From: Acidobacteria bacterium RBG_13_68_16 | GTDB lineage: Bacteria; Acidobacteriota; Thermoanaerobaculia; Thermoanaerobaculales; Thermoanaerobaculaceae | Direction of reading: 5' to 3' | NCBI GenBank assembly: GCA_001766905.1 | Contig: MEKI01000056.1 | Coordinates: forward strand, 20,611 to 70,404 | DNA: 49,794 nt | In this document: one piece after another, positions 1 to 49,794 of the stretch | How positions within the stretch are numbered: the first letter of the stretch is position 1 | Layout: each line of letters opens with the position of its first letter | Position numbers and translations under genes: made by a program | The notes under the pieces: model-generated | Seen by the model: only the letters and a program-made list of their open reading frames with translations | Told to the model about the DNA's origin: nothing | Database searches by the model: none

Positions 1-7
1 CCGGCTG

Positions 8-1162
8 GTGCGCGAGGCGCTGGAACAGATGGCCCGCTTCCGCATCTCGGGCCTTCCCGTCGTGGACGAGCACGGCCAGCTCAAGGGGATCCTCACCAAC
101 CGCGACCTCCGCTTCTGCACGGAGGTCGACCGCCCGATCGCCGACTTCATGACCAAGGACCACCTAGTGACCGCGCCCGTCGGCACCACCCTCGAGGCCG
201 CCAAGGCGCTCCTGCACAAGCACCGCATCGAGAAGCTCCTCGTGGTCGACGATGAGGGAAACCTCAAGGGCCTGATCACGGTCAAGGACATCAAGAAGGC
301 GCAGGAGTACCCGAACGCCTGCAAGGACGCGCTCGGCCGGCTGCGAGTGGCCGCTGCCGTGGGCTCAGGGACGGATCTCGACCAGCGTTGCGCCGCACTA
401 GTCGCCGCCAAGGTGGACCTCCTGTGCCTCGACTCGTCCCACGGTCACAGCGAGAAGGTCCTGTCCGCGGCCAAGCGGGTCAAGGAGCGTTTCCCCGAGG
501 TGCCGCTGATGGCGGGAAACGTCGCGACGTTCGAGGGCGCCCGGGATCTGATCGCCCTCGGGGTGGACGCGGTCAAGGTGGGCGTCGGGCCGGGTTCGAT
601 CTGCACGACCCGCGTGGTGACCGGCGCCGGCGTCCCGCAGATCACCGCGATCCTGGAGTGCGCGCGCGCCTGCCGCAACGCCGACGTCCCGCTGATCGCC
701 GACGGCGGCGTCAAGTACTCCGGCGACATCACCAAGGCCCTCGCCGCCGGCGCGGACACGGTCATGATCGGGTCGCTGTTCGCGGGGGTGGACGAGTCCC
801 CGGGCGAACAGATCCTCTACCAGGGGCGTACCTTCAAGGCATACCGTGGCATGGGCTCGCTGGGCGCGATGAAAAGCGGCGAGGGGGGGCGCGAACGGTA
901 CTTCCAGGACGACGAGGAGCCGTCCAAGCTGGTGCCGGAGGGGATCGAGGGCATGGTGCCGTACAAGGGACCCCTTTCCGCACAGCTCACGCAGCTGGTG
1001 GGCGGGCTGCGCTCGGGGATGGGGCTCTCGGGCTGCGCCACCATCGTGCAGCTCTGGGAGCGGGCTCGTTTCATGCGCATCACCTCTGCGGGCCTCAAGG
1101 AGTCCCACGCCCACGACGTCGTCATCACCAAGGAAGCGCCCAACTACAGGGTCGAGCGCTAG
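8..1162 (+). CDS. guaB: IMP dehydrogenase, 5' truncated by window edge
   Basis: CBS-domain segment followed by the IMPDH barrel with [20 protein letters not shown] catalytic loop, [30 protein letters not shown] and [10 protein letters not shown] motifs; frame is open to the window edge. Confidence 0.97.
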
Positions 1163-1175
1163 GGCGGAGAGAGCC

Positions 1176-1931
1176 ATGCCCGACCGGCCAGCCATGACTC
1201 CCGAGCAGTTGCAGGCAGGGGCGGCCGCCATCGAGTGGTTCCACCGGATCGATCTCGGAAGCGGCATCACGACTGCGGGGCGTGACGATTCCCCCCGCAA
1301 GCTGATCGAGATCCGCATGCCGGAAGAGCTCCGGGGCAGGAGCGTTCTCGACATCGGCGCCTACGACGGCTTCTTCTCGTTCGAGGCCGAGCGGCGGGGC
1401 GCCGCCCGCGTGCTGGCGATCGACAACTGGGGTCGCCCGGAGTGCAGCCCGAAGGCAGGTTTCGAGTTCGCGAAGAGAGCCCTGGGCTCGCGCGTGGAGG
1501 ACCGCACGGTAGATGTCTACGACCTTTCCCCCGAAACCGTGGGCGTCTTCGACGTGGTGCTGTTCCTCGGCGTCCTCTACCACCTCCGGCACCCCCTCCT
1601 GGGCCTCGAACGGGTCGCGAGCGTCACCGGGGACCTGCTGATCCTGGAAACCCACGTGGACCTGCTGGACCACCGCCGCCCGGTGATGGCGTTCTACCCC
1701 GGTGACGAGCTGGGTGGGGACAGCACGAACTGGTGGGGACCGAACGTCGCCGCGGTGCTGGACATGTTGAGGACGGTCGGCTTCCGTCGCCTCGACGTGG
1801 TCAGGGCCCCCGCCCGCGAGGGCTTTCTCCACCGGGCGCTGCGGTCGGTCTTCAACGCCTTCACGAAGGGGTACCGCCTCCACGACACCCAGCGGTGGGG
1901 CCGCATGATCGTCCACGCGCGGAAGACGTAG
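1176..1931 (+). CDS. Class I SAM-dependent methyltransferase (CmoB/DUF1698-like)
   Basis: VLDIGAYDGFFSFEAERRGAARVLAIDNW motif I region and FDVVLFLGVLYHLRHPLLGLERV. Confidence 0.8.
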   Translation: MPDRPAMTPEQLQAGAAAIEWFHRIDLGSGITTAGRDDSPRKLIEIRMPEELRGRSVLDIGAYDGFFSFEAERRGAARVLAIDNWGRPECSPKAGFEFAKRALGSRVEDRTVDVYDLSPETVGVFDVVLFLGVLYHLRHPLLGLERVASVTGDLLILETHVDLLDHRRPVMAFYPGDELGGDSTNWWGPNVAAVLDMLRTVGFRRLDVVRAPAREGFLHRALRSVFNAFTKGYRLHDTQRWGRMIVHARKT

Positions 1932-1944
1932 CGCCTCCAGCGTC

Positions 1945-3492
1945 TTACGGGAACGCGGCCGGGTCGAACGTCTCCCACGGGCGCGGGACGAGGATCACCG
2001 GCAGGCGAGGGCCGCCGCCCGGCGAAGAACCGGTCGAAAACTCCCGGGGGAGGAAGGCCCCAGTCTCGTGGACGAAGCCCACCGCGGACCGCCCCGGCGG
2101 AAGCGTCTCCACCCTCTCCAGGACGAACCCCTCCCGGTACGTCTGCCAGGAGAGCAGCGCAGACAACGAGACCGCGCCGTAGGGGTCGTCGGGACGCGGG
2201 AAGTAGAGCTTGAGCTGCCCGCGCGGCGACTCCAGCAACCGGCGCAACGGGCCGCCATCGTCTCCCCGAACCACGACCACCGCGCCGCCCGCCCGGGCGT
2301 GTCGCACGAGAGGCGCGGCCTCGGTCTCCAACGTCCGAGCGATGGCTGCAAAGCGCGCCCAATCCGTGCAGTCGGCCCGGACCCGCACCGCATCGCCGGC
2401 GAGCAGTACGACGCCGAGCACGACGAACGCCGCATCGAGCTGGCGGCTCATCCGCACCGTGCGGCCGACCTCCCGCAGCGACAGGGCACATGCGGCCAGA
2501 AAGAAGAACGACGGCAGCAGCAGGTACCGCCCCGCCTGCCCGGCGCCCGGCAGCGTGGGCAGCGCGGCGAGGGCGGAGGCCACCAGGCAGAACAGCGCGC
2601 GCCGATCGCGGCGGACCACGGCGAAAGCGACCACGGCCAGCGTCAGCGCCACCGCGAGGGCCGCTCCCAGCGGGCGGTCGGACAGGAGTGCCCCGAACTC
2701 CCAGGGCACCGGCGGCAGGACGTGGAAGAGCGCCCCCGCCGTCGCGACCGCCTTGGCAGCCACCTCGGCCGGCCCCTGCCCGTAGAACCACCCCGCCTGG
2801 AAGCGCACCAGCGCCCAGTACGCGGCAAGGTACGCAGCAACAGCCGCCGCCCACGGTGCGGCGCGCCGCAGGGCACGGCGCCACGAGACCGAGAGCAGCA
2901 GCACGTCCTGCGCCAGCACGAGTGCGGGCAGAATGACCCACTCCTCCTTGGCGGCGGCGGCCAGCACCGCCGAACCGACTATCCCGAGCCGCCGTGCCGG
3001 CGTGGGTGAGCCCTCGCGCAGAAGCAGCACGCCCACGACGCCCAGCGCGAGAAGCACCTGCTTGACCTGGTTGGTGATGAAGACCACGTCGTCGGAGAGC
3101 GGCGAGGACAGCCAGAGCGCGACGACCAAGGCGGCACCCGGAGGCGGTAATGCCAGGGTGCGGCGCGTCAGGCACCACGCCAGCACGGCCAGTCCGAGCA
3201 CGAGCGCGAGCTGCACCACGCGGTAGGCGACCCACTGCCCTCCGAACAGGGCCACCGAAGCCGCGAAGAAGAGGTTTCCCGCCGGCCGCAGGTGCTGGTG
3301 GAACGGCTTGAGGAGGCTTTCCGGGTGGAGCGGGGTGGTCGCTCCCTTGAGCGCCCACTGAAGGTCCTCCGCCACCGGTCCGAGGCTCAACGCCGGCAGG
3401 TAGACCACCACGACCGCGGCACAGACCGCCACTAACAGCAGGGCGGCCAGCCACCCGCGGTCCCTCCTACCGCTGGCCTCGCTCGAGCTCAT
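1945..3492 (-). CDS. Multi-pass membrane protein, glycosyltransferase (GT-C)-like, with C-terminal soluble domain
   Basis: ORF 1945..3615; start placed at ATG 3492 (MSSSEASGRRDRGWLAALLL). Many TM helices; homologous to the divergent neighbour 3572..5083. Confidence 0.75.
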   Translation of the reverse strand: MSSSEASGRRDRGWLAALLLVAVCAAVVVVYLPALSLGPVAEDLQWALKGATTPLHPESLLKPFHQHLRPAGNLFFAASVALFGGQWVAYRVVQLALVLGLAVLAWCLTRRTLALPPPGAALVVALWLSSPLSDDVVFITNQVKQVLLALGVVGVLLLREGSPTPARRLGIVGSAVLAAAAKEEWVILPALVLAQDVLLLSVSWRRALRRAAPWAAAVAAYLAAYWALVRFQAGWFYGQGPAEVAAKAVATAGALFHVLPPVPWEFGALLSDRPLGAALAVALTLAVVAFAVVRRDRRALFCLVASALAALPTLPGAGQAGRYLLLPSFFFLAACALSLREVGRTVRMSRQLDAAFVVLGVVLLAGDAVRVRADCTDWARFAAIARTLETEAAPLVRHARAGGAVVVVRGDDGGPLRRLLESPRGQLKLYFPRPDDPYGAVSLSALLSWQTYREGFVLERVETLPPGRSAVGFVHETGAFLPREFSTGSSPGGGPRLPVILVPRPWETFDPAAFP

Positions 3493-3571
3493 CCTCTCCC
3501 GAGCGTAGCCCACGACCCCCCGTTTGGCGAGCGGACCGCCGTGACAACAACGCGCGTGGGAGAATGGCCGC

Positions 3572-5083
3572 GTGCGGTGGCTGCGAGTCGTCCTTCCGGG
3601 TTCGGTGGTCGTCATCGCGACCCTGTGGCTGTACGCACCCGCGTTGCGTTTTGAGCTCGCCGGCGACGACTACCAGTGGGTCCAGCACGCTCATCTGGCG
3701 ATGCACCGCCCGATGCTGCTCTTCGCCGACCTCGACACGTTTTACCGACCGGCAAGCACCTGGACGTTGGCGCTCGATCGCATCCTCTGGGGTTACCGCC
3801 CGCTGGGGTATCACCTCACCAACCTGCTCCTCCACGGCCTGGCAGGCGTGGGTCTCGCGCTCGTTGGGCGGAGGCTGGGGCTGCCGTGGCTCGTCGGCTG
3901 GGCGCTCGGGCTGCTCTGGGCCACCTCGCCGTTCTCCGAGGAGCCCGCGGCCTCCGTGGCCATCCGTTTCGAGGACCTGCTGCTCCTCGCATGGCTGGGG
4001 ATGATCCTCGCCTGGCCGCGACCCGGGCAGCGCTGGCGCACCGGGGGGGGTGTCGCGGCGGCGGGGTTCACGGCGCTGGCGCTGCTCTCCAAGGAGACAT
4101 GGGTGATCACACCGGGGCTGGTGTGCGCCCTCGAGTTTGGGTTCCGCAAGACCGATCTCAGGCGCGCGCTGCGTACCGCTCTGCCATTCCTGGCCCTCGC
4201 CCTGGCGTACGCGGTGATCTACTTCCTCGCATTCCCGGGCAGCAAGAACTACTACGAGGGTTCCCTGCGCCCGCTCTTGAAGGTGCCGCACCAGCTTGCC
4301 GCCTTTCTCGTCCTCGAGGGGCTCGCTCCGCTGGCCTTTTCGCTCTCGGCAGCCGGGGTCGTGGCGGTGGTGGCGACGGCGTTCGTGGTGGTTTTTGGCC
4401 TGCGGCGGCACAACCCGGCAGCGATCGTCGGAGCGGCGTTGCTTCTGCTTCCGATGCTGCCCACGCTGCTCGTGCCGTACCTGCCCACCCGCTACACCTC
4501 CATCCCCTATGTCGGGTTCCTGCTGCTGCTCGCCGGCGCGGCTCAGGAACTCGTGAGGGAGACCCGCTCCGGCTGGCGAGCCGTCGAAGCGGTGGCGGCC
4601 GTCGTCGTTCTCGCCCTCGTGCTCGTCGCGGGTGCCGTCGCGGTGCGTGCCGATCTCAACGATCTGAGGCGTGTTTCGGAGGCACACCGCACGCTGCTTG
4701 GGGAGGCGCGCGCTTGCCTCGACCGGTTCCCGCTCCAGCGACCGATCCTCGTCGTGCGCGAGGAGAACGACAACCCGCTCCGGGACATCACCACGAGCCC
4801 GCTCGGCATGCCCAAGCTCCTCTTCCCGCGGCACTCGGACCCCTATGCGCTGGCGGATGCCGCTGCGCTTTTCGAGTGGGTGTTCGGGCGCGAGGAAGTG
4901 TCGGTCCGCCGATTCGACGACGGCGAGCAGCGCTTCCGTGAGAGCGACGGCGCCGTACTCGCCCACCGCACCGGGGGTTTCTCCTGGCTCTCGCTCGAGG
5001 CGCCCCGACTCGGCGAGTTGGCCCGCACAACGCGGGAGGCCGGGTCGCGCACGCGCATCATCTACGGGGCGCACCTGCCCTAG
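3572..5083 (+). CDS. Multi-pass membrane protein, glycosyltransferase (GT-C)-like, paralogue of 1945..3492
   Basis: Multiple TM segments; GDDYQW near N-terminus; C-terminal LVVREENDNPLRDITTSPLGMPKLLFPRHSDPYA resembles VVVRGDDGGPLRRLLESPRGQLKLYFPRPDDPYG of the neighbour. Confidence 0.75.
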   Translation: MRWLRVVLPGSVVVIATLWLYAPALRFELAGDDYQWVQHAHLAMHRPMLLFADLDTFYRPASTWTLALDRILWGYRPLGYHLTNLLLHGLAGVGLALVGRRLGLPWLVGWALGLLWATSPFSEEPAASVAIRFEDLLLLAWLGMILAWPRPGQRWRTGGGVAAAGFTALALLSKETWVITPGLVCALEFGFRKTDLRRALRTALPFLALALAYAVIYFLAFPGSKNYYEGSLRPLLKVPHQLAAFLVLEGLAPLAFSLSAAGVVAVVATAFVVVFGLRRHNPAAIVGAALLLLPMLPTLLVPYLPTRYTSIPYVGFLLLLAGAAQELVRETRSGWRAVEAVAAVVVLALVLVAGAVAVRADLNDLRRVSEAHRTLLGEARACLDRFPLQRPILVVREENDNPLRDITTSPLGMPKLLFPRHSDPYALADAAALFEWVFGREEVSVRRFDDGEQRFRESDGAVLAHRTGGFSWLSLEAPRLGELARTTREAGSRTRIIYGAHLP

Positions 5084-5110
5084 AGCCACCCTGCGGCATC
5101 GGCCGGGGCG

Positions 5111-6709
5111 CTACGGCACACGTGCGAGACGGGCCAACCGGCCCTCCAGCGCACCCCCTGCTCGGGCCAGCAGCACGAACTGGTACGGCTGCAACCGGTC
5201 GGGCAGGGGTCGGTACTGGCTCAGGATCCAGCGCACAACCGGGTGCGCCGGAAGTGACCCCGCGCCGGGCTGCGGCCGGATCACCACCAATTCGGGCGGG
5301 TCGTGGGCGAGATCGGCGAGCACTCTCCTGCTCAGGGCCTGGGCGCACGGACCCTCGAGCAGGGGTTCTATGAACAGCGCACCCGTGGGTGGCTTGCGCC
5401 CGGTGTAGAAGTACAGCCCGCTCTCGGAGCCCCAGTGATAGAAGGTTTCTCCGGGGCGCAGCAGGCCCTCGATCACCCGCGCGGTCCTCTCGGTATCCAC
5501 GACGATCGCACCGTACTTGGTCTGGGCCCACCCATCGGCCGAGAGCGTGTAGCTCGGGAGCTGAATCATCGCCAGAACGCCCACGAGCAGCATGCCTCCG
5601 GTGTGCAGGAGCCTTGCGCCCGCCCCCGCGAGCCGGTCGAGAGCCGCGAGCGCCCAGGCGGCGCCCACCGCCACAACCGGCAGCCAAAGTTGGTAGTAGT
5701 GCGCGTAGAACTTGCCTGGAGCGGCGATCGCGACGAGGACCGAGGCGGCCATGGCCAGGAGCAGCACCGTTTCGCGCGGGACCTGGTTCCAGCGGACGAG
5801 CGTGAGGCCGAGGAGCGAGACTGTCACCAGCGGGAGGAGCGAGACCATCGCGCCGGGCAGCAGGTTCCAGGGGGCCAGGCCCTGAAGCAGGTTCCAGACC
5901 AGCGTGTCGGCGTAGAAGCCGTTGTAGGTAAAGACGGCGCCCGCGAAATCGGCGAGCCTTCGCGTCAGCGCGAAGTAACCGACGACGAACATCCAGGTGG
6001 CGACCCCGATTGCGACGATGAGGGCGCCATCGGCAAGCGCCCGACGCCTGCCCGGCGCGCCCCCCGGGGGGGATGCCACATGGGCGCCGACGAGGAAGGC
6101 GGCGCACACCGCGACGACCGGTTTGTAGAGCGTGGCCAGCGCCAGCAGGGCGCCGGCCACGATGACCCGGGCCCTGTCAGCCTTGGAGGCGCGCATCCCC
6201 GCCAGCAGCGCGAACGCCCAGATCAGGCAGGCGTTGAGGAAGACCTCGGTGTTGGGCTGGTTTCCCTGCAGCGTGAGGTCGCCGGCGGCCACGGCCCAGA
6301 ACGCCGCGGCCCACAGCCCTGTAACCACGCCCAGACGCCGCGTCCGTCCCGCCCCGAGGACCCCGAGGAGCGTCGCCACCGCGGCGAGCACGCCGAGTAG
6401 GTAGACCGAACCGGGTCCGAAGCCGGCCACCACCTCGGCGGCCCAGTAGGTGACGTGGATCGCCGGCGGCTTGTGGTCCCACAGGTCCGAATAGAGTGCG
6501 CGACCGTCGCGCAGACCGTGGGCGATCACCGCATACGTCGCGAGATCGCGCTCCAGCGGCTCGTCGTAGGTGTGGAGCCTCGCGACCATGATGATCACGG
6601 TAAGCAGAGCGACCACGGTCGCCGTGATCAGACGAGAGGCTCGCCCGACTCCGTGAGGAGGCGGCGCTGCTTCGAGAACCGAAGCCACCGAGCGGTGCTC
6701 GTCACCCAC
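5111..6709 (-). CDS. GT39/ArnT-like dolichyl-phosphate-mannose mannosyltransferase family membrane protein
   Basis: N-terminal EPLERDLATYAVIAHGLRDGRALYSDLWDHKPPAI (acidic ERD and DHKPP motifs typical of the PMT_2 family) plus many TM helices. Confidence 0.8.
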   Translation of the reverse strand: MGDEHRSVASVLEAAPPPHGVGRASRLITATVVALLTVIIMVARLHTYDEPLERDLATYAVIAHGLRDGRALYSDLWDHKPPAIHVTYWAAEVVAGFGPGSVYLLGVLAAVATLLGVLGAGRTRRLGVVTGLWAAAFWAVAAGDLTLQGNQPNTEVFLNACLIWAFALLAGMRASKADRARVIVAGALLALATLYKPVVAVCAAFLVGAHVASPPGGAPGRRRALADGALIVAIGVATWMFVVGYFALTRRLADFAGAVFTYNGFYADTLVWNLLQGLAPWNLLPGAMVSLLPLVTVSLLGLTLVRWNQVPRETVLLLAMAASVLVAIAAPGKFYAHYYQLWLPVVAVGAAWALAALDRLAGAGARLLHTGGMLLVGVLAMIQLPSYTLSADGWAQTKYGAIVVDTERTARVIEGLLRPGETFYHWGSESGLYFYTGRKPPTGALFIEPLLEGPCAQALSRRVLADLAHDPPELVVIRPQPGAGSLPAHPVVRWILSQYRPLPDRLQPYQFVLLARAGGALEGRLARLARVP

Positions 6710-6783
6710 GCCCCTCTATGGTACCCCGCAAGGCAGGGTCGGACTGGCGCGCCGCAGCCTGAGCCGCGTATCCTTGAGGGAGG

Positions 6784-7638
6784 ATGAACAGCGCGGAGCC
6801 CTTGCCGCTCGTGGTGATCGAGCCGACGCGAGGACTGGCCGCGCTCCGCCTCGGGGAACTGTGGGCGTACCGCGAGCTGCTCTATTTCCTGGTCTGGCGG
6901 GACGTCAAGGTGCGGTATAAGCAAACCGCGCTCGGAGCCGCGTGGGCGATCCTGCAGCCTCTGATGACGGTAGCCGTGTTCACGGTCTTCTTCGGCCGTC
7001 TCGCGGGAATCGCATCCGACGGCCTGCCGTATCCGCTCTTCTCGTACGCCGGCTTGTTGGTGTGGACGTTCTTCGCGCAGGGGCTCTCGCAGTCCTCCAA
7101 CAGCGTCGTCGGTTCCGCGCAGCTCATCACCAAGGTTTACTTCCCGAGGCTGGTCATCCCGATCGCGGCGGTGCTCTCGGGGCTCGTGGACCTCGCGGTG
7201 GCGTTGCCCGTGCTTGCCGCCATGCTGTGGTACTACGGGATCTGGCCGAGCCTAGCAGTGTTGACGGTCCCTCTCCTCGCCCTGCTGGCCCTGGTGGCGG
7301 CGACCGGCGTGGGACTGTGGCTGTCCGCGCTCAACGTCGAGTACCGCGACGTCCGCCACGTCGTGCCCTTTCTCGTCCAGCTTTGGCTGTTTGTGACTCC
7401 CGTGATCTACCCCGCGAGCACTCTGGCACCCCGCCTGCAACGTCTGGGGCTGCCGCCGTGGCTATGGGGCATCAACCCCATGACCGGGGTCGTGGAAGGG
7501 TTTCGGTGGGCGATGCTCGACGCCCCGACGAGCCCGGGTTCGCTCATCGCCGCCAGCACCGTGACCAGCCTTGCCCTGCTGATCTCGGGCGTCTACTACT
7601 TCCGACGGGTCGAGAGGTCGTTCGCCGATGTCGTGTAA
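6784..7638 (+). CDS. ABC transporter permease, polysaccharide/polyol-phosphate export (Wzm-like)
   Basis: LLYFLVWRDVKVRYKQTALGAAWAILQPLMTVAVFTVFFGRLAGI is the ABC2 polysaccharide exporter signature; followed by the cognate ATPase. Confidence 0.92.
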   Translation: MNSAEPLPLVVIEPTRGLAALRLGELWAYRELLYFLVWRDVKVRYKQTALGAAWAILQPLMTVAVFTVFFGRLAGIASDGLPYPLFSYAGLLVWTFFAQGLSQSSNSVVGSAQLITKVYFPRLVIPIAAVLSGLVDLAVALPVLAAMLWYYGIWPSLAVLTVPLLALLALVAATGVGLWLSALNVEYRDVRHVVPFLVQLWLFVTPVIYPASTLAPRLQRLGLPPWLWGINPMTGVVEGFRWAMLDAPTSPGSLIAASTVTSLALLISGVYYFRRVERSFADVV

Positions 7639-7683
7639 TGCGCCTCCCACAACGCTCATCAGGTTCGACACCCGGAGCGACCA

Positions 7684-8949
7684 GTGACAGACGTCGCCAT
7701 CCGAGTCCAGGGACTTTCGAAGCTCTACCGCATCGGCGAGCGCCAGAGGTACAAGTCGCTACGCGAGACCATCATGAGGAGCCTGGTGGCGCCTTTCCGA
7801 AAAGGCGGCCGGCGCCTGCCCGAGACAATTTGGGCGCTCGATGACGTCTCCTTTGAGGTCATGCGCGGTGAGGTGGTCGGGGTGATTGGCCGCAACGGTG
7901 CCGGCAAGAGCACTCTCCTCAAGATCCTCTCGCGGATCACCGAGCCGACCCGCGGCCGGGTCGAGGTGTGCGGCCGGGTCGGCAGCCTCCTCGAGGTCGG
8001 CACCGGTTTTCACCAGGAGTTGACGGGCCGGGAGAACATCTACTTGAACGGTGCCATCCTCGGCATGAAGCGCGCTGAGATCGAGCGCAAGTTCGACGAG
8101 ATCGTCGCCTTTGCAGAGGTGGAGAGGTTCGTCGACACACCGGTGAAGCACTTCTCCACCGGAATGTACCTCCGGCTCGCCTTTGCCGTGGCGGCGCACC
8201 TCGAGCCGGAGATCCTCCTCGTGGACGAGGTGCTCGCGGTGGGGGACGTATCCTTCCAAAAGAAGTGCCTGGGCAAGATGGGTGAGGTTGCCAACCAGGG
8301 CCGGACCGTGCTCTTCGTCAGTCACGACATGACCGCTATCAGGCGCCTTTGCCAACGCGCAATCTGGCTGGACACTGGGCGAGTGGCGCAAGTCGACGGC
8401 GTCGGTGTTGTCGTGGATTCCTTCCTCAACTCGCTTGGTGGTCTCGGGGGGGCTACCAAAACCTGGCCGGTCGCCACTGCACCGGGTGACGACAGTGTTC
8501 GGATCCTCTCGGTGGCTGTGACAAACACAATGGGCGAACCCCGTGAGAGCCTCGCACTATCCGACCCGATCCTGCTGGTCTTGAGGTTCGAGGTCAACCA
8601 AGAGGGCATACGCCTGAATCCGGTCTTTGTCGTGAAGAGCACCCTTGGCGTCACGATCTTCTCAACCGCAAACTACGAGGATCCGGAGTACGGCCACCGG
8701 CTCTATTCAAGCGGCACATACCAGGCAACTTGCACCGTTCCCGCACATGTATTGAACGACGGGCTTTACGTCGTGGACGCTCTCTTGGTCGAATCGACAA
8801 GGTTCGTGCGCGCGGCAGCGGCTGGCGCCGTTTCGCTTTCCACCTACGACGATGGCTCAACCCGTGGTGACTACCTCGGCGATTGGGTAGGGATTGTCCG
8901 GCCAAGATGTCATTGGCGTGCAGAAAAACTCGGGAGGCTCCGTGACTAG
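7684..8949 (+). CDS. ABC transporter ATP-binding protein with C-terminal substrate-binding (Wzt-like) domain
   Basis: Walker A GRNGAGKST, FSTGMYLRLAFAVAAHLEPEILLVDEVLAVGD; ~170-aa C-terminal extension typical of Wzt_C. Confidence 0.93.
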   Translation: MTDVAIRVQGLSKLYRIGERQRYKSLRETIMRSLVAPFRKGGRRLPETIWALDDVSFEVMRGEVVGVIGRNGAGKSTLLKILSRITEPTRGRVEVCGRVGSLLEVGTGFHQELTGRENIYLNGAILGMKRAEIERKFDEIVAFAEVERFVDTPVKHFSTGMYLRLAFAVAAHLEPEILLVDEVLAVGDVSFQKKCLGKMGEVANQGRTVLFVSHDMTAIRRLCQRAIWLDTGRVAQVDGVGVVVDSFLNSLGGLGGATKTWPVATAPGDDSVRILSVAVTNTMGEPRESLALSDPILLVLRFEVNQEGIRLNPVFVVKSTLGVTIFSTANYEDPEYGHRLYSSGTYQATCTVPAHVLNDGLYVVDALLVESTRFVRAAAAGAVSLSTYDDGSTRGDYLGDWVGIVRPRCHWRAEKLGRLRD

Positions 8950-9748
8950 CAGGGTGCCGGAGAGAATCATGCCCGGTGAAATCGCCTGGGAGATGTACTA
9001 CTTGGAGCACCGACAGCGCTACGAGTTCGCTGCCGAGCGCTGCAGGGGGCTGGCGGTGCTCGATGTTGCCTCTGGTGTGGGCTATGGGTCCGAGTTACTG
9101 ATGCATGCCCGGGCAAGGGCCGCAGTCGCCGCGGATCTCGCTTTAGACTGCATCGCAATCGGCCGGCGACTGTTCTCCGCGAACGGTGTCTTCTTTGCTT
9201 GTGCCAACGCTGTGGAACTTCCCTTCAAGGACGGGAGCTTCGACGCGGTGGTCTCCTTCGAGACCATAGAACACCTCCACCAAGTCCGTGACTTTGTTAC
9301 TGCGGTCTGTCGGGTTCTTCGCCCCCAGGGACTCTTCATTTGCAGTTCTCCCAACAAAGAATTCACTATGCGGCGCGAAAAGCCTTCCAATCCCCACCAC
9401 CAGATTGAGATGACGTACGACGAACTCGCCGAGACCATCAGGAGCGGCGGGTTTGAGATCACGGAGTTGTTCTCGCAGTCCCATTCGCCCTCGTACAGCC
9501 GCTTCTTGGACCTCCTTGATCAACTCGGACGTGTGGAAGAAGTCATCTGCTATAGCAGGTTTCTCGGAATTGAGAACGCGCTACGAAAGCTCCTTGGACG
9601 CAAAGTCTGGTCACTCCGACCCTCCTCCCAACTCCTGTCAAGAGCAGTGCACGGGGATTTTGTGATCGAGCCCCTCGCCAAGCCGTCGTCTCGCTCTGTG
9701 ACCTACATCGTCTGTGCCAGAAAATGCAGTACGGACATCACCGGTTGA
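8942..9748 (+). CDS. Class I SAM-dependent methyltransferase
   Basis: VLDVASGVGYGSELL motif; DGSFDAVVSFETIEHLHQV. GTG start at 8942 overlaps the stop of the ATPase (8949); the ORF track start at 8894 lies inside the ATPase gene. Confidence 0.85.
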   Translation: MTSRVPERIMPGEIAWEMYYLEHRQRYEFAAERCRGLAVLDVASGVGYGSELLMHARARAAVAADLALDCIAIGRRLFSANGVFFACANAVELPFKDGSFDAVVSFETIEHLHQVRDFVTAVCRVLRPQGLFICSSPNKEFTMRREKPSNPHHQIEMTYDELAETIRSGGFEITELFSQSHSPSYSRFLDLLDQLGRVEEVICYSRFLGIENALRKLLGRKVWSLRPSSQLLSRAVHGDFVIEPLAKPSSRSVTYIVCARKCSTDITG

Positions 9749-9753
9749 GCGAA

Positions 9754-10938
9754 ATGAACATCTGCCTCGTGAGCCATGAGTTCCCACCGGAAACAGGTTG
9801 GGGAGGTGTCGCAACATACAGCTTCGAGTTGTCCAGGGCCCTTGCGCAAGCAGGCCACCGTGTATGGGTAGTCACGTGCACCAGCGGGAAAGAGAAGCTG
9901 TTTGTGGACTCCGGAGTGGAAATACACCACCTTAGGGTCTGGCGGTCATGGGACCACCTAAGGGTGCTTTGGAGACTTCCCGCGGCATGGCCCAGTTTTG
10001 CGTGGCGGGCAGCCTGTCGCGTACAACAGATTCACCGCACGGTCGGCCTCGATATTGTGGAGGCCGCGGAGTACGGTGCGGACAGTCTCTTCGTCAAGGT
10101 GTTCCCGCGGCGACCCCGGTTGGTCGTGCGTCTTCATTCGCCATCGGTCCTGCTGAACCGGTTTACCGGTGTGATCCCCACCTGGCAGCACCGTTTAGCC
10201 TACCTGAGAGAGAGGCTGGCAATTGCCGGTGCCGACGCCCTCTCGGCACCAGCGCGTGCCATTGTGGACGAGGCCTGTTCGTGGTTGCCGATCATTCGCA
10301 CGAAACGTTTGTGCGTCGTTCCGAACGGGATCACGGCCTCGGACTGGGACGAAGGTCCGGGTCGTGCGGAACCACCTGAGGTGCTTTACGTCGGCCGCTT
10401 GGAACGCCGCAAAGGGATCGACCTGGTCGAACGGGTTATACCGACGGTGCTCAATGAGTTTCCGAATGTCACCTTCCGCTTCGTCGGCGACGACCGCTTC
10501 GACGAGCACCAGGTTTCGTGGCGCACTCGTCTCACTCGTGCAGCCCCCGAGCAAGCAAGGTCCCGTCTCGCATTTGATCATGTTCCACGAGAACACCTTC
10601 CCTCGCTGTATCAGCGGGCAACGTTGAGCATCATCCCGTCGCCCTGGGAGAACTTCCCGTACGTTGCGCTGGAGGCAATGGCAACCGGTTGCCCCGTGAT
10701 CGCGACCAATGTCGGCGCTTTGCCGGAGATCGTGACACACGGGAGGACTGGTCTCCTGGTCCCGCCGGGAGACCATGAGGCGTTCTCGCGGGCAATTGCC
10801 ACGCTGCTGCGTAGCCCAAGACAACTGGACAGCATGCGTGTTGAGGCCCGCCGATGGATCCGGGAGAAGTTCAGTTGGGAGCGGGTCCTCCCCCTGATGG
10901 TCGGGTTCTACCGGGCAGTTTGTGATGAGGCAAGCTGA
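9754..10938 (+). CDS. Glycosyltransferase family 4
   Basis: MNICLVSHEFPPETGWGGVATYSFELSRALAQAGHRVWVVT; C-terminal SPWENFPYVALEAMATGCPVIATNVGALPEIV. Confidence 0.93.
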   Translation: MNICLVSHEFPPETGWGGVATYSFELSRALAQAGHRVWVVTCTSGKEKLFVDSGVEIHHLRVWRSWDHLRVLWRLPAAWPSFAWRAACRVQQIHRTVGLDIVEAAEYGADSLFVKVFPRRPRLVVRLHSPSVLLNRFTGVIPTWQHRLAYLRERLAIAGADALSAPARAIVDEACSWLPIIRTKRLCVVPNGITASDWDEGPGRAEPPEVLYVGRLERRKGIDLVERVIPTVLNEFPNVTFRFVGDDRFDEHQVSWRTRLTRAAPEQARSRLAFDHVPREHLPSLYQRATLSIIPSPWENFPYVALEAMATGCPVIATNVGALPEIVTHGRTGLLVPPGDHEAFSRAIATLLRSPRQLDSMRVEARRWIREKFSWERVLPLMVGFYRAVCDEAS

Positions 10939-12040
10939 TCCCCGCCACCGGGATGCGCGTCGTGGTGTCACAGTCGCCATCTGCTGTCACAACTCGGCGG
11001 ATCGTATCCGCATGTGCCTCAAACACCTGCTAGCACAACGCGGTGACCCCGCACTTCCTTGGGAAGCGCTTCTAGTGGACAACGCTTCAACCGACGCCAC
11101 AGCCGAGGTCGCCCGTTCCGCTTGGCCCACGGACTTCCAGGTGCCGCTCCGGATCGTGCACGAGTCGGCGCTAGGCCTGAGCAACGCGCGTTGGCGCGGT
11201 TTCCTTGAGGCGTGCTACCAGGTGGTGAGTTTCATTGACGATGACAACTGGGTCTCGCCCGACTGGCTACGAACCGCCCACGAGGTCTTTGACAGGGATC
11301 CCGAGTTGGCCGCATGCGGGGGTTTCAACGAAGTGGCGTTTGACGGTCGCCCGCCCGCTTGGTTCGACGCCTACAAATGGTCTTTTGCAGTGGGACCGCA
11401 GGGTCCCTCACCCGACACTGCGGACACCAATGCACCGTCGTTGTGGGGCGCTGGCCTAACCGTCCGTCTCGCGGCATGGCACGGGCTTCAGCAGTGTGGC
11501 TTTGTCCCCCTTCTCCGTGATCGTACTGGCTCCGCACTCAGTGGAGCCGGCGACACAGAGCTCTGTCTCGCGCTACGCCTGGCCGGATGGCGGTTGCGCT
11601 ACGAACCCCGCCTCCGGCTCACGCACTTCCTGCCAAGCTGGCGGCTCCATTGGAGTTACCTTCGGCGCCTACACCGGGCTTTTGGGGCGAGCACTGTTGG
11701 AACTGACCCCTACTACGCCGCCCTGGAGCCGATTCCGCCCAAAGGCAGGGCATGGGTCCGCCACACTTGGGAGTGGCAGTCGGCCGTGGTGCTCAAGCAC
11801 TTCGTCACTCACCCGAAGACGTTGTTCCGCCTGTTCTCAAGGGCAGGAGAGGGAAATCCCATTGCACTCTCAGCAGAAGGACAGGTAGGTCGGCTGCGCG
11901 CTCTCTTGAAGACGCGTGGGGAATACAACGCCTCCTTCGTGCGGGTCCGCGGCGCGGCATGGGCCGCGCGTGACGACTCCTCCGACCGCGAACAGCACCG
12001 CAAGCCGGCACGATCCGATGGCATCACTAAGGTAGAGTGA
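10922..12040 (+). CDS. Glycosyltransferase family 2
   Basis: VTVAICCHNSADRIRMCLKHLL, LVDNASTDAT, FIDDDNWVSPDWL (DXD-type motif). Confidence 0.9.
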   Translation: MMRQADPRHRDARRGVTVAICCHNSADRIRMCLKHLLAQRGDPALPWEALLVDNASTDATAEVARSAWPTDFQVPLRIVHESALGLSNARWRGFLEACYQVVSFIDDDNWVSPDWLRTAHEVFDRDPELAACGGFNEVAFDGRPPAWFDAYKWSFAVGPQGPSPDTADTNAPSLWGAGLTVRLAAWHGLQQCGFVPLLRDRTGSALSGAGDTELCLALRLAGWRLRYEPRLRLTHFLPSWRLHWSYLRRLHRAFGASTVGTDPYYAALEPIPPKGRAWVRHTWEWQSAVVLKHFVTHPKTLFRLFSRAGEGNPIALSAEGQVGRLRALLKTRGEYNASFVRVRGAAWAARDDSSDREQHRKPARSDGITKVE

Positions 12041-13128
12041 GGGCGGTGAGGGTCACTTTCCTCTTGCCGGGGCCAGCCTCGGTGCCGGTAGGCGGGATCC
12101 GGGTCGCCTACCGCTTGGCCGAGGGCCTTGCGCTGCGCGGTCATGATGTCCGCATTCTGCACCCCACGGGCTGGGTCGGGTCGGACACCGCCCACCGGAG
12201 TTCTCTCCTGCGTGGACTTAGCTGGGTCAAGCACTGGATTCTGCGTGACTACCGCCCTGCGACGTGGCTCCCAATTCCGCAAGGAGTGCGTCTGCGCTTG
12301 ATCCCTTCGATCTCTCCCAAATGGGTGGGTCAGAGTGACGCCATTGTTGCCACCGGATGGAGGCTGTTCTCCGCGATCGCGACCCTGCCGCCGAACGCCG
12401 GCGCAAAGGTTGCACTGGTCCAGCACCTCGATGCCTGGGACGGGTCCCGCGAGGATGCGGTCGCGGCCTGGCTACTTCCCATGCACAAGGTTGCCGTTGC
12501 GCACTGGATGGCCAGGGAGCTGCACGCCATCGGTCAGGAGTGCGATGTGGTCCCCAACGCCGTCGACCAGGACCTGTTCTTCCTCGAGACGCCGCCCGAG
12601 GAGCGCCGGGCACCGACGGTGGCCTTCATGGGCCACGATCAGCCCTGGAAAGGAACCGCTTTTGCCCTCCAGGCAGTGGAGAAGGTGCGGGAACAGATCC
12701 CTGGGCTCGAGGTCCAAATGTTCTGCACACGCCCGCTGCCGGCAGGCAGGCCAATCTGGATCCGCGAAAGGCTCAACCCTCCGCCCCGCGAACTGCGGGG
12801 CATCTACAACTGGGCTCAAGTGTTCCTCGCCCCCTCGCTGACCGAGGGCTGGGACCTGCCGGCGTGCGAGGCGATGGCGTGTGGAGCCGCGCTTGTGGCC
12901 AGTGACATTCCGGCGCGGGCAGAGTACGCCGAGAATCAGGGGAGCGCCCTCCTAACACCACCGGGAGACGTGCCCGCAATGGCAGAGGCGGCGTTGCGCC
13001 TCCTAGCGGATGATGGCCTGCGCGTGCGCCTTGCCCGGCGCGGTTTGGAGCGGGTAGGCGAGTTGACCTGGCCGCGATCGGCTGAACTCTTTGAGTTAGC
13101 CTTGACTCGGGCAGTGGCACGCCTATGA
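12037..13128 (+). CDS. Glycosyltransferase family 4
   Basis: PVGGIRVAYRLAEGLALRGHDVRILHP; SLTEGWDLPACEAMACGAALVASD; GTGA overlap with upstream gene. Confidence 0.88.
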   Translation: MRAVRVTFLLPGPASVPVGGIRVAYRLAEGLALRGHDVRILHPTGWVGSDTAHRSSLLRGLSWVKHWILRDYRPATWLPIPQGVRLRLIPSISPKWVGQSDAIVATGWRLFSAIATLPPNAGAKVALVQHLDAWDGSREDAVAAWLLPMHKVAVAHWMARELHAIGQECDVVPNAVDQDLFFLETPPEERRAPTVAFMGHDQPWKGTAFALQAVEKVREQIPGLEVQMFCTRPLPAGRPIWIRERLNPPPRELRGIYNWAQVFLAPSLTEGWDLPACEAMACGAALVASDIPARAEYAENQGSALLTPPGDVPAMAEAALRLLADDGLRVRLARRGLERVGELTWPRSAELFELALTRAVARL

Positions 13129-13174
13129 CCCCGGTTCTTCCCGTCGACAAGACAGGACCGCGGCCACCAAACCA

Positions 13175-13987
13175 ATGGGACTACCCATGGTGCTGATCCA
13201 CCGACTCGCGCACGCGCTGGAGGTTCTTCGGGAGAATCGCTTTGGGATGCCCCTGGCCGAACGCCTGCGGCTCGGGCGTCTGCCGCGCTACTTGCCGACC
13301 ACCACCACGTTCCTCAAAAGGGAACTCACTCTAGTCGATGCCAACAGCTTCCTCGTGGGCGTGGAGGAGATCTTCCGCAACCGACTGTACGAGTTCCCAG
13401 CCTCGAGGCCCAACCCTCTCATCATCGACTGCGGGGCCAACATCGGCCTCAGCTGCCTGTTCTTCAAAGAGCTATACCCGGCCAGTCGGATCATCGCATT
13501 TGAGCCCGATCAGGCGGTTTTCGCCGCACTCGAGAGCAACATTGGCGCTCGAGGCTTCTCGGGAATCGAACTCCACAACCGTGCCGTGTGGGTCCGCGAA
13601 GGACTGGTGAGCTTTTGGAGCGAAGGGGCGTATGGCGGGAGGATTGCCAAGCCTTGCGACGAGCAGGGCCTCGTCCAGGTTTCCTCGGTGCGCCTCAAGG
13701 ACTACCTTGGTGGTGAAGTTGACTTTCTGAAGCTTGACATCGAGGGCGCAGAGGTCGAGGTAGTCGCGGACTGCGCAGACTTGTTGGGAAACGTTGAGCG
13801 CATGTTCTTGGAATACCACTCCTTTGTCGATGAGGAACAGAGGCTCGATGCCCTGCTGGGCATGCTTCGTACGGCCGGATTCCGGTACCACGTGAAGGAG
13901 GCCCTAACTGCCGAGGTCCCTTTCAGAGCGCGGCCACTGTCCTGCGGCATGGACCTCCAGCTGAACATATTTGCCTTCCGAACGTGA
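13175..13987 (+). CDS. FkbM family methyltransferase
   Basis: LIIDCGANIGLSCLFFKELYPASRIIAFEPD; VDFLKLDIEGAEVEVV, the FkbM pattern. Confidence 0.9.
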   Translation: MGLPMVLIHRLAHALEVLRENRFGMPLAERLRLGRLPRYLPTTTTFLKRELTLVDANSFLVGVEEIFRNRLYEFPASRPNPLIIDCGANIGLSCLFFKELYPASRIIAFEPDQAVFAALESNIGARGFSGIELHNRAVWVREGLVSFWSEGAYGGRIAKPCDEQGLVQVSSVRLKDYLGGEVDFLKLDIEGAEVEVVADCADLLGNVERMFLEYHSFVDEEQRLDALLGMLRTAGFRYHVKEALTAEVPFRARPLSCGMDLQLNIFAFRT

Positions 13988-14085
13988 GGGTTCACTACAT
14001 GTGCTCGCCAGCGGTCCATTCGGTGCTGCTGCTGGCAGAAAGCTACAAAACACGCTAGATTTCTGCGAGTGAGGAGGGCCGCCGC

Positions 14086-15768
14086 GTGAAGCTCGTCGAG
14101 TGCGTCCCCAACATCTCGGAAGGGCGGCGGCCGGAGGTGTACGAGGCGGCGGCGAAGGCCGCGGCGTCCGTCCCGGGGGTCACGGTGCTCAACGTGGACC
14201 CCGGCGCGGAGACCAACCGCACGGTCATCACGTTCGTCGGCGAGCCCGAGGCGGTGCTCGAGGGCGCGTTCCGGCTGGCCGTGAAGGCCGTCGAGCTCAT
14301 CGACATGAGCGCCCACCACGGGGCCCACCCCCGGATGGGGGCGGTGGACGTCGTTCCCTTCGTGCCGATCTCCGGCGTCACGATGGACGAATGTGTGGCG
14401 CTCGCGCGTCGCCTCGGCCAACGCGTGGGTAGCGAGTTGGGCATCCCCGTCTACCTCTACGAGTCCGCGGCCTCGAACCCCGGCCGCCGAAACCTGGCGG
14501 ACGTCCGCGCCGGCGAGTACGAGGGACTCGCCGAGAAGCTCAAGGACCGCGCCTGGAAGCCGGACTTCGGTCCCTCCTCCCCTGTTGCGCGCTCGGGGGC
14601 AACCGTAATCGGCGCCCGGAAGTTCCTCGTCGCTTTCAACGTCAACCTCAACACGCTGGACAAGCGCCTTGCCACGCGGGTCGCCCTCGACGTGCGCGAG
14701 AAGGGTCGCATGCGGCGGGACGAGCACGGCCAGCCGGTCCTGGACGACGCGGGCAACCCGCTGTGGGATCCCGGCCTCCTCAGGTCCGTGAAGGCGGTGG
14801 GGTGGGTGATCCCGGAGTTCGGATGTGCCCAGATCTCGATGAACCTCACGGACCTGGACGTCACACCGCTGCACGTGGCGTTCGACACTTGCGACGAACG
14901 CGCCCGCGAGCGCGGGCTGCGGGTGACCGGCTCCGAGTTGGTCGGCCTCGTGCCCAAGTCGGCACTGGTGGCGGCCGGTCGGTACTACCTCAGGCAGATG
15001 GGCCGTTCCGCCGGCGTGCCCGAGGGCTCCCTCATCCACGTGGCGATGCGAACCCTCGGCCTTTCCGAGGTAAAGGCGTTCGACCCCGCCGTGCGCGTCA
15101 TCGAGTATCGTCTGGAAACCTCGGGGCGCCTGGTCTCGATGGCGCTGCAGGCTTTCACGGACGAGCTCTCCACCGACTCGCCCGCACCCGGCGGCGGTTC
15201 GGTCGCCGCGCTGGCAGGTGCGCTGGGTGCCGCCCTTGCCGCCATGGTTGCCAGCCTCTCGCACGCCAAAAAGGGCTTCGAGGCGCATCGGGACAGGCTC
15301 GACGCGATCGCGGTGCGCGGGCAGGAGATCAAGGACCGCATGCTGGCGGCGGTGGATGCCGACACCGAGGCGTTCGACTCCCTCCTCGAGGCCATGCGTC
15401 TGCCCAAGGGAACGCCCGAGGAGCAGACGGCGCGCGAGCGCGCGATCGCCGAGGCTACGGTCGCTGCCATCGAGGTCCCACTCGGCGTCCTGGAGGCATG
15501 CCCGGAGGTGATCGAGCTCTGCCGCGAGGTGGCCCGCATCGGCCTCGAGGCCTCCCGCTCTGACGCGGGCACCGGGGCCCAGGTGGCGCGCGCCTCGGCC
15601 GCGGGTGCCTATCAAAACGTGTGCACCAACCTGCCCGGGCTCACCGACCCGGTCCGGGCGAAGGCGCTCCTCGCCCGGGCCGACGGCGCGTGGGACGAGG
15701 TCCGCTCGTCACACGCCCTGGCCGAAAGGGAGATCCTCGAGGAGTTGCGGAAGGCCGCCCGGCAGTAG
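14086..15768 (+). CDS. ftcD: Bifunctional glutamate formimidoyltransferase / formimidoyltetrahydrofolate cyclodeaminase
   Basis: N-terminal KLVECVPNISEGRRPEVYEA and AHHGAHPRMGAVDVVPFVP; C-terminal cyclodeaminase TDSPAPGGGSVAALAGALGAALAAMV in one ORF. Confidence 0.95.
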   Translation: MKLVECVPNISEGRRPEVYEAAAKAAASVPGVTVLNVDPGAETNRTVITFVGEPEAVLEGAFRLAVKAVELIDMSAHHGAHPRMGAVDVVPFVPISGVTMDECVALARRLGQRVGSELGIPVYLYESAASNPGRRNLADVRAGEYEGLAEKLKDRAWKPDFGPSSPVARSGATVIGARKFLVAFNVNLNTLDKRLATRVALDVREKGRMRRDEHGQPVLDDAGNPLWDPGLLRSVKAVGWVIPEFGCAQISMNLTDLDVTPLHVAFDTCDERARERGLRVTGSELVGLVPKSALVAAGRYYLRQMGRSAGVPEGSLIHVAMRTLGLSEVKAFDPAVRVIEYRLETSGRLVSMALQAFTDELSTDSPAPGGGSVAALAGALGAALAAMVASLSHAKKGFEAHRDRLDAIAVRGQEIKDRMLAAVDADTEAFDSLLEAMRLPKGTPEEQTARERAIAEATVAAIEVPLGVLEACPEVIELCREVARIGLEASRSDAGTGAQVARASAAGAYQNVCTNLPGLTDPVRAKALLARADGAWDEVRSSHALAEREILEELRKAARQ

Positions 15769-15803
15769 TCCCTCCTTGCCGCTGGCGCGGGTGGCCGGGT
15801 GAC

Positions 15804-16025
15804 GTCTTGTTTTCCACTCCGTGGAGGTCTTGTTTTGCCCGGCGGGTGTGCGGCCGCTCGGCGCTTGTTCGCCCACGCTCGTGGCGCGCCGAGACTCCTC
15901 CGGCCACGACCCAGCAGTGTGTCCCGGGGCGAGGCCCCTCGGCGTTCGCATACAGCCGCGTCCCCGAGACCCCACCCCGGGTCCGCACGCTGGGGACCCC
16001 GTGGCCTCCGGAGGCATGGCCGCTC
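15804..16025 (+). repeat. Copy A of a diverged GC-rich intergenic repeat (hairpin/T-tract head plus GC-rich body)
   Basis: Aligns by eye in the opposite orientation with 16345..16120, including GCGGCCGCTCGG, TCCCGGGGCGAGGCCCCTCGGCGTTCGC, AGCCGCG, GACCCCACC and CTCCGG..G.ATGGC blocks. Confidence 0.65.
15814..15836 (+). terminator. Weak candidate terminator after ftcD
   Basis: CCAC-TCC-GTGG stem followed by AGGTCTTGTTTT; the 10-mer GTCTTGTTTT also occurs at 15804..15813. Confidence 0.4.
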
Positions 16026-16119
16026 ACACCCGCCAGGCGAATTGAAAGCCCCCCACCCAACGGGCCTCGATGGGAGTTGAGCAGGCCGCTGGCAGCTCAG
16101 GGGGTGGCGGTGAAATCCG

Positions 16120-16345
16120 CCCCGCGGGCGGAAGGAGCCATCGCGCCGGAGCCTGCGGGAACCGAGCGGGCGTCTCGCGGTGGGGTGTCGCTGGCGCGGC
16201 TTCAGGCGAACAGCGAGGGGCCCCGCCGCGGGACGTCCCTGCTCGGTCGCACGCGCAGGCGTGCCGGAGGGCTGGGCTCAACGCCCGGCCCGAGCGGCCG
16301 CTCCGAGCCCGCGGAGCAAAAAAATTGGTGGTGCGGGGCACCACC
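16120..16345 (-). repeat. Copy B of the diverged intergenic repeat, inverted relative to copy A
   Basis: Minus-strand sequence ...TTTTTTTGCTCCGCGGGCTCGGAGCGGCCGCTCGG...CGACCGAGCAGGGACGTCCCGCGGCGGGGCCCCTCGCTGTTCGC...AAGCCGCG...GACACCCCACC...GGCTCCGGCGCGATGGC parallels copy A. Confidence 0.65.
16318..16345 (-). terminator. Strong intrinsic terminator for the minus-strand etf transcript
   Basis: Minus strand GGTGGTGC-CCC-GCACCACC (8-bp perfect stem) followed by AATTTTTTT. Confidence 0.85.
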
Positions 16346-16563
16346 GGAAGGAGCGGCCAGCTTCCACCTTGCTCGACCACTCTCAAACGGCACCCCCCCC
16401 AACGCAATCCCACGAAAGTGGGATATCCGGACGGCAGGCAGGGGGCGGGGGCCGAAAGCCTTGAGTTAAGGACACTAACTCCGGACGCCCAAACCACGAG
16501 GTACAAGGGCCCGGGAGCTGCCCGGGCACTCATGCATCACGCCTCGTCCCTCGTGCGTGCTTT

Positions 16564-17538
16564 CTACACCTCGGCCTTGAGCTTCTTGATCTCCTCGATG
16601 AGTGGGGGGACGACCTGGAAGAGGTCGCCCACGATCCCGTAGTCCGCGACCTTGAAGATCGGCGCCTCGGGGTCCTTGTTGATCGCCACGATGAGCTTCG
16701 AGGATGACATCCCGGCCAGGTGCTGGATCGCCCCCGAGATGCCGCACGCGATGTAGAGCGAGGGAGAAACCACCTTGCCGGTCTGGCCGACCTGGTGGGC
16801 GTGGTCGATCCACCCGGCATCCACCACGGCACGGGAGGCACCGACCGCAGCGCCGAGCAGCTTGGCGAGATCGCGGATGAGGGCGAAGTTCTCCGGTCCC
16901 TTGATGCCCCGGCCCCCGCTCACGATGACGTCCGCCTCGGCGACGTCCAGCTCTCCGCCCTCCTTCGCCAGGATCTCCCTGACGACAGCGCGGATATCGC
17001 CGGCCACCTGAGGAAGCGCTTCGACCTCTGCTTTTCCCTCACCGATGCCGGCGGGAAAAACGTTGGGACGCAGCGTCACGACCACCGGCTTGCCGGCCCC
17101 GTCCGCCGTGGCGAGCGCCTTCCCGGAGTACACGGGACGCGTGGCGACCACCGCGCCCCCTTCGACCTGCACCCGGACCACGTCGGCCAGGCAACCCCAC
17201 CCGAGGCGCGCGGCAACGCGTCCTGAGAGGTCGCGCCCGAGTGCGGTGGCCGCCATGAAGAGCGCCACGGGTGAGGACTTCTCCACCGCCGCCCGGACCG
17301 CCGCGGCATACCCCTCGGTGGAGTAGCGCGCGAGCTTCTCCTCGTCCGCCACGAACACCTTGCCGGCGCCGTACTTCCCGAGCTCTGCGGCCTTGGTGCC
17401 GATCCCGTGGCCCACCAGCACGGCGTTGACCGCGAGCCCTGCTCCGGATGCCAGCCGCTTGGCCTCCGAGAGCGCCTCCAGGGACGCCTTGCGGAGGTTG
17501 CCGTTGCGCTGCTCGATGAAAACCAGAATGCCCGCCAT
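16564..17538 (-). CDS. etfA: Electron transfer flavoprotein, alpha subunit
   Basis: C-terminal [72 protein letters not shown] is the ETF-alpha FAD-binding signature. Confidence 0.97.
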
Positions 17539-17547
17539 GGTCGTCTC

Positions 17548-18342
17548 CTAGATGGCCTTCGCCTGCTCGCGCAGGAGGCGAGCCAGTTCCCGCGCGGCAC
17601 CCGCCGGGTCCTCGTCGCCCTTCAGGACGGTGCCGCCGCTCTTGGCGGGCGGCAGCTCGAGCGCCTTCCAGCGGCAGGTCGCCTCAGCCGCCGCCAGCGC
17701 CCCCTCGTCGAGCCCGAGATCCGCAACGGCAAAGGTCTGGATGGTCACCTTCTTCGAGGCCATGATCCCCTTGAGGGACGGGTAGCGCGGCTCGTTGAGG
17801 CCCTTGTGCGCCGTCACGACGCACGGCGCCGGAGCCTCCACGACCTCGGTGCCGCCCTCGATCTCCCGGTGCGCGGTGAGCTTGCCGTCGCCGATCTCGA
17901 GCTTGACGACACCCGTCACGTGAGGGATATCCAGGAGTTCCGCCACCATCGCCCCCACGAGGCTGTTGTCGCTGCCGACGCCCTTGATCCCGGCAAAGAA
18001 GATGTCGAACGGCCCGACCTTGCGGATCGCGGCGGCGAGCACGCGCGCGATCGCGAGCGCGTCGCCGAAGGTCCCATCGCCGCCCTTCACGTGCACGGCT
18101 GCGTCCGCGCCCCGGGCAAGGCATTCCCGCAGACCCTGCTGGGCGCGCTCCGGTCCGTACGTAAGCACGGTGACCGCGCCCCCGCGGGCCTCCTTGAGCC
18201 GGATCGCCTCCTCGAGCGCGTACTCGTCGTACGGCGAGACGATCCACTTGATGTCCGTCTCGTCGATGCGATTGCTCGCGCCCGGGACCTTGATCACCGA
18301 TGCGGTGTCGGGAACGTGCGCCATCAGCACACAGCTCTTCAT
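17548..18342 (-). CDS. etfB: Electron transfer flavoprotein, beta subunit
   Basis: NRIDETDIKWIVSPYDEYALEEAIRLKEA; DIFFAGIKGVGSDNSLVGAMVAELL; adjacent to etfA. Confidence 0.96.
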   Translation of the reverse strand: MKSCVLMAHVPDTASVIKVPGASNRIDETDIKWIVSPYDEYALEEAIRLKEARGGAVTVLTYGPERAQQGLRECLARGADAAVHVKGGDGTFGDALAIARVLAAAIRKVGPFDIFFAGIKGVGSDNSLVGAMVAELLDIPHVTGVVKLEIGDGKLTAHREIEGGTEVVEAPAPCVVTAHKGLNEPRYPSLKGIMASKKVTIQTFAVADLGLDEGALAAAEATCRWKALELPPAKSGGTVLKGDEDPAGAARELARLLREQAKAI

Positions 18343-18425
18343 CGGTCGTCCTCCTCAGCCGCCGGCGGGCGGCGCGTGAACGGAGACCTGCGTGCCGTCC
18401 CGGCGAGTCCGCGCAAGCCCGCGCC

Positions 18426-19664
18426 TCACCGGAGCTTGCCGAGCACTAGGCAGGCGTTGGTGCCACCGAATCCGAACGAATTGGAGATCGCCACCTTGAC
18501 CTCGCGCTGCACCGAACGATGTGGCGTGTAATCGAGGTCGAACCCCTCGTCTGGGTTGTCCAAATTGAGCGTGGGTGGGACCACGTTGCGCGCGACCGCG
18601 AGCGCGGTGACCCCGGTCTCGAGGCCCCCGGCCGCGCCGAGCAGGTGACCGGTCGAGGACTTCGTGGATGAAATCGCGAGCTTGTACGCGTGCTCGCCAA
18701 AGACCTTCTTGACGGCGATGGTCTCCACCCGATCACCGTGGGGCGTGGATGTGCCGTGGGCGTTGATGTAGTCCACGTCTTCGGGCTTCAGCCCGGCATC
18801 CTGAATGGCGTTGGCCATGACGCGCGCCGGCCCGTCGCCGTCCTCCGACGGGGCGGTGATGTGGTAAGCGTCCCCGGACATCCCGAAGCCGAGTATTTCG
18901 CAGATGATGTTTGCCCCGCGCCGCTTGGCGAATTCCAGCTCCTCCAGTACGAGGATTCCGGCTCCCTCGCCGAGCACGAAACCGTCGCGGTCCCGGTCCC
19001 ATGGCCGGGAGGCCTTCTCCGGCTGCTCGTTGCGGGTCGACAGTGCCTTCATGTTGGCGAACCCGGCGATCGTCAGAGGTGAGACGACCGACTCCGTGCC
19101 GCCGCAGATCGCCGCGTCGCAGTAGCCGTGCTGGATGTAGAGGTATGCGTCTCCGATGGCATGGGCCCCCGTGGAGCAGGCGGTACAGGTCGCGCTGTTG
19201 GGGCCCTTTGCCCCGGTGCGGATCGAGACCAGACCGGAGGTCATGTTCACGATGCTGCCGGGGATGAAGAACGGCGACACCCTCCGCGGCCCCTTCTCGA
19301 CCAGAGTGCTGTAGTTGTCGCAGATCCAAGGGAGGCCACCGATTCCGGATCCGATGACGACCCCGACCCGGGGGGCGTTCTCCGCGGTAATCTTCAGCCC
19401 CGACGCCTCGAGAGCCATGTCGGCCGCGGCCAGGCCGTAGTGGATGAAGGTGTCGTACTTGCGCGACTCCTTCGGCTCCATCACGAGCCCGGGGTAGAAG
19501 CCCTTGACCTCTCCAGCGATACGTACCGAGAAGTTGCTGGCGTCAAAGCGGGTGATGGGGCCGATTCCCGAACGGCCGGCAACCAGCCCCTCCCAGGTCG
19601 CCTCGGTCCCGACGCCAAGGGGAGAGACGAGGCCCACGCCGGTCACGACGACCCGGCGCGCCAT
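18426..19664 (-). CDS. fabF: 3-oxoacyl-ACP synthase II (KAS II)
   Basis: RRVVVTGVGLVSPLGVGTEATWEGLVAGRSGIGPITRFDAS; TACSTGAHAIGDAYLYIQHG; INAHGTSTPHGD; KSSTGHLLGAAGG. ATG at 19664 overlaps the acpP stop (TGATG). Confidence 0.97.
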   Translation of the reverse strand: MARRVVVTGVGLVSPLGVGTEATWEGLVAGRSGIGPITRFDASNFSVRIAGEVKGFYPGLVMEPKESRKYDTFIHYGLAAADMALEASGLKITAENAPRVGVVIGSGIGGLPWICDNYSTLVEKGPRRVSPFFIPGSIVNMTSGLVSIRTGAKGPNSATCTACSTGAHAIGDAYLYIQHGYCDAAICGGTESVVSPLTIAGFANMKALSTRNEQPEKASRPWDRDRDGFVLGEGAGILVLEELEFAKRRGANIICEILGFGMSGDAYHITAPSEDGDGPARVMANAIQDAGLKPEDVDYINAHGTSTPHGDRVETIAVKKVFGEHAYKLAISSTKSSTGHLLGAAGGLETGVTALAVARNVVPPTLNLDNPDEGFDLDYTPHRSVQREVKVAISNSFGFGGTNACLVLGKLR

Positions 19665-19903
19665 CACGACTCCTTCACGTGCTCCTTGAGGTACTTGACG
19701 GCGTCGCCCACGGTGCGGATCTTCTCCGCCTCCTCGTCAGGAATCTCGACCGCGAACTCCTCCTCGAAAGCCATCACCAACTCGACCGTGTCGAGGGAGT
19801 CCGCACCCAGGTCCTCGACGAAAGAAGCTTCCACCTTCACCTTTTCCGGATCCACCCCGAGTTGCTGCACGATGATGTCCTTGACCTTCTGTTCGATATT
19901 CAT
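19664..19903 (-). CDS. acpP: Acyl carrier protein
   Basis: [50 protein letters not shown], with DSL phosphopantetheine site; start ATG at 19903. Confidence 0.98.
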
Positions 19904-19967
19904 GCAGTGGTCTCCTTCGCGATCTCCGTCGTAGACAGCGGGCGCTTTTCTATCACACGGGGGCCCC

Positions 19968-20927
19968 TCATGCAAGCGGGGATCCCGGCTCGGCGAGCAC
20001 TTTCCCCTTCCCGTCCAGGACCTTGAGCTCGAGCGCCAGGTTGATGCCAAAACGCTCGTGCACCCTCCCGGCCATCTCTGCGACCAGTGCGCGGACGTCG
20101 GCGGCGGTGGCGACTCCCGTGTTTACGATCACGTTGGCGTGGCGCTGGCTGACCTCCGCGCCCCCCCGGCGCAGCCCCTTGCAGCCGGCAAGCTCCAGCA
20201 ATCTCCCCGCGTAGTCCCCGGTGGGGTTACGGAACACGCTCCCGGCCGAGGGCTCCGGGGGAATTGCCCTCTGGCGCTGTTCCCGGGCCTTGCGAACGTG
20301 CTCCCGCAGCACCTCGGGATCCTCTGCCCGGAGCGCCAGTTCGACCGAGGTGACAATCCGTCCCTTCCCGAGGACACTCCACCGATACCCCCCGTGCACC
20401 TCCCACCGCTCCAGCCGGCGGACCGTGAGGTCGTCCTCCACCACCTCCACCCACGCCAGAACGTTGAGGATCTCTTGGCCGTAGGCCCCGGCGTTCATGG
20501 CGAGGGCGCCGCCGACCGTGGAAGGGATGCCACCCAGGCACTCGACCCCTGCCAAACCGGCGCTCAGAGACTCGCGCACCACCCGTGCAAGCTGGGCCCC
20601 GGCGCCGGCGCGGATCCTCGTGCCCTCCCGCGAGATAGAGGCCAGGTCTCCAACCAGGGTGAGCACCACTGCATCGAGACCGTCGTCCGGTACCAGCACG
20701 TTGGCCCCCAATCCGAGGACCAACCAAGGAACGCCGGCCTCACGGACGGCCCGCAACGCCGCTACCACACCATCCCGGGTAGCACAGCGCAGGAGCACGC
20801 GCGCCGGCCCGCCGATCCGCAACGTCGTGCGAGGCGCAAGCGGCTCTCCCTCGACCGCCGTGACGCTATCTACAACCAGCGCCTCGCGTTGCCTGCGAAA
20901 AAGCTCCCAGTCGGCAGGATTTGGCAT
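19968..20927 (-). CDS. murB: UDP-N-acetylmuramate dehydrogenase
   Basis: [61 protein letters not shown]; start ATG 20927 (track ORF start at 21419 is too far upstream). Confidence 0.95.
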
Positions 20928-21007
20928 GTGGTTTGCTTCAGGAAAGGGTGCGGTCAGGTACAAACGGCCACGACCTGAACGCACGCATCCAACCTCCTCC
21001 TTCATCC

Positions 21008-21040
21008 TGGCGGGCCCAACCAGCCCGCCACCTTTTTGTT
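21008..21040 (+). terminator. Intrinsic-terminator-like hairpin on plus strand, head of probable repeat copy C
   Basis: TGGCGGGC-CCAACCA-GCCCGCCA (8-bp perfect stem) followed by CCTTTTTGTT. Confidence 0.65.
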
Positions 21041-21205
21041 CGGGGGGCCCCGCGCCGCTCCACCCATCCAACCGGCGCTCTAGACCCCCCGCGCCCCCCT
21101 CGCTCGCGGGGAGTGAATCCCCGCTCGCTTGACTCGGGGTCCGAGGTCCGCTCCGCCCGCCCACCCGACGCTTGGAACCCCTGCGTCCCTCCGGGCACCG
21201 CGAGG
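21008..21205 (+). repeat. Probable third, more diverged copy (C) of the 15.8/16.3 kb intergenic repeat
   Basis: Same layout (hairpin, T-tract, GC-rich body); CGACGCTTGGAACCCCTGCGTCCCTCCGGGCACCGC resembles CGCACGCTGGGGACCCCGTGGCCTCCGGAGGCATGGC of copy A. Confidence 0.4.
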
Positions 21206-21213
21206 AGTGTAGC

Positions 21214-24200
21214 TCAGCCCTTGCCCTGGCCTCGGATTCCAAGTTCACGCAGGTGGTAGAGCAAAGTCTGACGTGAGATCCCGGCCCGACGGGCGGCCTG
21301 CGTCCGATTGTCCCCGCTCTCCCGCAGGATCGCCGTGAAGTAGCTGCGGCGGAACTGCACCATTGCTTCGGGCCAGGCGGGCAGGCGGCGGTCGGTCGGA
21401 GCCGCCGGGACCACACCATGGAAGCGATCGGGACCGAGGATCTCGCCGGGACGTGCCGCCGCCACCGCCCTGATGATCACGATCTCCAGCTCGCGGACGT
21501 TCCCCGGCCAGGAACCGTGCCGGAGCAGCTCCACCGCCGCGGGTGCCAGGCACACACCGGGTCGTTTGAGGATGGAAGCAGAGCGTGCAGTGAAGTGGCG
21601 CGCCAGGACGTCGATGTCCTCCGCGCGCTCCCTCAACGGCGGCACTTCGATGACCGCCACGGCCACCCGGTAGTAGAGGTCCTGGCGAAAGGCTCCTGCT
21701 GCCGTTGCCGCCTGCAGGTCGCGGTTGGTGGCGGCGATGAAGCGAACGTCCACGGTGCGCGGGCGGGTGGCCCCAACCCTGCGCACCTCGAACCCCTGCA
21801 GGAGGCGCAGAAGCTTCCCCTGCAGCTCGGGGGGCAGCTCCCCGACTTCGTCGAGGAACAGAGTACCGCCCTCCGCCGCCTCAACAAGCCCGAGTCGGTC
21901 ACGGTCGGCGCCCGTGTACGCGCCCCTGACGACGCCGAAAAGCTCGGCCTCCAGGAGTGACGCAGGGAGCCCCGCACAGTTGACGGGAACGAACGGGCCG
22001 GGGCGCCGGCTCTCGCGGTGAAGCTCGCGGGCCACCAGCTCCTTCCCGGTCCCCGGTTCGCCGACCACAAGCACGGTCAGCGGGAGCGGACCCCAGCGCG
22101 CAATCTGTTCGCGCACCGCCTCGAAAGCGGCGCTCTTCCCGAGCAGCTCGCCATCCGGCCTGCCGATCTCCGCCCCACCGTCCTCCGGGCGGGTGGCCAG
22201 GTGACGCGCGACGAGCCCGAGGGCCGCCTCGACCACGCTGTGCATCGGTCCCGCGGCGCGCACCCGGATCCCATCGGCGTCGAGCTCGACCGGCTCGCCC
22301 TCCGCCGTGCCCCACGACCCGAGGGGTGCTCCCGCGCGCGAGATCTCCAGCCACCGCAGGTCGAGCGCCCGCGCCAGCACCTCCAGGCGCGCCGCTGCAA
22401 GGGCATCGGTCCCGGCGTTCACGATACCGTCCAACGCACGCACCAGCCGCACCGGGTCGAGGCCGCAAGCGCCGCGCAGGATCGCCGCCCACCCCTCCAG
22501 CTCTGCCGCGGCAAGCGCCGTCTCGGCGGCCCGCTCGAACTCCGCCCATTCGGTCGGGAGGTGCTCGCCTCGGCTCGCAAGCAGTGCCGCGAAGCGCGCG
22601 AGCCCCACAGCGGCCTCCCGAGGGGTCCGCTCGATGGCGGACAGAAGGCGCGCCCGAGCGGCGGGCTCATCACCCCGGTGCCAGGCCGCCAGCAGCTGGG
22701 CAGTGATCGCCACGCCCCAACGCTGGGGCAGCCCGATCGGGGGATCGACCCCCTTCCCTGCGCGCCCGAGCGTGAGGATCAGCTCCCGTTCCCCGGCCTC
22801 CGTCCCGCCCGCGGTGGCCAGGGCGCCCGCCAGGTCTCCGCGGGCCAACGCCAGATGCACCTTCAGGGCGGCGAGCGACTGCACGAGAGTCGTGTGGTCA
22901 CCGTGGCGCCGCACACCCTCGTCGAGCTGCGGGAGAAGCGCCTGCACCGCCACCACGTTCCCGCGCGCGAGTTCGGCACGCGCCAGCTCGATCTCGCCGA
23001 GCCACGTGGTTGCGTCATCGAGCGCGCCGCGCATGTCGCGGGCGGCGACCGTGAGTTCGCGGCAAGTACGCCAGTCGAGCCGGTCACATGCCAGCACTGC
23101 GCGGTTGGCCCTCACAAGGGTCACCGTCCGGCGCGACCCGCACCGCTCCAGCAGACCTTCGGCCAGCGCCAGGTGGCGGTCCGCGACCGCTCCTTGCTCC
23201 GAGAGGATCGCAGTACATCCGAGGTCGGCGTGGATCTCGCCGAGCAGACGGAGGTTCTGGCCGCTCGCGGTTCGCAGCGCAGCACGGAGCCCGGTGGCCG
23301 CAGCGGGGCAGCTCTCACGGTCGAGGGCCGCAAGACTCAGCAGTTGGAGCACCCGGGCCTTCTCGTCACCGCCCCACACCGCCGCACGCGCCCTTCGCAG
23401 CGCCCTCAACGCTGCCCAGCCCGACCAGGCGGCGAGGGCGAGCTCGGCATCGGGGAGCGGCGGCTCAATGGCCGCGACCGCGCGCTCCAAGTGCCGGTGC
23501 TCCTCCTCGCGATCGCCGCTCCGGCGCGCCAGCTCCGCGGCCACCAGCTCCAACCTGACCGCCAGGCGAGCCGGCAGCGCGCCGGTTGTCGCCGCGAGCT
23601 CCGCGGCCGCCCGCTCCGTCACCCCGGCTTGCTCCGCCCACCACGCGGCGAGGGCGTGCCAGCGGGCACCCCGCTCCCCCTGCGCCACACCCTCCAGGAG
23701 GTCCTCCGCGTCGGCCAGGCGGCCCAGGTTCAGTGCGGCCTCGGCTCCCGCGAGGCGCACGGCGGGGTAGACGGCGACCGCACACGCCACAGCCAGCGCC
23801 TCGCCGGCCAGGCCCGCCGCCAAGCGCGCCTCGCACCACGCCGCGGCTCGCTCCTCCTGGCCCAAGGCCAGCGCTCGCGCCACGACGCCTTGCGGGCTGT
23901 CCTCCGGCACGGCGTCGGCCATGGCCTCGAGCTTCTCGCGGCTCCTGCACTCGGCGATGCGCAGGGAGTGCCACGCACCATGCCGCATCCGGGCAAGCCC
24001 TAGGCGATCGAGCTCTGCAAGCGCCTCGGAGGACGCCCCGGCAAGCGCCTCGAGGTCGGCCTGCCCCAGCCCGACCGGTGCGCTCTCCAACCACGCCAAC
24101 GCGCGCCGCGCAGCAGGAGAGGCCAGGGCCTCCCGTTCCCTGACGGCGGCCGCCTGCGGAGGACGCGAAAAGCCGTGGGTGGCGCTCGCTTCCAGCATCA

Positions 24201-25104
24201 AACGAGCCAGGGTCGGCCCCCCAACGCCGGCCTCCATCGCCGCGGCCGCGTGGGCGCGGCCGAGACCGCCCTGCCTCGCGAGGACCCAGACCGAGTCGGC
24301 ACCACCCGCAAGGGGCAACGCTGCTACTCCCGGCAGGCTCAAGGTCGTGAGGATGAGACAGTCGTGACCGTCGGCGGCGGCGCGGGCGAGGAGGCGGGCC
24401 ACGTCGTGCTCCTCGAACCCACCGGTCGCCACGGCCACGCCGCGACCGGCGGCCGCCAACTGCCCAGCGACAGTCAAGGCCGGAAGCAGCTGCTCCTCCT
24501 CGACCCAGAACACCCCCGCTTGGGGGAGCGCGAAGCGACGGGCCCAGAGCGACCGTCCCGCACCCGCCGGGTGGCGCAGCACCGTCTTGCCCCGCCCCTC
24601 GCCGAGCAGCACCTCCACCCAGGCCTCGGCGGCCTCCCATGCGGGCCGTGACGAGGCCGCCCGATCGAGCTCCGCGCCACGTTCCGGCAGAAGCGTGCGC
24701 AGCAGCGGCCCGACGACGGCCGCCAGCACGCTGTCCGCGGGCCCGAGCGCGACGCGCAGCCGCCTCTCCAGCGCGGCATCCTCCAGCTGGCGGCGCGGCA
24801 GTGTGGTCAGGCGAAACCAGACTCCGGCCTCGCCGCGCACCACCCGGGCGGTGCGCAGCACGGCGCGCGACGGGTACCACCCACGCTCGAACAGGAACGC
24901 CGCGGCGGCAAGCGTCTGCAGCGCGACCGCCGCGCGCTGCCCGCGCGGCCATTGGCGCACCCGCGCCAGCTCGACCCCGGGGGCGTCGAGGCCGAGCGTG
25001 ACACCATCAGGCGTCACGGTGACGTCGGAGACCACGGGAAGAAACGACGCGTCCCAGGCGAGAAGCCGGGCAACGGCGCCCGCGGAGGACACGCGGATTT
25101 TCAC
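21214..25104 (-). CDS. Very large sigma-54-dependent transcriptional activator with long N-terminal STAND/TPR-like region
   Basis: C-terminal AAA+: VVGEPGTGKELVARELH, GAYTGA loop, GGTLFLDEVGELPPELQGKLLRLLQ, WPGNVRELE; terminal Fis HTH NRTQAARRAGISRQTLLYHLRELGI. ~1000-aa alpha-helical N-terminal region. GTG start 25104 overlaps the aroA TGA (GTGA). Confidence 0.88.
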   Translation of the reverse strand: MKIRVSSAGAVARLLAWDASFLPVVSDVTVTPDGVTLGLDAPGVELARVRQWPRGQRAAVALQTLAAAAFLFERGWYPSRAVLRTARVVRGEAGVWFRLTTLPRRQLEDAALERRLRVALGPADSVLAAVVGPLLRTLLPERGAELDRAASSRPAWEAAEAWVEVLLGEGRGKTVLRHPAGAGRSLWARRFALPQAGVFWVEEEQLLPALTVAGQLAAAGRGVAVATGGFEEHDVARLLARAAADGHDCLILTTLSLPGVAALPLAGGADSVWVLARQGGLGRAHAAAAMEAGVGGPTLARLMLEASATHGFSRPPQAAAVREREALASPAARRALAWLESAPVGLGQADLEALAGASSEALAELDRLGLARMRHGAWHSLRIAECRSREKLEAMADAVPEDSPQGVVARALALGQEERAAAWCEARLAAGLAGEALAVACAVAVYPAVRLAGAEAALNLGRLADAEDLLEGVAQGERGARWHALAAWWAEQAGVTERAAAELAATTGALPARLAVRLELVAAELARRSGDREEEHRHLERAVAAIEPPLPDAELALAAWSGWAALRALRRARAAVWGGDEKARVLQLLSLAALDRESCPAAATGLRAALRTASGQNLRLLGEIHADLGCTAILSEQGAVADRHLALAEGLLERCGSRRTVTLVRANRAVLACDRLDWRTCRELTVAARDMRGALDDATTWLGEIELARAELARGNVVAVQALLPQLDEGVRRHGDHTTLVQSLAALKVHLALARGDLAGALATAGGTEAGERELILTLGRAGKGVDPPIGLPQRWGVAITAQLLAAWHRGDEPAARARLLSAIERTPREAAVGLARFAALLASRGEHLPTEWAEFERAAETALAAAELEGWAAILRGACGLDPVRLVRALDGIVNAGTDALAAARLEVLARALDLRWLEISRAGAPLGSWGTAEGEPVELDADGIRVRAAGPMHSVVEAALGLVARHLATRPEDGGAEIGRPDGELLGKSAAFEAVREQIARWGPLPLTVLVVGEPGTGKELVARELHRESRRPGPFVPVNCAGLPASLLEAELFGVVRGAYTGADRDRLGLVEAAEGGTLFLDEVGELPPELQGKLLRLLQGFEVRRVGATRPRTVDVRFIAATNRDLQAATAAGAFRQDLYYRVAVAVIEVPPLRERAEDIDVLARHFTARSASILKRPGVCLAPAAVELLRHGSWPGNVRELEIVIIRAVAAARPGEILGPDRFHGVVPAAPTDRRLPAWPEAMVQFRRSYFTAILRESGDNRTQAARRAGISRQTLLYHLRELGIRGQGKG

Positions 25105-26390
25105 GACCCCGCCCGCCCGATCCCCTGCCACGCGGCCCAGAACCCGGGCCAGGACTTTGCCACGCAGCCGGGGTCCGTGATCCGAACCCCCGGCACCGCA
25201 CATCCCGCGACCGCGAGCGCCATGGCCACCCGGTGATCGCCGGCCGGATCGAGGACGTGGTCACCCGGCCATCGGCGGCGCGTTCTACCGCCACCAGCGA
25301 ACCACGCGGCGCCGGCCTCTACTGCAAAACCCAACGTGGTCAGGTGCACGGTCATCACACTCAGGCGGTCGCTCTCCTTGGTGGCGAGTCCAGCCAGGCC
25401 CGTGAGCTTGCCTCCGACCGATGCGACCAGCACGGCGAGAGCCGGAAACAGGTCGGGGGTGTCCCGCAGATCCGCATCGAGCGGTCCCGTCGCCGGTCCG
25501 CCGACCACCACACCGTGGGAGGACTCGTGGATTCGGCACCCCGCGCCCGCCAGCATGCCGAGCACCGCAGCGTCCCCCTGTCGGCTCTCGCGACGCACGC
25601 CCACCACCTCCACCTCGCCCCCCGCGACCGCTGCAGCCGCCATCGGGAAGGCGGCCGCCGACCAGTCGCCTTCCACGCTGAACTGCGCGGGTGTTAGCAC
25701 GCCGCCGCGGACGCTCCAGCTCGTTCCGTTGTCCGCCACGATCAGCGGGGCTCCGAACGCCTCGAGGACCTCGGCGGTCAGATCGAGGTACGGCCGCGAC
25801 GGAGGCGGCGCCGCGAGGCGCACCGAGAGTCCCTCCGGCAGCGTGGCGCCGAGCAGCAGCAGCGCCGAGACGAACTGGCTGGAGGCCGAAGCGTCCAGCT
25901 CGACCCGGCCTCCCCGCAGGGGCTGCCCATGCACACGCAAGGGGAGGGCATCGTGAAGCCCCTCGACGGGCTGGATCCTCGCGCCGAGGTGCCGCAGCGC
26001 GCCCACCAGCGGCGCGATCGGCCTCTGCCGCAGCCGCTCGGAGCCGTTCACCACCCAACTGCCCGGAACGGCTGCAAGTTGAGCGAGCAGGAAGCGCACC
26101 CCGGTCCCGTTGTTGCCCAGGTGAAGCGTTGCACCCTCGACGGGGTCCCGCCCCTGCGCGGTGATCGCGTCAGCCTCCCAGACGAGCCGGAACCCCGCCG
26201 CTTGGAGCGCCTCGAACAGCAGTCGAGGATCCTCGGCGTCGAGGGGGTGGCGGACCGCTGAGCCCCGGCCCGCCAGGGCCGCTGCCACCAGGGCCCTCTG
26301 GGTGAGGCTCTTGGACGCCGGCACGCGGATGCTGCCTCCAACGCCACCGGGCGCGTGGCGTGCCTCGACCACCTGGTTTGCGGGGTCCAT
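25101..26390 (-). CDS. aroA: 3-phosphoshikimate 1-carboxyvinyltransferase (EPSP synthase)
   Basis: RVPASKSLTQRALVAAALA, LHLGNNGTGVRFLLAQLAA, DASASSQFVSALLLLG, TKESDRLSVM, DHRVAMALA; start ATG 26390. Confidence 0.95.
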   Translation of the reverse strand: MDPANQVVEARHAPGGVGGSIRVPASKSLTQRALVAAALAGRGSAVRHPLDAEDPRLLFEALQAAGFRLVWEADAITAQGRDPVEGATLHLGNNGTGVRFLLAQLAAVPGSWVVNGSERLRQRPIAPLVGALRHLGARIQPVEGLHDALPLRVHGQPLRGGRVELDASASSQFVSALLLLGATLPEGLSVRLAAPPPSRPYLDLTAEVLEAFGAPLIVADNGTSWSVRGGVLTPAQFSVEGDWSAAAFPMAAAAVAGGEVEVVGVRRESRQGDAAVLGMLAGAGCRIHESSHGVVVGGPATGPLDADLRDTPDLFPALAVLVASVGGKLTGLAGLATKESDRLSVMTVHLTTLGFAVEAGAAWFAGGGRTRRRWPGDHVLDPAGDHRVAMALAVAGCAVPGVRITDPGCVAKSWPGFWAAWQGIGRAGS

Positions 26391-26466
26391 CGTGCTTTTT
26401 CCGACGGCTTGCGCGATTCTCCCCTCGCCCCTTGCATGCGTCAAGCCGGGGCACCACAATGACCTC

Positions 26467-27522
26467 GTGGAGACGCGGCTGGACCGCTTCACCGCCGCGC
26501 GTGCCGAGCTCGCGGTACCCCACCCCTCCGGCAAGCTCGTCTGCGTCGCGTGCGCGCACCGCTGCAAGCTCGCCGACGGCTCGCGGGGCGTGTGCCTGGT
26601 GCGGGGCCGAACGGGGAACGCCCTGTTCGTCCCGTGGGGGTACACGGCGGGCGTGGCGGTGGACCCCATCGAGAAGAAGCCTTTCTTCCACCTGCTTCCC
26701 GGTAGCAGCGCCCTGTCGTTCGGCATGCTGGGCTGCGATCTGCACTGCGCCTACTGCCAGAACTGGTTCACCTCCCAGGCGCTGCGCAACCCCGAGGCAA
26801 GCGACGGCGCCCGCGAGGTCGCCCCACAGGCACTGGTGGACGCGGCGGTCGAGCACCGCTGCGCGGTGATCACCAGCACCTACAACGAGCCGCTCATCAC
26901 CGCCGAGTGGGCGCGCGACGTGTTCGATTTGGCGCGAAAGGCCGGGATCGTCACCACGTTCGTCTCCAACGGCCACGCGACGCCGGAGGTGCTCGACTAC
27001 CTCGCGCCCGTGATCGACGCCTACAAGGTGGACCTGAAGTCGTTCTCGCCCAAGACGTACGCGGCCCTCGGCGGCAAGTTGGAGGCGGTGCTGGATACGA
27101 TCGCCGGCTTGGTGGAGCGCGGCATCTGGGTGGAGGTCGTAACGCTCGTCGTTCCCGGGCTCAACGACTCCCCCGAGGAGCTGAAGGGAATCGCGGCGTT
27201 CCTCGCCGGGGTCAGCCCGGACATCCCATGGCACGTGACCGCCTTCCACCCCGACTACCAGATGACCGACCCACCGGCCACCCCGGCTTCGACGCTGCAC
27301 GCCGGGGCCGAGATCGGGCGTGAGGCGGGGCTACGCTACGTCTACGCTGGCAACCTCCCGGGCCGCGTCGGCAACCTCGAGGACACCTATTGCCCGAGCT
27401 GCGGCACCATCCTGGTCCGCCGCGCAGGCTTCACCGTTCTCGACGTGCGCGTCACGTCGCAGGGGACCTGCCCGAGTTGTGGCACGGCAATCGCGGGTGT
27501 GTGGTCGCGCCCCGACGCTTGA
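26467..27522 (+). CDS. amrS: AmmeMemoRadiSam system radical SAM enzyme
   Basis: CVACAHRCKLADGSRGVCLVR N-terminal Cys motif; GCDLHCAYCQNW radical SAM CxxxCxxC; STYNEPLI; DAYKVDLKSF; GTG start 26467. Confidence 0.92.
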   Translation: METRLDRFTAARAELAVPHPSGKLVCVACAHRCKLADGSRGVCLVRGRTGNALFVPWGYTAGVAVDPIEKKPFFHLLPGSSALSFGMLGCDLHCAYCQNWFTSQALRNPEASDGAREVAPQALVDAAVEHRCAVITSTYNEPLITAEWARDVFDLARKAGIVTTFVSNGHATPEVLDYLAPVIDAYKVDLKSFSPKTYAALGGKLEAVLDTIAGLVERGIWVEVVTLVVPGLNDSPEELKGIAAFLAGVSPDIPWHVTAFHPDYQMTDPPATPASTLHAGAEIGREAGLRYVYAGNLPGRVGNLEDTYCPSCGTILVRRAGFTVLDVRVTSQGTCPSCGTAIAGVWSRPDA

Positions 27523-27539
27523 GCGCTCGGGCGTCGGGG
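27510..27539. terminator. Hairpin spanning the amrS stop codon
   Basis: CCCCGACG ... CGTCGGGG (8-bp perfect stem with internal GAGCGCTC palindrome); no clear T-tract. Confidence 0.4.
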
Positions 27540-27560
27540 TCTCGCATGGTGTGAGGCTGT

Positions 27561-27578
27561 TTGTGAACCTGTTCACAA
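27561..27578. promoter_or_regulatory. Palindromic operator-like site upstream of smc
   Basis: TTGTGAAC-CT-GTTCACAA, perfect 8+8 bp inverted repeat ending 33 bp upstream of the smc start. Confidence 0.6.
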
Positions 27579-27611
27579 GTCAGTCCGCGTGGTAGCATTC
27601 ACAGTTCGACG

Positions 27612-30600
27612 ATGGGAGCGGTGCGCCTTGCTTCGTTGACCCTGGAGGGTTTCAAGTCGTTCGCGACGCGGGTGGAGCTGTCGTTCCCGGGCGCGCTGAT
27701 CGCAATCGTGGGGCCAAACGGGGTCGGCAAGTCGAACATCTCGGACGCGATCGCCTGGGTGCTTGGCGAGCAGTCGGCGCGCCTGCTGCGCTCACAGAAC
27801 ATGGCGGACGTGATCTTCGCCGGCGCCCCGAGTCGGGCTCCGCTGGCGGCCGCCCAGGTGAGCCTCACCCTGGTGTCTCCCGACGGGCGTTGGCCTGCAA
27901 CCGAGGGCAAGCTGGACATCTCGCGCCGGGTGCTGCGGGACGGCACCTCCGAGTACCGCATGCGTGGCAGGCGCGTGCGCCTCAAGGACATCGCCGATCA
28001 CCTCATGGACGCGGGGCTCGGAACCCGCGCCTACGCGATCATCGAGCAGGGGCGTATCGGCCAGGTGCTCTCCGTGCGCGCCACCGAGCGGCGCGTCCTC
28101 TTCGAGGAGGCGGCCGGGATCACGAAGTTCCGAGCGCGCCGGCACGAGGCCGAGCTCAAGCTCGCGGAGACCGGCGCCAACCTGCTCCGCCTGGCCGATG
28201 TGGCGACCGAGGTCAAGCGGTCGCTGGACGCCGCCCGCCGACAGGCGCGGCGCGCAGAGAAGCACCACGAGCTACGCAAGGCACTCGCCGAAGTGCGGGC
28301 GGCGCTGTTCGCTGGCAAGCGCGCGGCGCTCGTGATCGCCGTCGACGAGAAGCAGGAGGCGCTCACCACCGCCAGCCTCGCCGAGGCGGAGGCCGCCGCG
28401 AGGCTCGCCGGCGCCGACGCAACGCTCGCCGCGCTGCGGCGCGAGTTGGACGGAGCCCAGGAAAGCCTGTCCGCCGCCCGCGACGAGGAGGCGAGGACAG
28501 ATGCCCTCGCCCAGCGCCGCGAGGCCGAGGAAACGGCCGCCCGGCGTGAGGCCGGCGAGGCCGGCGAGCGCCGCGACGCCGCACGCGTGGAGGCCGACCG
28601 CCTGGCCGCATCGGCGCAGGCCCTGCGGCAGCAGGGCACCGCGCTGGAGGCCGTTCTCACCGGGGCGGAGGGCACCCTTGCCGTACGCGAGAGGGAGGCG
28701 CAAGCCGCGTCGGAGTCGGCGCAGGCGATGGACACCGCCTCGCACGAGGTCGGCACCCGGGCCGAGGACGCGCGCCGCACGCTGCTCGCGGCCGCCGCAA
28801 GCGCCACCGAGGCCCGCAACCGGGCGCACCGACTGGAGGTGGAGCTGGAGCAGGATGCCTACCAGCGCACGCGTCTGACCTCGGAACACGAGCGCCTCGG
28901 CGCGCACCTCGCACAGTTGGCGCAGAGCGAGGCGGACGCGGCGACTCAGGAGAGCGCCGCGGCAGCCGCTTCGGCCGAGATCGAGCGCGAGCGCCAGGCG
29001 TTGCGCGTGCGCCAGGAGGGTCTCGTCTCGCGGGTCGCGGAGTTGACCGCCGCGCGCGACGCGGCCGGCCACGAGCGCTGGCAGGCCCAGCACGAGCGCG
29101 AGGGACTCGCGCGCCGGCTCGCCGAGGCCCGCGCCCTGCCCACTGCCTTTGTCCGGGCGCTGCCCGACAGCAAGCTGCTCGGCACGGTTGCGGACTTCCT
29201 CGCACCATCCCCGGAGGTCGCGAGGCTGCTGGACAGCGCCTACGGGGGCCTTCTCAACCTGCCAGTCTGCGCCGACGAGGAGGCCGCTGCGGTGCTCCTG
29301 GCAAGCGCCCCGAACGTCGAGGGCAGACTCGGAGTGGTCGTCGCGGATCGCTCGTTGCTGCCTCGCCCTTCGCCGCTGCTGGAGCAGGGCGGCGCCTCAC
29401 CCGGCGACTTGGGGTGGCTCTCGGCCGCGCTTCCCCGCGCGGTGGTGGCGCGCGATCTCGCCCATGCGCGGGAGCTGGCGACCGCCGACCCCGACCTGGT
29501 CGTACTCCTCCCCGGAGGGGGACGGCGCCGCGGGATGCGCCTCGAGCTGCCGGGTGGCCGCAAAGCCGCCGCCGGAGCGCTGGGGCTGCGGCTGCGCGAA
29601 CGGGAGGTCGCCGCCGCCGAGGCCGCTGCCGCGGCGCGCGAGGGTGAAACCAGCACAAACATCGAACAGGTCCAGCGCGAGCTGACCGAGCTCGCCCCGC
29701 GACTCGGCGAGCGCGACGACGCCGCGCGCCAGTCGGCAGAAACGCTCGCAGCGGCCGCGTCCGCTCGCCAAGCCCTGCATCGCGAGCACGAGCGCCTCGA
29801 ACGGGAGCTCGAGGCGCTGGCGGCGGAGCTCACCCGCCTGGCGGAGGAGAGCGCTGCGCTCGCGAGCCGCCTCGCCGTCGCGGGCGAGGAGGTGCAGCGG
29901 CTCGGTGTCCGTGCCGGCGAGCTCGAGTCCGAGGTGGACGCCGTCGCCCGGGACGCCGACCGTGCCCGCGACTCGGCCGCCTCCGCCCGAGCCGAGGCCG
30001 AGCGCGTGCGTGGTGTGGCGGCGGTCGCACACGAGCGCCTGGTGGCGGCGCAGCGAGACCTCACGCGTCACCGGGAGGAGCTGGAGGAGCTGCGGCGGCG
30101 CGAGCTGGTCTTGCGCGAGGAAGCCCAGGCCCAGGCACAACGCGCGGAGGCGGCGGGGCAGGCGGCCGCCTCGGCGTGGGCCGAGCTCGAGGAGCTTTTG
30201 GCACGGCGCACCACGTCCCACCGCGAGGTGGAGCGCCTGGCCGCCGAAGTCGAGACGGTCAGGGCAAGGGTGACCGCGGCTGAGGGTGAGGCCGAGAACG
30301 GCCGAATCGCTCACCTGGCCGCCCGCGACGACGCTCACGCCGCCCGCCTCACCCTCGCCGAGGCCTCCGGTGCCCGGGAGCGCCTCGAGGAGGCGATCGC
30401 CTTCACCCTGGCCGGCCAGGCCGAGCTCCCCGAACCGCCGCCACCGGAGGCGGTGCCGGAGCTGGAGGTCCGCGAGCAAGCCCTCGCGGCAGAGCTGGAA
30501 GCGCTGGGACCAGTGAACGAGCTGGCGGTGACCGAGCGCGACGAGCTCGAGCAGCGTCACGCGTTCCTCAAGGAGCAGCGCCGGGACCTGGAGCGCTCGC

Positions 30601-31100
30601 TCGAGTCCCTCAACGACACGGTCAAGGAGCTCGACGCCACCTGCGCGGAGCGCTTCCTGGCCACCCTCTCCGAGGTCAACGTGGCGTTCGACGTTGTCTT
30701 TCAGAGGCTGTTCGGCGGCGGAGAGGCGAAAGCCGAGCTCTCCGATCCCGACGCGCCGCTTGAGAGCGGGATCGAGATTCGCGTGCGGCCGCCGGGAAAG
30801 CACACCCAATCGGTGCTGCTGCTCTCAGGCGGCGAGAAGGCGCTCGCAGCGATCGCGCTCCTGCTTGCCCTCTTCCGCATCCGGCCCGCACCGTTTTGCC
30901 TGCTCGACGAGGTGGACGCGCCTCTCGACGACGCCAACGTGGAGCGCCTCGCCGCGCTGCTGCGGGAGATGAGCGAGGGGACGCAGTTCCTGCTCATCAC
31001 CCACAACCGGCGAACGATGGCCCACGCCGACGTGCTGTACGGCGTCACCATGGAGGAGCCGGGGGTTTCGCGCATCGTTTCGGTCCGTCTCGAGGAGTAG
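27612..31100 (+). CDS. smc: Chromosome segregation ATPase SMC
   Basis: RLASLTLEGFKSFATRVELSFPGALIAIVGPNGVGKSNISDAI; long coiled coil with central hinge; LLLSGGEKALAAIALLLALFRIRPAPFCLLDEVDAPLDDANVERL. Confidence 0.98.
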   Translation: MGAVRLASLTLEGFKSFATRVELSFPGALIAIVGPNGVGKSNISDAIAWVLGEQSARLLRSQNMADVIFAGAPSRAPLAAAQVSLTLVSPDGRWPATEGKLDISRRVLRDGTSEYRMRGRRVRLKDIADHLMDAGLGTRAYAIIEQGRIGQVLSVRATERRVLFEEAAGITKFRARRHEAELKLAETGANLLRLADVATEVKRSLDAARRQARRAEKHHELRKALAEVRAALFAGKRAALVIAVDEKQEALTTASLAEAEAAARLAGADATLAALRRELDGAQESLSAARDEEARTDALAQRREAEETAARREAGEAGERRDAARVEADRLAASAQALRQQGTALEAVLTGAEGTLAVREREAQAASESAQAMDTASHEVGTRAEDARRTLLAAAASATEARNRAHRLEVELEQDAYQRTRLTSEHERLGAHLAQLAQSEADAATQESAAAAASAEIERERQALRVRQEGLVSRVAELTAARDAAGHERWQAQHEREGLARRLAEARALPTAFVRALPDSKLLGTVADFLAPSPEVARLLDSAYGGLLNLPVCADEEAAAVLLASAPNVEGRLGVVVADRSLLPRPSPLLEQGGASPGDLGWLSAALPRAVVARDLAHARELATADPDLVVLLPGGGRRRGMRLELPGGRKAAAGALGLRLREREVAAAEAAAAAREGETSTNIEQVQRELTELAPRLGERDDAARQSAETLAAAASARQALHREHERLERELEALAAELTRLAEESAALASRLAVAGEEVQRLGVRAGELESEVDAVARDADRARDSAASARAEAERVRGVAAVAHERLVAAQRDLTRHREELEELRRRELVLREEAQAQAQRAEAAGQAAASAWAELEELLARRTTSHREVERLAAEVETVRARVTAAEGEAENGRIAHLAARDDAHAARLTLAEASGARERLEEAIAFTLAGQAELPEPPPPEAVPELEVREQALAAELEALGPVNELAVTERDELEQRHAFLKEQRRDLERSLESLNDTVKELDATCAERFLATLSEVNVAFDVVFQRLFGGGEAKAELSDPDAPLESGIEIRVRPPGKHTQSVLLLSGGEKALAAIALLLALFRIRPAPFCLLDEVDAPLDDANVERLAALLREMSEGTQFLLITHNRRTMAHADVLYGVTMEEPGVSRIVSVRLEE

Positions 31101-31102
31101 GC

Positions 31103-32914
31103 GTGGCCCGCACGCACGCCCCAAAGAAGACGCCGGCCCCGACCGAGCGCGTCCTCGCGGGGCTGGCCTTCCTTGCCGCCGGCGCGCTCGCCCTCGCGGT
31201 GCCCCTGGTTTGGGACAGCGGAGCTCTCGCAATGTTCCGCAGCCCGAAGAGCGATCTCGCCCTCGCCGCCTGGGCGCTGCTCGCAGCCGTCTTCGTTGTG
31301 AGCAACCTGGGTGGGGCCGCGTGGCGCGACCCCTGGTGGCTCGCCTGGGGAGGCGTGCTGGCCGGCGGCGTCGTGAGTGCTGTGACGTGCCCGGAGCCGG
31401 CCCGGTCGCTCGCGAGTCTCCTGCCGCTCGCCCTGGCAGCGCTGGGGTGGGGCGCAGTGCGCCAGTTCACCGTGGAGCGCCGCCGCGCGCTCACCACCCT
31501 GCTGGTCTGGGCAGGGTTCATCGTGGCAATGCTGGTGCTGCTGTTCCTACGGCCGTCCTGGCAGCCGGAGAGCTTCGCGCTGCTCGCGCACGAGGGTGGC
31601 CGCTACGAGTGGATCGGCACGTTCGGCAACCCGGGCGACGCCGCGGTCTTCCTGGCCCTGCCGGCACTGCTCGCGGCGCGCCGGGCAATCTCCACGCGTC
31701 GCCTTCGGCTCCCGTACGCCGTTGCGGCCCTCGTCATGGTTGGCGTCATCCTCGGCACACGCACCATCACGGCCGTGCTCGCCGTGGCTGCCGGAGCGCT
31801 CGTCCTGGCATGGAGGCGCGTGCCGGCGACGCGCAGGTGGCCGCTGGCCGGCGCAGCGCTGGCGGTCGTCGTGGTTCTGTTTGCCGCCACGCCACTTTCC
31901 CAGCGCGTGCGCTCCGCCATCGACGAGGTCAGGGGCGGGGGCCTGCTGTGGCTGGGCAGCGGGCGCGCCGCCGGTTACGCCGGGGCGGCCGCGATGGTGG
32001 CCGCACGGCCAGCGACCGGCGTCGGCTTCGGACTGTTCGAGGCCAACTCGTTCCGCTTCCAGAGCCCGGACGCTCTCGCCGAGCGCGGGCGCGTCCTCGG
32101 GCTCGTGACCGGCTTCGGTGATGCGCACAACGACCCCCTGCAGTACGCCGCGGAGACGGGCGCGATCGGCCTGCTGCTTGCAGGCGCCGGCCTCGTGCTG
32201 GCCTCTCGGCGCCGACCTCGCCACGACGGCGCGGTCGTCACAGGGTGGCCGCTGGCGGCAGCCGCGCTGGTGCTCGCGCTGACCCAGTTTCCCCTCCACC
32301 TCGCGGCGGTGGCCTCGCAGTGGGTCCTGCTCGCCGCCCTCGCGCTGCCGCCGTTGCCGCCGCCGCCTGATGCGCACGGCTGGTCCGCCAGGGGGCGACT
32401 GCTCGCCGCCGGGGTGCTGGCCGGGACAGCGCTGACGCTCACGTGGCAGCACCACCGCGCGACAACGCTCTTCCAACAGGGAAGGGTCTTGTCCGAGTCG
32501 CTGCGGAGCGGGCAGGTGCGGCCAGAGACCCGAGCGCAGACGGCCCGTGCGGCGCTCGCCAACCTCATCCCGGGGGTCCGGGTGCTCCCCTACTCCTGGG
32601 AGGCGGCGGTTATTCTCGGGAACCTCGCGGTGGACGCCGGGGACACGAGGCTCGCGGTCGCGAGCTTCGGGCGGGCGCTCGCACTCGCCGAGAGGCCCGA
32701 GGTGCAGTACAACGTCGGGATTGCCCTGATCATGGCGGGGGACAGGGCGAACGGGATCGCTCACCTGGTGCGCGCGGTGCAGTTGAACCCGGCGGTCTTT
32801 CGAGAGGTGCGCGATCCCGAGCTTAGCCGCGCGCTGCGCCGTAACCTCGATGCCTCCGGGTACGGCGCGAAGCACCTGTGGATGTACCAAGGCACCCCCG
32901 CCGCCGACCCCTAG
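31103..32914 (+). CDS. O-antigen ligase-like (Wzy/WaaL family) membrane protein with C-terminal TPR-like region
   Basis: Multiple TM helices, WIGTFGNPGDAAVFLALPALL, GVGFGLFEANSFRFQSPDALAERGRVLGLVTGFGDAHNDPLQYAAETGAIGLLL; GTG start 31103. Confidence 0.85.
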   Translation: MARTHAPKKTPAPTERVLAGLAFLAAGALALAVPLVWDSGALAMFRSPKSDLALAAWALLAAVFVVSNLGGAAWRDPWWLAWGGVLAGGVVSAVTCPEPARSLASLLPLALAALGWGAVRQFTVERRRALTTLLVWAGFIVAMLVLLFLRPSWQPESFALLAHEGGRYEWIGTFGNPGDAAVFLALPALLAARRAISTRRLRLPYAVAALVMVGVILGTRTITAVLAVAAGALVLAWRRVPATRRWPLAGAALAVVVVLFAATPLSQRVRSAIDEVRGGGLLWLGSGRAAGYAGAAAMVAARPATGVGFGLFEANSFRFQSPDALAERGRVLGLVTGFGDAHNDPLQYAAETGAIGLLLAGAGLVLASRRRPRHDGAVVTGWPLAAAALVLALTQFPLHLAAVASQWVLLAALALPPLPPPPDAHGWSARGRLLAAGVLAGTALTLTWQHHRATTLFQQGRVLSESLRSGQVRPETRAQTARAALANLIPGVRVLPYSWEAAVILGNLAVDAGDTRLAVASFGRALALAERPEVQYNVGIALIMAGDRANGIAHLVRAVQLNPAVFREVRDPELSRALRRNLDASGYGAKHLWMYQGTPAADP

Positions 32915-32935
32915 GGGCGCCGCCAGTCTCGGACC
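32912..32935 (+). repeat. 24-nt stop-codon-associated repeat, copy 1
   Basis: TAGGGGCGCCGCCAGTCTCGGACC; similar to 33874 (+) and 35205 (-). Confidence 0.65.
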
Positions 32936-33003
32936 TTCGCCTGGAGTCCAAGGCCAACAATGGATCGGGTACTCTTGGCGACCTGTGACGAACCGGGCGA
33001 CCC

Positions 33004-33876
33004 GTGGGTGAGCTTCTTGCCCTTCTGACCGCGCTCATCTGGGCGGCGGCGGTGATCCTCCTCAAGAGATCGGGGGAGACCATACCGCCGTTCGCGCTCA
33101 ACCTCTTCCGCGTGACGGTCTCGATCGTGCTGCTGGTTCCCACCGCCGCCCTCGTCGGCCAGGCGAGCGTCTCGTCCGCGTCGCTCTCGGACATCGGCCT
33201 GCTGGTCGCCAGTGGGGCGATCGGGGTTGCGGTCTCGGATACTCTCTTCCACGCTAGCCTCAACCGCATCGGAGCCGGCGTTTCCGCGATCATCGACAGC
33301 CTCTACTCGCCCCTTACCGTGCTGCTGGCGTTCCTGTTTTTGAACGAGCGGCTCTCCGCGCTTCAGCTCGTTGGGATGGCCCTGGTGCTCGGCGGCGTCT
33401 TCGCGGCCGCCCGCCACGAACCGCCCCACGGGGTGGCGCACCGTCAGGTCGCCGTGGGCGTGGCGTTGGGGGTGGTCGCAATGCTCGCACTGGCGGTGGC
33501 GATCGTGATCGCAAAACCGGTGCTCGACCGCTCGCCGTTGATGTGGGCGGTCACGGTGCGCCAGGTGGGGTGCCTCGCTGTGATGCTCCCGATCGCACTG
33601 TTTTCGCGCCGCCGTGCCCAGACCCTGGGCGCGTTGCGGCCCTCCGCAGTCTGGCTCCATGCGCTTCCCGGTGCGGTGCTGGGATCGTACCTCGGCCTGA
33701 TGTGCTGGATCGGGGGGTTGAAGTACACCAAGGTCGGCGTTGCCGCGATCCTGAACCAGTCGAGCACGATCTACATCCTGATCCTGGCCACGATCTTCCT
33801 GAAGGAGCCTTTCACCCGCCGCAAGTTGGTCGCCTCACTGGTCGCCCTCGCCGGCATCGTCCTCGTCACGGTCTAG
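33004..33876 (+). CDS. EamA/DMT family transporter
   Basis: Ten-TM DMT pattern with two halves; LYSPLTVLLAFLFLNERLSALQLVGMALVLGGV and NQSSTIYILILATIFLKEPFTRRKLVASLVALAGIVLV. Confidence 0.92.
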   Translation: MGELLALLTALIWAAAVILLKRSGETIPPFALNLFRVTVSIVLLVPTAALVGQASVSSASLSDIGLLVASGAIGVAVSDTLFHASLNRIGAGVSAIIDSLYSPLTVLLAFLFLNERLSALQLVGMALVLGGVFAAARHEPPHGVAHRQVAVGVALGVVAMLALAVAIVIAKPVLDRSPLMWAVTVRQVGCLAVMLPIALFSRRRAQTLGALRPSAVWLHALPGAVLGSYLGLMCWIGGLKYTKVGVAAILNQSSTIYILILATIFLKEPFTRRKLVASLVALAGIVLVTV

Positions 33877-33896
33877 GGCGCCGCCAGTCTCCGACC
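33874..33896 (+). repeat. 24-nt stop-codon-associated repeat, copy 2 (1-nt deletion)
   Basis: TAGGGCGCCGCCAGTCTCCGACC; begins at the stop codon of the EamA gene. Confidence 0.65.
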
Positions 33897-33910
33897 GTCT
33901 GCGGCGTCAG

Positions 33911-33985
33911 ACTCCGGCGCGGCCGCCTCGCCTTCCTTGCATCCGGCCGAATCCGGGCGCCGCGGGCTACGCGCCGTTCGCTGAG
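33911..33985 (+). repeat. Left arm of 75-bp imperfect inverted repeat flanking the orphan ORF
   Basis: ACTCCGGCGCGGCCGCCTCGCCTTCCTTGCATCCGGCCGAATCCGGGCGCCGCGGGCTACGCGCCGTTCGCTGAG aligns with reverse complement of 35055..35129. Confidence 0.6.
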
Positions 33986-34080
33986 GCCGTGAATAAGCAG
34001 TTTCGCGGCTACGCGCATTGCGCGCGGGCCCTGCTCGGGGTGCCAAAACCGGACGGCGTCGCTCACGCGGCTCACACCGA

Positions 34081-34995
34081 TCACACAGGAAAAATAACCG
34101 GCCGGTAGATGCGCGCGCCTTTGAGTGGGAAGACTTCGCACGCGGAAAGCACCGCGTCTGCGTCCCTGAACAGGAAAGAATTGTTGATGAGGAGCAATGA
34201 ACGCGTGATTTCGCCCTCTTGATAAGCCTTCTCCGCGACGAAACCGAGAATGTGGATCCTCTCGCGAACAGCGCTGGCAGCAGGCGAAGGGTTGGTCGGC
34301 TCAAAGAGCCCCTTTATGGGCCTTCGGGTTCCGGGTAGGCACAGCGCAAGGTCGCGCTCCTCCTCTGGAAGCGCGCTGACGCCAACGCTCATCTGCACGT
34401 ATTCAAACCACTCTCCGCCTCCAGCGCCGCCGAAACCACGCATGTCAGCGACGATTGCGTGGTACGCAACATTCGGCAGCGGAAACTTCGTTGGCTTCCC
34501 ATCGAGCCAGGCCTTCGCCGCGATCTTGCTCTCCGCGGTGATCATCTCCTCCTGGAGGCTGTTTCCTTTGCTGCTCGAGTCCGACGTGAGGAGATGGCCG
34601 AACATCTGAGCGCCGGGCGCGAATTCATACTCGGTAGTGGCTTCCTTCACTGCTCCCGTGGTTCGTAGGGAGACCAGCTCAATCAGCCACTCAGGAGGCT
34701 GAGTCACGCGGAAATCGACAGTTGACTGACCAACGCCGGCGGCGAACTCGTACTGAGCGATTGCCCCTGAACGCTCGAGCTCGTCGGCGAACCGGAGCTC
34801 AAAGAGGTCGCTGAGATTCTCCGGCGTTGGTGCTGTGGCGTTGCGCATCTGCTCCGGCAGCGAACCCCGAATGCGGGCGTGGTCAAGCAGCGGCCGTGCC
34901 CAGGCAACGCCCCTCAATCGTTCAGCGACCTGTGCCGTGTACTCCAACTCGGCAGCGGACACGCAGTCCCAATAGGGGTGTGCCTCACGGACCAC
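34081..34995 (-). CDS. Orphan protein, possible PD-(D/E)XK nuclease-like fold
   Basis: 304-aa ORF, GTG start; noticeably less GC-rich than neighbours. LFELRFADELERSGAIAQYEFAAGVGQSTVDFRVTQPPEWLIELVSL resembles E...D..ExL nuclease-like core; no recognised family. Confidence 0.6.
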   Translation of the reverse strand: MVREAHPYWDCVSAAELEYTAQVAERLRGVAWARPLLDHARIRGSLPEQMRNATAPTPENLSDLFELRFADELERSGAIAQYEFAAGVGQSTVDFRVTQPPEWLIELVSLRTTGAVKEATTEYEFAPGAQMFGHLLTSDSSSKGNSLQEEMITAESKIAAKAWLDGKPTKFPLPNVAYHAIVADMRGFGGAGGGEWFEYVQMSVGVSALPEEERDLALCLPGTRRPIKGLFEPTNPSPAASAVRERIHILGFVAEKAYQEGEITRSLLLINNSFLFRDADAVLSACEVFPLKGARIYRPVIFPV

Positions 34996-35054
34996 TGACC
35001 GAACCCCAAACCTCGCATGTCATTGTCGCTCAGCTTCCGCCGCCGGTTGCAGGG

Positions 35055-35129
35055 CTGAGGCGAAGCGCGTGTAGCCGCGCCGCCGCCGTTGGGCCTATCG
35101 CAAGGCGCGCGAGCGGCCCGCGCCGGAGT
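35055..35129 (-). repeat. Right arm of 75-bp imperfect inverted repeat flanking the orphan ORF
   Basis: Minus strand ACTCCGGCGCGGGCCGCTCGCGCGCCTTGCGATAGGCCCAACGGCGGCGGCGCGGCTACACGCGCTTCGCCTCAG. Confidence 0.6.
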
Positions 35130-35145
35130 GTAGCCGGAGGCTACA
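35129..35145. repeat. Perfect short hairpin in right flank
   Basis: TGTAGCC-GGA-GGCTACA. Confidence 0.7.
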
Positions 35146-35181
35146 TGAGGACGCGAGGCCGCGAAGCGCAACACAGCGAGA

Positions 35182-35205
35182 GGTCCGACGCCGACGGCGC
35201 CCCTA
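35182..35205 (-). repeat. 24-nt stop-codon-associated repeat, copy 3
   Basis: Minus strand TAGGGGCGCCGTCGGCGTCGGACC, 20/24 identical to copy 1; begins at the stop codon of 35203..37686. Confidence 0.6.
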
Positions 35206-37686
35206 CCTCCGAGCGAGCGGTCGGAGGAGGAAGAGTTCGACCGTGGGCCTCCGGGGTCCCGGCGTCGCGAGCGGGAACCCGACGCTGCCCTGCAGCAGCG
35301 TGCCCCACGGTCCCGGCACGGACAGGCCGAGCCCCACGCCCGAGAGCGGTCGCGCCGAGTACCGCGAGCGCGGGTCGTGAGCCCACCCGAGGCCGAGCTC
35401 GGCCTGGGCGCGCACCCGTGACGACAGCGGAAACGCCAGCGACGCCCTGGTGACGGCGAGGCGATCGGGCACCACCTGGTTGGATGCGATTCCCACGATC
35501 CGCACGCCGCCGAACCGCGCGGGTGAGGGCGCGGAAAACCGGTCGAGGCTCGACCCCGCCAAAACCTCGCCGTCCAGGTGCAGCCTCGCGAGGGGGAACA
35601 GCGACCTTTCCCACACCACCGCCAGCCGTCCCAGCCGCCACGATCTCTGCGGTCGCTCGAGGCCATCGAGCCCCCACGCCTGCCAGTCGTTCCTCCAACC
35701 GGCCTGGCCGGAGAGGATCAGGCTCGCATCACCGACCGCCGCGCTGCATTCCACCTTCGCCACACCCTCGAAGGTGTCGGAGGGCAGCACGAAACCCCGC
35801 GACGTGGAGCCGGTGCGGCCGAAGTCCAACCGGTTCACACCCGCCTCGACGAGGACGCGCGCGAACCCGACGTTGGTGGCAACGCCGGCGCCGACGCTCT
35901 GACGCCGCACCTCGATCTCCTCGCCCTTCACCTCGTGTCCCTGGGTGTAGACGGCGCTGGCGAACGGGATGAGCTGGACGAACGCCCGCGCCGAGAGCTC
36001 CACGCTGCCGCGCCGCGCGGACCATGCCCCGTCGTTGACCACGCCGGCGATCAGCAGGCGGAGCTGCTCGTCGCGTTTGCGGAAGTTGAAGTCCTGGATC
36101 TGCAACCCGCCGAACGGCACCGGAAAGGAGAGCCCGGGATCGTACACGACCCCCCCGATGAGGAAGCGCTGCGATTCCCTAGGGAGAGATCCCACGATGC
36201 GACCATCGTGGCCGTCGGGCACGAGCGCTACGATCCCGCCGGGGGCGTCGCGCAGCATGCGGTGGGTCCTTCCATAGGCCGAGCTCCGCTCGGCCGCGAA
36301 GTCGGCAGGGTTGAGCACGACGTTGGTCAGCACCAGCTCGCGGTGCACGGTGGCGGTGCCGCCGAACGCCGAGAGGAAGTCGTGGGCGGTCACTCGCGAG
36401 GGCAACCAGAGCAGCTCGCCGCCAAGCTCCGTGGGATCGTAGACGCTGACCGACCGAGTGGCGCGCACCTCGCCGGGCAGGCTTTCGGCGGCCTCCTCCA
36501 GCTCGACGAGACCGAAGCTCGCTGCGTCAATGAACGCGGTGCCCCGCCGCAGCGTGCCTCCCGACTGCCCGCTCGCGAAGGTGAGCGCAAAGCATCTCCG
36601 CCCCTGGCGCTCCTCGAGCCCGCGCAGCTCGTAGCGGTACGACGGCTCGAGACGCAGGGAGAGTGGCGGTGCCGGTGGCCGTCTGGGCTCCAGAAACGGG
36701 AGGTCGGGCAGCGCGTCCGGGTCCCACGAGACCCCGTCAACCGACGCCCGCGCCAGCTCCCAGTCCGTTCCCACCCCGCGCTCCCAGAATGCCGCCCCCG
36801 CGAGCGCCACCTCGAAGCTGCGCGCAAGCTGCTCCACCCACACGCGCACCAGCAGCCGCTGGTCGGCTCGCCACTGGGGGACCAACTGCTCCTGGCGTGC
36901 GGCCGCGCGCTGGTGGCGGGCCAGCACCTCCGCCGCCGACGGCAGGCGTTCGCCGCTCACCTCCACCCTCTCGAAGGCCCCCTCCCCGGCGGGCCGCAGC
37001 GCCACCAGCACGCCCCCGTGCGGCAACGCCGGCACCGCGACCACCGTCGAATCGCCGACGCGCCGCAGCGCGAGCGGCAGGGAGCCGCCGGCGAGCAGCA
37101 CGGCCCGGCCATACCAGGAACTGGGGAGTGCGACGTCCCCGCCGGCAAAGCCGCGCGGCAGCCCCACCACGGTGGCGAGATCGGCACCGCGCAGCGCGGT
37201 GGGAACCTCACCCCCGGCGCCGCGTGCGGCCTGTGGCTCCGGTAGGAGGCCGGCGAGCTCGTCCTCCCAGGCGGTGTCGGGCTCCCCGATCAGGACGGCG
37301 CTTGCCCCCGCGGCCAGCGCGGCTACCGCCTGAGCGGGGTCCGAGGCTGCGACGACCAGCGCGACGCCCGGCACCTGCACCAGTGCGCCGGGGGGAGCGA
37401 CGGCAGGGCAGAAACCGTCGAGGTACGGCAGCACATTGGCGGGTGGCACGGTGCTTCCCACGGCGATGAGCAGCGCTCGTCGCGAGGACAGGGCCACCGC
37501 GGTCTCCAGCCAGTGCTGGTCGGGCTTACCGGGTGGCGGGGGCAACTCCAGCAGGTATCCGGCGGCATCGTCCTCAGGGGGCGTCGCGTCAGCACGCACC
37601 AAAACCCAACGCGAAGCGCCGAACCTCGGGTCGGCGATTACAGGCGGGAGCGCCGGCGCAGCGAGGAGGAGAACTGTGGCCAGCAT
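35203..37686 (-). CDS. Predicted secreted/outer-membrane protein, C-terminal beta-barrel-like
   Basis: N-terminal signal-like MLATVLLLAAPALPPVIA; C-terminal half of alternating amphipathic strands (RAQAELGLGWAHDPRSRYSARPLSGVGLGLSVPGPWGTLLQGSVGFPL). Confidence 0.55.
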   Translation of the reverse strand: MLATVLLLAAPALPPVIADPRFGASRWVLVRADATPPEDDAAGYLLELPPPPGKPDQHWLETAVALSSRRALLIAVGSTVPPANVLPYLDGFCPAVAPPGALVQVPGVALVVAASDPAQAVAALAAGASAVLIGEPDTAWEDELAGLLPEPQAARGAGGEVPTALRGADLATVVGLPRGFAGGDVALPSSWYGRAVLLAGGSLPLALRRVGDSTVVAVPALPHGGVLVALRPAGEGAFERVEVSGERLPSAAEVLARHQRAAARQEQLVPQWRADQRLLVRVWVEQLARSFEVALAGAAFWERGVGTDWELARASVDGVSWDPDALPDLPFLEPRRPPAPPLSLRLEPSYRYELRGLEERQGRRCFALTFASGQSGGTLRRGTAFIDAASFGLVELEEAAESLPGEVRATRSVSVYDPTELGGELLWLPSRVTAHDFLSAFGGTATVHRELVLTNVVLNPADFAAERSSAYGRTHRMLRDAPGGIVALVPDGHDGRIVGSLPRESQRFLIGGVVYDPGLSFPVPFGGLQIQDFNFRKRDEQLRLLIAGVVNDGAWSARRGSVELSARAFVQLIPFASAVYTQGHEVKGEEIEVRRQSVGAGVATNVGFARVLVEAGVNRLDFGRTGSTSRGFVLPSDTFEGVAKVECSAAVGDASLILSGQAGWRNDWQAWGLDGLERPQRSWRLGRLAVVWERSLFPLARLHLDGEVLAGSSLDRFSAPSPARFGGVRIVGIASNQVVPDRLAVTRASLAFPLSSRVRAQAELGLGWAHDPRSRYSARPLSGVGLGLSVPGPWGTLLQGSVGFPLATPGPRRPTVELFLLRPLARR

Positions 37687-37695
37687 CGGCCACGG

Positions 37696-38337
37696 CTATC
37701 CGTGCCCGGGCGGCATCATCTCCCCGGCCTTGATCGCGAACGGCACGGTGTTCTCGGGCGGGGTGATCGGGCACCGGCCGGCGATCCCGTAGGCGCAGTC
37801 CGGGTTGTAGGCACGGTTGAAGTCCAGGCCAACCACGCCGCCTGACAGCCGCTCGACGTCCAGGTATCGGCCGGCGCCGTACGTCTCGGTTCCCGCGCCC
37901 GCGTCCCGGAACGGCAGGAACAGCTCGTCGGGGTACTGCTCGCGGACGTCGTCGAGCTGAAACACCGAGAGCACGGTCCCGCTGCCGGAGAAGCGCAGTC
38001 GCACGCGACCCACGCGGTGGGCTGGGCGGTGCTCGCCGTTGCTGGCGGCGATCCTGAGAGGTTCCGGTGGGCTGACCGGCTCGAGCATGGCGCGCATCCG
38101 GTACTCCGGGTCGAAGGGGTAGAAACGCAGCCCCTGGAAGTGCGCGGCTGCCTCCGGCGGGAGCTCCGCGCGCACCGCCTGATCCCGTTCCTGTCGGTAC
38201 TTCAGCTCGGGGGTCGGAAGCGGCGCCCTGCATGCCGCCACGAGGCCGACCACGAGGAACGGCACAACGGCGGCTCGTGAAAGGCGAGAAAGAGTCCCGT
38301 TGTGGGTGGAGTGCACCAGGGTACCCGGCACGGCCAC
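37696..38337 (-). CDS. DUF1684 family lipoprotein-like protein
   Basis: LPFRDAGAGTETYGAGRYLDVERLSGGVVGLDFNRAYNPDCAYGIAGRCPITPPENTVPFAIKAGE matches the DUF1684 pattern; hydrophobic segment ending in AAC. Confidence 0.85.
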   Translation of the reverse strand: MAVPGTLVHSTHNGTLSRLSRAAVVPFLVVGLVAACRAPLPTPELKYRQERDQAVRAELPPEAAAHFQGLRFYPFDPEYRMRAMLEPVSPPEPLRIAASNGEHRPAHRVGRVRLRFSGSGTVLSVFQLDDVREQYPDELFLPFRDAGAGTETYGAGRYLDVERLSGGVVGLDFNRAYNPDCAYGIAGRCPITPPENTVPFAIKAGEMMPPGHG

Positions 38338-38343
38338 CTGCCT

Positions 38344-39078
38344 TTAGAAAATGACGTGATCGACGAAGAACTTGTCGGGGGTGACCTTCCCGCTCACCAG
38401 CTCGGCGGCGTCGGCGACGGACATCCGGAACAGGCCGGCCTCCTTCCCCGCCTCGTTGATCATCTGGATCTCGACCCGCTCCGGCAAGCGTTCCGGGGCT
38501 TTCTCTGCCAACAGTTGGTAGGTCGAGCTCACGGCCTGGAGCGCCTTCAGCGTCTCGGGTTGCCCGTTCACCTGGATCTCGATGAACAGGAAACTGGGCT
38601 GCGTCCCAGAACTGGTCCGGTACAAGTACAGGTGGTAGCTCTCCAGCCCCTGCTGGAATGCCAGGTCCACCTGCGGATCGTGGTAGCGAGCCTCCCGGTA
38701 TCCGACGCCCGGGGTCGGCGTGGGTTTCGCCGCGTCGCCCTCCTTGGCGGCGATCCCGGGGCGGATGCGTCCGAGGGCCGACATCTGCGGCGTCGGGGTG
38801 GGTGTCGGGAACACCCGCTGGATGTCCACCCAGTCGAGGGCCTCGACGTCCCCCAGGTTCAGGGCGTTCGCCTTCTCCGTGGCCGTGGCATCGATCTGTG
38901 AGACCGGGATCGAGGTGAGCGTGCCGATCTTTGTCACGAAGATCGCGTTGGGACCCTTCACCTGGTACTTCTCCCTTGCCACCACGCGGCTCCCGTTACG
39001 CAGGACGACGATGTACACGGCCAGCGCCTGGTGCGCCACGAAAAAAAGCAGAACCCCAAGAAACGCAGCCCTCTTCAC
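38344..39078 (-). CDS. Secreted hypothetical protein with PTPTP linkers
   Basis: GTG start 39078 (VKRAAFLGVLLFFVAHQALAVYIVVLRNGSRVVAREKYQV) preceded by AAGGAGG; signal peptide; FPTPTPTP and KPTPTPG linkers. Confidence 0.75.
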   Translation of the reverse strand: MKRAAFLGVLLFFVAHQALAVYIVVLRNGSRVVAREKYQVKGPNAIFVTKIGTLTSIPVSQIDATATEKANALNLGDVEALDWVDIQRVFPTPTPTPQMSALGRIRPGIAAKEGDAAKPTPTPGVGYREARYHDPQVDLAFQQGLESYHLYLYRTSSGTQPSFLFIEIQVNGQPETLKALQAVSSTYQLLAEKAPERLPERVEIQMINEAGKEAGLFRMSVADAAELVSGKVTPDKFFVDHVIF

Positions 39079-39079
39079 G

Positions 39080-39107
39080 TTGACAACCTCCTTACCTAGG
39101 CTAGTAT
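39080..39107 (+). promoter_or_regulatory. Sigma-70-like promoter for aroF
   Basis: TTGACA (39080..39085) - 16 nt - TAGTAT (39102..39107), 22 bp before the ATG. Confidence 0.7.
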
Positions 39108-39129
39108 AGCCTCCCTGGGGGAGCACCGA

Positions 39130-40167
39130 ATGCTGATCGTGATGACGGTTGGCGCAACCCCGCAGCAGGTTGAGCGGGTCATCGAGCGGATCTCCGCCCT
39201 GGGGCTGAAGGCGCATCCCATCCCCGGGGCCCAGCGGGTGGCCATCGGGATCACCGGCAACCAGAGCGCGGTGGAGCCCGCGCTGTTCGAGAACCTGCCC
39301 GGGGTGCTGGAGGTCATACCGGTTTCGCACCCATACAAGCTGGTGAGCCGGGAGGCGAAACCCGAGAGCACGGTCGTCATGGTGAGCGGCGTGCCGGTCG
39401 GGGGCGACAACTTCGCCGTGGTTGCAGGGCCGTGCTCGGTGGAGAACCCGGAGCAGACGCTCACCATTGCACGCCACGTCAGGGGGGCGGGGGCACAGAT
39501 ACTTCGCGGTGGCGCCTTCAAGCCGCGTACCTCCCCCTACGCCTTCCAGGGGTTGGGCGAGGCGGGACTCGCAATCCTGCGGGACGTGGGACGCGAGGTC
39601 CAGATGCCCGTGGTGTCCGAGGCCCTCGACGAGCGCTCCCTCAGCCTCGTCACCGAGTACTGCGACATGATCCAGATCGGCGCGAGGAATATGCAGAACT
39701 ACTCGCTGCTCCGGACCGTCGGGCGACTGCGCAAGCCGGTCCTGCTCAAGCGCGGCATGGCCGCCACCGTTGAGGAGCTGTTAATGGCGGCGGAGTACGT
39801 GCTCGCCGAGGGCAACTACCAGGTCGTGCTGTGCGAGCGGGGGATCCGAACGTTTACCGACCACACCCGCAACACCCTGGACCTGGCGGCGGTGGTGGCT
39901 GTCCAGCGCCTCTCCCACCTTCCGATCATCGTCGACCCTTCGCACGGGACCGGCAAGCGGCACAAGGTCGTGCCGCTGGCTCGCGCGGCGGCAGCGGTGG
40001 GTGCCGACGGCCTCATGATCGAGGTGCACCACGAGCCGTCCCAGGCGCTCTCCGACGCCTCCCAGGCGATCCTGCCGGGTGAACTTTCGGAGCTCATCCA
40101 GCAACTGCCGCACCTGCTGCCGCTCACCGGCCGGCACATGGCGCAACCGCTCAGGCTGAGCGCCTAG
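39130..40167 (+). CDS. aroF: 3-deoxy-7-phosphoheptulonate synthase with N-terminal ferredoxin-like domain
   Basis: NFAVVAGPCSVENPEQTL, LRGGAFKPRTSPYAFQGLGEAGL, QIGARNMQNYSLL, CERGIRTFTDHTRNTLDLAAV, DPSHGTGKR. Confidence 0.96.
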   Translation: MLIVMTVGATPQQVERVIERISALGLKAHPIPGAQRVAIGITGNQSAVEPALFENLPGVLEVIPVSHPYKLVSREAKPESTVVMVSGVPVGGDNFAVVAGPCSVENPEQTLTIARHVRGAGAQILRGGAFKPRTSPYAFQGLGEAGLAILRDVGREVQMPVVSEALDERSLSLVTEYCDMIQIGARNMQNYSLLRTVGRLRKPVLLKRGMAATVEELLMAAEYVLAEGNYQVVLCERGIRTFTDHTRNTLDLAAVVAVQRLSHLPIIVDPSHGTGKRHKVVPLARAAAAVGADGLMIEVHHEPSQALSDASQAILPGELSELIQQLPHLLPLTGRHMAQPLRLSA

Positions 40168-40174
40168 CGCCGCC

Positions 40175-41893
40175 ATGGCTCCGCTCCTGCTGCCACTCAC
40201 GCTGACGGCCGCGCTGGCCTGGCTCGACCCAACAACCGTCCGGCCCGGCCAGAAGGGCGTGTGCATCACCGAGTGGACCGGCGGGGAGCGGCGGGAGATT
40301 CCGGTGGAGGTGCTCGGGATGCTGGATGCTTCCGGGCCGGAGCGGAGCGCCGTGCTGGTCCGCCTCACCGACGAACGCCTTGCCGGCTCGGGTGTGGTGG
40401 CCGGGATGAGCGGCTCGCCGGTGTACGTGGACGGGAAGCTGCTCGGTGCCGTCGCCTTCGGGTGGGCCTTCGCCCGGGAGCCGCTCGCCGGCGTCACGCC
40501 CTTCTCCACGATGCGGGGAATCGTGACGGGCGGTGCCGCCCCCGATGCACCTGCGCCCACCCTCGCCAGCCTCGCCGCGCTTGCCGCCGGCACGCTCGAG
40601 CCGCTCGCGGTGCTTCCCCAGCTTCCGCCCCGAGATGGGCAGGGGCCGCAGTTGGTCGCCGTCGGTGGGCTGCCGCTTGGCGGGGGCTTCCCCACCGAAC
40701 TGCTCGGCGCCATGGGTCTCCAGGCGGTCCCGGCTGGTATCGGTGCGGCCCCCCAGGGGGTGCCCGAGGCCGGTGAGATGATGGCGGCGCTGCTGGTATG
40801 GGGCGACGCAACGATCGCAGCGGGTGGCACCGTGACCGCCCGCGAGGGGGACAAGGTCTGGGCTTTCGGCCACCCCCTTTTCGCCCTTGGCCGGGTCCGC
40901 ATCCCCGCAGCGCGTGCCCGCGTGCTGGCGGTTCAGGACTCGTATCAGAGCCCATTCAAGATCTTTGCGGTCGGCTCGAGTTTCGGCACGATCGTGGCGG
41001 ACCGGGCTGCGGGCGTACTGGCGAACGTCGGAGAGCAGGCGGCCGGGACCCCCGTCACGGTGACCGTGCGCGATGCGGGCGATGCGTCAACCTGGCGTTT
41101 TCGTGTCGCGGAGATGCCGCTCCTGCAGCCGCTCCTGGTCACGTACGTCGCAAGCGCCTCGCTGACCGCGCGCGGTGCGGCCGTCGGTGAGTCCTCGGTC
41201 CGCCTGTCGCTGACGGTGCACCTCGCCGACGGCAGGGAGGTCCGAGTGAATCAGGCGGCCAGGGGAGTCGACGCCATTGCGCGGATGTCGGCGTTCGCCG
41301 GAGGCGTCGTTAGCTTCCTCGCAAACTCGTCGTTTCCCCACCCCCCTGTCAGCGCCGTGGAGGCCACCCTCGACCGTGATGAGAAGCCGCGCGGCGCGAA
41401 CATTGGCGAGGCCATCCCTGCGCGCACCTCGGTCGGCCCCGGCGAGGAGCTCCCGGTCACAATCGTCCTGCAGCCGTACCAGGCCGCCCGCGAGGAGAGG
41501 CGCGTCGTGATCAGGGTGCCGCCGAGCGTGCGTCCGGGCCCTCTTGATCTGGTGGTCGCCGACGGCGCGTCGTGGAGCGAATACCGCCTGCGTGCAGAGG
41601 CGGTCACTCCCGCTAATTTTGCCGACCAGCTCACCCAGGTGGGGCGGCTCGAGAGCAGCACCACGCTTGTGGTTGCGCTCGAGGCCCGCGAGCGCGGAGT
41701 GGCGTTGCCGGGCGCCTCCGAGCCGGGGGTGCCGCCGTCGTGGTCGTTCACTCTGACGACCGGGCTCGGCGCGCACGCCCTGAGCCGCATATCCACCAGC
41801 GTGGTGTCGGCCGAGCGCCAGCCCGGTTCCTTCCCGCTCGAGGGCTTGCTTCGCGTCTCCCTGACGGTGCGTGAGCGACCGGAGGTGCCATGA
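40175..41893 (+). CDS. SpoIVB-like S55 peptidase domain protein
   Basis: DPTTVRPGQKGVCITEWTG and SGVVAGMSGSPVYVDGKLLGAVAFGWAF (GMSGSP catalytic Ser motif of S55). Confidence 0.85.
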   Translation: MAPLLLPLTLTAALAWLDPTTVRPGQKGVCITEWTGGERREIPVEVLGMLDASGPERSAVLVRLTDERLAGSGVVAGMSGSPVYVDGKLLGAVAFGWAFAREPLAGVTPFSTMRGIVTGGAAPDAPAPTLASLAALAAGTLEPLAVLPQLPPRDGQGPQLVAVGGLPLGGGFPTELLGAMGLQAVPAGIGAAPQGVPEAGEMMAALLVWGDATIAAGGTVTAREGDKVWAFGHPLFALGRVRIPAARARVLAVQDSYQSPFKIFAVGSSFGTIVADRAAGVLANVGEQAAGTPVTVTVRDAGDASTWRFRVAEMPLLQPLLVTYVASASLTARGAAVGESSVRLSLTVHLADGREVRVNQAARGVDAIARMSAFAGGVVSFLANSSFPHPPVSAVEATLDRDEKPRGANIGEAIPARTSVGPGEELPVTIVLQPYQAAREERRVVIRVPPSVRPGPLDLVVADGASWSEYRLRAEAVTPANFADQLTQVGRLESSTTLVVALEARERGVALPGASEPGVPPSWSFTLTTGLGAHALSRISTSVVSAERQPGSFPLEGLLRVSLTVRERPEVP

Positions 41894-43986
41894 AACGCTT
41901 CATTGTCGCGATCCTCTCCCTGCTCCCGGTCGTCGCGGGCGAGGCAACCGAGACCCGATACTTCGTGCTCGACACGCCGCGCGCCCTTGCCGGGGCGACC
42001 GGCAAGGGAGTCGCGATCCTGCCGGATGGAACCCTCTACCCGCTGTCGCCGCTCGGGCCTGTGGCCACCTTCGACGAGCCGCTCGGCCTCGCCCTCACCG
42101 TGGCACCGGACGGAACAGCCTTCGTGGGGACCGGTCACCCCGCCCGGCTGTGGCGGGTCCGGGAGGGCAAGAAGGAACTCCTCGGCGAGGCCGGTGCGGA
42201 CCAGATCACCGCCCTCCTCCTCGATCCGGACGGCAGCCTCTGGGCGACCACGGCGGCGCCCGCCCTGCTGCTGCGGGTGCGGGGCGCCAGGGGCAAACCG
42301 GAGGAGGTTGCGAGACTGTCCGAGGGTAACCTTTGGGACCTCGCGTGGTTCAAGGGCGGCCTCGTCGCGGCCGCCGGCAACCCCGGGCGACTGTTGCGAC
42401 TCACCCCGAAGGGACTCGAGGTGGCCACGCCGGTACCCGATCGCCACGCCCGCTGCCTGGCCGTGACCGGGGACGTGCTCCTCATCGGGACCTCCGGGAA
42501 GGCGTTCGTGATGCGGTGGACCGGTGAGGGGACGCCAGGCGTGGTGTTCGACTCCGGGTTCACCGAGATCGCCGCGCTGGCGGCGGCGCCTGAAGGTGTC
42601 GTGTACGCCGCCGGCATCACCGGAGACCCCACGATGGGCAAGCCCCCGGCCAAGGAGCAAACGGAGGCCTCGGTTTCGGTGACGGTGAGCGAGAGCGCCA
42701 CGCCCACGCCGGAGACGCGCGCGGGTCCCGCGACCTCGGAGATCGTGCGCATCCTTCCACCCGGAGCCGCGGTCACGGTGCACCGCTTCACCAAGCAGAT
42801 CGCGGGGACGCTGACGTGGGGTGACAGCGGCCTCGTGATTGGCACCGGCCTCGAGGGCGAGCTGTGGCAGCTCCTGGAGGACGGCTCGGCGGCGCAACTC
42901 GACAGTGTGGACGCGACCCAGGTCGTGCGTGTGGCGGCGCGCGGTGAGTGGGTTCTCACTCAGGGACCGGTCAAGCTGCTGCGCCGTAGCGGGCCACCCC
43001 GTGGCACATTTGCATCGCCGCCGCTGGATGCGGGCCAGCCGACGCAGTGGGGCGAGGCCTTGCTGCGCGGCGAGCTCCCGACGACGGGAGCGTGCACGCT
43101 GCGCTTCCGTTCGGGCGCGGTCTCCCCGCCCGACGAAACCTGGAGCGCCTGGTCCGCCCCGCTGCCCTGCCCCGGCGGAAAGGTGAGCGCGCCCCCGGCC
43201 CGCTACCTGCAATGGCAGGTCGAGCTGCAGCCTCCGCCGGCGGTTTCCGCGGCGCGGGTGGGGCGGGTCGTCGTCGCCTATCGGCAGATCAACCTCCCCC
43301 CTGCGATCAAGGAACTCACCGTCCACAACCCGGGCGAGATCTTCCTCAAGGGGCCGCCTCCCTCCGACCGCATCGTGGAGGTGCAGCACCCCGACCTCTC
43401 TGGAATCTTCACGACGCTCGACGACGACGCCAAGGAGGCCCAGGACCGCCTCGGTAAGAAGTACTACCGCGTCGGCTACCAGACGCTCTCGTGGAAGACC
43501 GAGGACCCTAACGGAGACGCGTTGCGGTTCACCCTTGAGGTCCAGGGGTCGGGCAGCGAGCGCTGGTGGAAGGTCCGGGACGACCTCGAGACGGTCGTGC
43601 TGGGAATCGACACCCAGGCGCTCGCCGATGGCCTTTACCGCTTCCGTCTCACCGCCAACGATGCGCCGGCAAACCCGGAGGCGCCGGCAACAACGCAGGC
43701 CCTCTCGAGTTGGGTCACCGTGGACAACACGCCGCCCAGAGTTACGGCGACCCGAGAGGGTTCCTCCTGGGTTCTGACTGTCGACGACGCGCTCTCGCCC
43801 GTCGTTCGCGTCGAGTGGAACCGGGATGCCGACGCCTGGCATCCCCTCGCGCCCGAGGATGGCTTGCTCGACAAGCGGCACGAGACGTTCCGCATTCCGG
43901 TCCAGCCCGGGCGGCACGTCCTCGCGGTGCGCGCGATCGATGACCACCACAACCGCGCCACCGTGGCGGTGGAGGAGAAGCCGTGA
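41890..43986 (+). CDS. Secreted beta-propeller-like protein
   Basis: Signal peptide MKRFIVAILSLLPVVAGEA; repeating hydrophobic blade motifs (GTGHPARLWRVREG, DPDGSLWATTAAPALLLRVRG, AAGNPGRLLRLTPKG); ATGA overlap with upstream gene. Confidence 0.7.
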   Translation: MKRFIVAILSLLPVVAGEATETRYFVLDTPRALAGATGKGVAILPDGTLYPLSPLGPVATFDEPLGLALTVAPDGTAFVGTGHPARLWRVREGKKELLGEAGADQITALLLDPDGSLWATTAAPALLLRVRGARGKPEEVARLSEGNLWDLAWFKGGLVAAAGNPGRLLRLTPKGLEVATPVPDRHARCLAVTGDVLLIGTSGKAFVMRWTGEGTPGVVFDSGFTEIAALAAAPEGVVYAAGITGDPTMGKPPAKEQTEASVSVTVSESATPTPETRAGPATSEIVRILPPGAAVTVHRFTKQIAGTLTWGDSGLVIGTGLEGELWQLLEDGSAAQLDSVDATQVVRVAARGEWVLTQGPVKLLRRSGPPRGTFASPPLDAGQPTQWGEALLRGELPTTGACTLRFRSGAVSPPDETWSAWSAPLPCPGGKVSAPPARYLQWQVELQPPPAVSAARVGRVVVAYRQINLPPAIKELTVHNPGEIFLKGPPPSDRIVEVQHPDLSGIFTTLDDDAKEAQDRLGKKYYRVGYQTLSWKTEDPNGDALRFTLEVQGSGSERWWKVRDDLETVVLGIDTQALADGLYRFRLTANDAPANPEAPATTQALSSWVTVDNTPPRVTATREGSSWVLTVDDALSPVVRVEWNRDADAWHPLAPEDGLLDKRHETFRIPVQPGRHVLAVRAIDDHHNRATVAVEEKP

Positions 43987-44471
43987 GCGAGCAAGGAATC
44001 ACCGCGGTCTACCCCGGCAGCTTCGACCCGTTCCACCTGGGGCACCTGGACATCGTCCGGCGGGCGGTGACGGTCTTTCCCCGTGTCATAGTGGCGGTCC
44101 TCGAGAACACGGACAAGACGGCGCTTCTGCCGCCGGAGACCCGGGTGGAGCTGATCCGCGCCACGCTCCGGGGCATGCCCGGCGTCGAGGTGACCTCGTT
44201 CTCCGGGCTGCTGGTGGACTTCATGAAGCAGACGCAGGCGCGCGTCATACTGCGCGGCATGCGGGCGGTCTCCGACTTCGAGTACGAGTTTCAGATCGCG
44301 CTCATGAACCGCCGCCTCTGGCACTTGGCCGAGACGGTCTTCCTCACGCCAAACGAGGAGTTCACTTACCTGTCGGGGCGGGTGGTGCGAGAGATCTGGC
44401 ACCTGGGCGGGGACGTATCGGGCCTCGTCCCCGAGCCGGTGCGCCAGGCACTCGCGACGCTTCGCGGCTAG
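43983..44471 (+). CDS. coaD: Phosphopantetheine adenylyltransferase
   Basis: AVYPGSFDPFHLGHLDIVRRA; LRGMRAVSDFEYEFQIALMNRRL; GTGA overlap. Confidence 0.97.
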   Translation: MSEQGITAVYPGSFDPFHLGHLDIVRRAVTVFPRVIVAVLENTDKTALLPPETRVELIRATLRGMPGVEVTSFSGLLVDFMKQTQARVILRGMRAVSDFEYEFQIALMNRRLWHLAETVFLTPNEEFTYLSGRVVREIWHLGGDVSGLVPEPVRQALATLRG

Positions 44472-44488
44472 CCCTTTACCGGAGAGTT

Positions 44489-45163
44489 TCAGTCCTCGAG
44501 CTTCTCGAGATCGAGATCGACCTCGGCGTACTCCTCCTCGGCCCCCGGACGAACGACGATCTTGACCCAGGTTGTCCGGTAGTCCTGCAGGCTCAGCTTG
44601 ACGTAGTACGTACCCGCTTTGCCGAAGAGGTACTTCTTGCCACCGCCGGCGTCGTCCCACTCGTCGGCCGTTCCGATCGTCGTGCCGTTGACCGTGACCA
44701 GCGTTTCCTCGGGGTCCACGCCGAAGATCGCGCCCTCACGGCACTCGTACGCCATCTGGATCGGCGGCGTGGGGGTGGGCGGTGGCGCCGCGGCGACCGC
44801 GATCGGGGGCGCGATGGCGGGGGGTGCGGCGACGACGGTGGGTGCCGCGGTGGGCGTGACGCGCGGCTGGTCGAGTGCGGCGGGCATCGTCGGAGGCTGC
44901 TGCGCCGCCGCCAGCGCCGGCGTGGGTGCCGCCGACCCGGAGAGGACCTCGCCCGCCGGCGGGTTGTCGCGCACCAGCAGGAGCACCAGGACCAGGGCCA
45001 GCACTCCTCCGCCCAGGATGGCCAGCGGCACGACCGGGAGCCCGCGCCCCTTTACGGCACTCGTCGGCCCGGCGGGTGCCGGCGTGGGCACGGCCTGACC
45101 GCAGCGCGTGCAGACCTTGGCGTTCGGTTCCAGGGTGTTTCCGCAGTTGGGGCAGAGAATCAT
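44489..45163 (-). CDS. Zinc-ribbon, single-TM protein with C-terminal PEGA-like domain
   Basis: MILCPNCGNTLEPNAKVCTRCGQ; TM LAILGGGVLALVLVLLLV; C-terminal domain homologous to that of the adjacent kinase. Confidence 0.8.
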   Translation of the reverse strand: MILCPNCGNTLEPNAKVCTRCGQAVPTPAPAGPTSAVKGRGLPVVPLAILGGGVLALVLVLLLVRDNPPAGEVLSGSAAPTPALAAAQQPPTMPAALDQPRVTPTAAPTVVAAPPAIAPPIAVAAAPPPTPTPPIQMAYECREGAIFGVDPEETLVTVNGTTIGTADEWDDAGGGKKYLFGKAGTYYVKLSLQDYRTTWVKIVVRPGAEEEYAEVDLDLEKLED

Positions 45164-45236
45164 GCTCAAGGGTGCCTCCACCGGGCCCGTCGGGACGACC
45201 CGGCGATCGTCTGCTCGTCCGCGCGGACCCCTCGCG

Positions 45237-46748
45237 TCACATTTGATAGAGCGTCGTGTCCACGTCCACGATCTCGTCGTTGGCTGCCGGATCCACGACG
45301 ACCTCGATCCAAGTCGTGCGGTAGCCCGGAAGCGCAAGCTTCACGCGGTGCTTTCCGGGCCGCGAAAAGACGTACGTCTGGCCGCCGCCCTTGCCGTCCC
45401 AGTCGTCGGCCTTGCCGATCTCCTTCCCGTCCACACTCACGATGGTTTCCTCGGGCGAGACGTTGAACTCGGCGCCACGCTGGCAGTAGAAGATGGCGGC
45501 CACCGCCGGCACAGGCGACTCCAGCGGAGGTGGTGCCACGAGCCGCTGAACGGCCGTTCGAGGTATGGTCGATGGCACCGTCGGTTCGACCGCCTGGTGG
45601 GGCGTGAACGTCGCGCGCGGAGCGGGTGCGGCACTTCCGGCGGCCACCGTCGGGACAACCGCCGCACCGAGGAGCGCAACGGGGCGGCTCGCCTCGGGGC
45701 CGGGCCCGGCAGGCCCGCGGCGACCCATGTGGCGGACCGCAATCACCGCGGCCAGCGCCAGCAACCCCACGCCGACCGCGATCATCACGGGTCCGACTGG
45801 CAAATTCGCCGGGCGTGCCGTCGGCGGTGCCGGCTCGGCCGTGGGCGGCGTCGCCGGGGACGGCGGCACCGGGAGCTTCATCGTCGGGCCGGTGACCTCG
45901 ATACTCGAGACCGGAAGCCGCGCCGCCAGAGCCCGCGCGCCGACGACGAACGTCGCCGCGTCCGGGACGCGCGCGTCGAGGGGCTTCGAAAGGCACCGGC
46001 GGAGGAACACCGCCACATCCTCGCCGAGCGCCCGTGAGATCTGCGGATCGGCGAGCGGGTCGTCGTGCAGGATCTGGTAGATGAGTGTCGTGACGGTGTC
46101 CGCCGGGAAGGGCTTGCGGCGCAGGAGCAGCTCGTAGAGCACTACGCCCAGGGAGAAGAGGTCCGCGCGGCCGTCCAGGACCTCGCCCCGGATCTGCTCG
46201 GGTGCCATATAGGCCGGGCTGCCGATGACGGTGCCGGTTCGGGTCAGGTCGGTCTGCTCCCCGATCGCCTTGGCCACCCCGAAGTCGGCCACCTTCACCC
46301 GCCCGCCGCGGGTCAACATGATGTTGCTCGGCTTCACGTCCCGGTGAACCACCCCGAGCGCGTGAGCGGCGCCGAGCGCGTCGGCCGTCTGGGCCACGAT
46401 CTCGAGGGCCTCCGGAGCCGAGGGGAACCGGCGCCGCGCCAGCCGGTCGCCCAGGGATTCCCCGTCCACCAGCTCCATCACCAGGTAGAGGGAGTTCCCC
46501 TCCCGCCCGGCGTCGTGCACCGTGACAACGCCCGGGTGGCTGATCCGCGCAGCCACTCGTGCCTCGCGCAGGAAGCGCGCCTCGAGCTCCTCACCGGAGA
46601 GTGGCACGACGCTGGTACGGGCCGCGATCACCTTGATGGCAACGGGCCGTTCGAGCGCGGGGTCTATGGCACGGAAGACGACGCCCATCGCACCCCGTCC
46701 GATCTCACCGGTGATCGTGTAGCGACCGATGGAGGCGGGGTGGGTCAA
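45237..46748 (-). CDS. Ser/Thr protein kinase (Hanks type), TM segment, C-terminal PEGA-like domain
   Basis: IGRGAMGVVFRA, VAIKV, HRDVKPSNIML, VADFGVAK, YMAPEQ; TTG start 46748 overlaps the upstream TGA. Confidence 0.92.
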   Translation of the reverse strand: MTHPASIGRYTITGEIGRGAMGVVFRAIDPALERPVAIKVIAARTSVVPLSGEELEARFLREARVAARISHPGVVTVHDAGREGNSLYLVMELVDGESLGDRLARRRFPSAPEALEIVAQTADALGAAHALGVVHRDVKPSNIMLTRGGRVKVADFGVAKAIGEQTDLTRTGTVIGSPAYMAPEQIRGEVLDGRADLFSLGVVLYELLLRRKPFPADTVTTLIYQILHDDPLADPQISRALGEDVAVFLRRCLSKPLDARVPDAATFVVGARALAARLPVSSIEVTGPTMKLPVPPSPATPPTAEPAPPTARPANLPVGPVMIAVGVGLLALAAVIAVRHMGRRGPAGPGPEASRPVALLGAAVVPTVAAGSAAPAPRATFTPHQAVEPTVPSTIPRTAVQRLVAPPPLESPVPAVAAIFYCQRGAEFNVSPEETIVSVDGKEIGKADDWDGKGGGQTYVFSRPGKHRVKLALPGYRTTWIEVVVDPAANDEIVDVDTTLYQM

Positions 46749-47134
46749 CGCGCTTCCCCGTCCGGAGGTCCGGCGTCCGAATCCTCGGGCAGCTCGTCCT
46801 CGCCGGCCTCGGCGCGTGCGAGCACCTCGTTCGCCCGGTCGGCGTGCTCCGGCGGGACCAGCAGCAGGACCTCGGCCTCGTCCACCTGGGGGAACGGGTT
46901 GAGAACGACGTGTTTGTCGACGACCTCGGCCGGGATCCCCTGCTCCAGCAGCAGCCCCTGGGCGAGGCGTGCCTCCTCGACGGTGGTGTATCCGGCGACC
47001 TCGACCCACTCAGGCCCGGGCTGTGCGGGCCGCCCGGGACTCGGCGGCGGTGCGCTGACAAGCGCGACACCACACTCGGAGCAGCGGGTGAACCCTTCCC
47101 GGTACTCCACGCCACACTGGGGACACCACGGCAC
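46745..47134 (-). CDS. Zinc-ribbon / DUF2007-like protein
   Basis: MPWCPQCGVEYREGFTRCSECGVALV; EEARLAQGLLLEQGIPAEVVD and AEVLLLVPPEHADRANEVL resemble the DUF2007 signal-transducing family. Confidence 0.75.
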   Translation of the reverse strand: MPWCPQCGVEYREGFTRCSECGVALVSAPPPSPGRPAQPGPEWVEVAGYTTVEEARLAQGLLLEQGIPAEVVDKHVVLNPFPQVDEAEVLLLVPPEHADRANEVLARAEAGEDELPEDSDAGPPDGEAR

Positions 47135-47158
47135 GGTCCACCCCCCGGTGCCCGAGGG

Positions 47159-47479
47159 CTAGAACTCGAACACGTCGCCGTCCAGAACATCGGAAAGCTG
47201 GCGCATGACACCGGCGCTGACGGCCGCCGAGGCTCCCGCGATGATCGCCGCACCCTTGGAGCGGCCGATCAGGAAACCGAGTGCGGCTGCAACGCCTACC
47301 GACAGCATCGGGTGCCGACGCACCAGATCACGCCAGTCGATCTCGTCCGGAATGACCTTGTCCAGGAGGAAGTCGGCGTTGAGGCGCTTGCGCGGCTGGT
47401 CCGGTTCTTCATCCTCCTGCATTTCGTAGGGCTCTCCCTGCTCGTGCTCGTCCTCGGCGCGCGGTTTTTCGTCTTCCAT
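47159..47479 (-). CDS. Small acidic hypothetical membrane-associated protein
   Basis: 106-aa ORF with acidic N-terminus and hydrophobic HPMLSVGVAAALGFLIGRSKGAAIIAGASAAVSAG. Confidence 0.6.
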   Translation of the reverse strand: MEDEKPRAEDEHEQGEPYEMQEDEEPDQPRKRLNADFLLDKVIPDEIDWRDLVRRHPMLSVGVAAALGFLIGRSKGAAIIAGASAAVSAGVMRQLSDVLDGDVFEF

Positions 47480-47482
47480 GCG

Positions 47483-47980
47483 TCATGGCTCCCGGCGGCG
47501 CACCAGAAAGCCCAGGGCAAAACCGACGCCGATGGCGATCAGGATCGATTTCCCGGGGTTGCGCCGGATGTAGTCGACGACGTCGTCACGAACTTCCTTG
47601 ACGTCCACCTCCTGCACCTTGGCCTTGACCTTGGCATAGCCCTTCTTGGCCTCGGTGTAGAGCTTGTCGAACTGCACCTTTGCCTTGTCGTAGCCCTCCT
47701 CCACGACCTCGCGTGAGCGGCCGTAAAGCTGCCCCATCGTCTCTCGGGTGGATTCGAGCGCAGCGCGGGCTTCCGTCAAGTACCCTCTGGCCTTGCCATA
47801 GGCCTCCTCCGAGCGAGCTTTGGCCTTGCCGTAGCCTTCCCCGAGGGCCTCCTTGGCCTTCGCCATCGAGCCTTCCGCGCGGGCAATGGACTCCTTCGCT
47901 CCCTTCAGCACGTCGTGCACCGCACCCTCCAGTTGATCGATCTTGTCTTCGACTCCCGAGGTCTTCTTCGTGGGTGTCAT
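47483..47980 (-). CDS. DUF883/YtxH-like helical protein with C-terminal TM anchor
   Basis: Helical repeat GYGKAKARSEEAYGKARGYLTEAR; C-terminal IRRNPGKSILIAIGVGFALGFLVRRREP; start ATG 47980. Confidence 0.75.
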   Translation of the reverse strand: MTPTKKTSGVEDKIDQLEGAVHDVLKGAKESIARAEGSMAKAKEALGEGYGKAKARSEEAYGKARGYLTEARAALESTRETMGQLYGRSREVVEEGYDKAKVQFDKLYTEAKKGYAKVKAKVQEVDVKEVRDDVVDYIRRNPGKSILIAIGVGFALGFLVRRREP

Positions 47981-48114
47981 GGGCACCTCCCGGTCATCCC
48001 GTGATCGCCACGATTCTACGCTCCGACCGGGGGACGCGCAAGGAACCTGCTCGCAAGGAAATGGGGCTCTGCCCTTGAAGCACCCGGGGCGACCGGGTAT
48101 CGTTAGAGACCCCA

Positions 48115-49506
48115 ATGATCTCGCTCACCTTTCTCGGTGCCGCCGGAACCGTCACCGGCTCGCGTTACCTCGTGGAGGTCCACGGGGCGCGACTGCTGAT
48201 CGACGCCGGGCTATTCCAGGGGAAGAAGGAGCTTCGCCTACGAAACTGGGCGGACTTCCCTGTGTCTCCGGACTCGCTATCCGCCGTGATCCTCACCCAC
48301 GCCCACATCGACCACACGGGTTTTCTCCCCCGCCTGGTGCGCGGGGGGTTCCGAGGCCCGACGTACGTGACTCCCCCCACGAGGCGCCTCCTCCACACGG
48401 TGCTCCCCGATGCCGCCAAACTGCAGGAGGAAGAGGCTCGATTCGCAAACAAGGTTGGATCCACCAAACACGCGCCCGCGTTACCGCTGTTCACCGTGCA
48501 AGACGCGCAAGAGGCCCTCGGCTCCTTGCAGGCGCTCCCGTTCGGGCAGCGCGCCACGGTGCAGCAGGGAATCGAGTTCCGGTACCACAGACAGGGGCAT
48601 ATCCTTGGTGCAGCAGCCGTGGAGCTCCGTATCAAGGTTGCGGCCGGCGAGCACACGACGCTTTACTTCTCCGGGGACGTGGGCCGGTACGACGTCCCGA
48701 TCCTGAAAGCGCCCGAGCCCTATCCGGGCTCCACGTACCTGGTGGTCGAGTCGACCTATGGCGGCTCCCTCCATGACCCCGGCGACCCGCGCGACCAGCT
48801 GGCCGAGGTCATCACGGAGGCCGTGCGGCGCAAGGGCGTCATCCTCATTCCGGCCTTCGCAATCGATCGCACTCAGGAGGTTCTTTACTTTCTGCGAGAG
48901 CTCATCGAAGACGGGACGCTTGACCCGCTGCCGATCTTTCTCGATTCCCCGATGGCCCGCGAGGCCACCGAGGCGTACCGCTCGTGTGCGCTCGAGCACG
49001 ACGCCGAGATGCGGGAACTCGTCCGTGAGGGAATCGAACCCCTCGTGCCGACCAACCTCGTGACCGTCGGGAGGGTGGACGAGTCCAAACGCCTGAACAA
49101 GCTCGGCGGGCCGGCACTCATCGTTTCGGCCTCCGGCATGGCCACGGGCGGGCGCATCCTGCACCACCTCCGTCACCGCCTGCCGGACCCGAGCACGACC
49201 GTCGTGTTCGTCGGTTACCAGGCGGACGGAACACGGGGACGCAGGATCCTCGATGGTGAGAGCGAGGTGAAGATCTTCGGCGAAATGGTGCCGGTGCGGG
49301 CACAGGTGCGCAGCATCCCGTCGCTGTCGGCGCACGCCGACGCGGACGAGCTGACGATCTGGGCCGGTCAGGCGGAATCCGCCCCGAGAACGGTGTTCGT
49401 CACGCATGGGGAGCCCGAGGCGTCTCGGGCGCTGGCCGAGCGGTTCGGAACGCGTTTCGGTTGGAGGTGCGTGATACCCACTTTGGAGGAGACGGTTACG
49501 CTGTGA
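48115..49506 (+). CDS. Beta-CASP metallo-beta-lactamase-fold RNase-like protein
   Basis: LTFLGAAGTVTGSRYLVEV, LTHAHIDHTGFLPRLV, GHILGAAAVEL, ESTYGGSLHD, ASGMATGGRILHHL, SLSAHADADEL. Confidence 0.93.
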   Translation: MISLTFLGAAGTVTGSRYLVEVHGARLLIDAGLFQGKKELRLRNWADFPVSPDSLSAVILTHAHIDHTGFLPRLVRGGFRGPTYVTPPTRRLLHTVLPDAAKLQEEEARFANKVGSTKHAPALPLFTVQDAQEALGSLQALPFGQRATVQQGIEFRYHRQGHILGAAAVELRIKVAAGEHTTLYFSGDVGRYDVPILKAPEPYPGSTYLVVESTYGGSLHDPGDPRDQLAEVITEAVRRKGVILIPAFAIDRTQEVLYFLRELIEDGTLDPLPIFLDSPMAREATEAYRSCALEHDAEMRELVREGIEPLVPTNLVTVGRVDESKRLNKLGGPALIVSASGMATGGRILHHLRHRLPDPSTTVVFVGYQADGTRGRRILDGESEVKIFGEMVPVRAQVRSIPSLSAHADADELTIWAGQAESAPRTVFVTHGEPEASRALAERFGTRFGWRCVIPTLEETVTL

Positions 49507-49794
49507 GGAAGGTCCTCCGCGTGCTGGCCCGCTTCCTCGGCGAGCTGATACGCGCTCAGCATCGGGACCAGCTCCTCTTGCGAGCCGGCGCGCTCGCGTA
49601 TACGACCCTGCTGTCCCTCGTTCCGTTGCTCACCGTTGTCCTCGTCACGGTGAGCCGGGTGCAGCCCGACCGGGTTGCCGTGGTCGTGCAGGCCATTGCC
49701 ACCGTCCTGCCGTTCTCGCCTGCGCGCGTCCAGGCCACACTGGCTGCGTTCGCCGAGCGGACCGCCGCCCTCGGCTGGATCGCCGTTGCGATCT
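49503..49794 (+). CDS. YihY/BrkB family membrane protein, 3' truncated by window edge
   Basis: GTG start 49503 overlapping stop (GTGA); translation VRKVLRVLARFLGELIRAQHRDQLLLRAGALAYTTLLSLVPLLTVVLVTV. Confidence 0.85.
   Translation, partial: MRKVLRVLARFLGELIRAQHRDQLLLRAGALAYTTLLSLVPLLTVVLVTVSRVQPDRVAVVVQAIATVLPFSPARVQATLAAFAERTAALGWIAVAI

Follow-up and report, generated by a model that had tools for sequence, protein, structure and literature searches.

The two inverted arms that enclose an orphan gene in the window (the whole stretch of 49,794 nucleotides analysed here, from Acidobacteria bacterium RBG_13_68_16) are very probably two separate copies of a genus-specific, dispersed, REP-like long hairpin, each placed just past its own gene's stop codon, and the two facing each other because the genes converge. 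The element is multi-copy, is an imperfect hairpin of 125 nt with strong covariation, and lies mostly within 20 nt behind a stop codon on the strand of that gene. A limited literature search found no description of such a hairpin family, which is apparently new to the literature.

The arms in the window and the genes that carry them

An EamA-type transporter gene on the plus strand and a gene for an outer-membrane-like protein on the minus strand converge in the window, so that their hairpin copies face each other across the orphan gene. The features of the locus, in coordinates of the window, are these:

33004..33876, plus strand: EamA-type transporter gene, the left convergent neighbour and a genus core gene (Pfam EamA, E 7.8e-40; orthologs in 8 genus genomes)
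33878..33975, plus strand: left copy of the hairpin element, with ~38 nt deleted inside (covariance model 66.8 bits, E 1.6e-9; alignment)
34003..34034, plus strand: partial second copy of the element tail (CGCGGCTACGCGC...GGGCCCTGC), seen as direct repeat D2 and inverted repeat I2
34081..34995, minus strand: orphan gene of 304 aa with 60.8% GC, this lineage's cargo (coding score 25, codon-usage caller)
35066..35200, minus strand: right copy of the hairpin element, full length, with the hairpin at 35077-35200 and the tail at 35066-35076 (covariance model 137.8 bits, E 9.4e-24)
35203..37686, minus strand: outer-membrane-like protein gene, 827 aa, the right convergent neighbour and a genus core gene (orthologs of 63-82% identity in genus genomes)

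The left copy begins 1 nt past the EamA stop codon (33876) and includes most of the left arm. Similarly, the right copy begins 2 nt past the stop codon of the outer-membrane-like gene (35203) and includes most of the right arm; it folds at -82.7 kcal/mol (z -5.0). The partial tail at 34003-34034 appears to be a relic of the element. The label of the outer-membrane-like protein is that of the initial annotation, and a Pfam search assigned the protein to no family.

The initial annotation had described the arms, at 33911-33985 on the plus strand and 35129-35055 on the minus strand, as 75-bp imperfect inverted repeats around a less GC-rich reading frame. The inverted arrangement was recovered by a repeat finder (71% complementarity over 55 nt), and the likeness of the arms is above chance, a gapped alignment scoring 49 against a mean of 20.6 (sd 3.6, maximum 39) for 5,000 dinucleotide shuffles. 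The enclosed frame at 34081-34995 on the minus strand is indeed less GC-rich than the window, at 60.8% against 69.2%. While the 75-bp arms exist, they are not complete units, both being sub-segments of a longer repeat that occurs genome-wide: BLAST of the arms against their own genome returned the same sequence on ten other contigs, with E-values from 1e-49 to 1e-4. Only 75 bp were visible in the window because the left copy has lost those ~38 nt internally, and the inverted layout arises because two genes, each with its own copy, converge.

It had also been suggested that the arms are the ends of a non-autonomous transposon or composite, with the orphan as its cargo. In line with this, facing copies flank cargo at several loci, and the orphan looks foreign, with its low GC content and lack of relatives. 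However, copies stand singly and directly behind the stop codons of many other genes throughout the genome, with their orientation set by the upstream gene; they remain where there is no cargo, as in the genus genome G008, and both gene ends carry them even where the cargo in between is of a very different sort. Nor is there a target-site duplication, flanking direct repeats measuring 4.39 compared with 4.25 for shuffled partners, i.e. no longer. Hence the transposon reading is largely refuted and highly improbable. The same evidence bears on MITEs and other small non-autonomous repeats, which the element resembles in being short, multi-copy, palindromic and non-coding and in having a copy number that differs between species, but from which it departs in the missing target-site duplication, in a place and orientation dictated by the upstream gene and in positions common to different species.

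Structure, placement and distribution of the hairpin

The aligned genome copies define a dispersed repeat made of a ~125-nt hairpin and an 11-nt tail, which reads, in order, GCGCCGCCG at the start, an apical hairpin (TGTAGCC-TCC-GGCTACA), CGGCGGCGC at the end and then the tail, GGCTACACGCC. One long imperfect hairpin was predicted, with z from -3.4 to -5.8 in the five copies folded, and the consensus has 38-45 pairs. In a MAFFT alignment of 13 copies (A1) made without use of structure, double compensatory changes were seen in 23 of 41 pairs, and the covariation score was 0.360, compared with 0.124 +/- 0.014 after shuffling and at most 0.076 in slid registers; the folding and the covariance model were built from these same copies. 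Counts over 64 rows, which are biased towards the model because the alignment was fitted to the covariance model built from A1, include pairs split near-evenly between states (GC 31 and TA 30; CG 31 and GC 28). Linkage tracks pairing and not distance: the normalised mutual information is 0.87 for paired positions that lie 20-119 nt from each other, as against 0.22 between one pair and another. The positions of mismatches are conserved as well: C14.A111 in 61/61 copies, A17.C108 in 59/61 and A55.C73 in 57/61, and it would be expected that a simple arm-to-arm correction had removed them. A search with the covariance models of Rfam 15 gave no match to the element up to E 5.

In 58 of 61 copies the more stable fold (-85.6 vs -74.7 kcal/mol) is that of the strand opposite to the mRNA of the upstream gene, and on that strand the three C.A oppositions kept among copies become G.U wobbles. 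Taken together, these two properties do not favour a role on the mRNA strand. Among the pairs common to both folds, G.U is slightly above C.A on the mRNA strand (28 vs 17); choosing between RNA and DNA by such wobble counts had a mixed outcome and was not decisive.

With respect to placement, a same-strand gene lies upstream of 61 of 65 copies, with genes called by a simple codon-usage caller. The distance to the stop codon is at most 20 nt in 49 of the 61 copies for which it was measured (median 6 nt), as against 2% for random positions, and the next gene is convergent in 37/64. It could be argued from this placement, from the enrichment before convergent neighbours and from the great stability of the hairpin that the element is simply a large family of transcription terminators, and that its spread and the variable gap in the window are otherwise meaningless. 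The element does resemble intrinsic terminators in being a stable GC-rich hairpin past the stop codon. Yet it is several times longer than these, and far longer than termination requires, and a T-tract is missing: none of 61 copies has one beside the hairpin on either side, four consecutive T occur in 0/61 within the 32 nt that follow the hairpin, and a search for a terminator-like site at the elements found none. The element is thus not a textbook terminator. A terminator would also leave the fixed mismatches and the exchange of subfamilies (see below) unexplained, and the closest relative of the window's genome, G005, has just 2 matches to the covariance model. We therefore consider a terminator family unlikely as the whole explanation.

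The covariance model found 15 matches in the window's own genome, and all nine genus genomes have matches, from 2 to at least 53 each; these numbers are minima, coming from mostly fragmented draft assemblies and MAGs in which repeats break the assembly, with 55 candidates at most scored per genome. The search gave no match in eight other members of the family, and weak matches of 47-56 bits (L129, L130, L139, L140) in G038 and G050, from other families of the class, are probably distant relatives of the element. A core pattern was matched among GTDB genomes almost solely in Acidobacteriota MAGs (labelled Acidobacteria, Terriglobia or Thermoanaerobaculaceae) and in four Paenibacillus contigs; among 297 genomes of the phylum, just the two that belong to the genus had more than one match to a core pattern, and viral contigs had none. 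The Paenibacillus matches were not counted as members, since they have only the apical hairpin region in common with the element (22-27 bits). Hairpins of Paenibacillus timonensis and P. rubinfantis (L225, L258, L291, L295) have the same apex, CTCACGTAGCCTCCGGCTACGCTCC, and little else alike; this likeness could reflect either convergence or a wider superfamily.

Sequence exchange among copies and likeness to REP sequences

When orthologous stop codons were compared in up to eight species, the element was found at the same place in most of them, often as another outer-stem subfamily, and empty or relic sites were also present. Copies at the same locus are 75.9% identical, compared with 76.7% for unrelated pairs, and the closest copy is the one at the same locus in only 4 of 40 cases. 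For example, the two closest species differ more in the element at their AsnS locus (78% identity) than in its flanks (81-89%), and a stem there has changed on both of its arms together. The position of the element thus persists while its sequence switches between subfamilies. The exchange is frequent yet incomplete, because the copies at the FabG, CyoC and AMP-ligase loci of close species stay 95-98% identical.

Several further observations were made on individual copies. Internally deleted relics in G005 (L379) and G004 (L101 3430-3473) still fold into short hairpins, e.g. GCACCGCAGAT...ATCTGCGGTGC, as if the deletions had respected the fold. In many copies, a second repeat of ~115 bp (CGGGCGGGGGGTCCCGCGGCCGC...) is inserted at about one point (L100 2273-2370, L102 5130-5225, L050 3520-3645, L330, L333, L336, L361, L362), and a palindromic MITE-like repeat with the ends GGGGCCRGGYATCACACTTTG is inserted in others (L102 4919-5035, L336, L355). 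The copy at L334 is interrupted by a sequence that resembles, by eye, a transposase gene of the IS630 type, and that at L339 stops at a similar point. Another GC-rich palindrome (GGCCGCGCGGCCTGCGGCCGGCGCGGCC) lies ~50 nt 3' of many copies (L151-L159, L331, L332), so that two families of hairpins may be joined in the 3' flank.

Among known repeats, the REP, BIME and REPIN sequences come closest: these too are dispersed, extragenic and palindromic, with conserved stem irregularities and subfamilies, are hit by insertions, and lie near the 3' ends of genes, for the most part where the neighbouring genes converge or run in one direction. A possible further likeness, seen in 44 of 61 copies and not strict, is a GTAG just 5' of the hairpin on the strand that folds better: opposite to the mRNA, GTAG is followed by two bases and then the hairpin. 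It can be hypothesized from this that the element belongs to the REPs proper and owes its spread to a Y1 transposase (RAYT, TnpA_REP) that works on single-stranded DNA. The better fold of the strand opposite the mRNA would fit, Y1_Tnp genes are present in nine of nine genus genomes, and recognition of REPs in E. coli needs conserved stem irregularities (PMC8266576). Nevertheless, copies adjoin only 1 of 30 Y1_Tnp loci, which is at chance level and about what copy density leads one to expect, and Y1 genes are equally present in relatives free of the element. The looseness of the GTAG speaks against this as well, as does the stem of ~50 bp, compared with 5-13 bp in the catalogued GTAG families (PMC3733652). 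A RAYT-driven family is, in our view, distinctly unlikely.

Unlike REPs, whose unit is 20-40 bp with a stem of 5-13 bp (PMC3733652), the element is one hairpin of ~125 nt; it is essentially confined to one acidobacterial genus, and its position is conserved between species while its sequence is exchanged. The size of its unit and its lack of linkage to a RAYT gene set it apart from REPs, just as it is not an intrinsic terminator by the T-tract and not an attC site by the R boxes and the array (see below). The element seems to be functioning most like a REP: its placement and structure are observed, and it may have a role at the 3' end. REPs lie similarly close to 3' ends (PMC3733652), ribosomes are reported to stall at those no more than 15 nt away from a stop codon (PMC12306157), and REPs attract insertions (PMC1525189). 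The hairpin would then act at mRNA 3' ends, by end protection or by reducing read-through between convergent genes, and copies would be homogenised by recombination among themselves and not each by a new transposition. We advance this combination of 3'-end action and homogenisation tentatively, as quite possible.

The variable gap and its cargo

The EamA and outer-membrane genes are convergent across the genus, and what lies between them differs from species to species. The gap is without a gene in the closest relative G005 (195 bp), in G001 (106 bp) and in G008, where its 504 bp contain two facing copies of the element. In G004 it holds a different gene, of 464 aa; a module of ERCC4, PIN-like and XRE-M78 genes stands at the gap in G007 and, beside EamA, in G006 (the PIN-like assignment was made by eye, Pfam giving no match). 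Complete copies or remnants of the element are found at the gene ends in most relatives. A second convergent locus also has facing copies, with content that differs among G001, G004 and G008. The gap between facing copies thus varies in content among species, some having genes of their own there and others no gene, and the orphan is cargo of the window's lineage at such a gap. This bears out the initial suggestion of a gene-exchange hotspot, whose counter-case, full synteny across the relatives and not one empty site, is not what the genomes show.

The orphan itself was found once, and hairpin copies occur without it and singly elsewhere. The protein had no relative in Pfam, NCBIfam, PADLOC, PHROGs, plasmids, viral contigs, GTDB peptide patterns or the phylum; matches within the phylum at E 0.001-0.009 and the best PDB match, a FliG fragment at E 0.006, were judged to be chance. 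AlphaFold2 run on the single sequence gave a pLDDT of 34.

At the second locus of G004, the facing elements enclose two genes of cassette-like type, with an attC-like site behind each. This arrangement (L150 2793-2859 and 3610-3730, and upstream of 4397) lies well away from every integrase gene seen, the two genes being integron cassettes at a secondary chromosomal site. In G006, the gap at the second locus encodes a relative (43%) of a protein from the integron array of G001. Four genus genomes have integron integrase genes; one of the four is the window's own genome, with a partial intI where contig C99 begins. Integrase genes together with attC sites (GCCTAAC...GTTAGGC, 97-131 bp) were seen at L420 (G001:C33, ~9298-18400), L421, L422 and L423, and L420 also has an array of low-GC small genes.

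With integrases in the genus and cassettes at one hotspot, it might be proposed that the element serves the resident integrons as an attC-like site and that the orphan is an integron cassette. Like attC, the element is a long imperfect hairpin behind a stop codon, its structure is kept above its sequence and its bottom strand, opposite the mRNA, folds better. But the genuine attC sites of the genus differ in sequence, the covariance model finds no element in the four intI loci, and the ends of the hairpin (GCGCCGCCG/CGGCGGCGC) lack the R boxes RYYYAAC and GTTRRRY, the latter occurring anywhere in just 21 of 61 copies. The element also stands outside arrays and behind core genes, and a search for attC near the window's orphan found none. 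Identity with the resident attC is thereby refuted, and the proposal as a whole is scarcely credible.

It could also be asked if the facing copies actively promote the insertion or exchange of genes, either because mobile elements are drawn to them or through the homology that they provide between strains, or if the gap is neutral. An active role would be in keeping with the alternative cargo at both convergent loci with facing copies, with the insertions that have struck the copies themselves and with REPs being known insertion targets (PMC1525189); against it, simple recombination between inverted copies cannot excise the cargo. We regard such a role as somewhat doubtful. In the neutral account, which we hold to be moderately probable, the gap between convergent, hairpin-closed genes would be a landing place where cargo accumulates and where catalysis of insertion by the hairpin would not be required; insertions may be tolerated in convergent gaps even where the elements play no part. 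A more complex pathway could be envisioned, though it is very unlikely, where the hairpin is single-stranded DNA folded opposite the mRNA, recombination machinery carries copies of it from one stop codon to another, where they supplant the old ones in place, and facing pairs serve as docking sites for foreign genes, integron cassettes included.

The family reveals what short REPs hardly can, namely stop-codon positions that are common to species while the sequence is swapped among subfamilies and the pairing and fixed mismatches are kept. It makes testable which strand is selected, and whether such elements spread by transposing or by taking the place of copies already there. Moreover, it links 3'-end hairpins to the gaps where orphan genes come and go.
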